NCBI GenBank assembly: GCA_027486585.1
Contig: JAIXOU010000034.1
Location: 1-64,000, forward strand
DNA length: 64,000 bases
Direction of reading: 5' to 3'
DNA from: Verrucomicrobiaceae bacterium
GTDB taxonomy: Bacteria > Verrucomicrobiota > Verrucomicrobiia > Verrucomicrobiales > Verrucomicrobiaceae
Part shown: positions 1 to 64,000 of the stretch, piece after piece
Layout: each line of letters opens with the position of its first letter
Numbering within the stretch: position 1 is the first letter of the stretch
Position numbers and translations under genes: made by a program
The notes under the pieces: model-generated
Seen by the model: only the letters and a program-made list of their open reading frames with translations
Databases searched by the model: none
What the model was told of the DNA's origin: nothing

Positions 1-67
1 TCTGCTCAATCAAGGCGTCCAGCGCCTGGTTCAATGCTTCCTTCTTTTTATCTTGGTTCTTTCTCAT
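1..67 (-). CDS. Start of an unidentified gene overlapping the ADP-ribosyltransferase-like gene (partial)
   Basis: Only the first 22 codons are in the window; they read MRKNQDKKKEALNQALDALI and then EQ before the edge. The ATG at 65-67 overlaps the TGA of the upstream gene (64-66) in an ATGA arrangement, which usually means translational coupling. The visible part is lysine-rich and then looks helical. It is too short to assign to a family. By position it could be the partner of a two-gene toxin-antitoxin style unit; this is inference only. Confidence 0.55.
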   Translation of the reverse strand, partial: MRKNQDKKKEALNQALDALIEQ

Positions 68-666
68 CGTTGCTTTGTGCTTGGGATTGCCCCCTCACAC
101 AAACTTTCTGACAGGCTCCGCACGGCAATTTGGATGTGTGATTTTTTCCGAATTTCGGATCCAGGAAATGCGGCAGGGCCTTCTTGAAAGACACCTCGCA
201 CAGTCTGCATCGGCTGCCCGTCTATTTTCTCGACCACGGGAATAACGAAATTGAGCATGTCACAGTCGAGGCGATGCAGCGGGCCTTTGTTACTGGGCAG
301 TATAGCCGACTGCTGGCTCTGATAGAGATCGTAGGTCGAGTTTAAGACTGCTGTGTAACGGGTGTCCAGCAAATCGAGACAATTGCCCAACTGAATGACG
401 GCACCGATGACTGCTGGCTTTTTGATGCGTTTCGGATCACGCATCTTCTGCTCTACAGCCCACTCAAAAGCGCGCTCGGGACCGAACTCCCAAAAGTAGA
501 TACCGTAGCCAAGCCAGTCGTAGTCATTCTCACTCGCGGACAAGTGATTGCCGGTTATTAAGACCTGCCGGACAACGGCTTCATCGCAGCCGTGGTAGGC
601 GATGATGGTGCGCTGGTAGTCAAAGTGACGCATGACCGAATGGTAACTCGGCGGACTATTCTGCAA
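64..666 (-). CDS. ADP-ribosyltransferase-like (PARP-fold) protein, possible toxin
   Basis: This 200-residue protein has the sequence landmarks of the PARP/diphtheria-toxin ADP-ribosyltransferase fold. There is a Tyr-His-Gly-Cys motif at residues 24-27, matching the NAD-binding His region, and a Gly-Tyr-Gly-Ile-Tyr-Phe motif at 53-58 followed by an Ala-rich helix, as in the GxGIYF...A signature of PARPs. A later segment, residues 157-182, contains VRGVFQEG and HIQIAVR. A clear third catalytic Glu is not obvious. I recall similar uncharacterised bacterial proteins but cannot name a Pfam family with certainty. The stop codon overlaps the start of the next gene by four bases, so the two are probably co-translated. 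A second possible start is Met12. No signal peptide is visible, so the protein is likely cytoplasmic. Function as an antiphage or toxin-antitoxin component is inference. Confidence 0.6.
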   Translation of the reverse strand: MQNSPPSYHSVMRHFDYQRTIIAYHGCDEAVVRQVLITGNHLSASENDYDWLGYGIYFWEFGPERAFEWAVEQKMRDPKRIKKPAVIGAVIQLGNCLDLLDTRYTAVLNSTYDLYQSQQSAILPSNKGPLHRLDCDMLNFVIPVVEKIDGQPMQTVRGVFQEGPAAFPGSEIRKKSHIQIAVRSLSESLCEGAIPSTKQR

Positions 667-677
667 AAGACTTTCTT

Positions 678-3200
678 TTACCCAAACAAACTCATCTGCC
701 CAGCATCCTCATCGCTGCGCGGCTTCTTCCTGGTCTTCGCGGGCACGCTGGTCGCCACGGGAACTTCTTTAACGCTTTCGGCGGGCTGGTGGCCGGATTC
801 GAGTTGTTGGAGGACTTCTTTGGCGCGGGCGATGACGTTTTCGGGGAGGCCGGCGAGTCTCGCGACTTGGATGCCGTAGCTTTTTTCGGCGCAGCCAGGG
901 AGGATCTTGCGGAGGAAGATGATCTGCTGGTTCCACTCCTTCACGGCGACGTTGTAGTTCTTCACGGCGCTGCGGCTTTGCGCGAGCGCGGTGATCTCGT
1001 GGTAGTGCGTAGCGAAGAGGCAGCGGGCGCCGATGTGATCGTGCAGGTGCTCAGCGACGCTCCAGGCGATGCTGAGGCCGTCGAAGGTGGACGTGCCACG
1101 ACCAATTTCGTCGAGGATGACGAGGCTGCGCTCGGTGGCGTTGTTGAGGATGAGCGAGGTCTCGTTCATCTCGACCATGAAGGTGGATTGGCCGCGTGCG
1201 ATGTCGTCGCTAGCACCGATGCGGGTGAAGATGCGATCCACCAACCCGATCTCCGCGCTGGCGGCGGGGAGGAAGCTGCCAATCTGCGCCATGAGGGTGA
1301 GCAGCGCGGTTTGGCGTAAGTACGTGCTCTTACCGGCCATGTTCGGGCCGGTGATGAGGATGAGGCGGCTTTCCTCAGGCTCCAAAGTGACGTCGTTCGG
1401 CACGAAGCGCTCACCACTGGTGAGATTCTGATCGAGCACGGGATGACGGCCTTCGCGAATGAAGAGATTGCGCGTCTCATTGAGCACGGGGCGGGTGTAA
1501 TTGAAGAGACGTGCGGTTTCAGCGAGCGAGCCGAGCGAATCGAGGATGGCAATGGCTTCGGCGGTTTCCTGGATGTGCGCGAGGTGCTCCAGGACGCGGC
1601 TACGCAGCTCGATGAACTGCTCGTATTCGAGCGCCTTGCTGCGCTCCTCGCTGCCAAGGATCTTGTCCTCCATGCGCTTCAACTCGTCGGTGATGTAGCG
1701 CTCGCCGTTGACGGTGGTCTGCTTGCGGTGGTAGTCGGCGGGCACGCTGCCGACGTTGGCCTTGGTGATCTCGATGAAGTAACCGAAGACGGCGTTGTAT
1801 TTGATCTTGAGGCTCTTGATGCCCGTGCGCTCGATCTCGCGGTTTTGCAGGTCGGCGATCCACTGTCGGCCGAGCGTGGAGGCGGCGCGGAGTTCGTCGA
1901 GCGCGGGGAGATAACCTTCACGGAAAACGCCACCTTCTTTGATCTGCAAAGGTGGCTCATCACAGATGGCGCGTTGGATTTCCTGGCAGAGCGGGGTGAG
2001 GTCGTGGAGCTTTCGACAGAGATCGGTCAGATTAGACGGATCGCTCTGATCGGACGGATCTAGGAGGGTCTTCAAAGAAGGCACGACCTCCAGCGAAGTG
2101 GCCAATGCCTGCAAATCACGGCCATTGCCACTGCCTTGGCTGAGGCGGGAGCTGGTGCGCTCAAGATCACGCACTTCCTTTAACAGTGTGCGGACTTGGC
2201 CGAGCAACATGGGCTCGTCGAGGAAGGCGGCGATCATGTCCTGGCGCTGAGTGAGCAGGTCCAGATCACGCAGGGGATGCAGCACCCAATGGCGCATCTT
2301 GCGCGCGCCCATGGGCGTGCAGGTGCGATCTAGAGCGCTCAAAAGGGTGTGCGCGCTGCCGCCACGAGCGCTGACAAGCTCCAGGTGACCCTGGCTGGCG
2401 GCGTCGATCAACACACAATCGTTGGTTTGGCCGACGCGCAGGCGTTGGATATGATCGACACTGCGGCGAAGCTGGAATTGCAGGTATTGCAGGATGCAAC
2501 CAGCGGCACAGATCGCGGCGTTCATGCCGGTGCAGCCGAAGCCATCGAGAGATTGCACTTTGAAGTGCTGCGTGAGGCTGTGCTGCGCCTGATCGAGCAG
2601 GAACAGGTAGCTCTCGATGGGTTGGGCACTGCTGGGGTTGCCAAGGGCGTCGATGACCTCGCGCTGGGTTTCGCTGTAGAGAAGTTCGCTGGCTTGCAGA
2701 CGCTCGAGTTCGTCAGCGAGCTCGATGGTATCTTTAAACTCGGCGACTTCGAACTCACCGGTGGTGTGATCCACATAGGCGAGGCCGAGTTTTTTGCCTT
2801 CGCGGAAAACCGCCGCGAGGTAGTTCGGACGGTTCGAGTCGAGCAAGTTAAGATCGCTGACCGTGCCCGCGCTGAGGATCTGTGACACGGCCCGCTCGAC
2901 AATTTTGCCCGGTGTGGGTTCGGTCGTCTGCTCGGCGATGGCGACGCGTTTGCCACCTTTGATCAACTTTGCAATGTAACCCTGCGAACTGTGATGCGGG
3001 ACACCGCACATGGGCACGCCATTGCGTTTCGTCAGGGCGACATTGAGAATGGGGGAGGCCACTTTCGCGTCCTCAAAAAAGAGTTCATAAAAGTCGCCTA
3101 GACGGAAGAACAGCAACACGTCCTCCGGCAGCTCGCGTCGGATAGCGAGATACTGCTTCATCATGGGAGTGGTGGCGGCGTCGGACATGGAGGGCGTCAA
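678..3200 (-). CDS. mutS: DNA mismatch repair protein MutS
   Basis: MutS recognises mismatches and small loops and recruits MutL. The 840-residue length is normal for the MutS1 family. The mismatch-reading motif Gly-Asp-Phe-Tyr-Glu sits at residues 35-39, the Walker A motif GPNMAGKST at 618-626, and the ABC-type signature and Walker B region (VILDEIGRGTS) follow. The far C-terminus contains QMSLF, a good match to the beta-clamp binding consensus, expected for a replisome-linked MutS. Met5 (MSDAATT) is an equally plausible start. The gene follows 11 bases after the start side of the ADP-ribosyltransferase-like gene but nothing links them functionally. No mutL is present in the window. Confidence 0.97.
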   Translation of the reverse strand: MTPSMSDAATTPMMKQYLAIRRELPEDVLLFFRLGDFYELFFEDAKVASPILNVALTKRNGVPMCGVPHHSSQGYIAKLIKGGKRVAIAEQTTEPTPGKIVERAVSQILSAGTVSDLNLLDSNRPNYLAAVFREGKKLGLAYVDHTTGEFEVAEFKDTIELADELERLQASELLYSETQREVIDALGNPSSAQPIESYLFLLDQAQHSLTQHFKVQSLDGFGCTGMNAAICAAGCILQYLQFQLRRSVDHIQRLRVGQTNDCVLIDAASQGHLELVSARGGSAHTLLSALDRTCTPMGARKMRHWVLHPLRDLDLLTQRQDMIAAFLDEPMLLGQVRTLLKEVRDLERTSSRLSQGSGNGRDLQALATSLEVVPSLKTLLDPSDQSDPSNLTDLCRKLHDLTPLCQEIQRAICDEPPLQIKEGGVFREGYLPALDELRAASTLGRQWIADLQNREIERTGIKSLKIKYNAVFGYFIEITKANVGSVPADYHRKQTTVNGERYITDELKRMEDKILGSEERSKALEYEQFIELRSRVLEHLAHIQETAEAIAILDSLGSLAETARLFNYTRPVLNETRNLFIREGRHPVLDQNLTSGERFVPNDVTLEPEESRLILITGPNMAGKSTYLRQTALLTLMAQIGSFLPAASAEIGLVDRIFTRIGASDDIARGQSTFMVEMNETSLILNNATERSLVILDEIGRGTSTFDGLSIAWSVAEHLHDHIGARCLFATHYHEITALAQSRSAVKNYNVAVKEWNQQIIFLRKILPGCAEKSYGIQVARLAGLPENVIARAKEVLQQLESGHQPAESVKEVPVATSVPAKTRKKPRSDEDAGQMSLFG

Positions 3201-3294
3201 GGAGTCAAGAGTTCGCGGGGCTGGTCAAGGCGGGAGTGGGCCGTGAATCAAAGATAGATAAGTCGGCTTGGCCCCGTTTCAGCGCGCCACCTCC

Positions 3295-4740
3295 ATGAAA
3301 CGCGCCTTTTTGATTCTCACCACGCTTTTTGTCACCGCTGCTGAGGCGGCGACAAAGCCGAACATCGTGTTCATTTTGTCAGATGATCTAGGCTACACGG
3401 ATGTGGCCTGCTTTGGCTCAACGTATTATGAGACACCCAACCTAGACCGTTTGGCCTCCCAGGGGATGAAGCTGACAAGCCATCATCACCATCAAAACTG
3501 TCAACCGACACGCGCAGCGCTGATGTCGGGACAGTATGCCCCACGCACCGGTGTTTACACGGTCGGCCATACGGCGCGTTTTGATTGGCAGACACGTCCG
3601 CTAAAGCCAGTGGACAATGTGACCGAGCTGCCGCTGGAGAAGGTGATCATTGCACAGAAGCTGAAAAAAGCAGGCTATGCGACGGGCATGTTTGGCAAAT
3701 GGCATCTCGGTGAAAAGGGTGAGCATCATCCGGGAAAGCGTGGCTTTGACGAGGCCATCGTGAGCATGGGCAAGCACTTTGAGTTTAAGACAGATCCAAA
3801 GACGGAGTATGCCAAGGGGACCTATCTGGCGGACTTTCTCACGGATCAAGCAGTGGACTTTATCGGCCGGCACAAGGCGGAGCCTTTCTTTCTGTATCTA
3901 CCCCACTATGGCGTGCATTCACCGCATCACGCGAAACCGGAATTGATCGCTAAATTCAAAGACAAGCCAGGAGTCGGTGGTCACAACAATCCAACCTATG
4001 CGGCGATGATCGCCAGTGTGGATGAAAGCGTGGGCCGAGTGATGGCAGAGCTGGAAAAACAGGGGCTTGCCGACAACACCGTGTTGATTTTTTCCTCAGA
4101 CAATGGCGGCGTCGGTGGCTATGCGCGGGATGGCATTTCTGGGGGCGACATCACTGACAATGCACCGCTACGCAGCGGCAAGGGCAGTCTCTATGAAGGC
4201 GGCACACGCGTGCCATTCATCGTACGCTGGCCTGGCGTGACGAAGGCGGGCACCGTCACTGACACACCGACGATCCATGTGGATCTGTATCCGACCTTGA
4301 TGGAAATTGCCTCTGCGACAGCCCCCGAGAATCAGCCGCTGGATGGTGAGAGTCTGGTGCCGCTGTTTCGCGATTCCAAGGCTGCCTTAAAGCGCGAGGC
4401 GATCTTTCAGCATTTCCCCGGTTATCTCGGTGCGGGCCAGAACACTTGGCGGACCACGCCCGTGAGCCTCATCCAGGTGGGGCCATGGAAGCTCATGGAA
4501 TATTTTGAAGATCATCGCCTAGAGCTCTACAACCTCCATGAGGATGTGGGCGAGACGAAGAATCTAGCCTCTGAACAGCCAGAAAAAACCAAGGAACTTC
4601 ACGCCAAAATGATCGCCTGGCGGGCAAGTGTGGGAGCTAAAATGCCGACCCCAAACACACCTGTGGCAGCGACGCCAAAGAAAGGCAAAGCCAAGGGTAA
4701 AGGAAAGGGCAAGGGCAAAGGAAAGAACCAAGCCGAATAA
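3295..4740 (+). CDS. Secreted arylsulfatase-family sulfatase
   Basis: This type I sulfatase hydrolyses sulfate esters, probably of a polysaccharide or glycan. I chose the ATG at 3295 because it directly opens a signal peptide (MKRAFLILTTLFVTAAEA); an in-frame ATG at 3268 would add nine residues before it. The metal site IVFILSDDLG follows at the N-terminus. The formylglycine motif is Cys69-Gln-Pro-Thr-Arg, i.e. CxPTR rather than CxPSR, followed by AALMSGQY. GKWHLG and the HVDLYPTL region are typical of the family. The C-terminus ends in a Lys/Gly repeat (residues about 462-477), an unusual basic tail that could bind anionic polymers. An anaerobic or aerobic formylglycine-generating enzyme must be elsewhere. 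The substrate cannot be read from the sequence. Confidence 0.93.
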   Translation: MKRAFLILTTLFVTAAEAATKPNIVFILSDDLGYTDVACFGSTYYETPNLDRLASQGMKLTSHHHHQNCQPTRAALMSGQYAPRTGVYTVGHTARFDWQTRPLKPVDNVTELPLEKVIIAQKLKKAGYATGMFGKWHLGEKGEHHPGKRGFDEAIVSMGKHFEFKTDPKTEYAKGTYLADFLTDQAVDFIGRHKAEPFFLYLPHYGVHSPHHAKPELIAKFKDKPGVGGHNNPTYAAMIASVDESVGRVMAELEKQGLADNTVLIFSSDNGGVGGYARDGISGGDITDNAPLRSGKGSLYEGGTRVPFIVRWPGVTKAGTVTDTPTIHVDLYPTLMEIASATAPENQPLDGESLVPLFRDSKAALKREAIFQHFPGYLGAGQNTWRTTPVSLIQVGPWKLMEYFEDHRLELYNLHEDVGETKNLASEQPEKTKELHAKMIAWRASVGAKMPTPNTPVAATPKKGKAKGKGKGKGKGKNQAE

Positions 4741-4790
4741 GACGGGCTTGCGCTCAGGGTGGAAGGCATGACAAAGTGTCGTCTCCACCC

Positions 4791-5759
4791 ATGACTGCCT
4801 CCGCACCCACTCGTCGTCACTTCCTACAACTCGCTTCCACCGCTTTGGCCGCCTCCTTCACCGGCGTGGCCCAGGCTGCGGACAAAAAAGAGCCCTTCAA
4901 AATCTCGCTCGCTGAGTGGTCGCTGAACAAGCGTATCCTGAAGCGTCCAGGAGCTGAGCCTTTGGATCACCTCGACTTTGCGAAAACAGCGCGCGGGTTT
5001 GGGATTGATGGCGTGGAGTATGTGAATCAGATGTTCTTTGATAAAGCCACCGACGCGGCCTACCTCGGCGAGATGAAGACTCGTCAGGAGGGCGAAGGCG
5101 TGAAAGGCCTGCTCATCATGTGCGACCGTGAAGGCAACCTGGGTGATCCAGATGAAGCCAAGCGCGCGAAGACCATCGAAAACCACCTCAAGTGGCTGGA
5201 TGCAGCCGCGACCTTGGGTTGCCACAGCATTCGCGTGAATGCCGCCAGCGATCCAAAACTCAGCTTTGAAGAGCAAATGAAACTGGCCGCGGATGGCCTG
5301 CATCGCCTCTCCGTCGAAGGTGACAAGCGCGGGCTTTATGTCGTGGTGGAGAATCACGGTGGCCTTTCCAGCAATGGTCTCTGGCTCACGGGCGTGATGA
5401 AAGCTGCTGATCATGAACGCGTGGGCATCTTGCCTGACTTTGGCAACTTCTACACCGACCGGAACAAAGGCGAACTCTACAACCCCTACAAAGGTCTGCG
5501 TGAATTCATGCCATGGGTGAAAAAAGGCATGAGCGCCAAGGCCTATGACTGGGACACCGGCGCCGGTAAATTTTTCACGGAAGACCGCCGTGAAGGCCGT
5601 GAGATGACCCTGGATTTCCAACGCCTGATCGACATCGTCGTGAAGGCTGGTTACAACGGCTACATCGGCATCGAATACGAAGGCGACAAACACAGTGAAA
5701 TGGAAGGCATCGCCCGCACCAAGCAGGCTCTCGATGAGCTGAAGGCGATGATTGCGTAA
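4791..5759 (+). CDS. Tat-exported sugar phosphate isomerase/epimerase-like TIM barrel
   Basis: The protein belongs to the xylose isomerase-like TIM barrel family (AP endonuclease family 2, IolE/hydroxypyruvate isomerase group). Features are ISLAEWSLN near the start, an internal VVENHGG strand, ILPDFGNF and the C-terminal IGIEYEGD strand. These supply the Glu, His and Asp metal ligands expected in the fold. The N-terminus has a twin-arginine signal (TRRHFLQLAS, then a hydrophobic stretch to AQA), so it acts outside the cytoplasm, a common pattern in Planctomycetes and Verrucomicrobia. A GTG at 4776 would extend it by five residues; ATG at 4791 is preferred. It follows the sulfatase by 50 bases and precedes a pseudouridine synthase by 8 bases. 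The true substrate is unknown. Confidence 0.88.
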   Translation: MTASAPTRRHFLQLASTALAASFTGVAQAADKKEPFKISLAEWSLNKRILKRPGAEPLDHLDFAKTARGFGIDGVEYVNQMFFDKATDAAYLGEMKTRQEGEGVKGLLIMCDREGNLGDPDEAKRAKTIENHLKWLDAAATLGCHSIRVNAASDPKLSFEEQMKLAADGLHRLSVEGDKRGLYVVVENHGGLSSNGLWLTGVMKAADHERVGILPDFGNFYTDRNKGELYNPYKGLREFMPWVKKGMSAKAYDWDTGAGKFFTEDRREGREMTLDFQRLIDIVVKAGYNGYIGIEYEGDKHSEMEGIARTKQALDELKAMIA

Positions 5760-5767
5760 CTGCGGAC

Positions 5768-6451
5768 ATGCGGCGTCTGGATCAACTTCTCTCCTCTCTC
5801 GGCTACTGCACGCGCCGGGAGGCGGAGGCTGTGGTCAAAGGTGGCCAAGTGTCGATCAACGGCATCGTGGCCACCCGTGCAGATCAGCGAGCTGATCCAC
5901 ATCAGGTCACGCTGGATGGGAAACCTCTGGAGGCACCGGATGGACTGCTGGCCGTTCTGCATAAGCCGCTGGGTTACGTCTGCACTCATGCCGATGGTGA
6001 GGGTCCGACCATTTATGAGCTGCTACCCCATCGTTGGTTAGCGCGCAATCCCGCCGTGACGAGTGCAGGCCGACTGGATAAGGATACGAGTGGTTTGATC
6101 CTGATCACGGACATCGGTGCGCTGGTGCATCGCTTCACCTCACCAAAGGCGGAAGTGGAAAAAATTTACGAAGTGACCGTGGATCATGCTTTGGAGCCGA
6201 GCCTGATCGAAACCTTTGCCAGTGGCACCGTGATGCTGCGCGGTGAGGAGCGGCCCTGCCTGCCTGCGAAGCTGGTGATTCACAGCGCGACGACCGCTTC
6301 TCTAACGATCACGGAGGGCCGCTACCATCAAGTGCGGCGCATGTTTGCCAGTCAAGGCTGGCACGTGGAGGCTCTGCATCGGTCACGCTTTGGCGATTAC
6401 ACGCTCGGCGATCTCAAAGAGGGACAATGGCGGATTCTCGAGAAGCCGTGA
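5768..6451 (+). CDS. rsuA: Pseudouridine synthase, RsuA/RluB/RluE family
   Basis: This enzyme isomerises uridine to pseudouridine in ribosomal RNA. An N-terminal S4 RNA-binding domain (about residues 1-50, RLDQLLSSLGYCTRREAE) precedes the catalytic domain. The catalytic motif GRLDKDTSGL places the nucleophilic Asp at 104. Later family motifs HKPLGYV (residues 65-71) and GRYHQVRRMF are intact. At 227 residues and with this S4 domain it resembles 16S U516 synthase RsuA, but RluB or RluE specificity cannot be excluded. It lies 8 bases after the isomerase-like gene, so the two may share a transcript. A second paralogue is at 22270-22968. Confidence 0.9.
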   Translation: MRRLDQLLSSLGYCTRREAEAVVKGGQVSINGIVATRADQRADPHQVTLDGKPLEAPDGLLAVLHKPLGYVCTHADGEGPTIYELLPHRWLARNPAVTSAGRLDKDTSGLILITDIGALVHRFTSPKAEVEKIYEVTVDHALEPSLIETFASGTVMLRGEERPCLPAKLVIHSATTASLTITEGRYHQVRRMFASQGWHVEALHRSRFGDYTLGDLKEGQWRILEKP

Positions 6452-6455
6452 TGGT

Positions 6456-7820
6456 TTAGCCAATCTGGGCAAGAATCGACGAAGCAATCTTGTCGGCTTG
6501 GGCTTCGAGATATTCCACGTCACGACCTTCGATGAGAAGACGGATGAGGGACTCGGTGCCGGAGTAGCGGAGCAGGACACGACCATAATCGCCCAGCTTC
6601 TTCTCGGTCTCTTGGATGATTTTTTGCGCGTCTTTGAGCTCTTCCATCGGCGGCTTGGAGCGCACACGAAGATTGCGGGAGGACTGCGGGAATTTCTTCA
6701 GGCACTTGCGCAGCTGACTGAGGGGCTCGCCGGTTTCCTTCATGATCTTGAGGATTTGCAGACCTGCGATGAGTCCGTCTCCGGTCGTAGCCCAGTCGCC
6801 AAAGATGATGTGGCCGCTCTGTTCACCCCCGAAATTGAGGCCACGAGCATGCATTTCCTCCAGCACATAGCGGTCGCCGACATTCGTGCGGATGACCCGG
6901 CCACCGAGACGGGAAACGAGATCATCCAGACCATAGTTGCTCATGATGGTGACGGCCAGGCTATTCTCTTTCAGGGTGCCTTTGCGCAGCATGGACTCCG
7001 CAGCGATGGCCATGAGCTCATCTCCATCCAGAGCGATGGCTTCTTCATCACACAGCGCGATGCGATCGGCATCTCCATCATGGGCGATGCCAGCCTGAGC
7101 TTGGCTTTGACGAACAAGACGCTCCAATTCCTCACTGTGCGTGCAGCCACATTCTTCGTTGATGTTAAAACCATCGGGCTCGCTGTGAAAGACCTGCACA
7201 TCAGCCCCGAGCTGCTCCAACGCCAGCGCGCTGGTGTAAGAAGAGGCACCGTGAGCATTGTCTAAGGCCACCCTCATGCCATCAAGGCGGACGCCTCCCA
7301 TGCTGGCCACAGCGTGAGCGACGTAACGATCCACGGCATCCTCCATGCGGCTGACGCGGCCAATGCTGCGGCCTTCGGGACGGACAGCTTCCGCAATTTC
7401 TCCGAGCACGATTTTTTCAATCGCGATCTCGGTCTTGTCATTGAGCTTGCGGCCATTGCCGTGGACGAACTTGATGCCGTTGTCCTGGAAAGGATTGTGA
7501 GAAGCACTGACGATGACGCCAAAATCAGCGCCAGTCTGTGCGGAGAGCATGGCCACAGCGGGGGTAGGCACCATGCCTGCAAGCACGACATCCACACCCG
7601 CAGAGTTCAGCCCTGCAATGAGTGCCGACTCCAGCATTTCGCCCGAAGCGCGAGTATCACGACCGATGACGCAGCGTGGGCGTCCGCCGGAATCACCCTG
7701 TTGGCTAAGCACCGCCGCAGCGGCTTGGCCGAGACGCAGAACGAACTCGGGAGTCATGGGATGACGATTGGCCACAGCGCGGACGCCGTCGGTGCCGAAG
7801 AATTGACGCTTATCAGACAT
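6456..7820 (-). CDS. glmM: Phosphoglucosamine mutase GlmM
   Basis: GlmM converts glucosamine-6-phosphate to glucosamine-1-phosphate, feeding UDP-GlcNAc, peptidoglycan and lipopolysaccharide. The N-terminal FFGTDGVRA motif, the phosphoserine loop SASHNPFQDNGIKF with catalytic Ser107, the metal loop DGDADR, the sugar loop GGEQSGHI and the C-terminal phosphate-binding loop RYSGTESLIR are all present. At 454 residues it has full family length. It converges with the pseudouridine synthase gene, four bases apart. DUF1015 lies upstream in the same direction with about 107 bases between them. Confidence 0.97.
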   Translation of the reverse strand: MSDKRQFFGTDGVRAVANRHPMTPEFVLRLGQAAAAVLSQQGDSGGRPRCVIGRDTRASGEMLESALIAGLNSAGVDVVLAGMVPTPAVAMLSAQTGADFGVIVSASHNPFQDNGIKFVHGNGRKLNDKTEIAIEKIVLGEIAEAVRPEGRSIGRVSRMEDAVDRYVAHAVASMGGVRLDGMRVALDNAHGASSYTSALALEQLGADVQVFHSEPDGFNINEECGCTHSEELERLVRQSQAQAGIAHDGDADRIALCDEEAIALDGDELMAIAAESMLRKGTLKENSLAVTIMSNYGLDDLVSRLGGRVIRTNVGDRYVLEEMHARGLNFGGEQSGHIIFGDWATTGDGLIAGLQILKIMKETGEPLSQLRKCLKKFPQSSRNLRVRSKPPMEELKDAQKIIQETEKKLGDYGRVLLRYSGTESLIRLLIEGRDVEYLEAQADKIASSILAQIG

Positions 7821-7871
7821 AGAGCGCGGCGTTTACTGCAAAAGAGGCTCAGTGTCAAAGGCTGGACAGCG

Positions 7872-7907
7872 TTCACCCCCAGCCGACGATGATCGACAGG
7901 GGGTGAG
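7872..7907. terminator. Hairpin between the DUF1015 gene and glmM
   Basis: Arms TTCACCCCC (7872-7880) and GGGGGTGAG (7899-7907) pair with one G-U or mismatch position around an 18-base loop. There is no following T-run on either strand, so this is at best a weak terminator or a transcript-end stabiliser for the DUF1015 gene. Confidence 0.35.
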
Positions 7908-7927
7908 GCAAAGCCTTTCGGCACTAT

Positions 7928-9157
7928 TTAGAAGGTATGAATGAAGAGTCCTGAGCGGAGTTTAGGCTCAAACCAGGTGCTCTTCGGAGGCATGATCTGT
8001 TCGGCATCGGAGATGGCCATGAGCTGATCCACCGTCACAGGATACATGCTGAAAGCCACGGCGTGATCGCCTGCATTGACGAGCTTTTCAAGCTCAGCGG
8101 TGCCTCGGATACCACCGATGAAGTCGATCCGCTTGCTGGTGCGTGGATCGTCGATGCCGAGCACAGGCTTCAGCAGGCGGTCCTGAAGGATGCTGACGTC
8201 GAGCAGATCGATCGGGCTTGCATCGGCGGCGGCTTTCCAGGCGAGATCATACCATTTTCCACCGAAATACATGCTGGCATGGCCCGGCAGAGTCGGGGAT
8301 TTAATCTCCGTCTCAGTGACGGTGAAAATGCTGCTGACTTCGGCAAAGAAGGCGTCAGGACTGCGTCCATTCAGATCCTTCACAGCGCGGTTGTAGGGCA
8401 GAATATTCAGCTCATTGCCGGGGAAAAGGACGCAGAGGAACCAATTGTAATCTTCAGCTCCGGTGTGACTTGGATTGCGCTCACGACGCAGCTGGCTGAC
8501 GCGAAAGGCACTGGCTGCACGGTGGTGACCATCGGCAATGTAGGAAGCCGGAACTTGGCTAGCAAAGAGCTGTTCCAATTGGGTGCAGGACTCGGCTGGC
8601 AGACGCCAGGACTGGTGACGGACGCCATCTGGTGCCGTGAAGTCATGATCAGCCGGCTGAGCCTGCATGTGGCCCTGGATGATGGCATCAATCTCTGGCT
8701 GACCGCGATAGGTCAGGAAAATGGGGCCAGTGTTGCCACTCAGCGCATCCACGAGACGGGTGCGATCATCCTCTTTGTCTTGGCGCGTCTTCTCGTGCTT
8801 TTTGATGACATCTTGCGCATAATCCTCCGTGTGGCAGACGCCCACAAGCCCGGTTTGACTGTGACTGCCGATCGTCTGGCGATAGAGATACAGGCTAGGA
8901 GCCGCCTCACGCACGAGCACGCCATCAGCGACCAGCTTGTCCAGGTTTTCCTTGGCCTTCGCATACACCTCTGGCGAGTAAGGATCGACAGATAAAGGCA
9001 GATCGATCTCTGCACGATCCACATGCAGGAGATTCAGCGGCTTGTCATGAGCCAGAGCATAAGACTCCTCACGATTGACGACATCATAAGGCACCGCCGC
9101 GACAGCAGCAGCATGTTGGGGGACAGGAACGAGACCTTGGAAAGAACGAAGACGCAT
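7928..9157 (-). CDS. DUF1015 family protein
   Basis: This 409-residue protein is full length for the DUF1015 family. The opening RSFQGLVPVPQHAAAVAAVP and the following tyrosine-aspartate, the NLLHVDR segment, and the central ADGHHRAASAF motif are characteristic. No signal peptide is visible, so it is probably cytoplasmic. The biochemical role is not established to my knowledge. In many bacteria members sit near serine metabolism genes, but here the neighbours are glmM and an L,D-transpeptidase, so context does not settle its job. It is transcribed toward glmM. Confidence 0.88.
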   Translation of the reverse strand: MRLRSFQGLVPVPQHAAAVAAVPYDVVNREESYALAHDKPLNLLHVDRAEIDLPLSVDPYSPEVYAKAKENLDKLVADGVLVREAAPSLYLYRQTIGSHSQTGLVGVCHTEDYAQDVIKKHEKTRQDKEDDRTRLVDALSGNTGPIFLTYRGQPEIDAIIQGHMQAQPADHDFTAPDGVRHQSWRLPAESCTQLEQLFASQVPASYIADGHHRAASAFRVSQLRRERNPSHTGAEDYNWFLCVLFPGNELNILPYNRAVKDLNGRSPDAFFAEVSSIFTVTETEIKSPTLPGHASMYFGGKWYDLAWKAAADASPIDLLDVSILQDRLLKPVLGIDDPRTSKRIDFIGGIRGTAELEKLVNAGDHAVAFSMYPVTVDQLMAISDAEQIMPPKSTWFEPKLRSGLFIHTF

Positions 9158-9282
9158 GGGCGCGCACGTTTAACAGGCCCACGGGGAAGTCAACCCGAGG
9201 AGCGTAGAAACGACCCTAAGATTGCTTTTTTGATCTGCTTTGGCCTTTTGACGATTTGCTGCATCGGCACTAGACAGCAGTC

Positions 9283-9912
9283 ATGTTGTTTCGAATCGCC
9301 CTTTTTCTGACTGCCTGTTTTCTTATCTCTTGCTGCACTACGGCGCGAGTGGCGGTGTCGCAACCTGTGCCACCGCGCTGGGAGAAGACGCCAGAGTGTG
9401 AAAAGGCCTCGGGGTTCGTGAGGATCGATATCTCGTTGGCGTCAAAGACGGCTCAGTTATTGACTCAAGATGGAGCCTTGCTGGCGGAGATGGACGTGTC
9501 GCCGGGCGTGCCGGGGCATGAGACGCCAAAAGGGCATTTTCGTGTGACTGAGAAGCTCCCGCTGAAGCGCTCAAACCTTTACGGACAGTATGTGAAGAAG
9601 GACACTAAGGAGGTCGTCGTCCATCGTGCCTGGGAACATCAGGGCCCAGTGCCAGAAGGCACCGAGTATCAGGGCATCGCGATGCCGTGGTGGCTGCGGC
9701 TCACGGATGACGGCGTGGGCATCCACGTCGGTGGTTTTGAGCGTGGCCAGCCGACCAGCCACGGCTGTATTCGCTGCCTGGAGGAGGCGCAAAAGGTGTT
9801 TTATGATAAGGCAGAAGTCGGCACACTTGTCTGCATCCATGAGGGGCAACACCCTGCTCCTTCACTGCTGAATGCGGCGGCAGACGCGGATTCACACACC
9901 AAAGAACGCTAA
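9283..9912 (+). CDS. L,D-transpeptidase (YkuD domain) lipoprotein
   Basis: YkuD enzymes make 3-3 peptidoglycan crosslinks or attach proteins to the wall. The catalytic motif is intact, with His148 (GIHVGG), then Ser-His160-Gly-Cys162-Ile-Arg. The preceding segment VSPGVPGHETPKGHF is the usual family landmark. The N-terminus is a lipoprotein signal with lipobox Leu-Ile-Ser-Cys17, so the enzyme is predicted to be membrane-anchored and to face the periplasm. The 209-residue length fits a single-domain member. It is divergent from the DUF1015 gene and convergent with the HD-type hydrolase. Confidence 0.93.
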   Translation: MLFRIALFLTACFLISCCTTARVAVSQPVPPRWEKTPECEKASGFVRIDISLASKTAQLLTQDGALLAEMDVSPGVPGHETPKGHFRVTEKLPLKRSNLYGQYVKKDTKEVVVHRAWEHQGPVPEGTEYQGIAMPWWLRLTDDGVGIHVGGFERGQPTSHGCIRCLEEAQKVFYDKAEVGTLVCIHEGQHPAPSLLNAAADADSHTKER

Positions 9913-9919
9913 TAAATGA

Positions 9920-10552
9920 TCATTGAGGCGATGTGCCCGCATTCAAGACGGCTATCAAGGTGTGGAGGTTTTGTTTGGCCACAGGCTCGTGCTGCATGTG
10001 GAAAAAATCCGTGAGATAGAGTCGCGGTCGAGTGGCAAACTCGATGAGAATTTCACGTCGCTTGACTCGATAGACAGCTTCTTCAACCCAAGCAAACTCA
10101 AAGCGGATTTGGCGCTCGTATTCCAGAACTCGAGGCATGGGTTTGGCAAAAATGGCAAGGTCGATGTCGATCATCCACGCATCATCTGGGCCGCTGCTTG
10201 GTTGATGTCCAGAAGTGAGCATGATGAGATCGGCGACTCGCTGAGATTGTTCCGTTTTTCCTAGCAGCTCGACCGCCAGTGCAGCGCTTTGAGATTCATT
10301 GTCGCTACGCTTTGGATCATAGATGGCATCGTGTAGCCAGAGCGCGAGTTCGACTTCATCAGGAGCCTGAAGGACCCCCAACTGACGGGCGACATCACAA
10401 GCCGAGAGGCATTCATCGAGATGCTGCAAACTGTGATAAGCGCGCTGGGACTCACTGTAAGCCGTGATCAGGCGTGTATGCCATGCGTCAGGCTGGTTGA
10501 TGCTTGGAAATGCTGAACACAGTCGCAGCCAGTGAGTTAGGGTAGTTCTCAT
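9920..10552 (-). CDS. Predicted HD-type metal-dependent phosphohydrolase
   Basis: This resembles the HD-domain family of small predicted hydrolases often annotated as COG4339. The metal-site motifs are YHSLQHLDEC, then WLHDAIYDP (His-Asp pair) with a later SGHQ and DIDLAIF. I start it at the ATG at 10550-10552 (MRTTLTHWLRL, 210 residues). The reading frame is open further upstream to 10771, but that stretch is the reverse of a decayed LysR gene and reads as low-complexity Pro/Ser/Arg sequence. Members lack a proven substrate. The gene ends eight bases before the end of the transpeptidase gene on the opposite strand. Confidence 0.82.
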   Translation of the reverse strand: MRTTLTHWLRLCSAFPSINQPDAWHTRLITAYSESQRAYHSLQHLDECLSACDVARQLGVLQAPDEVELALWLHDAIYDPKRSDNESQSAALAVELLGKTEQSQRVADLIMLTSGHQPSSGPDDAWMIDIDLAIFAKPMPRVLEYERQIRFEFAWVEEAVYRVKRREILIEFATRPRLYLTDFFHMQHEPVAKQNLHTLIAVLNAGTSPQ

Positions 10553-10560
10553 TTTCAAAA

Positions 10561-10806
10561 CAAAATATTCTTCACCAATTGAGCAACATGTAGCGGGAGT
10601 TTTCGGTGTTTGCGGATGAGGGTGACGATGGATTCTTTGCGACGACACAGGGAGAGGGCGCGACGTGGCACGAAGGCTAGGCCGAAACCGGATGCAACGA
10701 GGTTGATGATGAGATCGAAGCGATCCAGTTGAAACGGCAGACGACTCCAGGGTGGCGCTGGTGCTTGGCATAAAAAAGTCCGGGCATATGCACCAGCGCT
10801 AAGGTT
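10561..10806 (-). pseudogene. Remnant of a LysR-type regulator gene
   Basis: The reverse strand encodes pieces of a LysR regulator closely matching the intact one at 16988-17911. First comes TLALVHMPGLFYAKHQRHP (intact copy TLAMAHMPGLFHANHQRHP). Then, after a deletion of about 100 residues, comes DLIINLVASGFGLAFVPRRA, then RRKESIVTL joined directly to the C-terminal RKHRKLPLHVAQLVKNILF with about 13 residues missing. The DNA-binding domain is absent. Two internal deletions and no start codon make it non-functional. It sits directly upstream of the HD hydrolase gene. Confidence 0.88.
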
Positions 10807-10939
10807 ACGAAAAACGTGAAAAAGAGCCTAATTCGCCTTCATTCTTCAGCGCATTGATTCTATGCCCAAAACCCCAGCACCTATTTTCCGACTCCCCAGA
10901 TGAAAGTTGCTCTACCCCGTCACGTTGACGCATATACCC

Positions 10940-12265
10940 ATGATGATGAATCGCCGAAAACTCCTCCGCCAATTCGCCGCTACGGCGGGTGCGGCTTTTA
11001 GCGCGCCGTTGTTTCCGAACATCGCTCAGGCAGCCTTGCGTAGTTCCGGAGGTGGGCCGAAGCGGGTGATCTTTTTCCTTCAAAATCAGGGATTCGATCC
11101 GAAGACCTGCATTCCGGCTGGGATGAAGAACAGTGGCTCGCTGGCCAAGGCGAAGCTGCCGGAGCCAATCGAGGCACTGGAGCCTTTCAAAGATCGCCTG
11201 CACATCATCAACGGTCTCCACGGTCTCCACACCAGCCCGTCGCACAGCGCCTTTTTCGGCGCGCTCGGTGGGTATCGCGGCGACGATGGCGCGCCGCCCC
11301 TCGGACCCACGATTGATTATGAATTGAGCAAAGTGCTGCCTCAGACGCTCATGCCTCATCTTTGCATCGGCATGGACTCGATGGAGAACATGAAGGCCAA
11401 GCCCACGGTCGCGAACCTCTCGGCCAGTGGAGCCGGGCAGCCGATCTTCATGCAGTCCAACCCGAATCACCTCTACCAGATGCTCTACGGCGGCATCTCG
11501 GATGGGGATATCCGCAAGCAGCATGAGGCTCGCTCGAGCATGTTCGACCGCATCGAGCAACTCGCCGCCGCAGATGGCCAAAGCCTGCCGATGGCGGACC
11601 AGCAGCGCTACGAGCAATACGTGAAGGGATTCCATGACATCAATGATCTGCGTGGGCGTCTCGGCGGCGTTTCCGAGCATCTGCGGAAGTTTGCGCCGAA
11701 AGTGGATGATCGCTACACCAAGCCGCAGTTCGAGACCGACTGGCACGACGTGCTGCTCGATCTCGGCATCTCAGCGCTCAAATCGGGCATCACCAGCGTG
11801 CTCACCATCGGCTCAGGCCGGGGCGAGATTTTTGGTTCGTGGAAAGGGCTCGGCGTCGAGGAGCAAGGACACAACCTGGGGCACATGGAGCAGCCGGACA
11901 ATCCGATCTGGATCAAGATCCGCCAATACAACAGCCGCATGCTCGTGAAGCTGATGGAGCAGTTGGAAAGCGTGCCCGAAGGCAGCGGCACGATGATGGA
12001 CAACACGCTCATCGTTTACACCAGCAACAACGCCGACAAACAACACACCGCCGGCGCGACCTGGCCAGTGATGCTGCTCGGCAACTGCGGTGGCATTTTC
12101 AAAACCGGCTGCTTCACCCAGCTCGATGGCAAACGTCCGATCAATGCGCTCTACTCGACGCTGCTGAATGTTTCCGGCGTGCCGTGCGAGCGCTTCAACC
12201 TGAGCGACAAGATGGCGGCGAAGTTCGACGCCGGCACCGGGCCGCTCAAAGAAATCCTGGTGTGA
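10940..12265 (+). CDS. DUF1552 family Tat-exported protein
   Basis: DUF1552 proteins are secreted proteins of unknown function, abundant in Planctomycetes, Verrucomicrobia and myxobacteria. They are typically encoded next to DUF1592/DUF1588 cytochrome-like proteins, as is the case here. The N-terminus [20 protein letters not shown] is a Tat-like signal ending at AQA; three consecutive ATGs (10940, 10943, 10946) are all possible starts and an upstream ATG-like start at 10907 lacks support. Family segments visible are [25 protein letters not shown], the HNLGHM motif and [10 protein letters not shown]. The overall fold resembles alkaline-phosphatase-like DUF1501 proteins, but catalysis is unproven. 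It overlaps the next gene by four bases. Confidence 0.9.
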
Positions 12266-13782
12266 TCCGTGCGCTCCTGATTGGTTTCTTCGGCCTCGCA
12301 GCCACGGTTTGTGCCCAGCACTGGCCGCAGGCGTCCGGGCCGAACCTCAATTGGAAAATCGAAGGGCCTGAGCCGCCGCTAGCGTGGTCGGTCGTGGGCG
12401 GCAAAAACATCCTCTGGCGCAAGACGCTGCCAGAGGGCGGACAAAGCGCGGTGACGATCTGGGGGGATCGCGCCTTCGTCACGACACATCGTCCGATGAA
12501 TGAAACCAGCGACCGGCTGGAGCCCAACATCGTCGGCTACTGCCTCGATGCGAACACGGGCAAGATTCTCTGGACCGTCGATCTTCCCGGCACGGACCCG
12601 GTGCAGACGGCGGGCATTTTCAGCGACGGCACCGTCTTTGCGCCCATCGCCGATGGCGAGCACGTCTGGTTCTTTAACCGCTGCGGCTCGATGGGCTGCT
12701 TTGATTTCAATGGCAAGCCCGTGTGGCTCCGAGAGTTCCGCCCGCTGACTCGCCACGCGAACCGCGAATGCGAACCCATCCTCGTGGGCGACAAGATCAT
12801 CACGGTCGAGGTCCGCAACCAAGAGGCTGGGATGCAAATCGAACGCCACAAGCCCGTGCCGCCGGGGATCGAGCCGCGCGATGTGTGGACCTACCTGCAC
12901 GCGATCGACAAAAAGACCGGCAAAGTCGTCTGGATCGAAGAAGCGGGCACCTGCGTCCACAATACGCCCATGGTCGGGCAGTTGGCCGATGGACGCTGGG
13001 CGGTGGTGCATGGTCGCGGCGGCGGCCATGATCCTTTGGAGAAACCCTATGGCGTGAGCCTGACCCTGCTCGATTCCGGCAAGACGCACTGGAGTCGCGA
13101 AATCAATGGCGAGAGTTCCTTCAACTCGCTTTGGAATGCCAAGCAGGTGTTCTGGTTTCAAGGCTCCAACCACCTAGTGCTCGACAGTGCGACGGGCGAA
13201 GTGATGCGGACTCAAGATGTGACGGCCAAAGTGGACCTCACCGACGCGGAGACTGGCAAGCGCGAGTCGGGCGTTGCGCTGAAAGTCGGCAAGCGGATGC
13301 CACTGACGAATCAGACCAACATCGTCGCGGGTGACTGGCACTACTTCCTCGCCCACGACATCACCGCCATTGGCCGCGTGCATCTTGAAACCGGCAAGAC
13401 GGAATACCTGCGCGTTCCAGCACAGTTTGTCGCCGGCCCTGAGCCAAAGCGAATCTGGGAGAAGCGTGATGCCCTTCCGAATGACACGAAGAACTCACGC
13501 GGCATCGACATCGCGACCGACAAACGCGCGAAGGGCACCGGTTGGGGCCATGTCTCCGCCGCGAGCCCGATTCTGGTCAATCGCCACCTATTCTTCCCCA
13601 TCATGAACGGCACCGTTTATGTCATCGATGCGTTTGCCGAAACGCTCGATGAAAAAGCCCTCGTCGCGATCAATGACCTCGGACCCGCAGGTGAGACCTG
13701 GACGCTCGCATCGTTCAGTTACGCCAATGGCCGCCTCTGGATGCACACGATGAAAGAGGTCATATGCATTGGAATCAAATGA
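12262..13782 (+). CDS. Secreted PQQ-like beta-propeller protein
   Basis: The protein has repeated beta-propeller blades of the quinoprotein/WD type, for example [40 protein letters not shown] and [15 protein letters not shown] choose GTG at 12262, which overlaps the DUF1552 stop in a GTGA arrangement and directly starts a signal peptide ([18 protein letters not shown]). This gives 506 residues. The reading frame is open further upstream but there it only mirrors the DUF1552 gene. It is probably periplasmic. Whether it binds PQQ is unknown; many such verrucomicrobial proteins are just PQQ-like propellers. The coupling with DUF1552 and the cytochrome gene that follows suggests a shared extracytoplasmic oxidative or hydrolytic role. 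Confidence 0.9.
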
Positions 13783-13858
13783 CTGCCTTCACCGCGACCT
13801 AGCTGTGCCGCCTCACCCTACTGACATCCACTTCTTATAACCTACTGCATTTTGATTT

Positions 13859-13925
13859 CCCACAGATTCAGGGAGGCCAGCAGATTGAAATTAAAATAAT
13901 CTGCGGGCCTCCCTGAATCTGCGGG
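13859..13925. repeat. Long inverted repeat (hairpin)
   Basis: Two 28-base arms, 13859-13886 and 13898-13925, are complementary at 26 of 28 positions around an 11-base A-rich loop. The core is CAGATTCAGGGAGGCC. It stands between the propeller gene and the cytochrome gene. It lacks a T-run after the right arm, so it fits a REP-like or dispersed palindromic element as well as a terminator or transcript-stability hairpin. Confidence 0.8.
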
Positions 13926-13962
13926 AAGAATTTAAACCTCTCCATTTTGCCCCAGCACCCCA

Positions 13963-16626
<2,664 letters not shown>

Positions 16627-16987
16627 ACATTCATTCCGGAACGCAGCACGATATCACAAAGTCCTGCGGCCGCTCGATCAGTCACCAATGCAGAGGTAGA
16701 ACTCTCGCTTCTTCACCATGAAGTCCACGTTGATCAAGGTGCTCTCTTGCATGGCCTTTAACCTTCAAACGGAAAAAGAAGATAGTCGAATTGCGCCAGG
16801 GTTTGGTTTCACAAGGCTTCTTCGACTCGAAGCGGCTGTGTCTTGGGTGACACCGCCCAAGAGGCAAGCAACCTTGTGGAATCAATGACATATGCAAATC
16901 GGCGGTCCGCTGTTCCTGAATCTAGGTTTAAGATAAGTCAACTTACCTTAAGTCCTGGATTAGCGCTAAAGACCTTCTCAGCTGTGC
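16627..16987. other. Intergenic region without a recognised gene
   Basis: About 360 bases separate the cytochrome gene from the convergent LysR gene. I find only short unconvincing reading frames, the best being a reverse-strand 24-codon frame (16678-16752). The notable structure is the palindrome at 16928-16951, listed separately. Confidence 0.5.
16928..16951. repeat. Near-perfect 24-base AT-rich palindrome
   Basis: TTAAGATAAGT and ACTTACCTTAA pair at 10 of 11 positions around a CA centre. It lies 36 bases beyond the LysR stop codon, so it could act as a terminator stem, but two-fold symmetry with a two-base centre also suits a dimeric regulator. Confidence 0.55.
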
Positions 16988-17911
16988 TTATTTGGTTTCT
17001 CCGAAAAGAATATTCTCCACGAAATTAGCGACGTGTGCAGGCAGCTTTCGGTGTTTGCGGGTTAGGGCGACGATTTCGCGCTCGAAAGAATCGCTCATGG
17101 GAAGGGTGACGATAGATTCTTTGCGGCGATACAGGGCAAGGGCGCGACGTGGCACAAAGGCTAGGCCAAAACCGGATGCAACGAGGTTGATAATGAGATC
17201 GAAGCTATCCAGTTCCATGGCGGGCTGGACGACAAGCTGCTGACGTTTCATCCAATGGCGCAGAGATTTTCCTGTTTCGGTTTCAGCGTTGATCATCAGC
17301 CAGGGCTGATTGTGAAGCCAAGTTATCAGGCGAACAGCGCTTTTCATAGGTGCCTTGGTTGCTAGGGCAGCGGGTGCAATCAATTCAAAACGATCTTTAA
17401 AACGATGCGTGATCTTCACCGAGTCTGGCAGTGGTGTGGGCGGACAGAGTACTCCGACGTCGATCTCGTTGGCCTCTAGAGCGGTGAAAATGCTGCTGCT
17501 GGGATTGTAGCTGACACGGCAGACGACCTCGGGATGGCGCTGGTGGTTGGCATGAAAAAGTCCGGGCATGTGAGCCATGGCTAAGGTGCGGGAGACGCTC
17601 ACACGAACGACTGGCTTCGCCGCTCCAAAGGCCGCGTGCAGTCCGTCCAGCGTGGCTGCGACTCCACCAATCAACCGAGCAGCCTCAGCGGCGAGATACT
17701 TTCCTGCCTCAGTCACTTCGACAGAGCGTGTCGTGCGGTTGATCAGGTTCAGCCCGAGCCTATGTTCCAGTGTTTGCATCTGACGCGTCAGAGCACTGGG
17801 AGAAAGCCCGGCTTCTCGAGCGGCTCGTGTAAAGCTGCGATGCTTCACCACGAGATGAAACAAGTGTAGTGCGTGCAGATCGAATGGTTTCGTGGCGATG
17901 TATTCTTGCAT
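16988..17911 (-). CDS. LysR-type transcriptional regulator
   Basis: The N-terminal winged helix-turn-helix is intact (HLVVKHRSFTRAAREAGLSP, then SALTRQMQTLEHRLGLNLI). A periplasmic-binding-protein-like effector domain follows, with the family landmark LVASGFGLAFVPRRA. Start chosen is MQEYIATKPFDLHAL (17911); a start at 17932 would lie inside the palindrome at 17928-17940. It is divergently transcribed from the ferredoxin gene, with 86 bases between the chosen starts, the classical layout for a LysR regulator and its target. A decayed paralogue of the same gene lies at 10561-10806. The effector is unknown. Confidence 0.92.
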   Translation of the reverse strand: MQEYIATKPFDLHALHLFHLVVKHRSFTRAAREAGLSPSALTRQMQTLEHRLGLNLINRTTRSVEVTEAGKYLAAEAARLIGGVAATLDGLHAAFGAAKPVVRVSVSRTLAMAHMPGLFHANHQRHPEVVCRVSYNPSSSIFTALEANEIDVGVLCPPTPLPDSVKITHRFKDRFELIAPAALATKAPMKSAVRLITWLHNQPWLMINAETETGKSLRHWMKRQQLVVQPAMELDSFDLIINLVASGFGLAFVPRRALALYRRKESIVTLPMSDSFEREIVALTRKHRKLPAHVANFVENILFGETK

Positions 17912-17913
17912 TA

Positions 17914-17940
17914 TTGACAACAATACCTGCATTTAATGCA
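17914..17940. promoter_or_regulatory. Candidate LysR operator between the LysR and ferredoxin genes
   Basis: Within the divergent intergenic region there is ATTGACAACAAT, a partial inverted repeat, followed by TGCATTTAATGCA (17928-17940), an interrupted palindrome with TGCAT/ATGCA half-sites. LysR proteins usually bind such T-N11-A palindromes just upstream of their own start. Assignment is by position and symmetry only. Confidence 0.4.
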
Positions 17941-17997
17941 TTTCACGCAATTCTTTAGCCGTGCGATGTCTGGGCCTCAATCAACCCAAACAATCTT

Positions 17998-18225
17998 ATG
18001 GCTGAAATCCAAAACCGACTTCCACAAAACATTCCTGGCCGTTTCTTCGTCGATGATAGCTGCATCGACTGCGACCTCTGCCGAGAAAACACACCTGACT
18101 TCTTTCGCCGTGATGACGACATCGGCCAAAGCTTTGTCTTCCGCCAACCCGAAACGCCTGAAGAAATCCAGCAGTGCTTAGACGCGCTCGATGGTTGCCC
18201 GACGAACTCGATTGGGGAGGTTTAA
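17998..18225 (+). CDS. Small 4Fe-4S ferredoxin
   Basis: This 75-residue protein is a low-molecular-weight ferredoxin with a single cluster. Cysteines at CIDCDLC (first three ligands) and at GCP near the C-terminus (fourth ligand) form the Cx2Cx2C...CP pattern. The spacing and the Asp-rich segment between them match single-cluster ferredoxins of the Fer4_13/Fer4_15 type. It would donate electrons to an unknown reductase or oxygenase. It is divergent from a LysR regulator and 45 bases upstream of a cytochrome-type gene. Confidence 0.9.
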   Translation: MAEIQNRLPQNIPGRFFVDDSCIDCDLCRENTPDFFRRDDDIGQSFVFRQPETPEEIQQCLDALDGCPTNSIGEV

Positions 18226-18270
18226 CTTCGTATGGAATCGCTGTTTCGGCGCGTATGAAGCTTCCCCCCG

Positions 18271-21200
18271 ATGATTGTGAACTCTTGTTATTTAATCTTT
18301 GCCGGCCTCTGTCTGGGAGTGTCGACCATTGTTGCGGCTCCTGCTTGGAAAGACGCTGAGAGCGTGTTGAAAGCGCGGTGCTACGAATGTCATAATGACA
18401 AAAAAATGAAGGGAGATGTCGATCTCCAGCAGTTCGCGGCTGATCCGCAGATTGCAAAGCAGTTTGAGGTGTGGATCAAGGTCAAGGACACCGTTGAAAG
18501 CGGCGACATGCCACCGCCGAAAGCCCACCAAATGAGCGATCAGGAACACGGCGCCTTACTCGGTTGGGTCAGTGGTGAGCTGGATCATCTGGCACAGTCG
18601 CAATCAGGCGATCCAGGGCCCGTGACGATGCGTCGTTTGACCAATGCCGAGTATGACAATACGATTCGTGATCTCACTGGACGAAGCTACGGCCTAGCGG
18701 ATGAGTTCCAAACCGATGGCGGTGGAGGTGAAGGTTTCACGAACACGGGTGATGTGCTTTTCATGAGCCCGGCAGCCATTGATAAATATTTCAATGCCGC
18801 ACGAAAGCTGGCGGACTATGCCACGATCATGCCGGGAACAGGCATTGTTTTCAACCCACAGCGCATCGGCCTGCGCGGCGTGGAACAGTTGAAAGCGCAG
18901 GCGCAGCAGGGACTCTATGTTTGGTATCAGCAGAAAGCGGCACCCCATCTGCCCAAAGATGACGAGCCGATGCGTGAAGCCGATTACATGCTGGCCTGCT
19001 GGATGCATAAGCAGACCCAGACTCCGCTGGATCAGTTGGCCAAGGACATGAAGCTGAGCATTCATTTCCTGAACAATTGGTGGAATCTCGTCAACAGCAC
19101 GGAACCAAAGAGTCGTTTTCTTGATCTGACTCGTGTCGCGTGGCGGGAACTACCGGCAGATGAAAAAACGGCCCGAGAGCGCATCCAAGGCATCGAGGCA
19201 GATCTACACTCTTGGAATAATCCCAAACATCCCGGCAGCGGCGTTCAACGCCAGCAACAAGACAGCGACGGCATCCGCCCCTATAACATGCAGACGGCTG
19301 TGAAAGATAAGTCACATGTTTATCTCTGCATTGGTGACACCGGAGATGGCAACAAAGGCGACATCGCTCTAGTGACTTACATTGAGGTCAGTATCGGTAA
19401 GAAAAAAGAAAACTACTTCCATTGGCTCAATAGGTCGCTCGATGAAAAGCGTAAGCTCGTTGCGAGCAATCCACCGCCGCCAAATCTTGATCTTCTCAAG
19501 GCGCGGATCGCCGAGCTGGAAAAAATTCGCGCCATCTATGGCAAGCATCCTCAGGGACGTCAGATCGAGCCCCACGTGATCGGACTTGCAGCGCCGACCG
19601 TTGTCACGATCCCCATGCCTGAAGGCGCGCATTGGCTAAAAATCGAGTCCAGACTCGACCTGCAAAACCCAGAGGCGGAAGAAGCAACCATTCAATGGGC
19701 CATCTCTACCGATAAACCGCGCGACGTGACCAAGATTATGCCCGGTGTGCTGACCATCTGGAAACGCGCCACGAAGAAGTCCGGCGAGACCATGAACGAC
19801 TTCAACAAAATGAAGGTAGCCTTTCCAGATATGTTTGAGCGTCGGCTCGAAGAAGTGGCGGGTAATCTTTTCCGCAACGGCAAGCCAGGCATCAGTGTGT
19901 ATTATTTTAGTGATGAACAGCTCGGTCAATTGCTCGGCCAAAAAGACCGCTGGAAGCTTGAGGAGATGAAGAAGGACTGGAGTTTGGCCGGCAATCCCAA
20001 TTTGAAGCCTGACCAGCAGAAGCAGTTCGATGGCTCCATTCTCTGGCATCTGCAGCAGTTTGCCAAACGCGCTTGGCGCAGACCGATCACTGAGGAAGAG
20101 TCCCAGAAGTTAAATTCCCTGTATTTTGCCAGCCGCGCCAAAGAACTGGACCGTGAATCTGCAGCACGCGAAGTGCTGGTGCGCATCCTCGTCTCGCCCC
20201 ATTTCCTTTTCAAAGCAGAGACACTTCCGCTCGCACAGACGGAACCTGGAGACGTGAAGCTCAACGCGTTTGAGTTGGCGTCGCGCCTGAGTTACTTTCT
20301 GTGGGCTTCCATGCCCGATTGGGAACTGCGCAAAGTCGCTGAAGATGGCACACTCACCCAGCCTGAAGTGCTGGCGGCACAGACAAAACGAATGCTCCGT
20401 GATCCCAAAGCTAGCGCCATGGCAAAAGAGTTCGCGGGTCAGTGGTTGAAGTTCAGTGGCTTTGATGAAAAGAGCAGCGTCGATGAAAAGGCGTTCCCGC
20501 AGTTCACTCCCGAACTGCGTGCGGACATGCAGCATGAGATCGAAGAGTTTTTCACGCATCTCGTACAAGAGGATCGCAGCGTCTCCGACATCATCATGGG
20601 CGACTACAGTTTCATGAATGAGCGACTCGGCTGGCACTACGGAGTACCAAACATTGTCGGAAATCAATTCCGCGAAGTCAAAGTCGGACAGCATCATCGT
20701 GGCGGACTCTTGGGAATGGGCGCTATCTTGACGAAAACCTCACGTCCTAGCCGCACCAGCCCGGTGCTACGAGGCGATTATTTGTATCAAGTCGTGCTTG
20801 GCTTCAGTTCGCCACCACCACCGCCCAATGTGCCTGAGCTTAAGGAAGCCAGCAAACCTGCCAGCCTGCGTGAAGCACTCATGCAGCATCGTGCCGATCA
20901 GGCCTGTGCGGTTTGTCACGATCGCATCGACCCGCTTGGCTTTGCTTTGGAGCGCTTTGATCCCATCGGTCGCTTCCGCGCTGAAGCGGACATTGATGAC
21001 ACAGGCGAGCTGAAAGACGGCACCAAATTCCAAGGTCTTGACGGCCTGCGCACCTATCTTAAAAAGAACGAACCGAACTTCACTGCGCAATTCAGCCGCA
21101 AGCTTCTTGGCTACTCGCTGGGCCGGCAAACATTGCCGAGCGACAAAGCGCTGATCGCGCAGATGCAGGATTCACTGGCAAAGAACAATGGCAAGTTTTC

Positions 21201-21276
21201 CGCCGCCGTTCTCACCATCATTCGAAGTCGCCAGTTTCTCAATCGCCGAGGTGAACCCGCGGTCGCGGGGAATTAA
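18271..21276 (+). CDS. Large DUF1592-type cytochrome c domain protein
   Basis: This 1001-residue exported protein shows the complete modular order of the family. After a signal peptide (to about residue 24) comes an N-terminal cytochrome domain with Cys37-x-x-Cys40-His41 and GDMPPPKAHQMSD. Next is a DUF1587-like segment (RRLTNAEYDNTIRDLTGR), then a long central insert, a DUF1595/DUF1592 region (ELASRLSYFLWASMPDWEL) and DUF1588 with Cys879-x-x-Cys882-His883 in CAVCHDRIDPLGF. A DUF1585 tail (RKLLGYSLGRQTLPSD) closes it. The family is very common in Planctomycetes and Verrucomicrobia but its reaction is unknown. No DUF1552 partner is adjacent, unlike the copy at 13963. Confidence 0.92.
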   Translation: MIVNSCYLIFAGLCLGVSTIVAAPAWKDAESVLKARCYECHNDKKMKGDVDLQQFAADPQIAKQFEVWIKVKDTVESGDMPPPKAHQMSDQEHGALLGWVSGELDHLAQSQSGDPGPVTMRRLTNAEYDNTIRDLTGRSYGLADEFQTDGGGGEGFTNTGDVLFMSPAAIDKYFNAARKLADYATIMPGTGIVFNPQRIGLRGVEQLKAQAQQGLYVWYQQKAAPHLPKDDEPMREADYMLACWMHKQTQTPLDQLAKDMKLSIHFLNNWWNLVNSTEPKSRFLDLTRVAWRELPADEKTARERIQGIEADLHSWNNPKHPGSGVQRQQQDSDGIRPYNMQTAVKDKSHVYLCIGDTGDGNKGDIALVTYIEVSIGKKKENYFHWLNRSLDEKRKLVASNPPPPNLDLLKARIAELEKIRAIYGKHPQGRQIEPHVIGLAAPTVVTIPMPEGAHWLKIESRLDLQNPEAEEATIQWAISTDKPRDVTKIMPGVLTIWKRATKKSGETMNDFNKMKVAFPDMFERRLEEVAGNLFRNGKPGISVYYFSDEQLGQLLGQKDRWKLEEMKKDWSLAGNPNLKPDQQKQFDGSILWHLQQFAKRAWRRPITEEESQKLNSLYFASRAKELDRESAAREVLVRILVSPHFLFKAETLPLAQTEPGDVKLNAFELASRLSYFLWASMPDWELRKVAEDGTLTQPEVLAAQTKRMLRDPKASAMAKEFAGQWLKFSGFDEKSSVDEKAFPQFTPELRADMQHEIEEFFTHLVQEDRSVSDIIMGDYSFMNERLGWHYGVPNIVGNQFREVKVGQHHRGGLLGMGAILTKTSRPSRTSPVLRGDYLYQVVLGFSSPPPPPNVPELKEASKPASLREALMQHRADQACAVCHDRIDPLGFALERFDPIGRFRAEADIDDTGELKDGTKFQGLDGLRTYLKKNEPNFTAQFSRKLLGYSLGRQTLPSDKALIAQMQDSLAKNNGKFSAAVLTIIRSRQFLNRRGEPAVAGN

Positions 21277-21362
21277 CAGAGCCACAAAGTTGAGCCGAAG
21301 CGCCGTAAAGACTTGGAATTGTCGCCAATCAGGGTGCATTAGGGAGCATAGAAATTCCCTCA

Positions 21363-22262
21363 ATGTCTGCCACTCCGATTCAATTCTTTAACCGTCTCTC
21401 TCAACAGCTGGAAACAGAAGCTGTTTATGGCGAGGGGCCGCTGCGCTTTGTTTATGAAAACCCGCTGGGTAGGATTGCTCTTCATGCGCTGGTGAAACGG
21501 GCGATTTTTTCTCTCTGGTATGGATCGCGCATGGACTCGGCAGCAAGTGCCAAACGGGTGCAGCCGTTTATTGATCAATTCGGTGTCGATACCTCTGAGT
21601 TTGCCGACCCCGTGGTTAGCTTTGGGAGCTTTAATGAGTTTTTTTATCGTAAGCTGAAGCCTGAAGCGCGGCCCATCGCGCCAGAAGAAAAGGCGGTGAT
21701 TTTGCCTGCGGATGGCCGGCATCTGGTCATTCCAGATGTATCTCAGTGCACTGATTTTATGGTCAAAGGGGTGCGCTTTGATGTGGCGAGGCTCGTGGCT
21801 GACTCTGGACTGGCGCAGCGCTACCGAAAAGGCAGCATGCTGATCTCTCGGCTGTGTCCGACGGATTATCATCGCTTTCATTTCCCCTCTGGAGGGATCG
21901 CTGAGTCACCGAGATTGATCAACGGGCCGCTCTATTCCGTGAGCCCGATTGCACTGATGAAGCGTCCGTCGATCTTCTGGGAAAACAAGCGTTACGTGAC
22001 ACGAGTACGTACGCAGGCAGTGGGTGAGATTGTGTTTCTCGAAGTAGGTGCCACCTGCGTGGGTAGCGTGGTTCACACTTCCACTCCAGGCCAGTTTTAC
22101 CACAAGGGAGACGAAAAGGGCTACTTCCGCTTTGGCGGCTCCAGCGTGATCACACTCTTTGAACCAGGTCGAATCAAGTTCAGCGATGATCTTTTGGAGC
22201 ACAGTGCCGCTGGCCGTGAAGTCTATGCAAGGATGGGTGATCTGGCTGGTTGGGCAGCGTAA
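21363..22262 (+). CDS. psd: Phosphatidylserine decarboxylase proenzyme
   Basis: Psd makes phosphatidylethanolamine by decarboxylating phosphatidylserine. The self-cleavage site is Gly259-Ser260 in FRFGGSSVITLF, where Ser260 would become the pyruvoyl group. The Asp-His charge-relay motifs PADGRH (upstream) and HRFHFP (middle) are present. At 299 residues it is normal for the class II bacterial enzyme. No pssA is adjacent. The gene converges with the pseudouridine synthase gene with seven bases between stops. Confidence 0.95.
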   Translation: MSATPIQFFNRLSQQLETEAVYGEGPLRFVYENPLGRIALHALVKRAIFSLWYGSRMDSAASAKRVQPFIDQFGVDTSEFADPVVSFGSFNEFFYRKLKPEARPIAPEEKAVILPADGRHLVIPDVSQCTDFMVKGVRFDVARLVADSGLAQRYRKGSMLISRLCPTDYHRFHFPSGGIAESPRLINGPLYSVSPIALMKRPSIFWENKRYVTRVRTQAVGEIVFLEVGATCVGSVVHTSTPGQFYHKGDEKGYFRFGGSSVITLFEPGRIKFSDDLLEHSAAGREVYARMGDLAGWAA

Positions 22263-22269
22263 TGGGCGG

Positions 22270-22968
22270 CTAGGACAGGCAATGGAGTCGTTCAGAGTCC
22301 GTGAGAGCGCGCCATTTTCCTGGCTCTAGATTTTCAGGCAAGGTGAGACTGCCAATGCTCTCGCGATGCAGACTGCTGACTAGGCAGCCAACGCGACCCA
22401 ACATACGTTTGATCTGATGATGTCTGCCTTCATGCAGAGTGATCCTCGCACGCTTTTCGGCCAGAATTTCCAAACCTGCAGGCAGGGTGGTGATGTCTTC
22501 AGTGGCAAAGTAGATGCCTTGAGCAAAGGTGGCTACAGCTTCATGCGGGATCGCTTGCAGGGTCTCGACAAGATAGACTTTTGACACCTTTGATTCGGCG
22601 TTCATGAACTGTTTGGACCAGCGCCCATCATTGGTCAGCAGCAACAGACCGGTGGAGGCTCGGTCGAGCCGTCCGGCGATGTGCAGTGTGTGTTTATCGG
22701 GATTATCAATGAGATCGATCACGGTCTGGTGCTCCGCATCCACCGTGGCACTTAGGACACCTGCTGGCTTGTGCAGCATGAGGTAAAGCGCACGTTCAGC
22801 GTTCTGAATGATCTCATCCCCAAGTTGCACCTGCATGAAGCGGTCCACAGGATATTGATTCTCTGCGCAAACGATGTCGTCCACCTTCACCTGCTGAGCC
22901 GCGATGAGTCGATGCGCCTCACGGCGCCCTAGCGAGCGGTGTTTAGCGATGAGGCGGTCCAGTTTCAT
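22270..22968 (-). CDS. Pseudouridine synthase, RsuA family (second copy)
   Basis: A second RsuA/RluB-type enzyme. The S4 domain (MKLDRLIAKHRSLGRREAHR) and the catalytic GRLDRASTGL with Asp102 are intact, as is GRHHQIKRMLG near the end. Start chosen is the ATG at 22966-22968; the frame is open upstream to 23040, overlapping the divergent aminotransferase start, but lacks S4 homology. At 232 residues the length suits a small-subunit or large-subunit single-site enzyme; exact target unclear. A paralogue is at 5768-6451. Confidence 0.92.
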   Translation of the reverse strand: MKLDRLIAKHRSLGRREAHRLIAAQQVKVDDIVCAENQYPVDRFMQVQLGDEIIQNAERALYLMLHKPAGVLSATVDAEHQTVIDLIDNPDKHTLHIAGRLDRASTGLLLLTNDGRWSKQFMNAESKVSKVYLVETLQAIPHEAVATFAQGIYFATEDITTLPAGLEILAEKRARITLHEGRHHQIKRMLGRVGCLVSSLHRESIGSLTLPENLEPGKWRALTDSERLHCLS

Positions 22969-23038
22969 GCCGCACTTTGGCCTGCATCCTTCACTTCTCA
23001 ATGCTTGCGTGCAGCGGCAGTGCCTAGTATGGCGCAGC

Positions 23039-24199
23039 ATGTCCCTTTTCTCTTCTGAAGCCGAGCGTCTGGCTGAATTCCCGATTGCTCAAGAAAGTAT
23101 CTTTCTAGCCCATGCGGGTGTTACAATCCTGCCACAGCGCGTCACCAAAGTGATGCAGGACTACCTCCAAGAAGCCTGCCTGCGGATGCAGGAGTATCCT
23201 GAGGCCTGGAAGGCCACGAATGAAACGCGGGCCGTAGCAGCCAAGATGATCGGGGCTAAAGCCAGTGAAATTTCTCTTCTAGGACCCACATCACTCGGTC
23301 TGAGTCTGGTCGCTAACGGGCTGGACTGGCAGCCAGGAGATGAGGTGGTTTGTTACCAGGACGATTACCCTGCCAATGTTTATCCATGGACTGATCTGGT
23401 GCGCCGAGGTGTCGTTGTTCGTCTGCTAAAACCCGCCTTGCCTGGGGCCATCACGCCTGAGCTTGTCGAGGCTGCGCTGACGCCTAAAACAAAGCTTGTG
23501 GCACTGGCGTCTTGTCATTTCCTGAGCGGTTATCGGATCGAGATCGATGTCATTGGTCAGATGCTACGTGCACGTGGGGTGCTGTTTTGCTTGGATGCCA
23601 TTCAAACTCTGGGGGCTTTTGAAACGCGGGTGGATCACGTGGATTTTCTCAGTGCCGATTCCCACAAATGGATGCTCGGCCCGATGGCAGCGGGCATTGT
23701 TTATGTTCGAGAAGAAGTCCAGGAGCGGCTGCGCCCCACGCTACTCGGATCATGGAATGTGCAGAGTCCAAATTTCATCGCTCAGCCAGAAATCGCCTTT
23801 GAACGTGGCGGCCGTCGGTATGAGCCAGGAGTGCTCAATATCGTCGGTATTCTGGGTATGAAGGCAGGGTTGGAGTTGCTCCTGGAGAAAGGTATTCCGC
23901 AGGTCAGCGAGCAGTTACTGCGACTGAAAGCCAGACTGGTGGCAGGATTAGAGCCGCTAGGCTTCCGCTTCCTCGGACCTGCGACAGGGCCAAACGCTTC
24001 AGGCATTAGTACGGCGTATCGTCTGCCGGGGACAGGTCCTGGGGAGGACAAGGTTTACGAGCATCTTACGGCCCAGCGCATCAGTCCATCTTTGCGCTAT
24101 GATCGCGCAGGGCGGGCTCATTTGCGCTTCAGTCCGCATTTCTATAACACGGAAGCCGAGATGGATCGTGTGATCGAGCAGATTGCGGCTTGTCCCTGA
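23039..24199 (+). CDS. Class V aminotransferase-fold PLP enzyme
   Basis: This is a fold-type I PLP enzyme of the class V aminotransferase group (cysteine desulfurase/kynureninase-like). The PLP lysine is Lys210 in SADSHKWMLGP, preceded by FCLDAIQTLGAF with the PLP-ring aspartate. SCHFLSGYRIE provides the phosphate-side contact. Start chosen is ATG at 23039 (MSLFSSEAERLAE), which overlaps the divergent pseudouridine synthase only upstream of its start. A cysteine-desulfurase active-site Cys loop is not evident, so desulfurase function is not supported. No IscU/SufE partner is nearby. Substrate unknown. Confidence 0.88.
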   Translation: MSLFSSEAERLAEFPIAQESIFLAHAGVTILPQRVTKVMQDYLQEACLRMQEYPEAWKATNETRAVAAKMIGAKASEISLLGPTSLGLSLVANGLDWQPGDEVVCYQDDYPANVYPWTDLVRRGVVVRLLKPALPGAITPELVEAALTPKTKLVALASCHFLSGYRIEIDVIGQMLRARGVLFCLDAIQTLGAFETRVDHVDFLSADSHKWMLGPMAAGIVYVREEVQERLRPTLLGSWNVQSPNFIAQPEIAFERGGRRYEPGVLNIVGILGMKAGLELLLEKGIPQVSEQLLRLKARLVAGLEPLGFRFLGPATGPNASGISTAYRLPGTGPGEDKVYEHLTAQRISPSLRYDRAGRAHLRFSPHFYNTEAEMDRVIEQIAACP

Positions 24200-24247
24200 A
24201 AAGCTCATCTTGCCAGCAGCGTGCTGTGTCACTAGTCTCGGGCACCC

Positions 24248-25219
24248 ATGAAAAGATTGCTTCTCTCTCCTCTGTTGTGTCTAGCCGCTTTTGCCGCCGA
24301 GCCAGTGCCTGAATTCCAAGGCAGTTTGGAAAAATTAGATCCTGCCTTGGATACGTTGCTGGATCCAACGACCAAAATCGAGGTACTAGCATCTGGCTTC
24401 AATTGGTCTGAGGGACCCGTATGGAAAGATGGGCAGATTCTCTTTTCAGACGTGCCAGAGAATACCGTCTTTGGCTGGAAGGAAGGCGACACCGCCGCGA
24501 CGGTTAGCCTGAAGCCAAGTGGCAGCCTGAGTGAAGAAGGTCAGGGCTCCAACGGCCTAGCCAAAGATGCCGCAGGGAATTTGATTCTTTGCCAACATGG
24601 CGAGCGCCGCGTGGCTCGACTTGAAAAAGACGGCAGTTTCACCTCACTGGCTGACAAGTTTGAAGGCAAGCGTTTCAACAGTCCTAACGATCTGGTGATC
24701 GACGCCAAGGGTGCCGTTTTTTTCACCGATCCTCCTTATGGATTAAAGAAAGGCACTGCGCCCGACGCGCCCTATCACGGGGTTTACCGACTTGGCTCCG
24801 ATGGCAAGCTCAGCCTCATCATTGAAGACATCAAGTGGCCGAATGGCATCGCTTTGAACCCAGATCAAAGCGTGCTGTATGTGGCCGTTTCAGATAAGGA
24901 TGACCCACGCGTCATGGCCTATGATTTGCAGGCAGATGGCAGCGTGAAGAAGGGACGTGTGTTGTTTGCAGCCAAGTCCCTGAAGTCACCCGAGCGTAAA
25001 GGTGGCTGTGATGGCATGAAGGTGGATACACAAGGCAACATCTGGACCACGGGCCCTGGTGGCGTGCTGATCTTAAACAAGGAAGGCAAGCATCTCGGCA
25101 CAATCCTGACCGGCCAGGCCACGGCAAACTGCGCCTGGGGCGGTGATGACAAAGGCACACTTTACATCACAGCCGATATGTTTCTCCTGCGAGTGAAAAC
25201 CAAAGTCAAAGGGCTGTAA
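24248..25219 (+). CDS. Secreted SMP-30/gluconolactonase-like beta-propeller
   Basis: This exported protein (signal MKRLLLSPLLCLAAFAA) has the SMP-30/gluconolactonase/LRE-like fold. Metal-site motifs are present: WSEGPVW (Glu), NSPNDLVID (Asn/Asp), WPNGIAL (Asn) and GGCDGMKVD (Asp). These four ligand regions define a divalent-metal lactonase. It may hydrolyse sugar lactones in the periplasm. Length of 323 residues is normal for secreted members. It follows the aminotransferase by 48 bases. Confidence 0.9.
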   Translation: MKRLLLSPLLCLAAFAAEPVPEFQGSLEKLDPALDTLLDPTTKIEVLASGFNWSEGPVWKDGQILFSDVPENTVFGWKEGDTAATVSLKPSGSLSEEGQGSNGLAKDAAGNLILCQHGERRVARLEKDGSFTSLADKFEGKRFNSPNDLVIDAKGAVFFTDPPYGLKKGTAPDAPYHGVYRLGSDGKLSLIIEDIKWPNGIALNPDQSVLYVAVSDKDDPRVMAYDLQADGSVKKGRVLFAAKSLKSPERKGGCDGMKVDTQGNIWTTGPGGVLILNKEGKHLGTILTGQATANCAWGGDDKGTLYITADMFLLRVKTKVKGL

Positions 25220-25259
25220 TTTTTGCCTCATGCAGGCGGCTCAATCCCATAAGCCGAAG

Positions 25260-25955
25260 ATGAACTGGCGGGTGACTGGTTGGCTGCTTGCTGCTTTTTT
25301 GACCTGCACATTCAGCCTGCCAGCGCGGGAAGTTCAGTCTCATGGTCTGCTCTTTGAAAAGTGGCTGCGAGACACTTTCTTTGGCGGCTATGTGCCGAAG
25401 GGATACACACAAAAGTGGGACATTCCAGCCGAGGTGAATACTCATCATGGGCACATTCCAGTCAACCCGAAGGCCACAAAATACGGTACGCCCATTGGTC
25501 TGGGAGATGCCCTGCGGCAGTTTGAAATTCAAGAGCCTTTTCTTTTGATCGTTGGTTTCTGGGAGCAGGTGACTCTAGAAGAAAAACGCTGGGTCAATGT
25601 CCAAGCGTTGCGGGTCGAGCCTGCCGCCTGGCGGAAGTTGTGGGGCGATCTCACGCGGGCAGATCTCGATCGGCTCATTGCAGTCATTAAAGATCCATCC
25701 CTTAGCCTTGCCCAGGCTCGTGAGCGAGTTCAGAGGATGAAAGAAGAGGCGCGCTATGCCAACTCGGTGATCGAGCTGAATCCTAAGATCGACGGCAGCC
25801 AGCGTCGTTTGCAATGCAGCCTGCGGTTTAGTGCCTTCTTTGATCATCTGGCTCCGAACGCCAGTCGTGAACGGCAATCCACGCCAAAGGTTTTCGAAGT
25901 GCCTGTTCCTGCTCAGTTTGATTCAGCACCTCGGGTCATCACCCCTGAGAAATAG
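25260..25955 (+). CDS. Uncharacterised secreted protein, possible nuclease-like fold
   Basis: The first hydrophobic segment (MNWRVTGWLLAAFLTCTFSL, signal peptide) starts at the ATG at 25260; an in-frame start at 25230 would add ten residues. The mature part has an ordered pattern of conserved-looking residues: FEKWLRDTFF, then YTQKWDIP, then HIPVNPKATKYGTPI, later LLIVGFWEQV and NPKIDGSQRRLQCSLRF. The Glu...Trp-Asp-Ile...Lys order recalls the PD-(D/E)XK nuclease core (alpha helix Glu, strand Asp, strand Lys). I am not certain; the second acidic residue of the E-x-K pair is absent. The gene lies 10 to 40 bases after the lactonase gene and converges with a glycosyltransferase gene. A secreted protein with a restriction-enzyme-like fold would be odd, so treat this as a hypothesis. 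Confidence 0.6.
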   Translation: MNWRVTGWLLAAFLTCTFSLPAREVQSHGLLFEKWLRDTFFGGYVPKGYTQKWDIPAEVNTHHGHIPVNPKATKYGTPIGLGDALRQFEIQEPFLLIVGFWEQVTLEEKRWVNVQALRVEPAAWRKLWGDLTRADLDRLIAVIKDPSLSLAQARERVQRMKEEARYANSVIELNPKIDGSQRRLQCSLRFSAFFDHLAPNASRERQSTPKVFEVPVPAQFDSAPRVITPEK

Positions 25956-25958
25956 CTC

Positions 25959-27488
25959 TCAAGCAACAACCACGTCTGCCTGCTGTGCTGGCCCGTTCGG
26001 TGGTGATGCGGGCGGATTGAGGAAGGACATGGAGAAGCGTTTAAACAAGGAACATGAAGAGACATACAGGAAGCCCAAAAAGAAGAGTCCCAAGAACGGT
26101 AGTGAACCCCAATCATGCCGTCCATAGGCCAGCCAGATGAGATAGGCAAAGTAACCGACTAGGGCTAGCTCGATCCATAAACAAATCGATTTGCTAGCCT
26201 TGTAGTGGAACGATTTTTTGGCGGCCTTCGAGCGATCGACAACGCCGTATTTGGGCGTGCGCACAAACTCAGATTCCTTTCCGAGCATGGCCTCAATGAC
26301 GGCTTTGCCGTTGTTGATCGACATTCCGATGCCCAGAGCCATGAAGAGTGGAATGTAGGGAACGGTTTTGAGCCAACCCCAGCGACTCTGCGCCCCTTGA
26401 GCGGTGAGATAAAATGCAATCACGGTAATCGTCGCAAAGAAGAAGACTGGTAGATCCACGAAGACCGCCTTTTGCCAGGAATGGCTGGGCAGAAAATCCA
26501 CGGGATACATCAGCACCAGTGAACCAAGTGTGAGTAAATTGGCAAAATTGGCTCCGAGATGAGCCGTCGCTTCCAACTTTGTGTGAAGCGGTGCTTGGCT
26601 GCGCCAGACACTGCCAAGCATTTTTTTGCACACCTGAATGGAGCCCTTGGTCCAGCGGTGCTGCTGAGATTTGAAACCGTCCATGTCCGGCGGCAGCTCG
26701 GCAGAGACCACGAGGTCATTGAGATACACAAACTTCCAGCTCTTCAACTGAGCGCGGTAGGTCAGGTCTAGGTCTTCCGTGAGAGTATCATGCCGCCAGC
26801 CACCTGCGTCGTCGATGGTACTGCGGCGCCAAAGGCCAGCAGTACCGTTGAAATTACAAAACTCACCCCAGCGGCTGCGAGATGTTTGTTCCAGCATTAA
26901 GTGACCATCTAGCAAGATAGCTTGCAGCCGAGTCAGGAGAGAAAAGGTGCGATTTCGATGTCCCCAACGTGCCTGGACAATTCCCACTTGTGGATCGGTA
27001 AAATAGTGGATCGTGCGCTGAAGATAATCTGGTTCAGGAGTGAAGTCCGCATCAAAAATGCAAATGAATTCCCCTTTCACCGTAGCCATACCGGCATCCA
27101 TGGCACCGGCCTTAAAGCCAATGCGATTTTGACGGTGGCGATACTCCACATCGAATCCTGCCTGCCGCAAGTTCTCCGCGTGGGCCTCGCAGATGTCCGT
27201 GGTTTCGTCCGTCGAATCGTCGAGGAACTGGATTTGCAGTCGATCCTTCGGGTACTCCAGTGCGCCAACTGCGTTGATGAGTGGGTCCATGACATCCGCC
27301 TCATTGTAAATCGGCAGCTGAATCGTCACAAAAGGCAGCTCGGTGAATTTGCCGGCAGCCACTGGGGGTGTTTTGCGATGCCTCCAGTAACCGTACAGCA
27401 CCTTGACTTTGTGCGCCCCAAAGGCGGACAAACCGACGGATACAAGGATGTAGCTGGTGAACCAGAGAAGCGTTTCCCACCGAATCAT
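25959..27488 (-). CDS. Membrane glycosyltransferase family 2 (cellulose/beta-glycan synthase-like)
   Basis: This 509-residue enzyme has the GT2 processive synthase layout. A first membrane segment lies near residues 6-24 and the GT-A catalytic motifs follow in order. These are LDDSTDET (Asp90/91), Asp146-Ala-Asp148 (metal), Thr237-Glu238-Asp239 (general base) and Gln275-Gln-His-Arg278-Trp279 (acceptor groove). Four or five C-terminal membrane segments come after (VFVDLPVFFFATITVIAFYL, YIPLFMALGIGMSI, LALVGYFAYLIWLAY and FLGLFFLGFLYV). Start chosen is MIRWETLLWF (27488); an upstream ATG at 27515 is less likely. It resembles bacterial mannan or glucomannan synthases and IcaA/BcsA relatives; the polymer cannot be assigned. 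It converges, three bases apart, with the uncharacterised secreted protein gene. Confidence 0.93.
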   Translation of the reverse strand: MIRWETLLWFTSYILVSVGLSAFGAHKVKVLYGYWRHRKTPPVAAGKFTELPFVTIQLPIYNEADVMDPLINAVGALEYPKDRLQIQFLDDSTDETTDICEAHAENLRQAGFDVEYRHRQNRIGFKAGAMDAGMATVKGEFICIFDADFTPEPDYLQRTIHYFTDPQVGIVQARWGHRNRTFSLLTRLQAILLDGHLMLEQTSRSRWGEFCNFNGTAGLWRRSTIDDAGGWRHDTLTEDLDLTYRAQLKSWKFVYLNDLVVSAELPPDMDGFKSQQHRWTKGSIQVCKKMLGSVWRSQAPLHTKLEATAHLGANFANLLTLGSLVLMYPVDFLPSHSWQKAVFVDLPVFFFATITVIAFYLTAQGAQSRWGWLKTVPYIPLFMALGIGMSINNGKAVIEAMLGKESEFVRTPKYGVVDRSKAAKKSFHYKASKSICLWIELALVGYFAYLIWLAYGRHDWGSLPFLGLFFLGFLYVSSCSLFKRFSMSFLNPPASPPNGPAQQADVVVA

Positions 27489-27977
27489 AGGAGCCCCAGA
27501 GTCGGGGCAGACCAATCAATGCCACGGGCGTAGCGTCAAGTGGCAATGCAGGCTCAAACAACTGTTAATAGACAGCACAGGTTGAAAGCTTTAGACGGCC
27601 TGCCCCGTCCAGATTAAACGTCGTGGCTCGTTCTTTACCCACTTTGAGAATCAATCCGGTGATTGGTTACTCCTTCATTCAGACTCAATTTTATGATTCA
27701 GAGGGATTGCTGCGTCGGATTGAAAAAAGGTCTGTGTCCTTGAGTCCCCTTTCTTATGGTGCCAAGCGCATTTGCACAGAACTGCTACTTGGCGCTTTGA
27801 ATCTGTTTCAGAGGCGTGGTCTGCGGCTGCAAAAGGATTTAATTCTATCAAATAAGTTACCTTGGTTATAAGTGAACATTAAACGCTTTTTCTAAGTTTA
27901 CATTTTTAGAAATTGCGGTACTGCTGCTGCTCAAAAAAGAAGTCTCCACAGACCTCATTAGGCACCCACTAGCTCTC
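27489..27977. other. Intergenic region with one doubtful small reading frame
   Basis: About 490 bases lie between the glycosyltransferase and the next forward gene. A plus-strand reading frame at 27623-27871 (82 codons, MARSLPTLRINPVIGYSFIQ and so on) has no recognisable domain or signal. I give it about 20% chance of being real. The region must hold the divergent promoters of both flanking genes; the sequence just before 27978 is A/T-rich. No riboswitch or RNA gene was recognised. Confidence 0.4.
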
Positions 27978-30002
27978 ATGAAAAACACCGTATTCATTCA
28001 ATCACGATCCACGGGGAGGCTGCAGGCAGCGTTCTCTTTCTGTCGCCACGGGCTCTTGGCCCTCTGCGCTGCAACGGCCATTTCACTTCAAGCAGGTGAG
28101 TCGAACGAAAGGGTCACCATGGGCGGCACCGTTGTGTTGGGCTCAAGCAATTTCGGACCCAGTGCCAACTGCCCGACCCCTTTGACCGCCACGACAGTCA
28201 TCAATGGATATGTATCGCCGAATGTTACGTCTTACACAGTAAATACGAATGAAATTATAACCAATCTGGATCAGATCGGCTTCACCCTGGCCGAAGGCCA
28301 TCAGATCACAGGCGTTAACGTCTTGGTCACTAATTACAGCGCACCAGCTGGCAACACCTCGGTTGGGCTAAATGTGCGTCTTGTACAGGGAATGGTGGAC
28401 ATTTTGAATCAACCTTTCACTGGCAACACGGATGTCGATGGATCCGATTTTCCACTGGTGACTTCACCTGTTGGCGGTTTTGCTTTGCAGGTCACAGCGC
28501 CTACCGGTATTCAAAACGAAGCCGAAGCTACCACCGGCAGCGCCTCGTACGTCATCACCCTGACGATCTCCAATCTAAGAGTGCCCATCACTGAGTTGGC
28601 GGGCGACTACATTGGCCTGGTGCAGTCAAATCTTAGAGTAGCACAAGCCAGCCGGATCGCCCAGATCGTGAATCCACCCCCTAGCGAATTTAAGTCGATC
28701 CCGAATGAGGCGCTGAATGCACGGCTACAAATGAAAGTCACGTCAACAGGAGCCGTCTCAGGAAGGATGACCTTTGGCCCGACAGCGATTCCGTTCAAGA
28801 GTTCTTTTGTTGTTACGACTGGCACCACCCTGCCTAAATTAGTGATCCCGATCCCAGCTTACAACCGCTCCTTGGTCCTGAACTTTCAAACGGGTGAAAG
28901 AGCTGGCTACATTGATGGGTCGCTCGTGCAGCAAGGAATGGGAGAAGGTGACCTGTGGGACGATGAAGAGGGTGTTCAAGGCTGGAAAAACACCTGGTCT
29001 AGGACCAAGCTGCCGGGCAATGAGATCACTTCATACAAGACCTTTTCTATTGGCAATTCCTTTCGGATAATTGGTCCTGCAGTGCGCACGGAGAGTTTTT
29101 TTGAGTCTGAGGACTACCCGCGCGGTACCAGTTTTGGTTGGGTTAAAGAAAGTGCGGCGCTGGGCAGCTATCAGTCTGCGGGCACACTCGCTGATGGCGA
29201 GAAATTCACTAGCACCGGTTTTTACGGACCGAGGGGTGATTTCTTGATCTACCAATACCTCTACGCTTCCCGTGGCAGAGGCTCACTCGTTGGCATCGCC
29301 CAGCTGCGCCAGCAAGATATTGTTGTTACTCCCAACCTTACTCCAGTGCCAACGAGATATCCAACCATACAGGGACAAGTGCTGTGGCTGAAGCAGCCTT
29401 CCCCTCCGGTCGTCACCTCAGTGGCGGGTTCTGGTCCCCCGAAAAAGTATGGTAGCCCGACACCGCGCCGCTCCACCACGACGATGGACCCACTCTACCC
29501 TAACGGTTTCCGATTGGGCTTCATGCTCAATGGGAGCGCGTACAGAATACCAACAGCGGGTGAGGTGCTCAATGTGAATGGAAATCGGGTAAGTGGCCTA
29601 CTGAATGGAATCGAAACAGGCATCAATTTTCATGATGATGAAAAGTCCGGCGTAAGCTTTGGCACCAGGCTGACTATCAGATCTCAGGGTGCCGCAAGCA
29701 CCGGGAGTTCCATGACTGCTAATGCGGGCACTTACATGGGGAATTTCGGCAGTTCCTACAATAATCTGGTCATTTCATGCAACACAGCCACGGGTCTCTT
29801 TAGCGGCCGCTTCCAAGCAAGACCACCGCTGCGCACAATCACGTTTCAAGGTATTTTTGTTTACAATGGTGAGGGTAGTTCCTGTGCAGGACTCGGCTTC
29901 TTCATTGGCAATCGCTTCACGTTAGCCGATATGAGTACACTGATCATGACTCCCCAGAGAAACAGTGGGAACGTGTATATCGGTAACATCAATGATGGAT
30001 AA
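27978..30002 (+). CDS. Large exported protein of unknown function with repeated beta modules
   Basis: A 674-residue secreted protein without a named domain that I recognise. Residues about 1-40 form a long signal region (hydrophobic stretch HGLLALCAATAISLQAG). Two similar modules can be seen: a central one around TGAVSGRMTFGPTAIPFKSS and a C-terminal one around TGLFSGRFQARPPLRTITFQ followed by GIFVYNGEG. Each follows a GDYIG or GTYMG opening. Such TGxxSGR modules are known to me from verrucomicrobial surface proteins, with unknown function. A Pro/Thr-rich linker (about residues 475-510) lies between them. A strong hairpin-less intergenic gap separates it from the following barrel gene. Confidence 0.75.
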   Translation: MKNTVFIQSRSTGRLQAAFSFCRHGLLALCAATAISLQAGESNERVTMGGTVVLGSSNFGPSANCPTPLTATTVINGYVSPNVTSYTVNTNEIITNLDQIGFTLAEGHQITGVNVLVTNYSAPAGNTSVGLNVRLVQGMVDILNQPFTGNTDVDGSDFPLVTSPVGGFALQVTAPTGIQNEAEATTGSASYVITLTISNLRVPITELAGDYIGLVQSNLRVAQASRIAQIVNPPPSEFKSIPNEALNARLQMKVTSTGAVSGRMTFGPTAIPFKSSFVVTTGTTLPKLVIPIPAYNRSLVLNFQTGERAGYIDGSLVQQGMGEGDLWDDEEGVQGWKNTWSRTKLPGNEITSYKTFSIGNSFRIIGPAVRTESFFESEDYPRGTSFGWVKESAALGSYQSAGTLADGEKFTSTGFYGPRGDFLIYQYLYASRGRGSLVGIAQLRQQDIVVTPNLTPVPTRYPTIQGQVLWLKQPSPPVVTSVAGSGPPKKYGSPTPRRSTTTMDPLYPNGFRLGFMLNGSAYRIPTAGEVLNVNGNRVSGLLNGIETGINFHDDEKSGVSFGTRLTIRSQGAASTGSSMTANAGTYMGNFGSSYNNLVISCNTATGLFSGRFQARPPLRTITFQGIFVYNGEGSSCAGLGFFIGNRFTLADMSTLIMTPQRNSGNVYIGNINDG

Positions 30003-30079
30003 AGGCCCACACCCTTCCAGGAGGCGTCTCTCACGCCTCATGATTTCCCCCAAGCACCACCCTTCCACTCTACTTTTTC

Positions 30080-30952
30080 ATGATTCGCACACTCACAATT
30101 TCTCTCCTTCTTTCTGTTAGCGCTGGTATTACTGCATACGGAGGCACACCCGTGGCCCCTGCTGCGGTAACGCCTGTGCCGGCCTCTGATGCAAGCCTGC
30201 TAGACACCGTCGGTGCCACACTGGAAGCTGGCTACGACAGCCGCTATTACCATCGCGGTCTCTGGCTGGCAGATAACATGGCCTGGGCCGGTCTCAACGT
30301 TCAAGTCCCCCTCTCTGAAAAGCTCTCCCTTGGCTTCAGTGCCTTCTACACCAGCACGGTGCAGACCCTGATCCCCAATGGACTCGGTGGTGACACAGAG
30401 CTGAACTACTCCGAACTGGATCTCAGCACCTCACTCACATATGACCTCGGTTTTGCCAAAGCAGGCCTCGTTTATACCCATTATGAGTATTTTGACACCT
30501 TCTCCGGCAGCGCTGGCGGGACTTCTTGGGGCGACGGCGACGGCGCTGTCCGTGGCGCGAATGAAGTCGGTCTGACTCTGGCTAAGACGGTGGGTCCGGT
30601 GAATCTCTACGCAGGCTTTTACTACGACTTCACCATCGGCGGCTCCTACTTTGAAGTGGGTGCGGATATGCCTTATAAAGTGACGTCCTGGATGAGCGTG
30701 GTGCCTGCCATCAAGATGGGCTACGGTTTGGATTACTACACCAATGGCCAGATCCCTGCTGGTGCTCCTATTTCTGCGCCTTCCAGCGGATTCACCCACA
30801 TCCTCCCATCTCTGTCGGTGCCCATTAAGTTGACACCAACAACGTTCATCACGCCTTACATCGCCTACAACATCTCTCTGGGTGCCCGCCACGGGCTCAA
30901 CCGTCAGGATAGCGAGATCTTTGGCGGTGTGAAGCTCAGTGTCAGTTTCTAA
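30080..30952 (+). CDS. Outer-membrane beta-barrel protein
   Basis: The 290-residue protein begins with a signal peptide (MIRTLTISLLLSVSAGITAYG) and continues as alternating amphipathic strands with aromatic girdles, for example YYHRGLWLADNMAWAGLNVQ and LNLYAGFYYDFTIGG-like segments. It ends in the C-terminal Phe typical of Bam-inserted barrels (KLSVSF). It resembles the TorF-like group of small verrucomicrobial outer-membrane proteins, with no solute assignment possible. A clear terminator follows at 30986-31016. It is 77 bases after the large exported protein and could be co-expressed with it. Confidence 0.85.
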   Translation: MIRTLTISLLLSVSAGITAYGGTPVAPAAVTPVPASDASLLDTVGATLEAGYDSRYYHRGLWLADNMAWAGLNVQVPLSEKLSLGFSAFYTSTVQTLIPNGLGGDTELNYSELDLSTSLTYDLGFAKAGLVYTHYEYFDTFSGSAGGTSWGDGDGAVRGANEVGLTLAKTVGPVNLYAGFYYDFTIGGSYFEVGADMPYKVTSWMSVVPAIKMGYGLDYYTNGQIPAGAPISAPSSGFTHILPSLSVPIKLTPTTFITPYIAYNISLGARHGLNRQDSEIFGGVKLSVSF

Positions 30953-30985
30953 ACAAGACCCGCTTAGGCTTCAACGCTTCTTTGA

Positions 30986-31016
30986 AATCCCGACTCCGTC
31001 AAGAGTCGGGATTTTT
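30986..31016 (+). terminator. Rho-independent terminator of the barrel gene
   Basis: Perfect 11-base arms AATCCCGACTC (30986-30996) and GAGTCGGGATT (31003-31013) around a six-base loop are followed by TTTTT running to 31016. The stem is GC-rich and the T-run is immediately downstream, so this is a confident intrinsic terminator. Confidence 0.9.
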
Positions 31017-31111
31017 GCTTTTGAGCGCTTGTGCAGAACGAGATCACCTGCCTTTTCCATGGCGCTCGCGTTCAATGCCGTTACTCTAGCCGTCCCCCCA
31101 ACTTTTATTGC

Positions 31112-32089
31112 ATGGTCCGACTCATCACCTCCCAAGGGCAGCTCATCGACTGGAATGACGAAAAGATTCGTCCTTTTCCAGACAATTTGGTTTACCTGGA
31201 TCTGCTGAATCCCTCTCGCACGGAAGAGCTCGAGGTGGAAAGCTGGCTGGAATATGGTTTGCCGACACGGGAAGAGATGCAGGAGATCGAGGAGTCCAGC
31301 CGACTGTATCAGGAAAAGGGAGCTCTCTACATGACGGCCTGGATTCCGGTTGGACTGGACACGCCTGATCCTGATACCACCGCCATTTCCTTCGTTTTAG
31401 CGCCTGATTGCTTGACGACCGTGCGGTATGCCGATCCGATGGCCTTCCGTGTTCTTGTGGATCAAGTGAAACGTCAATGTCCCTGCCCGATGTCCAGCGA
31501 TGCGGTCTTTCTGACGCTTTGTGAGCAGATTGTGGCACGTATTGCCGATGCGCTGCAGGCCGTGGAGTCGGATTTAAAAAAGGTGGGTCGTGAAGTCTTC
31601 AGCCTGAATGCTCATCGTGCTAATGCAGCTGTGGAAAAGGATCTTGGGGATGTGGTGAAGACCCTGGGCCGCCGTAGTGCGCTCGTGGCCAATCTGCGTG
31701 AAAGTCTGCTGAGTGTGAGCCGCATGTTACAGTTCTTTCTAAACAATGCCGCGACCTGGATGCGCGGCGATTTGGCGGCTCAGTTTCGCAGTGTCATGCG
31801 CGACGTGAAATCACTGGATGATTACACCAATCAACAAACCCAGGAGATGACCTTCTTATTGGAATCCACGCTGGGCCTGATTAACATTCAGCAGAATCAG
31901 ATCATCAAGATTTTCACCATCGCCAGCGTGCTCTTCATGCCGCCGACACTGATTGCCAGTATCTACGGCATGAACTTCGAGCACATGCCAGAGCTGAAGC
32001 AGCCCTGGGCGTACCCGATCGTCATTTGTGGCCTCGTCGTTTCTGCGCTCATCCCGATTTGGTGGTTCAAGCGCAAGAAACTGCTATGA
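31112..32089 (+). CDS. corA: CorA-family Mg2+/Co2+ transporter
   Basis: CorA forms a pentameric inner-membrane channel for Mg2+ and related ions. The C-terminal GMN filter is present in SIYGMNFEHMPEL, with the long helical stalk (residues about 150-265) before it and two terminal membrane segments (IIKIFTIASVLFMPPTLIAS and YPIVICGLVVSALIPIWWF). Start chosen is ATG at 31112; an upstream frame to 31031 lacks a good start. The 325-residue length is typical. A terminator sits right after it at 32091-32129, shared with the convergent helicase gene. Confidence 0.93.
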   Translation: MVRLITSQGQLIDWNDEKIRPFPDNLVYLDLLNPSRTEELEVESWLEYGLPTREEMQEIEESSRLYQEKGALYMTAWIPVGLDTPDPDTTAISFVLAPDCLTTVRYADPMAFRVLVDQVKRQCPCPMSSDAVFLTLCEQIVARIADALQAVESDLKKVGREVFSLNAHRANAAVEKDLGDVVKTLGRRSALVANLRESLLSVSRMLQFFLNNAATWMRGDLAAQFRSVMRDVKSLDDYTNQQTQEMTFLLESTLGLINIQQNQIIKIFTIASVLFMPPTLIASIYGMNFEHMPELKQPWAYPIVICGLVVSALIPIWWFKRKKLL

Positions 32090-32090
32090 A

Positions 32091-32129
32091 AAAAGCTGAA
32101 ACGCTGAAAATTTCAGTGTTTCAGCTTTT
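32091..32129. terminator. Bidirectional terminator between corA and the helicase gene
   Basis: The arms AAAAGCTGAAACGCTGAAA and TTTCAGTGTTTCAGCTTTT pair almost fully (one G-U position), with an A/T run at each end. The element follows the corA stop and precedes the helicase stop on the other strand, so it can end transcripts from both sides. Confidence 0.85.
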
Positions 32130-32139
32130 CAAAGAACTC

Positions 32140-33627
32140 CTAGCGGCCAGACAACCGCTTCCAAAGACTGACTTTGGCTGCACCTGCGTCTGAGGTGCCG
32201 CCTGAAGGCGCTGATGGTCGTTGTTGCCTTGGGGCGCTGCGTTGACCTTCCTGGCCCTGGCCACGTCCGCCTTGACCCCGATTATCCTGACCACGGTTGT
32301 CTTGTCCGCGATTGTCCTGACCACGATTATCCTGACCAGAGCCTTGTCCGCCTTGACCCCGGCTTCCACGTTGGTCATCACGCCCTCTGCCGCCGCGCTG
32401 CGGTGGGCGGTCTCCTTGCGGGCGTCCGACATGTCCCTGGGACATGCGGGCACGTGGATCGCGCTGACGTGGTGGCTCCTCGCTGCGCGGTGGAGCCGAG
32501 GCGGCATAATTAAAACCTTCCGCACGCTTCCGTACCAGACCTCGACCAATGAAGCGCTCAAGAGCGCGTAGTGGGGCCTGATCTTCTGGAGTGATGAAGC
32601 TAAGGGCATCGCCAATGGCATGGGCTCGGCCGGTGCGACCAATGCGGTGCACATAGTCTTCTGCATGGAGCGGGAAGTCGAAATTCACGACATGGGAGAT
32701 GCCGTCCACATCAATGCCACGAGCAGCAATGTCTGTGGCCACGAGCACTCGCACGGCACCTGATTTGAAATCGGACAACGCCTTCAAACGCTGATTTTGT
32801 GAGCGGTTCGCATGCAGAGTCGCGCATTTGATGCCCGTTTGTTCTAGCTTACGGGCCACACGGTCAGCGCCATGTTTGGTGCGGGTAAAGACCAGAACCA
32901 TATTCATGGTATCATCGGCTAGCAGATGGCCTAGCAGCGCAGGCTTCAGGTGCATCGGCACCTCGTAGATGAGCTGTGTCACCGACTCCGCCGGATTGGA
33001 GCGGCGACCAATCTGCACCGTTTTCGGGTGATGCTGGAACTCGTGAGTCAGGGCCTCGATCTCCTTGGAAAGCGTGGCGGAAAACATCAGCGTCTGGCGC
33101 TTTTTCGGCATCGCGTGGACGATGCGCTTGATGCTGGGAAGGAAACCCATGTCGAGCATGCGGTCGGCCTCATCCAGCACAAGATGGCGTAGCCCACGGA
33201 AGTCACCATGGCGCTGCCCCATGAGATCGAGCAACCGACCAGGAGTCGCGATCACGATGTCACACCCACTTCGTAGCGCATTGATCTGTGGCCGCTCACC
33301 CACGCCGCCGAACACTTTGGCGATGGTCAATGGCAGGTGCTTGGCATAGGCCATGACATTTTCCTCAATCTGCACCACCAACTCACGTGTCGGTGCCAGG
33401 ATCAGCACTTTCGTGCCTGGAGCCTTCGGAGCTGTGGCTAAAAGTGTCAAAATGGGCAACGTAAAAGCCGCCGTCTTTCCTGTTCCAGTCTGGGCGATGC
33501 CAATGAGGTCACTGCCTGCAATAATCGGAGGGATAGCAGACGCTTGGATAGGAGTAGGCTCAGTGTAACCGGCTTCAGAAATGGCTTGGAGGATCTTGGC
33601 ATCGAGGCCGAGTGCTTGAAAGGACAT
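32140..33627 (-). CDS. rhlE: DEAD-box ATP-dependent RNA helicase, RhlE-like
   Basis: The start chosen is MSFQALGLDAKIL (33627), matching the usual RhlE opening; an ATG at 33669 would add 14 residues and has an AAGGA too close to it. Motifs in order are the Q motif (PTPIQASAIPPI), Walker A AQTGTGKT, PTREL, DEAD (VLDEADRML), SAT, and the C-terminal RecA domain with HRIGRTGR. After about residue 385 comes a disordered Arg/Gly/Gln tail with an almost exact four-fold 15-base repeat coding QDNRG (32280-32339). Such tails bind RNA and help the enzyme in cold-shock or ribosome assembly. Confidence 0.94.
   Translation of the reverse strand: MSFQALGLDAKILQAISEAGYTEPTPIQASAIPPIIAGSDLIGIAQTGTGKTAAFTLPILTLLATAPKAPGTKVLILAPTRELVVQIEENVMAYAKHLPLTIAKVFGGVGERPQINALRSGCDIVIATPGRLLDLMGQRHGDFRGLRHLVLDEADRMLDMGFLPSIKRIVHAMPKKRQTLMFSATLSKEIEALTHEFQHHPKTVQIGRRSNPAESVTQLIYEVPMHLKPALLGHLLADDTMNMVLVFTRTKHGADRVARKLEQTGIKCATLHANRSQNQRLKALSDFKSGAVRVLVATDIAARGIDVDGISHVVNFDFPLHAEDYVHRIGRTGRAHAIGDALSFITPEDQAPLRALERFIGRGLVRKRAEGFNYAASAPPRSEEPPRQRDPRARMSQGHVGRPQGDRPPQRGGRGRDDQRGSRGQGGQGSGQDNRGQDNRGQDNRGQDNRGQGGRGQGQEGQRSAPRQQRPSAPSGGTSDAGAAKVSLWKRLSGR
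32280..32339. repeat. 15-base tandem repeat encoding QDNRG in the helicase tail
   Basis: Four adjacent 15-base units, differing at a few positions, encode repeated Gln-Asp-Asn-Arg-Gly within the disordered C-terminal tail. Copy number is likely to vary between strains by slippage. It is part of a coding region and not a CRISPR-like array. Confidence 0.85.
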
Positions 33628-33682
33628 CCGTGACCATGGGACGGGATCGCCCAAAGTGCGAACGTTCATTTCCTTGGCTGCC

Positions 33683-35278
33683 TCAAGCCCACATGTTTCG
33701 ATCCAGGGTCCGGTAGTTCACGGCTTCTAGCACACTATCCGCATCTATTTTTTCTAGCCCCTTGAGATCGGCCAGGGTTCGAGCGACTTTGAGGATACGG
33801 TCATGGGCGCGTGCGCTGAAGTTCATCTCGCTCATTTGATGTTCCAGAAAGCGACTGCCCTCGGCATCTAGCTCGCAGTGTTTTTTGATCAGGCGCGGGG
33901 TCATGTCACTGTTGGTGTGCACGCCTTTGTGGGACTTGAAGCGCTCTATTTGAAGGATTCGCGCAGCTTCGACGCGAGCGCGGATCGTGGCGGAGGATTC
34001 ACCAGAGGCGCTATTCATGAGGGCCTTATGATCGACCAGCGGTACATCGACATGCAGGTCGATTCTGTCCAAAAGTGGGCCGCTAATTCTCTGACGATAT
34101 TTTTGCACCATCGGTGAGCTGCACCGGCAGGCACGCTTCAGATCGCCGTAGTAACCGCATTGGCAGGGATTCATCGCCGCCACGAGCATGAACTGTGCAG
34201 GAAAAGTGACCGTGCCAGCAGCGCGAGAGATGGTGACTTTCCCATCCTCCAATGGCTGCCGCATGACTTCTAAAGTGCTGCGGCGAAATTCCGGCAGTTC
34301 ATCCAAAAAGAGCACGCCGTTGTGGGCCAGACTCACTTCGCCTGGCCCTGGATTCGTGCCACCACCGAGCAATCCAGCATCGCTGATGGTATGATGGGGT
34401 GAACGGAATGGGCGGGTAGCCACAAAGGCCTGTGATTCACTGAGCAGGCCGCCAACACTGTGGATCTTTGTCGTTTCGATGGCTTCCTCCTCGGTCATGC
34501 TGGGCATGATGGTGCCGACTCGCTTAGCGATCATGCTTTTCCCCGTGCCTGGAGGTCCGACCATGAGGATGTTATGGCCACCTGCCACGGCCACCTCAAT
34601 AGCGTGCTTGGCATCACCCTGCCCCTTCACATCGGCAAAGTCGATGTCGTAGTGGGCCGCAGCTGTGAAAAACTCCGTCGCACGGCAGGGTTCTGGAGTG
34701 ATCTCGATGTCGCCTTTCAAATACTCCACGACTTCCCTTAAATGATGCACGCCAATGATGTCGATCCCTGCCACGACACTGGCTTCAATCGAAGCTCGTT
34801 TTGGCACGAGTAGGCGTTTGCGGCCTTTAGCTCGAGCTTCCAGCGCCACGGCCAAAAGACCTCGCACAGGTCTCAGCTCCCCATTGAGTGCCAGCTCGCC
34901 GATCATGGCCGTTTCTGCTAAGATGGAGATCGGGATTTTGGCGCGATGAGCGATCAGGGAAATGGCAATCGGGAGGTCAAATCCAGGTCCCTCTTTTTTC
35001 AAATCGGCTGGGGCCAAGTTCACGGTCGTGAAGCCGCCATTCATAGCAAAGCCGCAACTGGCAATTGCGGCTGTCACACGTTCTCGGCTTTCTTTCACCG
35101 AAGCATCAGGCAGACCCACGATGGCCATCTTGGGATTACCGCCTCCATCATGGGACTCGATCTCTACCTCGATGGCATTCACGCCGAGGAGGGTGGCAGA
35201 GTAGGTGCGGGCAACTTGACTGGAACTTTCAGGCACAAGACCTATGTAAATGGGCAAGCTCGATCTTGCCAGCATCAA
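33683..35278 (-). CDS. comM: YifB/ComM-family AAA+ ATPase
   Basis: ComM is a hexameric branch-migration helicase that aids integration of transforming DNA; YifB is the same family in other bacteria. The N-terminal LonB-like part has SATLLGVNAIEVEIE and GLPDASVKESRERV. A Mg-chelatase-type AAA+ module follows with Walker A GPPGTGKS at residues 241-248 and Walker B VLFLDELPEFRR. The C-terminal region has the characteristic zinc-like MNPCQCGYYGD and RISGPLLDRIDLHV motifs. The first about 20 residues are longer than usual and the start is uncertain. No other competence gene is in the window. Confidence 0.94.
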   Translation of the reverse strand: MMLARSSLPIYIGLVPESSSQVARTYSATLLGVNAIEVEIESHDGGGNPKMAIVGLPDASVKESRERVTAAIASCGFAMNGGFTTVNLAPADLKKEGPGFDLPIAISLIAHRAKIPISILAETAMIGELALNGELRPVRGLLAVALEARAKGRKRLLVPKRASIEASVVAGIDIIGVHHLREVVEYLKGDIEITPEPCRATEFFTAAAHYDIDFADVKGQGDAKHAIEVAVAGGHNILMVGPPGTGKSMIAKRVGTIMPSMTEEEAIETTKIHSVGGLLSESQAFVATRPFRSPHHTISDAGLLGGGTNPGPGEVSLAHNGVLFLDELPEFRRSTLEVMRQPLEDGKVTISRAAGTVTFPAQFMLVAAMNPCQCGYYGDLKRACRCSSPMVQKYRQRISGPLLDRIDLHVDVPLVDHKALMNSASGESSATIRARVEAARILQIERFKSHKGVHTNSDMTPRLIKKHCELDAEGSRFLEHQMSEMNFSARAHDRILKVARTLADLKGLEKIDADSVLEAVNYRTLDRNMWA

Positions 35279-35299
35279 ATCATCTTCTAGTAATATCCC

Positions 35300-36169
35300 A
35301 TGACAGATTTCCCCCCATCCATCGGCATCATTGGCGGCTCCGGCTTGTACGATTTGGAGGGTTTTGAGGAGCGCGAGGAAATTTGTGTGGAGACCCCCTA
35401 TGGCCCACCTTCGGATCCACTGATCACGGGGAAGCTAGCTGGCCGCCGTGTTTATTTTCTCCCACGTCATGGCAAAGGCCATCGCATCCTGCCGACAGAG
35501 CTCAATCATCGCGCCAACATCTGGGCACTGCGCTCCCTGAATGTGCGCTGGATCATCGCTGTCACAGCCGTGGGCAGTTTAAAGGAAGAGTATGCACCGC
35601 GTGATGTCGTGTTGCCGGATCAGTTCTTTGACCGCACCAGTCGGCGTGAGCATCACACCTTCTTTGGGCGTGGCATCGTCGGTCATGTGGCTTTTGCGGA
35701 TCCGATCAGCGCAGGTTTGAGGACGCTCTTAGCTGCGGAAGCTCAGCAGGCTGGAGCGCGTGTCCACAATGGCGGAACGTATGTGAACATGGATGGGCCA
35801 GCATTTTCGACACGTGCGGAATCGAATGCGAATCGCCAGCTTGGTTTTGATGTCATCGGAATGACCAATCTGCCCGAAGCCAAGCTCGCGCGTGAGGCCG
35901 AGATCGCACTGGCCACACTGGCCATGATCACCGACTACGACTGCTGGAAGACGGACGAAGCCCACGTCACCGTGGATGCAGTCATGGCGCATGTTTCCGC
36001 GAATGTCGCGATGGCCAAGCGCATCATCGCAACTGTCATTCCCCAGATTCCAATGGAGCCTACCTGGCCCGAGCATCAGGCCCTGGATGGTGCCCTCATG
36101 ACGGATCGTAAGCTTTGGCCCGAGGAGACGGTGACTGCCCTGAAGCCCATTCTTCAGCGTTTCCTTTGA
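35300..36169 (+). CDS. mtnP: 5'-methylthioadenosine phosphorylase
   Basis: MtnP cleaves methylthioadenosine with phosphate to adenine and 5-methylthioribose-1-phosphate, the entry to methionine salvage. The phosphate loop GGSGLYD at the start, FLPRHGKGH, and the substrate segment NMDGPAFSTRAE with GMTNLPEAKLA are diagnostic. 289 residues is normal. This phosphorylase route bypasses MtnN and MtnK, which matches the finding of mtnA, mtnB, mtnC and mtnD further along. It is divergently oriented relative to comM, with 21 bases between them. Confidence 0.96.
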   Translation: MTDFPPSIGIIGGSGLYDLEGFEEREEICVETPYGPPSDPLITGKLAGRRVYFLPRHGKGHRILPTELNHRANIWALRSLNVRWIIAVTAVGSLKEEYAPRDVVLPDQFFDRTSRREHHTFFGRGIVGHVAFADPISAGLRTLLAAEAQQAGARVHNGGTYVNMDGPAFSTRAESNANRQLGFDVIGMTNLPEAKLAREAEIALATLAMITDYDCWKTDEAHVTVDAVMAHVSANVAMAKRIIATVIPQIPMEPTWPEHQALDGALMTDRKLWPEETVTALKPILQRFL

Positions 36170-36188
36170 GTTCCCTCCCCCAAAGAAA

Positions 36189-36218
36189 CCGGCGGCAACC
36201 TTTGCAGGATGCCGCCGG
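36189..36218. terminator. Hairpin between convergent mtnP and the BcsS-like gene
   Basis: CCGGCGGCA (36189-36197) and TGCCGCCGG (36210-36218) pair exactly around a 12-base loop. A/T-rich tracts follow but no clean T-run, so efficiency is uncertain. Its position between convergent stops favours a terminator. Confidence 0.6.
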
Positions 36219-36244
36219 ATAAAGAAGGTTAAGCTAGTCTTGGA

Positions 36245-36991
36245 TTAGAAAGTGAACACCGCTGCGATTCCGCCGTAGAGAGAGGAGTCGTCATTGTTGG
36301 TGCCACGACGGAAAGAATAGTCTGCGTGCCCAAATGTGCCGATGATGGCAAAACTGGAGCAAGCCTGATATTGGACGAAGCCACCGAAGCGATTTTCTTC
36401 GAACTGAGCATCGCGCATGTAAACATATTCAGGGCCAATGGTCAGCTTACCAAACACATAACCTGTGCGGAAGCGTGACCAAACAGATTCCTCCACGGTG
36501 GAATATTGGCCGATGGCACTGACATAGATGTTACCGACTCGACCTGTGACATCCAGTGAGAAACGGGCACCCCAATCGGTGCTTTCGCTCGCATTTGCGT
36601 CGAAACCATCCAGATCGCGATCACGTACGTGAACGCCTGCGTAAGCACCAATGACGAAGTTATTGATCAAGTAGCGATAGCCGAGGCCTGCATCTGCATC
36701 AAACAGAGAACCAGTGATGCTGCCGTCTGTGCCGCCGACATAATCATACTGGCCATAACCGCCGAAAGCGCGGACGAAAAGACCGCCAGTGCTAAGGTCG
36801 CCATCCAGATCATTCATATAACCCAGGTGGCTATACCAGCTATTGTCGCGGGTTTCGAAGCCAGTGAAGATCACGTTGGCTTGAGGATCGACAGTTGGTG
36901 AGATGACATTTTTGCTGCTAGGAGCAGAAGTGCCAGCGTGGAGACTGGTAGCCAGAGCAACCAGCGAAGTGAGGAGGATGTTTTTGACCAT
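36245..36991 (-). CDS. bcsS: BcsS-like outer-membrane protein of a cellulose-type locus
   Basis: The protein starts with a signal peptide (MVKNILLTSLVALATSLHAG) and has the layout of cellulose biosynthesis protein BcsS: FTGFETRDNSWYSHLGYM, LFVRAFGGYGQYDYVGG, LGYRYLINNFVIGAYAGVH, then YSTVEESVWSRFRTGY and LTIGPEYVYM. The end is GGIAAVFTF, consistent with a small beta-barrel in the outer membrane. BcsS occurs in alphaproteobacterial cellulose loci; here it follows a cellulose-synthase-like gene by 53 bases. Assignment is by sequence pattern that I recall; an alignment is needed. The likely role is export of, or interaction with, the polymer. Confidence 0.8.
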   Translation of the reverse strand: MVKNILLTSLVALATSLHAGTSAPSSKNVISPTVDPQANVIFTGFETRDNSWYSHLGYMNDLDGDLSTGGLFVRAFGGYGQYDYVGGTDGSITGSLFDADAGLGYRYLINNFVIGAYAGVHVRDRDLDGFDANASESTDWGARFSLDVTGRVGNIYVSAIGQYSTVEESVWSRFRTGYVFGKLTIGPEYVYMRDAQFEENRFGGFVQYQACSSFAIIGTFGHADYSFRRGTNNDDSSLYGGIAAVFTF

Positions 36992-37044
36992 GGTATGGGA
37001 GAGTTTGAATGAATGCTAACAGTGTGGATTTTCAAAAAAAAGTA

Positions 37045-39201
37045 CTAGGAAGCAAGTTCTATCTCATGAAAAACAAAGGGCGTGCGGAGCAGGCCTTGGG
37101 GCACTGGACGGGCTGGAATCAAGCATTCTCCAATCTTAATTGGATGCTGGAATGCGCGACCTTCTTCAAATCGTTCTAAACGTGGAGTCAGCGAGATATC
37201 GTGTGTCCCAGATAACATGAGTCGATCTTTTTTGTAGCCATCAGGGGCAGCTAGATGAAGCGCCCATTGGATGGAGCCGTCCTCAAAACGCAAGCAAACA
37301 GCTTTCCAATCACCTCCTAACCCAAGCGAGCATGTGCCATGCATATATTTTGAGAGACGGGGCTGCCTATGCCAATCTACGGAGTATAAACTTCTTCTGA
37401 GTAAATCATGCGAGACCTCATCAGCACAACGTATTTCAAAAATCGGGCCTTCACTTCCCTCAGTGAGAATGATCTGAACTTGATGACCAGGGATCAACAA
37501 AGTTAACTTTTGCCCCACATGCCATAAGCTAGTGACAGCGGAACTTTCGAATTCACATTGCTGTGTGGAAAGTCGAGCCGTCGTGGCAACTAACACCCCG
37601 TTTTCGTCAAGTACTGGCAATTTGGCTTCAAAGAGATATTCACGGTGGGTGCGTTTCGTGAGCTTGATACTGCTGCAGATCCAGGTCCATGAGCGCCAGC
37701 AGTTGAAAATAATCCAGGCAGAGACCATTCCAAGCAACCAAGCAGCACTTGGTTTGGTCGGGTCAGGCCAAACAAAGGCTTGAATCATATGAGTCAAGGC
37801 ATACACCAAAGCTAAAGCACTTCCTGAGAGTATCACTCCATGAGCAAATAATTTGTCCATGGCTACATTTCCAAGCACGTTCTTCAAAGAGATCTGCCAG
37901 GGCATCTTCTTCCCAAAAAAACCACGCGTTGCGCCAATCTGGATGAACATCAGACCCATCGAATAAATCTGTCCCTGCACAAATCGAATGTAACCAGAGC
38001 TGGCAGCGATAAGAAGAACCATCAAGCCGGCAATACCTGTCAACGAAACCACTAAATTAAAGAAGGACGGTTTCACAGGACTGATGTTGGTCATCATACT
38101 GTAAATTGGTGTGAGCAGATGGATCAGCTGTGGCCAACCCTGCAAAATGTCCAAAATCATATGCAAATATCCCAATCGGCACTTCCAACCTAGGCCTTTG
38201 CAGAAGAGAACATTTTCCAGAGCGAAGGCCTGAAGATTGCCATACCCCCAGCGACGTCTTGTTTTGTAAAATTCTGAAACATCAGAAGCAGCAACGCCCC
38301 AAGCAACAGGTTCATTGACATAGGCGGTCTTCATACCGCGCTTATGCATGAGAAGAGAGGTGTGCAAATCCTCCGTCAGTGTCGCCTCTGGGAAACCTCC
38401 TAACTCGGCCACTGCTGAGCGCCGATAGACAACTCCAGTACCAATGCATGAGCAGCCATCATAATGATCGCGGTTCGCCTGGATCACATCCATAAAAAGC
38501 GCCTGCTCATGCCACCTCCCTGCTCCCACATTCGTGTCGAGATAGAGAAAGCTGTCCTCATTGTAAAAAAGCTGTGGAGCCTGAACCATCGCCACATCAG
38601 GTTCCTTGAAGAACCCAATCATACTATCTAGCGCCTCGCACTGTGGGATGTGATCTGCATCAAAAATAGCCACGAAATCTGCTGACGACAGGTGCAGTGC
38701 ATCATTCACATTCCCTGCCTTTGAACCACGGTTACCTTCACGTGTGACATAGCGCACACCATGCTTTTCAGCGATCTCTTTCAACTCAGGCCTTTTTCCA
38801 TCATCAAGTAAAAACGTTTCATGCGGATACTGGATGTTTTTGGCACCGATCACTGTCAGTTCGATCATTTCGGTAGGTTCCGTGTAAACTGGAATCATGA
38901 CATCCACCGTCGGTCGGAAGTCCTTGGGAGGATCACCTCGCAATCGGATGCTGCTCGAGTTCCAGATCAGAAATAGTCCGGTGACACAGCCATAGACGTT
39001 GGCCAAAGCAAAGAGCAATCCAACAACAGGCGCTGCTGGGTTGATGGCCCAAAATCCCCAGATCATAAACGCTAAAGACAGAAGGACGTAAGCCAGTGCT
39101 GCCAATCGCTTGAGAGGACGGTTTTTACCCAAATGATGGGCTACTTCTGCGGCTTGACTAAACATGTGAAGAGAAACGTGAACGGAAGGTGAAGGCCTCA
39201 T
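37045..39201 (-). CDS. Cellulose synthase-like membrane glycosyltransferase, altered QxxRW
   Basis: A 718-residue multi-pass synthase with BcsA architecture. Two N-terminal membrane segments precede the GT-A domain, which has FLLDDGKRPEL (Asp133/134), Asp181-Ala-Asp183 and Thr276-Glu-Asp278. The acceptor motif reads Thr314-Arg-Arg-Arg-Trp318 instead of Gln-x-x-Arg-Trp, so the Gln is lost. At least five C-terminal membrane segments and a cytoplasmic domain of about 180 residues follow. That last domain sits where PilZ is found in BcsA but lacks clear RxxxR and (D/N)xSxxG motifs, so c-di-GMP control is doubtful. Transcribed between the hydrolase gene and bcsS-like gene, all on one strand. The polymer is not known. 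Met13 is an alternative start. Confidence 0.88.
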   Translation of the reverse strand: MRPSPSVHVSLHMFSQAAEVAHHLGKNRPLKRLAALAYVLLSLAFMIWGFWAINPAAPVVGLLFALANVYGCVTGLFLIWNSSSIRLRGDPPKDFRPTVDVMIPVYTEPTEMIELTVIGAKNIQYPHETFLLDDGKRPELKEIAEKHGVRYVTREGNRGSKAGNVNDALHLSSADFVAIFDADHIPQCEALDSMIGFFKEPDVAMVQAPQLFYNEDSFLYLDTNVGAGRWHEQALFMDVIQANRDHYDGCSCIGTGVVYRRSAVAELGGFPEATLTEDLHTSLLMHKRGMKTAYVNEPVAWGVAASDVSEFYKTRRRWGYGNLQAFALENVLFCKGLGWKCRLGYLHMILDILQGWPQLIHLLTPIYSMMTNISPVKPSFFNLVVSLTGIAGLMVLLIAASSGYIRFVQGQIYSMGLMFIQIGATRGFFGKKMPWQISLKNVLGNVAMDKLFAHGVILSGSALALVYALTHMIQAFVWPDPTKPSAAWLLGMVSAWIIFNCWRSWTWICSSIKLTKRTHREYLFEAKLPVLDENGVLVATTARLSTQQCEFESSAVTSLWHVGQKLTLLIPGHQVQIILTEGSEGPIFEIRCADEVSHDLLRRSLYSVDWHRQPRLSKYMHGTCSLGLGGDWKAVCLRFEDGSIQWALHLAAPDGYKKDRLMLSGTHDISLTPRLERFEEGRAFQHPIKIGECLIPARPVPQGLLRTPFVFHEIELAS

Positions 39202-39308
39202 TCTCAGGAGGGCTTGTGGATGTCAACGATTCCTTTCTGACAACTGAGGACGCGGAGCGCGGTCGATTACGATGCCAAAGTATGGCACCCATCGGTTGAA
39301 TCAGTATT

Positions 39309-40496
39309 TCAGAGATCCTTTAAAAAACGGATCGCTTCATTCCTAAAGGTATCCATTGCAGGCGGCTTTCCTGTTTTAGCTTGGGTCTCGATCACAAGCT
39401 TCCGCGCCCAGTCATAATAGCGGCGATGTGTTTCCCAGATGGATTGCTTTTCATTCTTCTCATTGATCAGCCAAAAGCCGCCTGGCTTTTCAGGTGTGCC
39501 CTCATTATCGTAGAGTTCCCAATACAAAACAAAAGGACAGCCCCATTCCAGGCCAGCGATCATTGTCTCGATACTCTTTTGATTTTGTTCCTCGGGTGAG
39601 TAGCGCCTAGCAGGGAACCCATACTCACCGATGAATACCCGTTTGCCTGGAATGCTTGCCTTGGGTTTTAGCTTGGATTCGATGTGACTGAGCGCAGCAA
39701 ACAAATCATCTCGGATCCCATGTTGCAGGCTGTCGTAACAGGAATAGCTCACGTAATCGATATCCACCTTCGGCAGGATGTCATTGGTGATGCATTGTCC
39801 GCCTTTAATGAAGGGTGTGACGAGATTCACCTCCGTGTAATGCCAGAGCCAGACTCGTTCATGCGGTGTATCACGCTTGGCATCATCCATCGCTTTCTGC
39901 CTGACTTGAAGCCAAGCGATAAAGTTTTCCTCATAGTGCTCAGGAAAGCCCTTTTTGGGATCAAAGTGAGGGCGCAGATGCCAATCGCCCTCCCAGTGGC
40001 CGAGGAAGAATTGTTTACCCGTGCCATTGTAAGTTCGCAGCAAGTGCACGGCAAAATCATACATCTCCCGATACTCAAGATCAGAGTCTGCTTTCTTAAA
40101 AGTGCCTGCGCTGCTCCGCGTGGTAAGTGGATAAGCCCAAATGAAAAATTGGGTGAACGGCATGTCCAAGACGGCCCGATGCGTGGGATCCTGGCTGGCA
40201 ATCTCGGTGAGCGTCTTCAGTTCTCTTGCGTCACTGATGACGTTGGCCTGAGTTTTGCCAAAAGAAGCTTTCGATGAGATCGAAAACTTCATGATGTCTG
40301 AACCCAGCTCGGCGATCAGTCGCGCACTTTCCAGTAAAGGGGCTTCTTGGCTGAAGTGATAGCGTCCACCAATCGCCTGTGTGCCGAGCATGAAGTGCAA
40401 TGGCTTTGTGTTCGTAGCATCATCTGCGTGAGCAGATAGGAAACCAAAGAACAAAAAGAAGATAAAGTGTCGTAGGCCGACTCGGTTGATAGGCAT
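39309..40496 (-). CDS. Secreted glycoside hydrolase-like TIM-barrel protein
   Basis: The protein begins with a signal peptide (hydrophobic FIFFLFFGFLSAHA) and continues as a TIM-barrel like a (beta/alpha)8 glycoside hydrolase. Candidate catalytic acids are Glu169 (LGHWEGDW), Glu222 (HYTEVN) and Glu291 (FIGEYGFPAR), with WELYDNEG near the C-terminus. I cannot name its GH family. It is encoded directly upstream of the cellulose-synthase-like gene, in the position where BcsZ endoglucanases occur in cellulose loci, so trimming or editing of the polymer is a plausible role. At 395 residues it has a single-domain size. Confidence 0.75.
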   Translation of the reverse strand: MPINRVGLRHFIFFLFFGFLSAHADDATNTKPLHFMLGTQAIGGRYHFSQEAPLLESARLIAELGSDIMKFSISSKASFGKTQANVISDARELKTLTEIASQDPTHRAVLDMPFTQFFIWAYPLTTRSSAGTFKKADSDLEYREMYDFAVHLLRTYNGTGKQFFLGHWEGDWHLRPHFDPKKGFPEHYEENFIAWLQVRQKAMDDAKRDTPHERVWLWHYTEVNLVTPFIKGGQCITNDILPKVDIDYVSYSCYDSLQHGIRDDLFAALSHIESKLKPKASIPGKRVFIGEYGFPARRYSPEEQNQKSIETMIAGLEWGCPFVLYWELYDNEGTPEKPGGFWLINEKNEKQSIWETHRRYYDWARKLVIETQAKTGKPPAMDTFRNEAIRFLKDL

Positions 40497-40542
40497 GTGC
40501 AGGAGTCACTACGACACTGTGATTCAATTGCTTCCAGCTGAG

Positions 40543-41631
40543 TTACGCTTTCAATCTCGCCAGCGCTTCCGCGGTTGCTTCAAACACACCGTGTTCAGTG
40601 ATCAAAGCGGTCACTAGGGCTGCAGGGGTCACATCGAAGCCGTCATTGCGTGCCTGAGTGCCAGCCGGTGTGATGAGCACTTCTTCTCGCACGCCTTCAG
40701 CATTCAATCCGGGCATGTGGGTGACTTCGCGAGCGCTGCGTTGCTCGATGGGAATGTCGCGGATGCCGTCGGTGATGGTCCAGTCGATGGTGCTAACAGG
40801 ACAAGCGACGTAGAAAGGAACATCGTGTGCCTTCGCGGCGAGCGCTTTGAGGTAAGTACCGATCTTGTTCGCCACATCACCCTGCGCCGTGACGCGGTCC
40901 GTGCCAACGATCACCGCATCGACGAGCCCACGCTGAAGTAGATGCCCTGCGTTGTTATCGACGATCAAGGTGTGTGGCACACCATGCTCGCGCAGTTCGA
41001 AGGCTGTCAACGAGGCTCCCTGACCGCGAGGTCGCGTCTCACTGACCCAGACGTGGATCTTCGTGCCAGAATCATGCGCTTGATAGATCGGTGAAATGGC
41101 CGTGCCCCAATCGACACAGGCAAGCCAGCCCGCGTTGCAATGCGTCATGACGTTCAGCGGCGCGGTGGGATCGGCTTTCTTTGCCTGGAGGGCTTTGAAT
41201 AACTCCAGCGCATGTTTGCCAATAGCGTGGTTGGTTTGTACATCTTCATCGCAGATGCTCAAAGCCTCGCTCCAGGCCGCTTCGGCCCGTTTTTCGACTG
41301 CGAGCGGCAATACGACGCGCTTCACCCGATCCAGCGCCCAGCGCAGATTGATAGCCGTGGGCCGCGTGGCATGCAGAATTTCATACGCATTCTGCAAAGC
41401 CGCGTCCGACGCATCATCCCGCAGCGCAAAGAACAGCCCAAACGCCGCTGTCGCCCCGATCAGCGGCGCACCCCGCACGCGCATGACCTTGATGGCCTCT
41501 GCTGCGTCCTCCATCGTCTCCAGCTCCCGCCACGCGACCTGATGCGGCAAAAACGTCTGATCGATGATGCGTGCGATATGCCGAGTGTGATCGGCTTCAA
41601 TGGAGCGGTGCGGCTGGCCGTGGATTTTCAT
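40543..41631 (-). CDS. mtnA: S-methyl-5-thioribose-1-phosphate isomerase
   Basis: MtnA isomerises methylthioribose-1-phosphate, the product of MtnP, to methylthioribulose-1-phosphate. The start chosen is MKIHGQPHRS (41631); the frame is open upstream. Catalytic residues are Cys165 in THCNAGWLA and Asp245 in IVGTDRVTAQGDVANKIGT. The early MRVRGAPLIG segment is typical. The gene runs in the same direction as the polysaccharide genes 46 bases downstream. A fragment of its 5' region is repeated at 42699-42748. The other salvage genes mtnB, mtnD, mtnC lie beyond it. Confidence 0.96.
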   Translation of the reverse strand: MKIHGQPHRSIEADHTRHIARIIDQTFLPHQVAWRELETMEDAAEAIKVMRVRGAPLIGATAAFGLFFALRDDASDAALQNAYEILHATRPTAINLRWALDRVKRVVLPLAVEKRAEAAWSEALSICDEDVQTNHAIGKHALELFKALQAKKADPTAPLNVMTHCNAGWLACVDWGTAISPIYQAHDSGTKIHVWVSETRPRGQGASLTAFELREHGVPHTLIVDNNAGHLLQRGLVDAVIVGTDRVTAQGDVANKIGTYLKALAAKAHDVPFYVACPVSTIDWTITDGIRDIPIEQRSAREVTHMPGLNAEGVREEVLITPAGTQARNDGFDVTPAALVTALITEHGVFEATAEALARLKA

Positions 41632-41837
41632 GGGGGGATGTGTAGAGATAGCAAGCAGATGCCAGCGCAAAGTTCAGCAGAAAGACTGTCACGCTACTGA
41701 CACGTAGGGATGACATGTGAACGCTTCTCCGCTGAGGAATCTGGCGTGTAGTTCGGGAGCTTGGTTGGGACGAAAGCGCGGTGCCAGACTTGGCAAGCTT
41801 GGCTTGCGTAAGGAAAAGTAATGAATTATTCGTCGGT

Positions 41838-42083
41838 ATGACGATTACCTTTCCAGACGATGACGGAGCACTGCTGAAGTTTACAGCGGATGACCTGCGG
41901 CTGGAACTCGCGTGTGCGCTGTATGCGCGTCATCGCATCACCCTGTCACAAGGGGCTCGCCTTGCAGGCATCGAGCGCATGGTATTTCAAGAAGCCCTCT
42001 GTGATCGTGATATCGACATGCATTACAGCAGTGATGATTTAAAAACCGATCTGGCATCCCTCGAAGCTGTGTTAGGAGCATGA
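41838..42083 (+). CDS. UPF0175 family antitoxin
   Basis: The start chosen is the ATG at 41838 (MTITFPDDDG), giving 81 residues; an earlier in-frame start adds 19. UPF0175 proteins are small helical VapB-type antitoxins with a ribbon-helix or winged-helix like core, here around CALYARHRITLSQGARLAGI and RMVFQEALCDRDI. The ATG of the toxin overlaps the last codons by four bases (ATGA at 42080-42083). Such pairs regulate their own promoter. Confidence 0.82.
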   Translation: MTITFPDDDGALLKFTADDLRLELACALYARHRITLSQGARLAGIERMVFQEALCDRDIDMHYSSDDLKTDLASLEAVLGA

Positions 42084-42577
42084 TTGTCGTTGCCGATACC
42101 TCAGTGCTGCTGAATTTGGTGCTGATAGGCGAGATTGATTTGCTGCGCCTTCTGTTCGGTGCTGTCATCGCGCCGCAAGCCGTGCATGACGAGTTCGCCC
42201 GGTTATCAGCATCGAGCGGCAGATTCGCTGGGCTATCTATGCCGTCATGGGTGCAATCGCATGGGGTGTCAGATGCTTCACTCGTGACGCAGTTGCGGGT
42301 TACGCTTGATGCTGGCGAGTCAGAGGCTATCGCCTTAGCGGTCGAGATTCATGCGGATGCTGTGTTGATGGACGAAACCGAAGGGCGATGCCTAGCTCAA
42401 GCCAGAGGACTCCGCACCATTGGTATCGTGGGTATTCTCATCCAGTCCCGCCAAGCCGGTCTCGTGCCTGAGCTTGGTCCCTTATTTATTGCCTTGCGTG
42501 AACGAGCAAAGTTTCGGCTGAGTTCGAAGATTGTGAATGAAGCTCTACTCGCATGTGGCGAAAGAACCGCCTCGTGA
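42080..42577 (+). CDS. DUF3368 PIN-domain toxin
   Basis: A 165-residue PIN-fold ribonuclease-like toxin of the DUF3368 group, the usual partner of UPF0175 antitoxins. The PIN acidic residues are visible: Asp6 in VVADTSVLLNL, Glu in LDAGESEAIALA and Asp in AVLMDETEGR. It probably cleaves RNA and is blocked by the upstream antitoxin. The pair is inserted between mtnA and the mtnBDC operon, close to a fragment of mtnA, which points to rearrangement of this spot. Confidence 0.88.
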   Translation: MIVVADTSVLLNLVLIGEIDLLRLLFGAVIAPQAVHDEFARLSASSGRFAGLSMPSWVQSHGVSDASLVTQLRVTLDAGESEAIALAVEIHADAVLMDETEGRCLAQARGLRTIGIVGILIQSRQAGLVPELGPLFIALRERAKFRLSSKIVNEALLACGERTAS

Positions 42578-42698
42578 TCTGCGCAACCAAAGGCGGCGGC
42601 AAAGTCAGCTTCACCGACTGCCACATCCACTACCTCGACCTACGCAACACCCTCCGCCCGCCCATCCACGCCAAAGCGGGTCACCTGCAAGTGATCGG

Positions 42699-42748
42699 CT
42701 GCGTCCTACATCGTCTCCAGCTCCCGCCACGCCATCTGATGTGGTAAA
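42699..42748 (-). pseudogene. Fragment of mtnA (codons about 28-44)
   Basis: About 50 bases here match the intact mtnA at 41501-41549 with few differences. The reverse strand reads LPHQMAWRELETM, a stop (TAG) and DA, against LPHQVAWRELETMEDA in MtnA. It is too short to encode anything and marks an old duplication or exchange around the toxin-antitoxin pair. Confidence 0.85.
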
Positions 42749-43383
42749 TTGTTCGGCTCTTGGATTGCATGACCACCAGCCATCATTGCATTTGTGCCTT
42801 TTGGGAAAACATTCGCTCAAGCTTCCTTCCACAATCATTCCGGGAGACCTCAAGATTGCCCCCTGCGTGTCCCATCCTCTAGCTTGGTTGCCAAGATTCA
42901 CTCCAGATCGTGCAAGATTAGGTCCGGCATGTGCCAATAATCACTCCGGCGCTGGCAAGAATAGGTTCGTCCATGGCTGAGGCACCCCCAAGTCTGTGCA
43001 CATTCACCCCAGCGACATGAAGATTGACTTGGTGTAACATTTTTCGAAGGAAATCACCTCTTCAAAGTCCACTGCGACTCAGATCAACGATCATCCAAAC
43101 CGACACGCCTATGACCGACCGCATCCGCTGTGGTGAGCTCACCCCCGGGGACAAACTCTTCGTCTACCCCACGGACCATGTTCCGCTAAGACACAAGTCG
43201 CTTCCAAGAACAGGCATTCGACTTCTCTTCCGAAACAGCGACGATGGTGGTGCAGTAGCCGCTGCCGACCTGCCAGGCAGTCCAGATGAGGAACAGGGTG
43301 TTGCCACCGGTCTGGGTGATGAGGCGGAGGTGGTCGGTCGCGGGAGCGGTGTCGCGGGCGATGTGCCGCCTCCCGCCGGGTAA
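42749..43383. other. Gene-poor stretch between the mtnA fragment and mtnC
   Basis: About 630 bases contain no full gene that I can defend. Several forward frames are Pro/Arg-rich and look non-coding. On the plus strand, 43110 opens MTDRIRCGELTPGDKLFVYP but soon loses a convincing coding look. The only coding-like piece is the reverse-strand fragment at 43186-43383, listed separately. The stretch looks like accumulated remnants. Confidence 0.45.
43186..43383 (-). pseudogene. Coding-like fragment of unknown origin, directly after the mtnC stop
   Basis: Reading on in the frame of mtnC after its TGA, the reverse strand stays open for 65 codons with normal-looking composition (for example HIARDTAPATDHLRLITQTG, then NTLFLIWTAWQVGSGYCTTI) and ends in TAG. 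It has no start codon. I do not recognise the family. It could be a truncated gene end, or a piece of an earlier gene fused to this spot. Confidence 0.45.
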
Positions 43384-44064
43384 TCAGAAGATTTCAGCGA
43401 AGGAAGTGATAGCAGGATGTCCGCTCTCCGGCTGCGGTTTGTTGCCGGGGCGGAGGGCGAGGGCGGTCATCATGCCGGCGGATTGGGCGGCGTTCAACTC
43501 ATCGACGAGGTCGCTGATGAAAAGGATGTCATTTGGCGGCAGACCGCAATCGGTGGCGATGGCGGTGTAGCTGGTGGGTTCGCGTTTGGAGCCAGTGATG
43601 GTGTCGTAGTAGCCTGAGAGACGCGGGGTGAGATCGCCAGCGGTGGTGTGGGCGAAGAAGAGACGCTGGGCGTGGATGCTCCCGGAGGAGTAGATGCGGA
43701 TTTCGCGGTCGCTTTCACGCCAGTGGTCGAGGGCAGGCACGACATCATCGAAGAGTGTGCTGCGTAGGTCGCCGTTGCGGAAGCCCTGCTCCCAGATGAG
43801 GCCCTGAAGCTGCTTGAGGCCGGTGACTTTGGCATCGGCATCCATGAGGCGATGTGCGGCGGCTTCGGCATCGAGCGCATTGAGAAAGGAGGCCACGCCA
43901 GCATCGCGGGCGAGCTGGGCGATGACCTCATGGCCCCAATGCGCCCCGAGCCAAGCGGCGGCGTGTTTTCTTGCATACGGAAACATCACGTCATGCACAA
44001 AGGCGAGCGGCGAGACGGTACCCTCGATGTCGAGCAGGATGAGTTTGCCGCGAAACTCGATCAT
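43384..44064 (-). CDS. mtnC: Acireductone synthase / enolase-phosphatase E1
   Basis: MtnC converts 2,3-diketo-5-methylthiopentyl-1-phosphate to acireductone by enolisation and dephosphorylation. The HAD nucleophile motif is LLDIEGT (Asp12) and the C-terminal HAD motif ISDLVDELNAA is intact; IYSSGSIHAQRLFF contains the Ser-Ser phosphate site. Start chosen is the ATG at 44062-44064, overlapping the mtnD stop by four bases. 226 residues is normal. The last gene of the mtnB-mtnD-mtnC unit. Confidence 0.94.
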   Translation of the reverse strand: MIEFRGKLILLDIEGTVSPLAFVHDVMFPYARKHAAAWLGAHWGHEVIAQLARDAGVASFLNALDAEAAAHRLMDADAKVTGLKQLQGLIWEQGFRNGDLRSTLFDDVVPALDHWRESDREIRIYSSGSIHAQRLFFAHTTAGDLTPRLSGYYDTITGSKREPTSYTAIATDCGLPPNDILFISDLVDELNAAQSAGMMTALALRPGNKPQPESGHPAITSFAEIF

Positions 44065-44654
44065 GCAGTGAGGGTGACGGCTTGTTCGATGCGGATGCCT
44101 TTGCCAGCGAGGAAATTGGGCCCAAAGCAAAGCGGCTGGTAGCCACTGGCGATCTCGTCGCCGGTGTAGAGCGGTGTCCAACCAGCCTTTTCTTTGAAGA
44201 GTCGAATGGCGCGGATGCTGCGGTCGGCGCAGAGGTCAAACCAGTGCTTCGTGCCAGCGGGGACGTTGATGAGATCGCCCTCCTCGACCTCAATGGAATA
44301 GACAGGGTCGCCGTTTTCGGGGTGGATGTAGAAGATGCCGCGGCCTTTGACGATGAAGCGCACCTCGTCCTCGGCGTGGCGGTGCTCTTGGTTAAACTTG
44401 TCGAGCATCTCCTGGAGGTTTGGCACGTCGGGTGTGACGTTGACGACATCGGCGGTGATGTAGCCGCCGCGTTCCTTCAGCGCGGTGACTTCGGGCTCAT
44501 AGGCGGCGAGGATTTCCTCCTGCGAGGCATCGCGGTCGATGCGACCCGCGACGGTCCAGCGGTCGTAGTGAATGCCATGCGGCAGGAGGAAGCTGCGAAT
44601 GCTTTCCACGTCATCAATGACGAGGTCTTCGGAGGGAATGCGGAGGATGGCCAT
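44061..44654 (-). CDS. mtnD: Acireductone dioxygenase
   Basis: MtnD is a cupin that oxidises acireductone to the 2-keto precursor of methionine plus formate (Fe2+ form) or to the off-pathway product plus CO (Ni2+ form). Metal ligands His91, His93, Glu97 and His137 are all visible in EHRHAEDE and AGTKHWFD. 197 residues is normal for the family. It is 15 bases after mtnB and overlaps mtnC. Confidence 0.96.
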   Translation of the reverse strand: MAILRIPSEDLVIDDVESIRSFLLPHGIHYDRWTVAGRIDRDASQEEILAAYEPEVTALKERGGYITADVVNVTPDVPNLQEMLDKFNQEHRHAEDEVRFIVKGRGIFYIHPENGDPVYSIEVEEGDLINVPAGTKHWFDLCADRSIRAIRLFKEKAGWTPLYTGDEIASGYQPLCFGPNFLAGKGIRIEQAVTLTA

Positions 44655-44669
44655 AAGGGTGATTGCGAT

Positions 44670-45311
44670 TCAAAATGAGCCTGTGAGCAAGCGCTTCTGC
44701 GTGACGACTTCGAAAAGAAACTCCAGCACCTCGATCTGCCGCCGTGCAGCGGCAAGGTTCTCGCCCCAGGTGTAGAGGCCGTGTCCAGCCATGAGGAAGC
44801 CATGGCGCAGCGGGTTCGTCGCATCAGCGAGGCGGGATTCGATCACGCTGGCGAGGCTGGCGATGTCTTGCGTGTTTGGGTAGATCTCGATCACGGCCTC
44901 CGACTCGTGCGTGCTGATGCCGGAGAGGCCTTTGAGCATTTCGTAGCCAGAGATTCGCAAAGAGCCGTCTTTGAGAAAATGCTCACTGAGCACGGTGGCG
45001 GCGACCGAGTGAGTGTGGAGCACAGCCCCGGCTCCATGCTTGGTCAAAGCGGTGTGCAGCAGGGCCTCGGCACTGGGTTTGAGCGGCGTTTTGCCCACGG
45101 CGGTGGCGTTTTCATCGACGAGGAGGAACTGCTCGGGCTGGAGCCTGCCTTTGTCGAAGCCGCTGCCGGTCATGAGCAACGTGAGCGGCTCGCGGCTGAC
45201 GACGACGCTGTAATTGCTGCTCGTGCCGAGCGACCAGCCTCGGCGATGGAAATCGCGTCCGGTCTCGATGAGATCGGCGATTTCAGGAGCGAATGAATCT
45301 GACACAAGCAT
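44670..45311 (-). CDS. mtnB: Methylthioribulose-1-phosphate dehydratase
   Basis: MtnB dehydrates methylthioribulose-1-phosphate. It is a class II aldolase-fold zinc enzyme: the substrate loop GTSSNYSV, the catalytic Glu82 region and zinc ligands His99-Thr-His101 (VLHTHSVAATV) are visible, and a third His lies in GHGLYTWG near the C-terminus. 213 residues is normal. It heads the three-gene mtnBDC unit, which would continue the pathway from MtnA. A divergent promoter region of 157 bases separates it from the sensor kinase gene. No SAM-responsive riboswitch was recognised there. Confidence 0.95.
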   Translation of the reverse strand: MLVSDSFAPEIADLIETGRDFHRRGWSLGTSSNYSVVVSREPLTLLMTGSGFDKGRLQPEQFLLVDENATAVGKTPLKPSAEALLHTALTKHGAGAVLHTHSVAATVLSEHFLKDGSLRISGYEMLKGLSGISTHESEAVIEIYPNTQDIASLASVIESRLADATNPLRHGFLMAGHGLYTWGENLAAARRQIEVLEFLFEVVTQKRLLTGSF

Positions 45312-45468
45312 GATGCACGAATCGAGAGAGACAAAGGGCGGTCAATGCCCGGCTCTTCATGCGACGACATTGTCACCTGTGCTCAGCATGAGAGGATTTA
45401 CGCGATCTCGTAAACAAGACCTCAGTCTCCGAGTTGCTTGCGCTACGTAGAAGTCGCATGATCCGAGT

Positions 45469-47418
45469 GTGAAACGACTTCTGCCTCTCCTACTCCTCTT
45501 TGCCTTGAGCACGACCGCTCTTGCTGAGTGGGAGTGGCTCAGTGCGGACCTGCGCCTAGCTCAGCACAAGCTGATTTCACATCGGGCTGCCTTAGCGTCT
45601 TTGGGGGAACCCATGGTGGGGCAGACAGTGCCAGAGTTTGGCTTACAACATAGCATGCTCTTGAATGCACCCCCAGAGTCACCTTTTCTGCAGGTCGATC
45701 TGGGAGCATCCCAGGCTTTTGATGTCGTGGCCTTGGTGCCTGCCATTGTCGATTTCCAATCCCTCACTCAGTCAGCTTATGCTTTCCCGCCTCGATATCG
45801 GCTGGATGCTTCGGACGATGAAAACTTCGCCACCTTTACGCCGCTGAAAGTGCAGTTGAATGAAGATGCCGTGCTCTATGGGGCCGCGCCTGTCATTGTT
45901 CACACACCGAGTATCAAAGCCCGTTATCTACGCCTCACCGTGCCAACCATGGCGCGCGTGGAGGGGCGCTGGACTTTTGCTTTATCGGAAATCATGGTCC
46001 TGCAGGGCAATCGAAACATCGCCCTTGGTGCCAAAGTCCTGCATCTGAAAGGCACCAACTTGCCTCCGCGTTGGCTTGGCCAAAACGTGACCGACGGGCG
46101 CACCCCACTTGGCCCACCGATGGATCGTTCTTCTGTGCCAGAGTATGATGCTTTGTTTGCGGCCATTCACGATGATGTCACCACGCCTTGGATGGCTGTC
46201 GATCTGGGTGGCGAAAGAGAGCTGGAGGAAGTCAGATTGCATCCGCTCCATGCGCGTCAGGGCGCTGATGTTCCTGGTTTCCGATTCCCGCAGCAATTCC
46301 GTGTCGAGACAGCGGCTCAGGCGGACATGAAGGATGCCAAAGTGATCTATGACACGCATGGAGTGGACTTTTCCAATCCCGGAAACAACCCAGTCACGCT
46401 GCCCGCGCAGGGGCTGAGGGGACGCTTTGTCAGGGTGACCATGCTCAAGATACAACCTGCCATTCGTGCAGATTTTGCCCTCTCTGAATTAGAGGTCTAT
46501 TCAGGCAATGAAAATGTGGCCCGTGGAAAGCAGGCCACATCCTCGGGGGACCGCCCCAGAGATGCGATCCGCCCGTTGTCACTGCTCACGGATGGTCATG
46601 TGAGTTATGGTCGGTTGCTGGAACTGCCTGTATGGCTGGCTCAATGGGAACAGCGTCAAACCCTCATGCGAGATATTGCGGCGCTGGAAGAGCAGGGGAT
46701 AAAGCTGCGCCGATTGGCCATGCAGCGGGCCGTGAGTTTAGCTGTTCTGGGTGTCTTCGTTATTGCAGTAGGACTCATCTTTGTCAGTATTCGCAGCCGC
46801 CGTCGTCAGGCCAGAGCGCAGGAAGCTTTGCGCAATCAACTGGCTCGCGACATGCATGATGAAATCGGCAGCAACCTCGCCGGCATGGCCGTGATCAGTG
46901 AGCTACCCATGCATGATCCAGAAGATTGGAAAGAGATCAATCGCATCGCCCATGAGACCACGGATGCCATGCGGGAAGTGCTTTGGTTGGTTGGTGCTCG
47001 TCAGGAGTCCGGCATTGATCTCATGGAGCAACTGCAACGCGTGGCGAAACGCCTACTGCCTAACCATACCGTGATCTGGAACTCCCTCACCACGGATCTG
47101 CCCAGCTCGTGGCCCGTGGAATCACGACGTCAAGTCTTTCTCTTTTTCAAAGAGGCTCTCACCAATATCCAGCGCCACGCCAAGGCCACTCAGGTGAATC
47201 TTTCCGCACAAATCACTGGCAGCGTCTTAGAGCTCATCATTCAGGACAACGGCCGCGGCTTTGAGCCCGCCGAGGCCACATCAGGCATGGGTCTTAGCAG
47301 TCTGCGCGAGCGTGCCAAGCAGCTCAGCGGCACCTTTGCTCTCGACTCCTCTCATCTAGGAACCAAGCTCACCCTTCGAGTGCCGCTTGCAGCTAAACTT
47401 CGTCATTCGCCATTCTGA
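45469..47418 (+). CDS. NarL-type sensor histidine kinase with discoidin-like sensor domains
   Basis: After a signal peptide (MKRLLPLLLLFALSTTALAE) the exported part (about residues 20-400) contains two F5/8 type C-like (discoidin) modules. These are seen as LQVDLGASQAFDVVALVP...ARYLRLTVP...FALSEIMVL and WMAVDLGGERELEEVRLHP...GRFVRVTML...FALSELEVY. A coiled region and one membrane segment (residues 421-441) lead to a HisKA_3 kinase. The phospho-acceptor is His463 in DMHDEIGSN; the ATPase has FFKEALTNIQRHA, DNGRGFEP and SGMGLSSLRERAKQ. Discoidin modules bind sugars or lipids, so the sensor may read a carbohydrate outside the cell. Its regulator partner follows by 17 bases. Confidence 0.88.
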   Translation: MKRLLPLLLLFALSTTALAEWEWLSADLRLAQHKLISHRAALASLGEPMVGQTVPEFGLQHSMLLNAPPESPFLQVDLGASQAFDVVALVPAIVDFQSLTQSAYAFPPRYRLDASDDENFATFTPLKVQLNEDAVLYGAAPVIVHTPSIKARYLRLTVPTMARVEGRWTFALSEIMVLQGNRNIALGAKVLHLKGTNLPPRWLGQNVTDGRTPLGPPMDRSSVPEYDALFAAIHDDVTTPWMAVDLGGERELEEVRLHPLHARQGADVPGFRFPQQFRVETAAQADMKDAKVIYDTHGVDFSNPGNNPVTLPAQGLRGRFVRVTMLKIQPAIRADFALSELEVYSGNENVARGKQATSSGDRPRDAIRPLSLLTDGHVSYGRLLELPVWLAQWEQRQTLMRDIAALEEQGIKLRRLAMQRAVSLAVLGVFVIAVGLIFVSIRSRRRQARAQEALRNQLARDMHDEIGSNLAGMAVISELPMHDPEDWKEINRIAHETTDAMREVLWLVGARQESGIDLMEQLQRVAKRLLPNHTVIWNSLTTDLPSSWPVESRRQVFLFFKEALTNIQRHAKATQVNLSAQITGSVLELIIQDNGRGFEPAEATSGMGLSSLRERAKQLSGTFALDSSHLGTKLTLRVPLAAKLRHSPF

Positions 47419-47435
47419 TTTCGTCATTTCTCGTT

Positions 47436-48089
47436 ATGCCTCTCATCTGGATCATCGAAGACAATGCTGCTTTTCGCCGAGGCACTGAGCGTGCACTCAG
47501 CCTAAAGCCGCATCAGCATCAAGTGCGTGCCTTTGCTAACTGCGAGGATGCTATCGCTGAGTTGAATGCAGACAGTGCGCCGCAAGTCGTCTTACTCGAT
47601 GTCGGCCTGCCTGGCATGGATGGCATTACCGGTATCGCCCATCTGAAAAGTCGCGCGCCACTTGCCAGCATTCTTATTCTCACTGTGTTTGAGGACGACG
47701 ACAAAATCTTCCGCGCCATCTGCGCAGGAGCTTCTGGCTATCTGTTGAAATCAGAGCCCATGGCCCAAGTCATCACCGCCATTGATCAAGCCATCGCCGG
47801 CGGCTCGCCCATGAACCCACGCATCGCCACGCGTGTGCTTGCCATGTTTACGAGGCTGGCCCCCACCAAAAAAGACTACGGTCTCGATGAGCGTGAGCAG
47901 GCCGTCTTGAAGTGCATGGTCGCTGGAATGCCACGCAAACAAATCGCCGACGCCACGGGACTGAATCCTCACACAGCCGATTACATCACCCGCAGCATCT
48001 ACCGCAAACTCCACGTTAACTGCGCCACTGCTGCCGTGTCAAAAGCCGTAGCGGAGCGATTGGTGGAAGATTCTGGTGTGATTCAGTAA
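47436..48089 (+). CDS. NarL/FixJ-type response regulator
   Basis: The N-terminal receiver has the acidic pocket IIEDN and phospho-acceptor Asp55 in LLDVGLPGMDG, and the later LTVFEDDDKIFRA and LLKSEP. A LuxR-type helix-turn-helix occupies about residues 148-205 (YGLDEREQAVLKCMVAGMPR and KQIADATGLNPHTADYITRS). It is the cognate partner of the kinase, 17 bases upstream. Target genes are unknown; the adjacent sulfur and mtn loci are only positional candidates. Confidence 0.93.
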   Translation: MPLIWIIEDNAAFRRGTERALSLKPHQHQVRAFANCEDAIAELNADSAPQVVLLDVGLPGMDGITGIAHLKSRAPLASILILTVFEDDDKIFRAICAGASGYLLKSEPMAQVITAIDQAIAGGSPMNPRIATRVLAMFTRLAPTKKDYGLDEREQAVLKCMVAGMPRKQIADATGLNPHTADYITRSIYRKLHVNCATAAVSKAVAERLVEDSGVIQ

Positions 48090-48131
48090 CCTCGGAAGAA
48101 TGCTATTTAGGCACGTAGAATGAAACAAATT

Positions 48132-48175
48132 TTAATTCCTACTTGCCAAGTGTTGTTTCGATTGATAGGATTTAA
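48132..48175 (+). promoter_or_regulatory. Candidate operator in the Rrf2 promoter region
   Basis: TTAATTCCTA (48132-48141) is repeated inverted as TAGGATTTAA (48166-48175) with 9 of 10 matching bases. Between them lies the palindrome ACTTGCCAAGT (48141-48151). A related TAATTTCCTAC sits upstream of the porin gene at 49045-49055. These could be binding sites for the Rrf2 protein. Symmetry and position are the only support. Confidence 0.35.
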
Positions 48176-48177
48176 AT

Positions 48178-48726
48178 ATGAAGCTCACCAAACGCGGCGA
48201 ATACGCTCTACGCACCCTGATCCGACTCGGCATTGCCGAGCGCAAGGGCGCGGATGTCGTGTCTGTGTCGAGTTTGGCAGAGAGCGAAAAGTTACCTTAT
48301 AAGTTCCTTGAGAACATCCTTGCTGAGCTTCGGCAGGCAGGTTTCGTTCAGAGTAAGCGTGGCAAGTTCGGAGGCGTCATGCTGGCCCGTCCGATGAAGA
48401 CCATTAAGATGGGCGAGATCGTCCGTCAGATTGATGGCAAGCTGGCACCGATCGGATGCGCCTCCGAGACGGAGTATGAAAAGTGCTCCTGTCCAGACGA
48501 GGAGCACTGCGGTTTGCGGATGTTAATGATCGACGTGCGCAATGCGTTGGCAGGCATCCTTGACCGTTACACGCTGGAACACGTCGTCGAAGTGACGATG
48601 CGTAAAGAGGAGAGAGAAGAGAAGTTAAAAGCCAAATCGAAGGCAACTAAAAAGACAACAATACGCCACGCAGACCCTGCCGATGGCTTCTTGGCAGCAC
48701 TCCTGACTCTCAGTCCCGCCAAATGA
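48178..48726 (+). CDS. Rrf2-family transcriptional regulator with cysteine cluster
   Basis: A winged-helix Rrf2 protein (MKLTKRGEYALRTLIRLGIA, then QAGFVQSKRGKFGGVMLARP). Cysteines at 94, 103, 105 and 111 (APIGC..., EKCSC, EEHCG) are in the zone where IscR, NsrR and RsrR bind an iron-sulfur cluster. The spacing is not that of IscR, so the cluster type is open. By context it should regulate sulfur metabolism (cysK, sulfonate-type binding protein), like CymR and other Rrf2 regulators, possibly via CysK or cluster status. A Lys/Glu-rich linker and tail (residues about 140-165) is longer than usual. The DUF2292 gene overlaps it by four bases. Confidence 0.9.
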   Translation: MKLTKRGEYALRTLIRLGIAERKGADVVSVSSLAESEKLPYKFLENILAELRQAGFVQSKRGKFGGVMLARPMKTIKMGEIVRQIDGKLAPIGCASETEYEKCSCPDEEHCGLRMLMIDVRNALAGILDRYTLEHVVEVTMRKEEREEKLKAKSKATKKTTIRHADPADGFLAALLTLSPAK

Positions 48727-48926
48727 TTTCCGTTTTCCCCATGAGCCAGAATACAAACACAGAACCCACCGCCGAATCGTGGCTCGAGATCGTGCGGCAA
48801 CGAGTTGAAGCCATGCGCTTCGGCTCCGTGCAAATCGTCGTCCATGAAGGTCGCGTGACCCAAGTGGAGAGCACGGAGAAAACTCGTCTGCCAAGCGATC
48901 CCACGATTCCATCCACAAAGAAGTAA
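48723..48926 (+). CDS. DUF2292 (YezD-like) small protein
   Basis: A 67-residue protein of the DUF2292 family, with the characteristic core SWLEIVRQRVEAMRFGSVQI followed by VVHEGRVTQVESTEKTRL. The start at 48723 overlaps the Rrf2 stop (ATGA); Met7 at 48741 is an alternative. The family has no proven function but in Bacillus-type genomes lies next to sulfur and cysteine genes, which agrees with this location. Probably co-transcribed with the Rrf2 gene. Confidence 0.8.
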   Translation: MISVFPMSQNTNTEPTAESWLEIVRQRVEAMRFGSVQIVVHEGRVTQVESTEKTRLPSDPTIPSTKK

Positions 48927-49166
48927 TCTTATTCCAGTTCTGAGCGGCTTTACATGCCGCAGCGCATTTCGAGACTGACCGGTCCACCGGAGGAAAAGAA
49001 AGGCGACCCAGTTTCAAGCCTGTTTATCTTGATACTTGGTCCCCTAATTTCCTACCGATGAACGGTCAGTCTCGTTTTTTGCCGCAGACTTGGATAGCTA
49101 ATCTTCTTTACCTTATTCACATCAGTTCGAGATAACCATCGGACGCCGCAGACCCGCAAGACATCC

Positions 49167-50573
49167 ATGAAAATTCATTCATACACGCCACTCTATTTTA
49201 TCGCCCTTCTGTCAGCCTCGCTTGAGGCGTCTGAGCCAGAAAAAAAGAGCGTGTCCTATTATAAGCCGCCACAAAGCTACAGCACCACCCGTGACCCAGA
49301 CTTGCCCAAATATGCGCGCCATGCACAAGAGACAGATATCGACTTCCTTCGGGATCTTAGCTGGCTAGACATCGGTCTCGATTACCGATTCCGTGCCGAA
49401 TATCGAGACGATGACATTCGCCGTGCCACTGGCGGCCTAGACGAGCCTCTACTTCACCGCACTCGGGCTTATCTTGGTATCCATGATCTGCTCGATCCAT
49501 TCCGCTTTGCCATCGAGCTGCAAGATTCTCGCCGCTACAATGGCAACTACGAACGTGATAACCGCGACTTCAATGAGTTCGAACTTATTCGACTTCAAGC
49601 GGAGCTCTTCTTCGATGATCTTCTCGCTCCCGACCCTCAAGGTAACAAACGCCCCATCAGCTTGCGCTACGGTATCCAGAACTTCGAGTTTCTTGACCGC
49701 CGTCTGCTCGGAAACAATCAGTGGCGGAATACGGCGAACACCTTTCTTGGTTTTCGTGGAGCTATCGGCCAAGACTCGAATGACTGGAGTCTCGATCTCC
49801 TCGCTGTTCAGCCTCTGGAACGCGAACTGTTTCGTTGGGACGAACCCATCGAAGGTCGCTGGGTTTATGGCCTCATCGGCCACTGGCGCGGATGGTCAGA
49901 CATCGTCACTCTAGAGCCCTTCTACCTTGCACTGGATCAAAGCCAGACGGCAACAGCAACGGACCGCACCGTGCATTCACCCGGTATCCGTGCTTATGGC
50001 ACCGTGGGGAAAACGGGTTTCGACTACGATGTTTCCGTCATTAAACAATTCGGCCACAACGGCACGCAGAATGTCGATGCCTGGGGGGGCACGGCAGAAG
50101 TCGGTTACCGCTTTGATCAACCCTGGAAGCCACGCCTCAGCGCCTTTTACGGCTATGCCAGCGGTGACAAAAACCCGAACGATAACACCGACAACCGCTT
50201 TGAGCGCTTCTATGGCTTTGGTCGCCCATGGTCAGCCAATGATTACATTGTTTATGAGAACATCAGCACTCCGAAACTGCGCGTGGAACTGACGCCCACA
50301 GATAAACTGCGCATCGATTTTGGGTACAGCTGGTATCATCTCGCTAGCAACACCGACCGCTTTGCTGGAGCGGAAAATGCTCGTGATAAAAAAGGCCAAA
50401 GCGGCAGCAGCATTGGCCACGAGTTCGACATCCGTGCGCGCTGGCAACTCAGCAAAAAGATCGAAGCCATCCTCGGTTACGCACACTTCACTGCGGGTGA
50501 ATTCACTCGCAATGCCGTCCGCCCTGGCGACACGGACTTTGCTTATCTCGAACTCAATATCGCTCTCTTTTAG
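49167..50573 (+). CDS. Outer-membrane porin of the alginate-export type
   Basis: A 468-residue exported protein (signal MKIHSYTPLYFIALLSASLE) with the alginate_exp (AlgE-like) beta-barrel pattern: LDIGLDYRFRAEYRDDD, PLLHRTRAYLGIHDL, FIELQDSRRYNGNY-like and repeating amphipathic strands to a C-terminal Phe (LELNIALF). AlgE-type barrels export or import acidic sugars and related anions. Here the 240-base upstream region contains possible Rrf2 sites, and the next gene (36 bases) is a sulfonate-type binding protein. That suggests it admits sulfur-containing anions such as sulfonates. This is inference. Confidence 0.83.
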   Translation: MKIHSYTPLYFIALLSASLEASEPEKKSVSYYKPPQSYSTTRDPDLPKYARHAQETDIDFLRDLSWLDIGLDYRFRAEYRDDDIRRATGGLDEPLLHRTRAYLGIHDLLDPFRFAIELQDSRRYNGNYERDNRDFNEFELIRLQAELFFDDLLAPDPQGNKRPISLRYGIQNFEFLDRRLLGNNQWRNTANTFLGFRGAIGQDSNDWSLDLLAVQPLERELFRWDEPIEGRWVYGLIGHWRGWSDIVTLEPFYLALDQSQTATATDRTVHSPGIRAYGTVGKTGFDYDVSVIKQFGHNGTQNVDAWGGTAEVGYRFDQPWKPRLSAFYGYASGDKNPNDNTDNRFERFYGFGRPWSANDYIVYENISTPKLRVELTPTDKLRIDFGYSWYHLASNTDRFAGAENARDKKGQSGSSIGHEFDIRARWQLSKKIEAILGYAHFTAGEFTRNAVRPGDTDFAYLELNIALF

Positions 50574-50609
50574 CTCACCAAATTTCTTCAATTCTAATTC
50601 TACCTCATC

Positions 50610-51584
50610 ATGAAAACACGTTATTTCCTCACCACCCTTTTTGCCGCCTCCATGCTCGTCTCGTGCGGTAAACAGGAGCCTGCGGCCAATGGCAAGCCGA
50701 CGATTCGCTTTGGCCACTTTCCGAACATCACACACGTTCAAGCGCTGGTCGCTCATCAACTCTCTCGTCAGGGTAAAGGCTGGTATGAGCAGCGACTCGG
50801 GGCCAACATTGAGTGGTTCATCTACAATGCCGGTCCTTCTGCAACAGAGGCCATCTTTGCTCGTGCGCTGGATGTCACTTACATCGGTCCTAGCCCTGTA
50901 CTGAATGCCTACTCGAAATCGAAAGGCACCGAACTACGTGTGCTTGCGGGAGCTGCGAATGGCGGCAGCGCGCTGGTCGTTCGCCCCGGTGCAAACATCA
51001 AGACGGCTGCTGACCTGAAAGGCAAAAAGATCGCTACACCACAACTGGGTAACACGCAGGACGTGCAACTCCGCGCCTACCTTGCTGACAATGGTTTTAA
51101 GATCACGCAGACAGGTGGAGATGTGTTCATCTTGCCGACCGCAAATGCGGATCAGCTTGCGCTCTTTCAACGCGGAGAACTGGATGCTTCGTGGACACCC
51201 GAGCCCTGGACCACACGTCTAGAACTCGAAGTCGGTGCGCAGATCCTTGTCGATGATCGTGAGACCAACGTGACCTTACTCGCCAGCAGCGCCGCCTTTG
51301 TCAAAGAGCAGCCCGATTTGGCAAAAAAGCTTGTCGCCGCACACAAAGAACTCACTCAATGGATCAAAGACCATCCAGCTGAAGCCAAGGTTCTCATCAA
51401 AGCTGAACTCACTGAGTTGATGAAAGCCACACCCAAAGATGAACTCATCGACAAAGCCCTGAGCCGCATTGTCATCACCGATGATGTCTCCCGCGCCTCG
51501 CTCGACAAGATGGTCATCAGCGCTCAGAAAGCCGGCTTCTTGAAAGAGATCCCAGCCTTGGATCAGCTTTTCCCTAAACTCTAA
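50610..51584 (+). CDS. Aliphatic sulfonate/taurine-type ABC substrate-binding lipoprotein
   Basis: A lipoprotein (lipobox Leu-Val-Ser-Cys19) of the SsuA/TauA/NrtT family. The landmarks are [74 protein letters not shown] and [14 protein letters not shown]. These are the ligand-binding features of aliphatic sulfonate or nitrate binding proteins; sulfonate is favoured by the neighbouring cysK. Strikingly, no permease or ATPase gene is adjacent, so those must be elsewhere. Confidence 0.88.
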
Positions 51585-51603
51585 CAACGAACCTGAAACT
51601 ATT

Positions 51604-52566
51604 ATGGCTTATTATCCTAACATCGTTGAAACCGTCGGAAACACGCCGCTGGTGCGATTGAATCGAATCGCTTCGGGTCTGCCAGCAAGCATCGCGCTGA
51701 AAGGCGAGTTTAAGAACCCATTAGGCAGTGTGAAGGACCGTATCGGTCGAGCCATGATCGATGCCGCTGAGGCGTCTGGTCAGCTCAAGCCCGGTGGTGA
51801 AATCATTGAGCCGACCTCAGGCAATACGGGGATTGCTCTTGCTTTCATCGCTGCCGCTCGTGGTTACAAGCTCACCCTGACCATGCCTGAAACCATGAGT
51901 TTGGAGCGCCGCACGCTTTTGGCACTGCTTGGCGCGAATCTCGTGCTCACGCCTGGACCGCAAGGGATGAAGGGGGCGATTGCCAAAGCAGAAGAACTCC
52001 TCGCGGCAGCGCCTAATGCGTGGATGCCTCAGCAGTTTAACAATCCAGCCAATCCAGAAGTACATCGTCTCACGACGGCTGAAGAAATTTGGGCAGACAC
52101 CGATGGCGGTGTGGACATCTTCGTCTCGGCTGTCGGCACAGGCGGCACGATCACGGGAGTGTCAGAGGTGATCAAATCACGTTGCTCTGGGTTTCAAGCC
52201 ATCGCTGTAGAGCCAGCCGCTTCGCCAGTGATTACGCAGACCCTCGCTGGAGAACCTGTCATTCCAGGCCCGCACAAGATTCAGGGCACAGGAGCTGGCT
52301 TTGTGCCAAAGAACCTCAACTTAGCCCTGCTCGATGAAGTGATCCGCGTCACCAATGAAGACGCCATCTCCACGGCGCAGCGGTTAGCCAAGGAGGAGGG
52401 CTTGCTTGTCGGCATCTCCACCGGTGCCAACGTTTGGGCTGCCCTGCAAGTCGCCGCTCGTCCTGAAAACAAAGGCAAGCTTATCGTCACCATTGGTTGC
52501 AGCACCGGTGAGCGTTACCTCTCAACCGCTTTGGCGGACCTAGCACGTAACCAAGTCAATCCATGA
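51604..52566 (+). CDS. cysK: Cysteine synthase A
   Basis: CysK makes L-cysteine from O-acetylserine and sulfide. PLP lysine is Lys44 ([11 protein letters not shown]), the substrate loop TSGNTG is at 71-76, and the phosphate site GTGGTITG is intact. The late segment [15 protein letters not shown] is also typical. It sits 19 bases after the binding lipoprotein gene and 4 bases before the M14-type gene, in a clear transcription unit. A broken cysE, the gene for its usual substrate-forming partner, is 3.5 kb downstream. Confidence 0.97.
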
Positions 52567-52570
52567 TGCC

Positions 52571-53347
52571 ATGACGCTCTTGCCTGATCTTCATTTCACT
52601 GGACGGAGTCTCGCTGACCATTGCGTTACCGCGAGGCACACGTCTCGTCAAATGAGCGCTCTCAAGCCACCAGCACAGGGCCTTTTCATTCCGAAGATCA
52701 TCAGTAAGCCACTGAAGCCAGGATACGGCATTAAGATTGGCCTTTTCGCGGGCATCCACGGTGATGAAGAGGCCGGCACACTGGCTACTCAGGAGTTGAT
52801 CCGCAGGGCTGCTGAAAAGCCAGAAGAACTGCAAGACTACGAACTCCACTTTTATCCCATCTGCAATCCCTCGGGTCGCAATCTCGGCACACGTCATAGC
52901 CACAGCGGCCTTGATTTGAATCGTGAATTCTGGTTTGGCTCCATTGAGCTTGAGGTGGTCTATCTGGAGGGCGAGCTTCGCCGTGAAAAATACGATGGCA
53001 TCATTTCCCTGCATTCGGATGATACCTCCGATGGCTGCTATGGCTTCGTGAGTGGTGCCTTGCTCAGCGAACATCTCTTAGAGCCAGCCTTGCAGGCTGC
53101 TAGCGAGCATTTACCGCGTGACGAACGTCATGTCATTGATGGTTTTCTTGCCGGACGTGGCATCATAAAAGAAGGCTATCTCGGCATCCTCAGTGCGCCG
53201 CCTGAGCAGAGACCGCGCGCGCTGGAGATCGTGTTTGAGACACCAGCGCTCGCGCCCATGTCTCTCCAGGTCAAAGCCACTGTCGCTGCCGTGAAGCGCA
53301 TTCTCGCTGAGTATCGCGAGTTGCAAGCTTACGCGGCGAATCTCTGA
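52571..53347 (+). CDS. M14-like zinc hydrolase (succinylglutamate desuccinylase/aspartoacylase family)
   Basis: The zinc-site pattern H-x-x-E is at His63-Gly-Asp-Glu66 in GLFAGIHGDEEAG, with a second His in ISLHSDDTS. The active-site Asn-Arg region LDLNREFWFG matches the family. At 258 residues it is shorter than aspartoacylases that carry the full C-terminal domain. The gene starts four bases after cysK, so it is co-translated with it. The family hydrolyses N-acyl amino acids or peptides; a role in liberating or recycling sulfur amino acid derivatives is only a guess. Confidence 0.86.
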   Translation: MTLLPDLHFTGRSLADHCVTARHTSRQMSALKPPAQGLFIPKIISKPLKPGYGIKIGLFAGIHGDEEAGTLATQELIRRAAEKPEELQDYELHFYPICNPSGRNLGTRHSHSGLDLNREFWFGSIELEVVYLEGELRREKYDGIISLHSDDTSDGCYGFVSGALLSEHLLEPALQAASEHLPRDERHVIDGFLAGRGIIKEGYLGILSAPPEQRPRALEIVFETPALAPMSLQVKATVAAVKRILAEYRELQAYAANL

Positions 53348-53362
53348 GGCTAGACAGCCTCA
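53345..53362 (+). terminator. Small hairpin at the end of the sulfur transcription unit
   Basis: TGAGGCT (53345-53351, including the stop codon) pairs with AGCCTCA (53356-53362) around four bases. The stem is only seven base pairs and there is no T-run, so it may not terminate efficiently. Confidence 0.3.
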
Positions 53363-53499
53363 AAACAACTTTCCTTTGCAGCGAGGCCACACGGTCAGCT
53401 CTTACTGCTGATCCCTATCCAGGGAAGGTTTTCTTCTTTTCCGACCTCCTCACCTACCCGGCCACGGGTGGCGCGGCTTCCCCCCCCACGTCACCCTCA

Positions 53500-56094
53500 A
53501 TGAAAACGACTCTCATCGCTGGGCTAATTGTAGCCTTCAGCATTTCTTTCGCCCATGCACAAACCAACGGCACTTGGATCAATGCTAGCACTAATTCCAC
53601 TTGGAGTACGGCTTCCAATTGGTCTGGCAGCAGCATCGCCGACGGCACGGATGCGATCGCCGATTTTAGCACACTGGACATCACGGCGACTCGCACTGTG
53701 AACCTCGGAGCTAACCGCACTATCGGTTCGTTGATCTTTGGCGATGCTACCACCGCATCGAACAACTGGACGCTCGCCAACGGCGCAGGCGGCCCGTGGA
53801 CACTCACGCTCGCTACGAGCAGCGGCACGCCAGTGATCCAAGTTGTGAATCAAATCACCACTGTCTCGGCATTGATCGGTGGCACACAGGGTTTCGCGAA
53901 GACAGGCGCGGGCACTCTCACGCTCAGCAATGTGGCGAACACGTTCACTGGCGGCATCAATCTGAGTGCAGGCACCCTGAACTTTGCCAGTGGATCGCTG
54001 GGCAGCAATCTCGTAGCATTCACCGCCAGTTCTACACTTGGTTGGAGTGCTGGGAATACGCAGGACATCTCCTCGCAGTTAAAGATTGATGATGGTGTTA
54101 CCGCGACGTTTGCTACAGGCGCGAACAATGTGACACTTGCGACGCCGATTCAAACAGGCACCACCTCCAGTGCGTCTATCACCAAGACAGGAGCGGGTAC
54201 ACTCACCTTCACGGCGGCGAACTCCTACACGGGTACCACTCGAGTCAACGGAGGGAAGGTGGTGCTGGGTGGAGGCGATGGTCGCTTAGCTGCTGGGAGC
54301 TCGTTGCTTCTCGGACAAAACGCCACCACTGGCATTCTTCAACTTGGTGATACCACAGCGCCGAGCGCGCAGACTTTTGCCTCGATCTCGACCGCAGGCA
54401 GCGGCACTGCCAATGCCATCGTGGGTGGTCACAGTACCGTTTCCACATTGACCGTAAACAATGCAGCAGCCGTGACCTATGGCGGCTTGTTGGGTGGTAT
54501 TGGCACAAATGAAAACAACCTCGCTCTCACTAAACTAGGCGCTGGTGCGCTGACACTCAGCAATGCCGGCAATACCTTTATCGGAGGCGTGAACATCAGT
54601 GGTGGTGCCATCATTATCACCACATCGACGGCACTCGGTCTTGGTGCGAAGTCCATCACTATCAGCGGTAGCACAAATGCGCCCACGCTTCGTCTGGATG
54701 GCACAGGAGGTGATCTAAATTTGCCTGCTGATTACAGCCTCATCACCAGCAATGACAACGCGAACAATCCAGCATTGCTCAATGTCGCTGGGAACAATAG
54801 CATCGCAGGCAGCATCTCACCCACCACGGGCGGCTTTGGCGGGGGCAACACACGCATCAAAGTTAACGCAGGCAGTCTTGCGCTGAATGGAACGATCACA
54901 CCACACGCGAGTGCCATAGGTTCACAAAGCATCATTTTTGATTCTGCTACCGGCACCAATGGTAGCTCGAGTGGCGTCATCAGTGATAACGGTGCCCTTA
55001 CCCTCGCCGTCACAAAAGCCAGCGCGGGCGTGTGGAGTCTCAGTGGTGCAAACACCTACACTGGCGCCACCACCGTCAATGCAGGCACACTACAAATAAA
55101 CGTCATCGCGGCCAACGGCACGGCTCAGCCGCTAGGCTCCGCGACGTCAGCCCTTCTCATTGGCAGCACGACGCTCGGCACTCTCGAATACACAGGCGCT
55201 ACGAATGCCACATTGGCTCGTGGGATCACCGTCAATGGAACGGGTGGGGCAACGATCTCTAACACTGGTGGCTCCATTCTCACACTTTCTGCCGCACAGG
55301 CTCGCGGAGCGCGGCCGATCACTTACTCCGGTGGCAGTTTTAATATCAGTGGACGCATCACAGGCACCGCGACCACTAGCCCCCTCACCATCGATAACGC
55401 CACTGTGCGGCTCTCGCACAACAATAACAGCTACGTCAGTCCCACCGTCGTTCAGAACAACAGCACGCTCATCGTCTCTAACACACTGGCCACTAGTTCA
55501 GCTACGGGCACCGGCAATGTCACCATTGATTCGACCAGCACGCTCGCTGGCACGGGCTTCATCAATGCTGGCACGGATAACACGATCACCATCAATGGCG
55601 GACTTGTTATTGGAGATCCAGCAGCCACACTAGCGGCCAATCTCGATCTCACGACCTCCGGCATCGGTAGCACCAGCTTTGGCGCAACGAGTATTCTGCA
55701 TCTCGATCTGTTTACGGGTGCCGGACTTGGCGACAACTCCGCCAATGCCAGTGCATCTGATCAACTCAAGCTCTTCGGCACACTGAGCATCCTCTCTGGT
55801 GCCACACTGAAGCTCACGAATCCGAACAACCTCACCGCCTGGGCGGATGGCGATGTGTTTAAGCTCTTCGACTGGGCCGGTCTCACGGGAAGCTCTGGTA
55901 GTTTCAGTGTGGACTATTCCGATTTGAATCTTCCCAGTGGAGCCAGCTTGAACACCAGCAACCTCTACACGCTAGGCACTGTCGCCATCGTCGTCCCTGA
56001 GCCAAGCCGCGCCGTGCTCCTCATGTTTGGTCTTATCTGGATTTCGACTCAACGACGAATCGTCAAAAAAGCTAACTTCATCAATGTTCATTAA
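53500..56094 (+). CDS. Autotransporter-associated repeat protein with PEP-CTERM tail
   Basis: An 864-residue exported beta-helix protein. After a signal peptide (MKTTLIAGLIVAFSISFAHA) it repeats the autotransporter-associated beta strand motif, e.g. KTGAGTLTLSNVANTFTGGI, KTGAGTLTFTAANSYTGTTR, KLGAGALTLSNAGNTFIGGV and SAGVWSLSGANTYTGATTV. It ends in VPEPSRAVLLMFGLIWIS and a basic tail, a PEP-CTERM sorting signal. This is read by the exosortase/EPS system, which is not in the window. The Ser/Thr/Asn-rich repeats are typical of verrucomicrobial surface adhesins. Its end overlaps the remains of a cysE gene. Confidence 0.93.
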   Translation: MKTTLIAGLIVAFSISFAHAQTNGTWINASTNSTWSTASNWSGSSIADGTDAIADFSTLDITATRTVNLGANRTIGSLIFGDATTASNNWTLANGAGGPWTLTLATSSGTPVIQVVNQITTVSALIGGTQGFAKTGAGTLTLSNVANTFTGGINLSAGTLNFASGSLGSNLVAFTASSTLGWSAGNTQDISSQLKIDDGVTATFATGANNVTLATPIQTGTTSSASITKTGAGTLTFTAANSYTGTTRVNGGKVVLGGGDGRLAAGSSLLLGQNATTGILQLGDTTAPSAQTFASISTAGSGTANAIVGGHSTVSTLTVNNAAAVTYGGLLGGIGTNENNLALTKLGAGALTLSNAGNTFIGGVNISGGAIIITTSTALGLGAKSITISGSTNAPTLRLDGTGGDLNLPADYSLITSNDNANNPALLNVAGNNSIAGSISPTTGGFGGGNTRIKVNAGSLALNGTITPHASAIGSQSIIFDSATGTNGSSSGVISDNGALTLAVTKASAGVWSLSGANTYTGATTVNAGTLQINVIAANGTAQPLGSATSALLIGSTTLGTLEYTGATNATLARGITVNGTGGATISNTGGSILTLSAAQARGARPITYSGGSFNISGRITGTATTSPLTIDNATVRLSHNNNSYVSPTVVQNNSTLIVSNTLATSSATGTGNVTIDSTSTLAGTGFINAGTDNTITINGGLVIGDPAATLAANLDLTTSGIGSTSFGATSILHLDLFTGAGLGDNSANASASDQLKLFGTLSILSGATLKLTNPNNLTAWADGDVFKLFDWAGLTGSSGSFSVDYSDLNLPSGASLNTSNLYTLGTVAIVVPEPSRAVLLMFGLIWISTQRRIVKKANFINVH

Positions 56095-56414
56095 CCCCAC
56101 TCCTTCACCCGCCATCCAACGCCTTGTGCATCGTTTGTATGAAGAAGGCGCGCCAATCATTCCACGCTTGATAACCGAATGGGTAAATTCGCGCACCGGA
56201 TCCTGATGTCGACGACAACGTCACCATTTATCCGAACTCCACCATTCTCGGCGGCGAGACCGTCCTCGGAGAAGGCAGCACCATCGGCGCGAATGTCACC
56301 CTCATGCACAGCGTCCCGCCAAACTCCCTCGTCGTCACCAAGGAAGCGGGACTCCAGATTATGGATAAGAACGCCAAGAAGACCAAGAAGGAAGTTGGAG
56401 AGTTCAGCATCTGA
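56084..56414 (+). pseudogene. cysE: Broken serine O-acetyltransferase gene (cysE remnant)
   Basis: Two frames hold the halves. From the ATG at 56084 comes MFINPTPSPAIQRLVHRLYE, then EGAPIIPRLITEWVNSRTG and a stop (56204-56206). In another frame, from 56199, comes DPDVDDNVTIYPNSTILGGE, then TVLGEGSTIGANVTLMHSVP, ending KKEVGEFSI at 56412-56414. They match the N-terminal helix region and the last turns of the left-handed beta-helix of CysE. The middle, with the catalytic His and active-site core, is deleted and the frame is shifted. The first ATG overlaps the end of the PEP-CTERM gene. A functional copy must be elsewhere, or cysteine synthesis needs another acceptor. Confidence 0.88.
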
Positions 56415-56517
56415 GACTCTTCCTCCCACTCAGGCGGTCCCAGCTATTCGCTGAACATCTCGCAGCCATCCTGACCATGTATTCGATTCGTTGGGTCATG
56501 CATCGCAGGATGCAAAC

Positions 56518-57822
56518 ATGTCACACCTCTGGATAGCTTTCATTGTCTCGCTGGGCTGCGCTGGGCAAGCGTGGTCCGCTTTCACCAGCGTCACGAACCT
56601 GCGCTATCAAACTGGCACCCAGGTTCGGCAGGTGCTGGACATTCATCGGCCTGCTCCGCTGCCCTCTTCGCCGATGCCGGTCATTCTTTGGATTCATGGA
56701 GGAGGCTGGCTGGTGGGACACAAGGATGATGCTCCGCAAATCAATGAGATCACAAATGCGGGCTATGTGCTGGCTGCGATGAACTATCGCTACTCGTCCA
56801 CAGCACCCTTTCCGGCCCAGATTCAAGATGTGAAGGCGGCGATTCGTTTTCTGCGGGCCAATGCGGCCACTTACAATCTCGATCCGAGCCGCATCGCTGT
56901 CTGGGGGCAGTCCGCAGGTGCTCATCTCGCGGCGCTAGCAGCGGTGACGAGCGGCGTGTCAGAAACGACGCTTGGGCAGTCGTTCGATGTCGGTGCTAAT
57001 CTGTCGTTTTCATCCGCCGTGCAGGCTTGCGTGGCTTTCGCGACGCCTTCATATCTCGGTGATGCTGCGGTGAATGACACCACCGTCTCGACTTACCTTG
57101 GCGGCTTGCTGCCAGGCGCTTTGCCGACCGCTCAAGCGGCGAATTGCTACAACCCGGCCTATCTGGGCAATGATCCACCTTTCCTCGTCGTGCATGGCCT
57201 GACGGACACACTGGTGCCGCCGATCTATGGCAGCAATCTACACAACGCGCTCGTTGCTGCAGGTGGCAGCAGCACCTACGTCCCACTGCCGGGAGTGGGT
57301 CACACGCCCTGGGCCACAAGCGAATACCCGCGTGCGCTCGCCTTCTTCCAAAGCGTGCTGCCCACTCTGCCGCTCGCCTCGTGGCGTGAACTGCACGGCC
57401 TGCCGCGCGATGGCACTCAGGATGCGATCATTTCAGGCACGGATGGGATTGCAAACTTGCTGAAATTTGCCTTCAATCTCGCGCCCAACGCCGGATCGCT
57501 CACGATCCCAAACGCCCGCCCGCTCGCAGCTCCCACTGGCACCAGCTTGAGCGGACTCAGCGGCTTGCCGCACTTTGGATCGACGGGTTTGGGCAATCAA
57601 CTCGCGCTTACCTTTCTCCGACGCAAGGTCGCCACTGGCCCCGGCATCGGCTACGAGGTGCAGTGGTCAGATGACTTCAACACCTGGACAAGGCAGACGC
57701 TCGATGGCACGAATAGCGAGACGCTGAGCATCGACAGCAGTTGGGAGCGCGTGCGTTTTCTGCACACGCCCGGCACTGGTGCGGCGCGACGCTTCTTCCG
57801 CGTGGCAGTGCGGCGCTTCTAG
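56518..57822 (+). CDS. Secreted alpha/beta-hydrolase esterase with C-terminal verrucomicrobial module
   Basis: Start chosen is MSHLWIAFIVSLGCAGQAWS (56518), a signal peptide; an upstream start adds nine residues. The hydrolase has the oxyanion motif HGGGW (residues 60-64), nucleophile Ser132 in GQSAGAH, Asp in GLTDTLVPP and His in GVGHTPW. This puts it in the BD-FAE/esterase-lipase (xylan acetyl or feruloyl esterase-like) group. After about residue 290 comes a separate module starting near DGTQDAIISGTDGIANLLKF and ending ARRFFRVAVRRF. I know such DGxxNLLKFA modules as C-terminal domains of verrucomicrobial secreted enzymes; they may guide sorting or binding. The substrate is unknown. Confidence 0.88.
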   Translation: MSHLWIAFIVSLGCAGQAWSAFTSVTNLRYQTGTQVRQVLDIHRPAPLPSSPMPVILWIHGGGWLVGHKDDAPQINEITNAGYVLAAMNYRYSSTAPFPAQIQDVKAAIRFLRANAATYNLDPSRIAVWGQSAGAHLAALAAVTSGVSETTLGQSFDVGANLSFSSAVQACVAFATPSYLGDAAVNDTTVSTYLGGLLPGALPTAQAANCYNPAYLGNDPPFLVVHGLTDTLVPPIYGSNLHNALVAAGGSSTYVPLPGVGHTPWATSEYPRALAFFQSVLPTLPLASWRELHGLPRDGTQDAIISGTDGIANLLKFAFNLAPNAGSLTIPNARPLAAPTGTSLSGLSGLPHFGSTGLGNQLALTFLRRKVATGPGIGYEVQWSDDFNTWTRQTLDGTNSETLSIDSSWERVRFLHTPGTGAARRFFRVAVRRF

Positions 57823-57849
57823 CGTCTTGCAAGCCGAGGGCGAGTGATT

Positions 57850-58761
57850 ATGAGTGCGGGCATGGAACTGCGACATCTGCGCTACTTCATCGCCATCGCG
57901 GAGGAACTGAGCTTCTCGAAAGCGGCGGTGCGTCTGCACATTTCGCAGCCACCACTGAGCCAGCAGATCCTTGATCTCGAACGCGAACTCGGCGTGCGCC
58001 TTTTCGAGCGTGGCCCGCGCAAAGTAAAGCTCACCCACGCGGGTGAGGCCTTCCTCTCGGAGGCACGCGCCACGCTCTCGCAGGCTGGCAATGCCGTGCT
58101 AACCGCGCAGCGTGCGGATCGTGGCGAAGTCGGCCAGCTACACATCGGCTACCTCACTTCCGCCACGAACGCCTCCTTTGCCGCGATCATCCACGACTTC
58201 CGCCAGCAGCATCCGCAAGTCGCGCTGCATCTGCGCGACATGAACGAAGTGGACATGCTCCGCGCCATTCGTGAAGGCAGCCTACACGCAGCGCTGCTCC
58301 GAGCCGTGCCCGAGGATGACGAACTCGCTGTCGCCCCTTTGTGGGCCGACACCATCAACGTCGCGCTACCAGCCACGCATCCTCTCGCACGCAAAAAGAG
58401 CATCAGCATCCGCGACCTCGCCGCCGAGTCCTTCATCATCCTCGATCCTTCGTTTTATCCCATCGCCAGCAACTGCTTCATGCTTACCTGCCGCGAGGTC
58501 GGCTTCATCCCTCGCATCACCCAGCACGCCAGTAATTACCTCAGCCTGCTCTGGCTCGTCGCCTCTGGTCTCGGCATCGCCTTGGCTACCGACAGCCTGC
58601 GCGATTTACAACGCGACGGCATGATCTGGAAACCTCTGTGCGATGTGCCCAAAGACGCCCGCATGTTGCTCGTCACCCGCAAAGACAACACCTCCCCCGT
58701 GCTCACTGCATTTAAGACGATAGCGGCCAAATACACCAAACAGCGCAGCAAGCGAGGGTGA
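57850..58761 (+). CDS. LysR-type regulator, CatM/BenM-like
   Basis: Helix-turn-helix MELRHLRYFIAIAEELSFSK with AAVRLHISQPPLSQQILDLE is typical of the BenM/CatM/CynR branch. The effector domain includes LHIGYLTSATNASFAAIIHD and LWLVASGLGIALATDSL. The first Met could be at 57862 (MELRH), at 57850 (MSAG) or GTG at 57844; 57850 has a GAGGG-like ribosome site upstream. The gene follows the esterase gene on the same strand. Nearby targets are not obvious. Confidence 0.9.
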   Translation: MSAGMELRHLRYFIAIAEELSFSKAAVRLHISQPPLSQQILDLERELGVRLFERGPRKVKLTHAGEAFLSEARATLSQAGNAVLTAQRADRGEVGQLHIGYLTSATNASFAAIIHDFRQQHPQVALHLRDMNEVDMLRAIREGSLHAALLRAVPEDDELAVAPLWADTINVALPATHPLARKKSISIRDLAAESFIILDPSFYPIASNCFMLTCREVGFIPRITQHASNYLSLLWLVASGLGIALATDSLRDLQRDGMIWKPLCDVPKDARMLLVTRKDNTSPVLTAFKTIAAKYTKQRSKRG

Positions 58762-58834
58762 GACTGGCTATCCAGAAATCTTTCCTGCGTGATGGCCGTA
58801 TGGCATGATAGCCATTCCAATCAATCCCATTTCC

Positions 58835-59476
58835 ATGAATCATCGCCTCCTTTGCCTGCTCGCCGTAGTTTCCATCTCCACCTGCGCTGAGGCCCAGACA
58901 GTCGATCCGAAACCGCTTGTCGAAAAAGCTCTCGCCGCCATCGGTGGGCAGGACAAATTGCTCAAGATTTTCCGCATCAAGGAAATCTTCCACTTCGGCA
59001 GCACGCCCGAGCCTGCCGCGGGCAAGAAGCGCTCCACCCGCGAGTCAATCCTTTCCCAGCCGGACAAATGGTGGATCAACAAAAAGGAACGCGGTGTCGA
59101 ACCGGCCAAGGACGACGTGCGCGCGTGGTCGCTCGACTTGCTGGTCGATGAAAAGTCGAAGTTTGAGGTCATCCCCGACCTCACGGACGAAGGCAAAACT
59201 CTCCTCGGCCTGCGCGTCAGCGGAAGTGTCGCACCGGCGATGGATTTCTACTTCGACAAGGAGACTTCGCTTCTCCACCGCCTCGACTGGCGCGGTGATT
59301 TCTATCGCTTCAGCGAATGGAAGGAACACGACGGCCTGAAATACGCCAGCAAGACGATCATCTTCAAAGTGAATGGCAGCAAACCGTGGTTCTTCCACGA
59401 AGTCACCGAAATCGAACGCCTCGCTCAACTGCCGGAAGGTCTGGTAAAGCCACAGGCAAAAGATTTACCCAAATAG
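58835..59476 (+). CDS. LolA-like periplasmic protein of unknown function
   Basis: Start chosen is MNHRLLCLLAVVSISTCAEA (signal peptide, 58835); the upstream frame is open. Mature region VDPKPLVEKALAAIGGQDKL then WWINKKERGVEP and LLGLRVSGSVAPAMDFYFDK resembles the LolA/outer-membrane lipoprotein-sorting fold in its alternating strand pattern. The sequence lacks clear lipid-carrier motifs, so this is a fold-level guess. It is separated by 36 bases from the molybdopterin oxidoreductase gene and may be its accessory protein. Confidence 0.65.
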   Translation: MNHRLLCLLAVVSISTCAEAQTVDPKPLVEKALAAIGGQDKLLKIFRIKEIFHFGSTPEPAAGKKRSTRESILSQPDKWWINKKERGVEPAKDDVRAWSLDLLVDEKSKFEVIPDLTDEGKTLLGLRVSGSVAPAMDFYFDKETSLLHRLDWRGDFYRFSEWKEHDGLKYASKTIIFKVNGSKPWFFHEVTEIERLAQLPEGLVKPQAKDLPK

Positions 59477-59512
59477 CTGCGCCCTATCCTGCGGCGTCAT
59501 CACCCACAATCT

Positions 59513-60793
59513 ATGCCACTGTCCCCCGAATCAGAACCGCTCTCGCGTCGCGCCTTTGTGCGCAATACCTCCATGCTCGCAGCGTCCACGCTCGCGGGTG
59601 GAATCGCCGGTCGATCCACCATAGCGGACGCTGCTCCGCCGAAGACCGTGCCTGCGTCCTATCCGCATCCATTGCTCACGGCGTCCGATGATTATTACGA
59701 TGTGTCGCGTGGCAATCCGAAGCCTCATTCGCTCGTCGGCGAGGCGCTCGTCGAGGCGCGGCTCACGGCCGAGTCGTGGCGACTGGAGATCGTCGCCGAC
59801 CCGTTCACGAGCGAGCTGGTGAAGGAACCCGCGAGCCTCACCAAAGCGCTCACGCTCGACGATGGCACTGCTCTCGATCTGCCCGCGCTAATCGAGCTGG
59901 GGAAGAAGCACAGCGTCCGTTTTCTCAAAGCCATCCAGTGCTTGAACATCGCCGCGCCGCTCGGCCAGGGCTTGTGGGAAGGCGTGCCATTGCGCGAGGT
60001 GCTGCGGCTCTGCGGCACGATGAAGAACGTGCGGCGCATATATTACTGGGGCTATCACAACAACGATCCGAAGCAGGTCTTCCAGTCGTCGCTCAGCTAC
60101 ACGGAAGCGATGGAGACACCGCCCGGCGATCTGCCGCCATTTCTCGCCTACCGCCTCAACGGCAAGCCGATCCCGCTCAAGCGCGGCGGGCCGGTGCGGC
60201 TAATCGTGCCATGGGCGCATGGCTTCAAGTCGATCAAATGGCTCCAGCGCATCGCGGTGACGAATGATTTCAAAGCCAACGACACCTACGCAAATCAGAA
60301 CAACGATCCCGAGTCCCATCTCAAGACGGCGGCATATATCGACGATGCGCCCGATAAGTATGACGTGGGAAAACCGATCTTCCTCAGCGGCCTCGCGCTC
60401 GCCGGCTTGTCGGGATTGAAGCGTGTCGAGCATTGGCTGCATCGCATTGAGCCCGGCGCGAAATCGGTGGTGCAGGACGATGAGACGTATCGCGCCGCGA
60501 GCTGGACACCGTGCGAACTGGAAGCTCTGCCAACGGATTGGAGCAGCGTGTTTCCTGCGGGTGTTTCGTCGAAGGATGTGCTCGGTTTTGACCCAAAGAC
60601 CGGCCAACCTATGGCGTGGCCGCTGCGTTACAGCATGATCTCATGGTCCACGATGCTGCGCGATTTGCCGCCTGGCAAATACGAGTTCCGCGCCCGTGCT
60701 GTGGACCTCAACGACTTCGCCCAACCCGAACCACGACCGGTGCAGAAGACCGGCAAAAACGCCGTCGAAGTGCATCGCTTCGAGGTAAGTTAG
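59513..60793 (+). CDS. Tat-exported sulfite oxidase-family molybdopterin oxidoreductase
   Basis: The twin-arginine signal SRRAFVRNTSMLAASTLAGG is at residues 11-30. The oxidoreductase molybdopterin-binding domain includes the molybdenum-ligand candidate Cys143 (KAIQCLNIAAP), then GLWEGVPLREVLRL, the ribbon PVRLIVPWAHGFKSIKWLQR and a C-terminal Ig-like dimerisation region (WTPCELEALP to the end). It resembles sulfite dehydrogenase and SoxC-type enzymes without a heme domain. It would be periplasmic. No cytochrome partner is encoded immediately adjacent, and no molybdopterin biosynthesis genes are in the window. Substrate could be sulfite or another S- or N-oxide. Confidence 0.88.
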   Translation: MPLSPESEPLSRRAFVRNTSMLAASTLAGGIAGRSTIADAAPPKTVPASYPHPLLTASDDYYDVSRGNPKPHSLVGEALVEARLTAESWRLEIVADPFTSELVKEPASLTKALTLDDGTALDLPALIELGKKHSVRFLKAIQCLNIAAPLGQGLWEGVPLREVLRLCGTMKNVRRIYYWGYHNNDPKQVFQSSLSYTEAMETPPGDLPPFLAYRLNGKPIPLKRGGPVRLIVPWAHGFKSIKWLQRIAVTNDFKANDTYANQNNDPESHLKTAAYIDDAPDKYDVGKPIFLSGLALAGLSGLKRVEHWLHRIEPGAKSVVQDDETYRAASWTPCELEALPTDWSSVFPAGVSSKDVLGFDPKTGQPMAWPLRYSMISWSTMLRDLPPGKYEFRARAVDLNDFAQPEPRPVQKTGKNAVEVHRFEVS

Positions 60794-60853
60794 CCAATGC
60801 CATTACCCATGCAGTGCCTGCACTAGCGATGACATCTGCCTACCTTTTCGCCC

Positions 60854-61573
60854 ATGAAACTTATCCTTCCACTGTTTACTGCCTTGTTATTGGCACCTGT
60901 TACGCTCAACGCCGTCGAGCCTGGTGACTTCAGTAAAGCAAACCAAGGTCCTGCGAACGACGACCCAAATCTGCCGCTCGTCATGATCATTGGCGACTCC
61001 ATCAGTGTCGGCTACACCGATGAAGTGCGCAGACTTTTGGCAGGCAAAGCCAATGTTCACCGCGTAGTTGGCAATGCAGGGCCGAGCAGCAGCGGTGTCC
61101 AGAAGTTGAAAGAATGGCTCGCCCCGACCAATGGCACCTGGGACGTGATCCACTTCAACTTCGGCCTACACGACCTCAAGCTCGGCACTGGCGGCAAGGG
61201 CAACCAACCTTACGCCACTTCCGACGGCCACCAGGTTTCGATCGAAGACTACGAGAAGAATTTGAGCCAGATCGTGGCCAAATTCAAAACCACCGGTGCC
61301 GCGCTGGTCTGGTGCTCAACGACCCCCGTCCCCGCAGGTAAAGTCGATCCACCCCGACAGCCCGACGACGTGATGAAATACAACGAAGTCGCGCGCCAAG
61401 TGATGATTAAAAACGGCGTGGCCATCGACGATCTCTTTGCCACCGCACTGCCTAGGCTCGCGGACATTCAGCTGCCGCTCAACGTCCACTTCACCAAAGA
61501 AGGTTACGCCGAACTGGCCAAACAAGTCGCAGCGAGCATTGAAGAAGCACTCAAGAAACGCGGAGCTCGTTGA
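60854..61573 (+). CDS. Secreted SGNH/GDSL-type hydrolase
   Basis: A 239-residue SGNH hydrolase with signal peptide MKLILPLFTALLLAPVTLNA. Block I has IIGDSISVGY with Ser49; the oxyanion Gly/Asn is in VIHFNFGLHDLK; and the C-terminal Asp/His pair appears as IQLPLNVHFTKEGY. Such enzymes act as carbohydrate esterases or lipases, here likely de-esterifying plant or algal polysaccharides. A BNR-type sialidase remnant follows directly. Confidence 0.9.
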   Translation: MKLILPLFTALLLAPVTLNAVEPGDFSKANQGPANDDPNLPLVMIIGDSISVGYTDEVRRLLAGKANVHRVVGNAGPSSSGVQKLKEWLAPTNGTWDVIHFNFGLHDLKLGTGGKGNQPYATSDGHQVSIEDYEKNLSQIVAKFKTTGAALVWCSTTPVPAGKVDPPRQPDDVMKYNEVARQVMIKNGVAIDDLFATALPRLADIQLPLNVHFTKEGYAELAKQVAASIEEALKKRGAR

Positions 61574-61576
61574 AAC

Positions 61577-61809
61577 GATGCCGATTCAATCTCAGTTTCA
61601 CCATGATCGAACCCGGCGGATTCCAGTCGCCCGACGGCACGAGCTACATCTCCAATGATCGCAATCGCGCCACCGACGGCGAAATCTTGATGGCCTGCTT
61701 CACCGAGGAAGACATCCTCGCTTAGAAACTCATCGGCCCGAAATCGAAGCTCAAGAGGCTTGTCAGTCGGCCGCTGAAGTTAAAGAAGCCGACGAGCCAA
61801 ACCAAATGA
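61577..61809 (+). pseudogene. Remnant of a BNR-repeat sialidase-type gene, C-terminal end
   Basis: The reading frame RFNLSFTMIEPGGFQSPDGT, then SYISNDRNRATDGEILMACF and TEEDILA, has an in-frame TAG (61723-61725) and then continues KLIGPKSKLKRLVSRPLKLK to a TGA (61807-61809). The DRNR...EILMA.FTEEDI pattern is the C-terminal end of exo-alpha-sialidase/BNR proteins as I recall them. The gene has lost its front part and contains a stop. It has no start codon of its own. Confidence 0.7.
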
Positions 61810-61865
61810 TCGGTCTTACGGACAGGCTTTAAAACGACTCTTATCTGTTTAAGCTAAAAAAATCC

Positions 61866-62177
61866 ATGCGCACCTTTGCCACTCTCTTAGCCACACTCCT
61901 TGCTTCCGCTGTCATCAGCTTTGGCGCGGATGCAATTTCGCTCACGCTGAGCGCCAACCAAATGTCCATTGCTACGGGACAACCTTCCCTGGTGCTTATG
62001 TCGAGCGGCTCTGTTCACATCCCCGTGTGGTCGTTGTCCGGTGGCTCCGTGGGGCAATCGGTCGCTGGACTGGTGAGTGGTCTCCCCAGCGGGTGCGCTG
62101 CCGTGAAGGTCGAGATTGTTGTGACCACGACAGACGCTGCGACGACAGGGAGTTCTGAGAGTCAGCCAAAGAAATGA
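61866..62177 (+). CDS. Small exported hypothetical protein
   Basis: A 103-residue protein with a clear signal peptide (MRTFATLLATLLASAVISFG). The mature part is Ser/Gly/Val-rich (SSGSVHIPVWSLSGGSVGQS, then VAGLVSGLPSGCAAVKVEIV) without a recognised domain. It ends abruptly in TGSSESQPKK and may be a truncated form. It is not in a transcription unit that suggests a role. Confidence 0.5.
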   Translation: MRTFATLLATLLASAVISFGADAISLTLSANQMSIATGQPSLVLMSSGSVHIPVWSLSGGSVGQSVAGLVSGLPSGCAAVKVEIVVTTTDAATTGSSESQPKK

Positions 62178-62243
62178 ATCCGCCAAAACGGGCAAATAGT
62201 GAAAGGCATCATCGCGTAATCTTGTTCCTTCTTTTCTGCTATC

Positions 62244-64000
62244 ATGCGCCAGTCGTTTCGTTTTCATTTGTTCTTATTCGGGTTTGCCTCGGTCACTTAT
62301 GCCGTGGAGCCCATTCATTTCAGTCGCGAGATTTTACCGATCCTCTCGGAGAACTGCCTGTCGTGCCACGGGCAGGACGAGAAACATCGTAAGGCGGATC
62401 TGCGACTCGATACCCGCGAGGGAGCGACGGCGTTGCAAGATGGTGTTGCCGCCATCGTGTCGGGTAAGCCGGAGTTGAGTGAGTTGGTGGAGCGCATTGT
62501 GAGCGACGACAAGGACGAGTTGATGCCGCCGCCGAAGTCGCACAAGCCGCGGCTGAAGCCCGAGCAGGTGGAGCTAATGAAACGTTGGATCGCAGAGGGG
62601 GCTGTCTGGGGCAAGCATTGGGCCTATGAAATGCCTGTGCGTGGTGCGGACCCACTGTCTGGCGATGGACGGGGGGACGCCAATGCTCCTGCACACTTCC
62701 CGCTGCGCTCGGCGATTGATCGCTTCGTCTGGGCGCGATTGAAGAAGGAACATCTCCAACCCACACCCGAAGCCGAGCGGCACACTTTGCTCCGGCGTGT
62801 TTCCTTCGATCTCACCGGGCTGCCGCCGAAGGTCGAGGAAGTGGCAGCATTTGATGGTTCGTCGGCTAGTTACGAAGCGGTGGTGGATCGGTTGCTCGCT
62901 TCGCCTCACTTCGGCGAGCGCATGGCGATGTGGTGGCTGGATGCGGCCCGTTATGCGGACACAGATGGGTTTCAGTCGGACTCGAACCGAGAGAACTGGC
63001 CATGGCGGGACTGGGTCGTGGAGGCCTTCAATGCGAACATGCGTTTTGATCAATTTACCCTAGAGCAGTTCGCTGGGGACCTTCTGCCAAATGCCACGCC
63101 AGAGCAGAAGCTGGCGACTGCGTTTCACCGCAATCACATGACGAACGGCGAAGGCGGACGCGATCCTGAGGAATCGCGCGTGGACTATGTGCTGGATCGC
63201 GTCAACACCATCGGTTCGGTCTGGCTGGGCCTCACGCTGGGTTGCACGCAGTGTCATTCACACAAGTTTGATCCGATTGCTCAAACGGATTACTACGGGC
63301 TTACGGCTTTCTTCAACAGCATCGACGAGGACGGTAAGGCGGGGAAAAGCGCCAAGCCCTATCTCAAGTATGAATCCAAACACGTCTCACGGGCGATTGA
63401 GGAAGCGCAGCATCTGGTGGATGGCCGCAAGGTTGCCGAGATCGCGGCTCGCAAAGCCGCAGAAACTCCCTTTGCCGGCTGGCTCGACGCGCGAAAGCAA
63501 GAGGTGCAAGGTGGTTTTGCGGCATGGCAGTCGTTGCGCGGCGCGCTAGAATCCAGCGAGGGTTCGAAACTGACGCAGGAAGCGGATGCCACAGTGCAGG
63601 TTGCTGGGCCGAATCCGAATCAGGACGACTATCGTCTCATCGCTCCGGTGAAGCTCGCGCGCGTAACCGGCCTGCGATTGGAGGTGCTGCCTCATGCCTC
63701 GCATGTGAAGGGGGCGTTTTCCCGTGGGAAATCCGGCGAGTTCATCCTGACGGATATCAAAGTTCAGGTGCGTCGGCGTGGCAGTAGCCAGATCCGCGAC
63801 GTGCTGGTGAAGAGTGCTGCTGCCGATTTTGTTCCCCCTGGTAAGGGTGGTTACGGCGACATTAAGGGAGTGCTCGATGACGACCCACGCAATGGCTGGA
63901 GCACCAAGGGGGCACCTAGCATCGCGCCACACACTGCGGTCTTTGCCTTAGCCGAGCCGCTGGTGCTCGCGACTGAGGACGAGCTGATCTTTGAACTTAG
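62244..64000 (+). CDS. DUF1549-type cytochrome domain protein (partial, runs off the end)
   Basis: The ATG at 62244 opens a signal peptide (MRQSFRFHLFLFGFASVTYA) and the reading frame stays open to the window edge, at least 585 codons. N-terminal cytochrome motif Cys38-Leu-Ser-Cys41-His42 (ENCLSCHGQDE) is followed by LMPPPKSHKPRLKPEQVELM and WIAEGA, the usual planctomycete cytochrome C core. DUF1549 follows: AIDRFVWARLKKEHLQPTPE, RRVSFDLTGLPPK and DADRLLASPHFGERM-like. A second Cys334-Thr-Gln-Cys337-His338 sits in GCTQCHSHKFDPI. The gene is likely followed by a DUF1501 gene beyond the edge, as in related genomes; that is a prediction. Confidence 0.88.
   Translation, partial: MRQSFRFHLFLFGFASVTYAVEPIHFSREILPILSENCLSCHGQDEKHRKADLRLDTREGATALQDGVAAIVSGKPELSELVERIVSDDKDELMPPPKSHKPRLKPEQVELMKRWIAEGAVWGKHWAYEMPVRGADPLSGDGRGDANAPAHFPLRSAIDRFVWARLKKEHLQPTPEAERHTLLRRVSFDLTGLPPKVEEVAAFDGSSASYEAVVDRLLASPHFGERMAMWWLDAARYADTDGFQSDSNRENWPWRDWVVEAFNANMRFDQFTLEQFAGDLLPNATPEQKLATAFHRNHMTNGEGGRDPEESRVDYVLDRVNTIGSVWLGLTLGCTQCHSHKFDPIAQTDYYGLTAFFNSIDEDGKAGKSAKPYLKYESKHVSRAIEEAQHLVDGRKVAEIAARKAAETPFAGWLDARKQEVQGGFAAWQSLRGALESSEGSKLTQEADATVQVAGPNPNQDDYRLIAPVKLARVTGLRLEVLPHASHVKGAFSRGKSGEFILTDIKVQVRRRGSSQIRDVLVKSAAADFVPPGKGGYGDIKGVLDDDPRNGWSTKGAPSIAPHTAVFALAEPLVLATEDELIFEL

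Follow-up and report, generated by a model that had tools for sequence, protein, structure and literature searches.

A discoidin sensor kinase and its NarL-type regulator as a probable switch for one PSCyt-DUF1501 gene pair in Verrucomicrobiota

Two adjacent genes of a Verrucomicrobiaceae bacterium, encoding a sensor histidine kinase with two discoidin modules and a NarL-type response regulator, probably form a dedicated, self-regulated switch for one PSCyt-DUF1501 gene pair, a reading built from sequence comparison. The genes lie in a window of 64,000 nucleotides (the whole stretch of DNA that was analysed, from contig JAIXOU010000034.1). The kinase is no one-off but a member of a widespread Verrucomicrobiota family, as judged by homology and profile searches. 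What is new is what the pair probably controls, namely the link to PSCyt genes and a probable operator and target that can be read from the DNA.

The kinase and its response regulator

The kinase (649 amino acids, GTG start; 45469-47418) and the regulator (217 amino acids; 47436-48089) were defined by open reading frames and Pfam; both, with all of the kinase features below, are on the plus strand, and the gap between them is 17 nt. A regulator directly downstream of the kinase had been part of the original prediction, and the downstream protein has the receiver and GerE helix-turn-helix of the NarL/FixJ class (Response_reg, 72.9 bits; GerE, 33.3 bits, both above the curated gathering cut-offs against which Pfam matches were scored).

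From its amino terminus, the kinase comprises an export signal read from the sequence (residues 1-19; 45469-45525), a stalk helix (residues 26-44; 45544-45600, helix 7-25 of the AlphaFold2 model), discoidin unit 1 with its tail strand and DG motif (residues 50-212; 45616-46104, placed by Pfam and by the end of the unit common to PSCyt proteins), discoidin unit 2 with its tail (residues 218-382; 46120-46614, placed by Pfam, the unit profile and a model of the unit alone), a long helix into a single membrane segment (residues 383-440; 46615-46788, helix 364-412 of the model, and sequence) and, by domain searches, HisKA_3 and HATPase_c (residues 455-641; 46831-47391). F5_F8_type_C (PF00754) scores 38.3 bits against a cut-off of 28.2, and F5_F8_type_C_2 (PF22633) 30.8 bits against 27.8, each in two stretches. 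HisKA_3 scores 27.1 bits (cut-off 24) and HATPase_c 33.3 bits (cut-off 26.4). Read from the sequence, the phospho-acceptor histidine and the N and G boxes of the NarX/UhpB type of HisKA_3 kinase are present and conserved, and one hydrophobic stretch, at about residues 421-440, follows the modules. The NarL-type kinase proposed earlier from the DNA is thereby borne out, and the single membrane segment behind the modules is read in the same way.

By family and profile comparison, the nearest kin of the kinase core are UhpB-like and DesK-like kinases. UhpB itself is rejected at an equivalog score of 92.3 bits (cut-off 408), a 7TMR-DISM kinase by the lack of any 7TMR-DISM Pfam match in the protein, and a hybrid two-component system by the kinase and regulator being separate, unfused reading frames.

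Fold of the sensor and nature of the ligand

An AlphaFold2 model of residues 20-432, made with eight sequences, is of moderate confidence (pLDDT 71, pTM 0.65). In it, two beta domains follow an N-terminal helix, and a single long helix then leads into the membrane segment. Among solved structures, Foldseek ranks neuropilin-1 b1b2 as the best match to the sensor model (E 2.7e-8), followed by DDR1 (E 6.4e-7) and the tandem CBM32 of ZmpB (E 1.1e-6), and VIA-align gives Z scores of 9.7-10.0 over 104-111 residues with several chitosan-, fucose- and galactose-binding modules. Unit 2 modelled alone, also with moderate confidence, matches the same discoidin/CBM32 folds. As modelled, both beta domains are jelly-roll discoidin folds like the solved members. 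Pfam, the model, Foldseek and VIA-align thus agree with the two F5/8 type C-like modules first proposed, which model as tandem discoidin/CBM32 and not as another fold.

Taken as the basis, this fold fits the binding of a sugar or glycan. A substantial competing view, somewhat less probable than not, is that the modules bind a protein, a lipid or a part of the cell wall, or sense mechanically. Neuropilin, DDR1 and factor V/VIII are not known to act through sugars, and they are among the top fold matches of the sensor. The fucose motif of F-type lectins, H-X24-RXDX4-(R/K) (given in PMC5712786), is also missing from the sensor modules as a rule: in relaxed form it was found in 4 of 69 kinases and in none of 10 PSCyt modules. 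On the other hand, CBM32 and fucolectin domains that bind sugars make up most of the structural matches with high Z, 7 of the 69 kinase copies have a sulfatase within 5 kb, and PSCyt proteins, for which PMC5615132 proposes a carbohydrate role, contain the same module. Fucose specificity, which was considered because the best profile matches among solved structures are fucolectin-like, is dropped as a claim with the motif missing. For a sugar or glycan ligand, guilt by association would point to sulfur-bearing sugars: sulfatases adjoin the kinases of L041 and L042, two close relatives of the window locus, sulfonate genes stand by the displaced target pair described below, and SsuA and CysK genes stand by the kinase. 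This association could be a trait of the lineage.

A kinase family linked to PSCyt genes

Homologues at E ≤ 1e-30 occur in 41 of 56 related genomes, often two per genome, and chance is therefore excluded as the source of the observation. Of 67 other family places, 61 were taken with their flanks, and 6 that were truncated or weak were left out. Across the phylum, 36 of 288 genomes match the sensor profile, in 27 of them with a match that spans the greater part of the sensor (roughly 300 of its 414 profile positions, or more), and a scan of GTDB contigs yielded seven loci, 45-77% identical, all titled Verrucomicrobiaceae or Akkermansia assemblies. By the criterion applied, the regulator is directly behind 55 of 69 kinases, and some of the other cases may be due to contig ends and frame breaks. 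The kinase frame of one metagenome contig (L043:306-1595) has one internal stop. The source genome itself has a second family kinase (C88:12333), 34% identical, preceded by two reading frames that, read from the sequence, resemble an ECF sigma factor and a FecR-like membrane protein (loci L002/L047).

Gene clustering and Pfam reveal two recurring kinds of neighbour pair: PSCyt1/PSCyt2/PSD1 with DUF1501, and PSCyt1/PSCyt3/PSD2-5 with DUF1552. PSCyt/PSD proteins, the planctomycete-type cytochromes, and their partner genes are covered by He et al. 2017 (PMC5615132). Other recurring neighbours are sulfatases and a lactate permease. A PSCyt/PSD, DUF1501 or DUF1552 gene lies within 5 kb of 37 of the 69 kinase copies, and of 27 of the 45 with complete flanks, versus 0 of 10 other NarL-type kinases of the source genome (Fisher P 0.0013; the controls are 10 of its 11 other kinase places, with C123, at a contig edge, left out). 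The layout varies by clade on the tree. In several clades PSCyt follows the regulator on the same strand or is divergent from the kinase; one clade, of nine copies, has no PSCyt link at all, and 32 of the 69 copies are without PSCyt or a partner gene within 5 kb.

These genomes are full of PSCyt genes, with 78 PSCyt1 domains in the source genome and 38-80 in five others, and a neighbourhood of this kind might be put down to chance. That explanation is highly improbable. PSCyt genes lie within 5 kb of 25 of the 45 copies with full flanks, where gene density alone would predict 12.9% (the neighbour counts are not independent, since the 56 genomes are related), and none of the ten controls has such a neighbour. 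The gap between regulator and PSCyt is similarly short in many copies, and the predicted operators are common to kinase and PSCyt promoters.

The displaced PSCyt-DUF1501 pair

The kinase copy in the window has no PSCyt gene within 5 kb. In its close relatives L041, L042 and L046, a PSCyt-DUF1501 pair is directly behind the regulator, and the orthologous pair of the source genome lies about 30 kb downstream on the same strand (C87:78318 to C32:3698, across two contigs that overlap by 119 identical bases). The identities are 86-88% and 96%. Transport genes like SaoA/SsuB and SsuC are upstream of it; behind it, at L119:3758-8409, are an SsuD-like monooxygenase, a Gfo/Idh/MocA oxidoreductase and a sugar-type MFS transporter. 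The gene after DUF1501 is not called an SsuD alkanesulfonate monooxygenase, at 276 bits against an equivalog cut-off of 518 for TIGR03565, which is still its closest family. The L040 genome has the same gene order around its displaced pair.

In the window, the kinase-regulator pair is instead followed on the plus strand by an Rrf2 regulator (48178-48726; nearest named equivalog CymR, below its cut-off) and then, by profile searches, by a porin (Alginate_exp), an SsuA-family binding protein and cysteine synthase A (49167-52566). Methionine-salvage genes are also among its flanking genes. Conceivably, the pair controls these present neighbours, its PSCyt link being only history; L040 has the same right-hand order next to its kinase-regulator pair, and sulfur genes flank the displaced PSCyt pair too, SaoA/SsuB-like and SsuC-like upstream and SsuD-like downstream. 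Set against this, no second dyad of the kind described in the next section occurs in the window, even with one mismatch, and in L041, L042 and L046 the dyads stay with kinase and PSCyt though these neighbours are absent. We regard control of the present neighbours as distinctly unlikely, and prefer the displaced PSCyt-DUF1501 pair as the target.

Elsewhere in the window, a UPF0175 and DUF3368 gene pair (41781-42577) lies between mtnA and other methionine-salvage genes, and resembles a toxin-antitoxin pair. An 864-residue protein with passenger-associated transport repeats (PATR) in four stretches is encoded at 53500-56094.

Predicted operators

A dyad, TTACGCGATCTCGTAA, at 45398-45413, 71 nt before the GTG start, is the predicted operator in the kinase promoter, and is the only one in the window with up to one mismatch allowed. 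When the displaced pair's promoter, taken from two genomes, was aligned with the gaps between regulator and PSCyt in L041, L042 and L046, TTACGAACCCTCGTAA was the single block present in every sequence. Written as TTACG-N6-CGTAA, the pattern occurs at four places in the 6.5-Mb genome, two of which are the promoters of the kinase and of the displaced pair, in the latter about 54 nt before the PSCyt-DUF1501 genes; a reversed-pattern control occurs at nine places in the same genome. Beside neither of these two promoter dyads is there a consensus sigma-70 promoter. No dyad accompanies the two planctomycete cytochrome genes of PSCyt3 type that the window also contains (13963-16626 and 18271-21276).

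The window copy belongs to a clade of nine. In 7 of its 8 copies with upstream sequence, the kinase-promoter dyad is exact or has one mismatch and is always 70-74 nt upstream of the start codon (as placed by the alignment in the relatives), and an exact dyad precedes PSCyt in 7 of 8. The exceptions are L044, with no dyad near the kinase, and L048, with none before PSCyt. The background of exact dyads in other loci is 2 in 1.24 Mb, and the dyad arms are 91-97% conserved versus 51-66% for the flanks. Read as 7-2-7, both sites have 6 of the 7 arm positions paired, with binding predicted from geometry: the size and symmetry of the dyad suit a NarL-type dimer because NarL binds 7-2-7 inverted repeats (as described in PMC7419079).

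Other clades appear to have dyads of their own. In clade B, CCCCGAA-NN-TTCGGGG precedes the kinase in 13 of 15 members; of the two exceptions, one runs into the end of its contig, and the other, the second copy of L053, has a degenerate dyad (this copy is clade B on the tree and, being outside the first 14-locus scan, was scanned separately). Where clade B kinases have a divergent PSCyt3 gene, the dyad lies in the space between the two, in most cases at distances of 77 and 45 nt. Of 11 clade B genomes, 10 have an exact dyad at the kinase locus, and one of these has a further exact site in another place. The remaining genome (G005), in which the contig of the kinase stops short of the site, was counted as a miss and has a single exact site away from the kinase; the G016 copy is clade C and hence no test of the clade B dyad. 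Among 66 upstream regions, 15 hold a perfect 7-2-7 dyad versus 0.8 in shuffles, eleven of the 15 being from clade B.

The clade A dyad is exact in 2 of 20 loci, with its other matches at one mismatch and some of them inside genes, and the clade C dyad, with up to 3 mismatches allowed, has a background of 68 in 1.16 Mb. From the sequences, the operators of clades A and C are weaker than in clade B and the window clade, and are taken as leads. Dyads of clade C precede a GTP-dependent PEPCK gene at L080:16576-16591 and L081:12493-12508 (identified by clustering in L080 and by Pfam in L081), so that the nine-copy clade without a PSCyt link carries its dyad before PEPCK in two loci; clade C may control central metabolism rather than PSCyt genes. 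The recognition helices of the regulators are near-uniform within clades and differ between them.

The dyad might belong instead to another regulator, such as the adjacent Rrf2 protein or a global factor. The link between dyad and regulator is bioinformatic, palindromes of this size suit many dimeric regulators, and two of the four dyads in the genome have no evident link to the kinase-regulator pair or its PSCyt genes. This alternative is nevertheless unlikely: the dyad accompanies the kinase-regulator pair in L041, L042 and L046, where no Rrf2 gene lies behind it; the kinase promoters of other clades carry 16-bp dyads of different sequence, in step with different recognition helices, strongly so in clade B and more weakly in A and C; and the geometry is that given for NarL in PMC7419079. 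The NarL-type regulator remains the favored candidate for the dyad.

A module common to sensor and target

The kinase sensor profile matches 16 PSCyt proteins in the loci, at 133-146 bits and each over one unit, which ends after the segment NLTDG or a like one. Fifteen of them are in kinase-centred loci; the sixteenth is on C88, 10.5 kb from the second kinase of the source genome. When the 56 genomes were searched in full, 37 of them had a single module-bearing PSCyt protein. Of these proteins, 18 are no more than 11 kb from a family kinase, 15 are on a different contig, and 4 belong to genomes that have no kinase match. The unit model also matches both repeats of many kinases, tail included, and the aspartate of the DG motif is kept in 69/69 and 68/69 kinases.

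By chain alignment, the segment with the DG cation motif of F-type lectins (motif as given in PMC5712786) precedes the fucose-site histidine. In the kinase and PSCyt unit the DG segment comes last, and this order therefore suggests that the discoidin module is circularly permuted. Moving the tail to the front raises the Pfam score of the PSCyt module from 29.5 to 32.6 bits (+3; 29.7 in a shuffled-tail control), with no gain for the kinase units. A lectinolysin chain gives a weak sign of permutation, its residues 9-26 matching the tail (0.3 bits) and its residues 36-146 the body of the unit (18.5 bits). The unit is modelled to fold without the preceding tail, its core reaching pLDDT 94. The block that contains its own tail strand has a mean pLDDT of 67, and the DG part is not resolved in the model. 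Five VIA rows also fit the canonical strand order of unit 2.

Proposed mechanism

Two periplasmic discoidin modules on a helical stalk would bind a ligand, most likely a sugar or a piece of glycan, possibly sulfated or sulfonated. From the sequence and the model, the stalk passes through a single membrane helix into the NarL-type kinase, which would phosphorylate the adjacent regulator. A regulator dimer is predicted to bind the 16-bp 7-2-7 dyad. Located 71 nt before the kinase gene, the dyad would provide autoregulation, and the second dyad, about 54 nt before the PSCyt-DUF1501 genes, would place that pair, some 30 kb away, under the same operator. Ligand binding, phosphotransfer, the function of the operator and activation of the pair are steps that we infer.

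A bolder and doubtful extension is that Verrucomicrobiota have insulated pathways of this kind, in which each discoidin kinase-regulator pair would have its own operator and one PSCyt pair, and sensor and target, bearing the same permuted module, would recognize the same ligand, which in the lineage of the window might be a sulfated or sulfonated sugar. A module common to sensor and target would, if this is true, be a simple way to match switch to substrate.

Relation to known systems

The target is of the same kind as the PSCyt/PSD systems of He et al. 2017 (PMC5615132), for which no dedicated regulator is described in the sections of that paper bearing on them, and no discoidin kinase tied to PSCyt genes was found in the open-licence papers searched. 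The proteins of the pair are secreted and have long been without an assigned function; the sensor and predicted operator give a handle on them, and the signal that turns the kinase on would be a candidate substrate of the PSCyt pair.

UhpB/UhpA and NarX/NarL likewise have a HisKA_3 kinase core, a NarL-type regulator and 7-2-7 dyad geometry. They differ from the pair described here in its periplasmic discoidin sensor, its one membrane segment and its other operator sequence and target. LadS and the 7TMR-DISMED2 kinases also have a periplasmic sensor fold that resembles carbohydrate-binding modules (as characterized in PMC4866733). LadS, however, combines a DISMED2 domain and seven membrane helices in a hybrid kinase, whereas here there are two discoidin units, one membrane segment and a separate regulator. 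The RsgI anti-sigma factors of Clostridium thermocellum carry sugar-binding modules. As outlined for them, an outside substrate sensor governs genes that act on the substrate, which is the arrangement proposed here; the means are different, RsgI being an anti-sigma factor that works with sigma-I through proteolytic signalling and not through a kinase.
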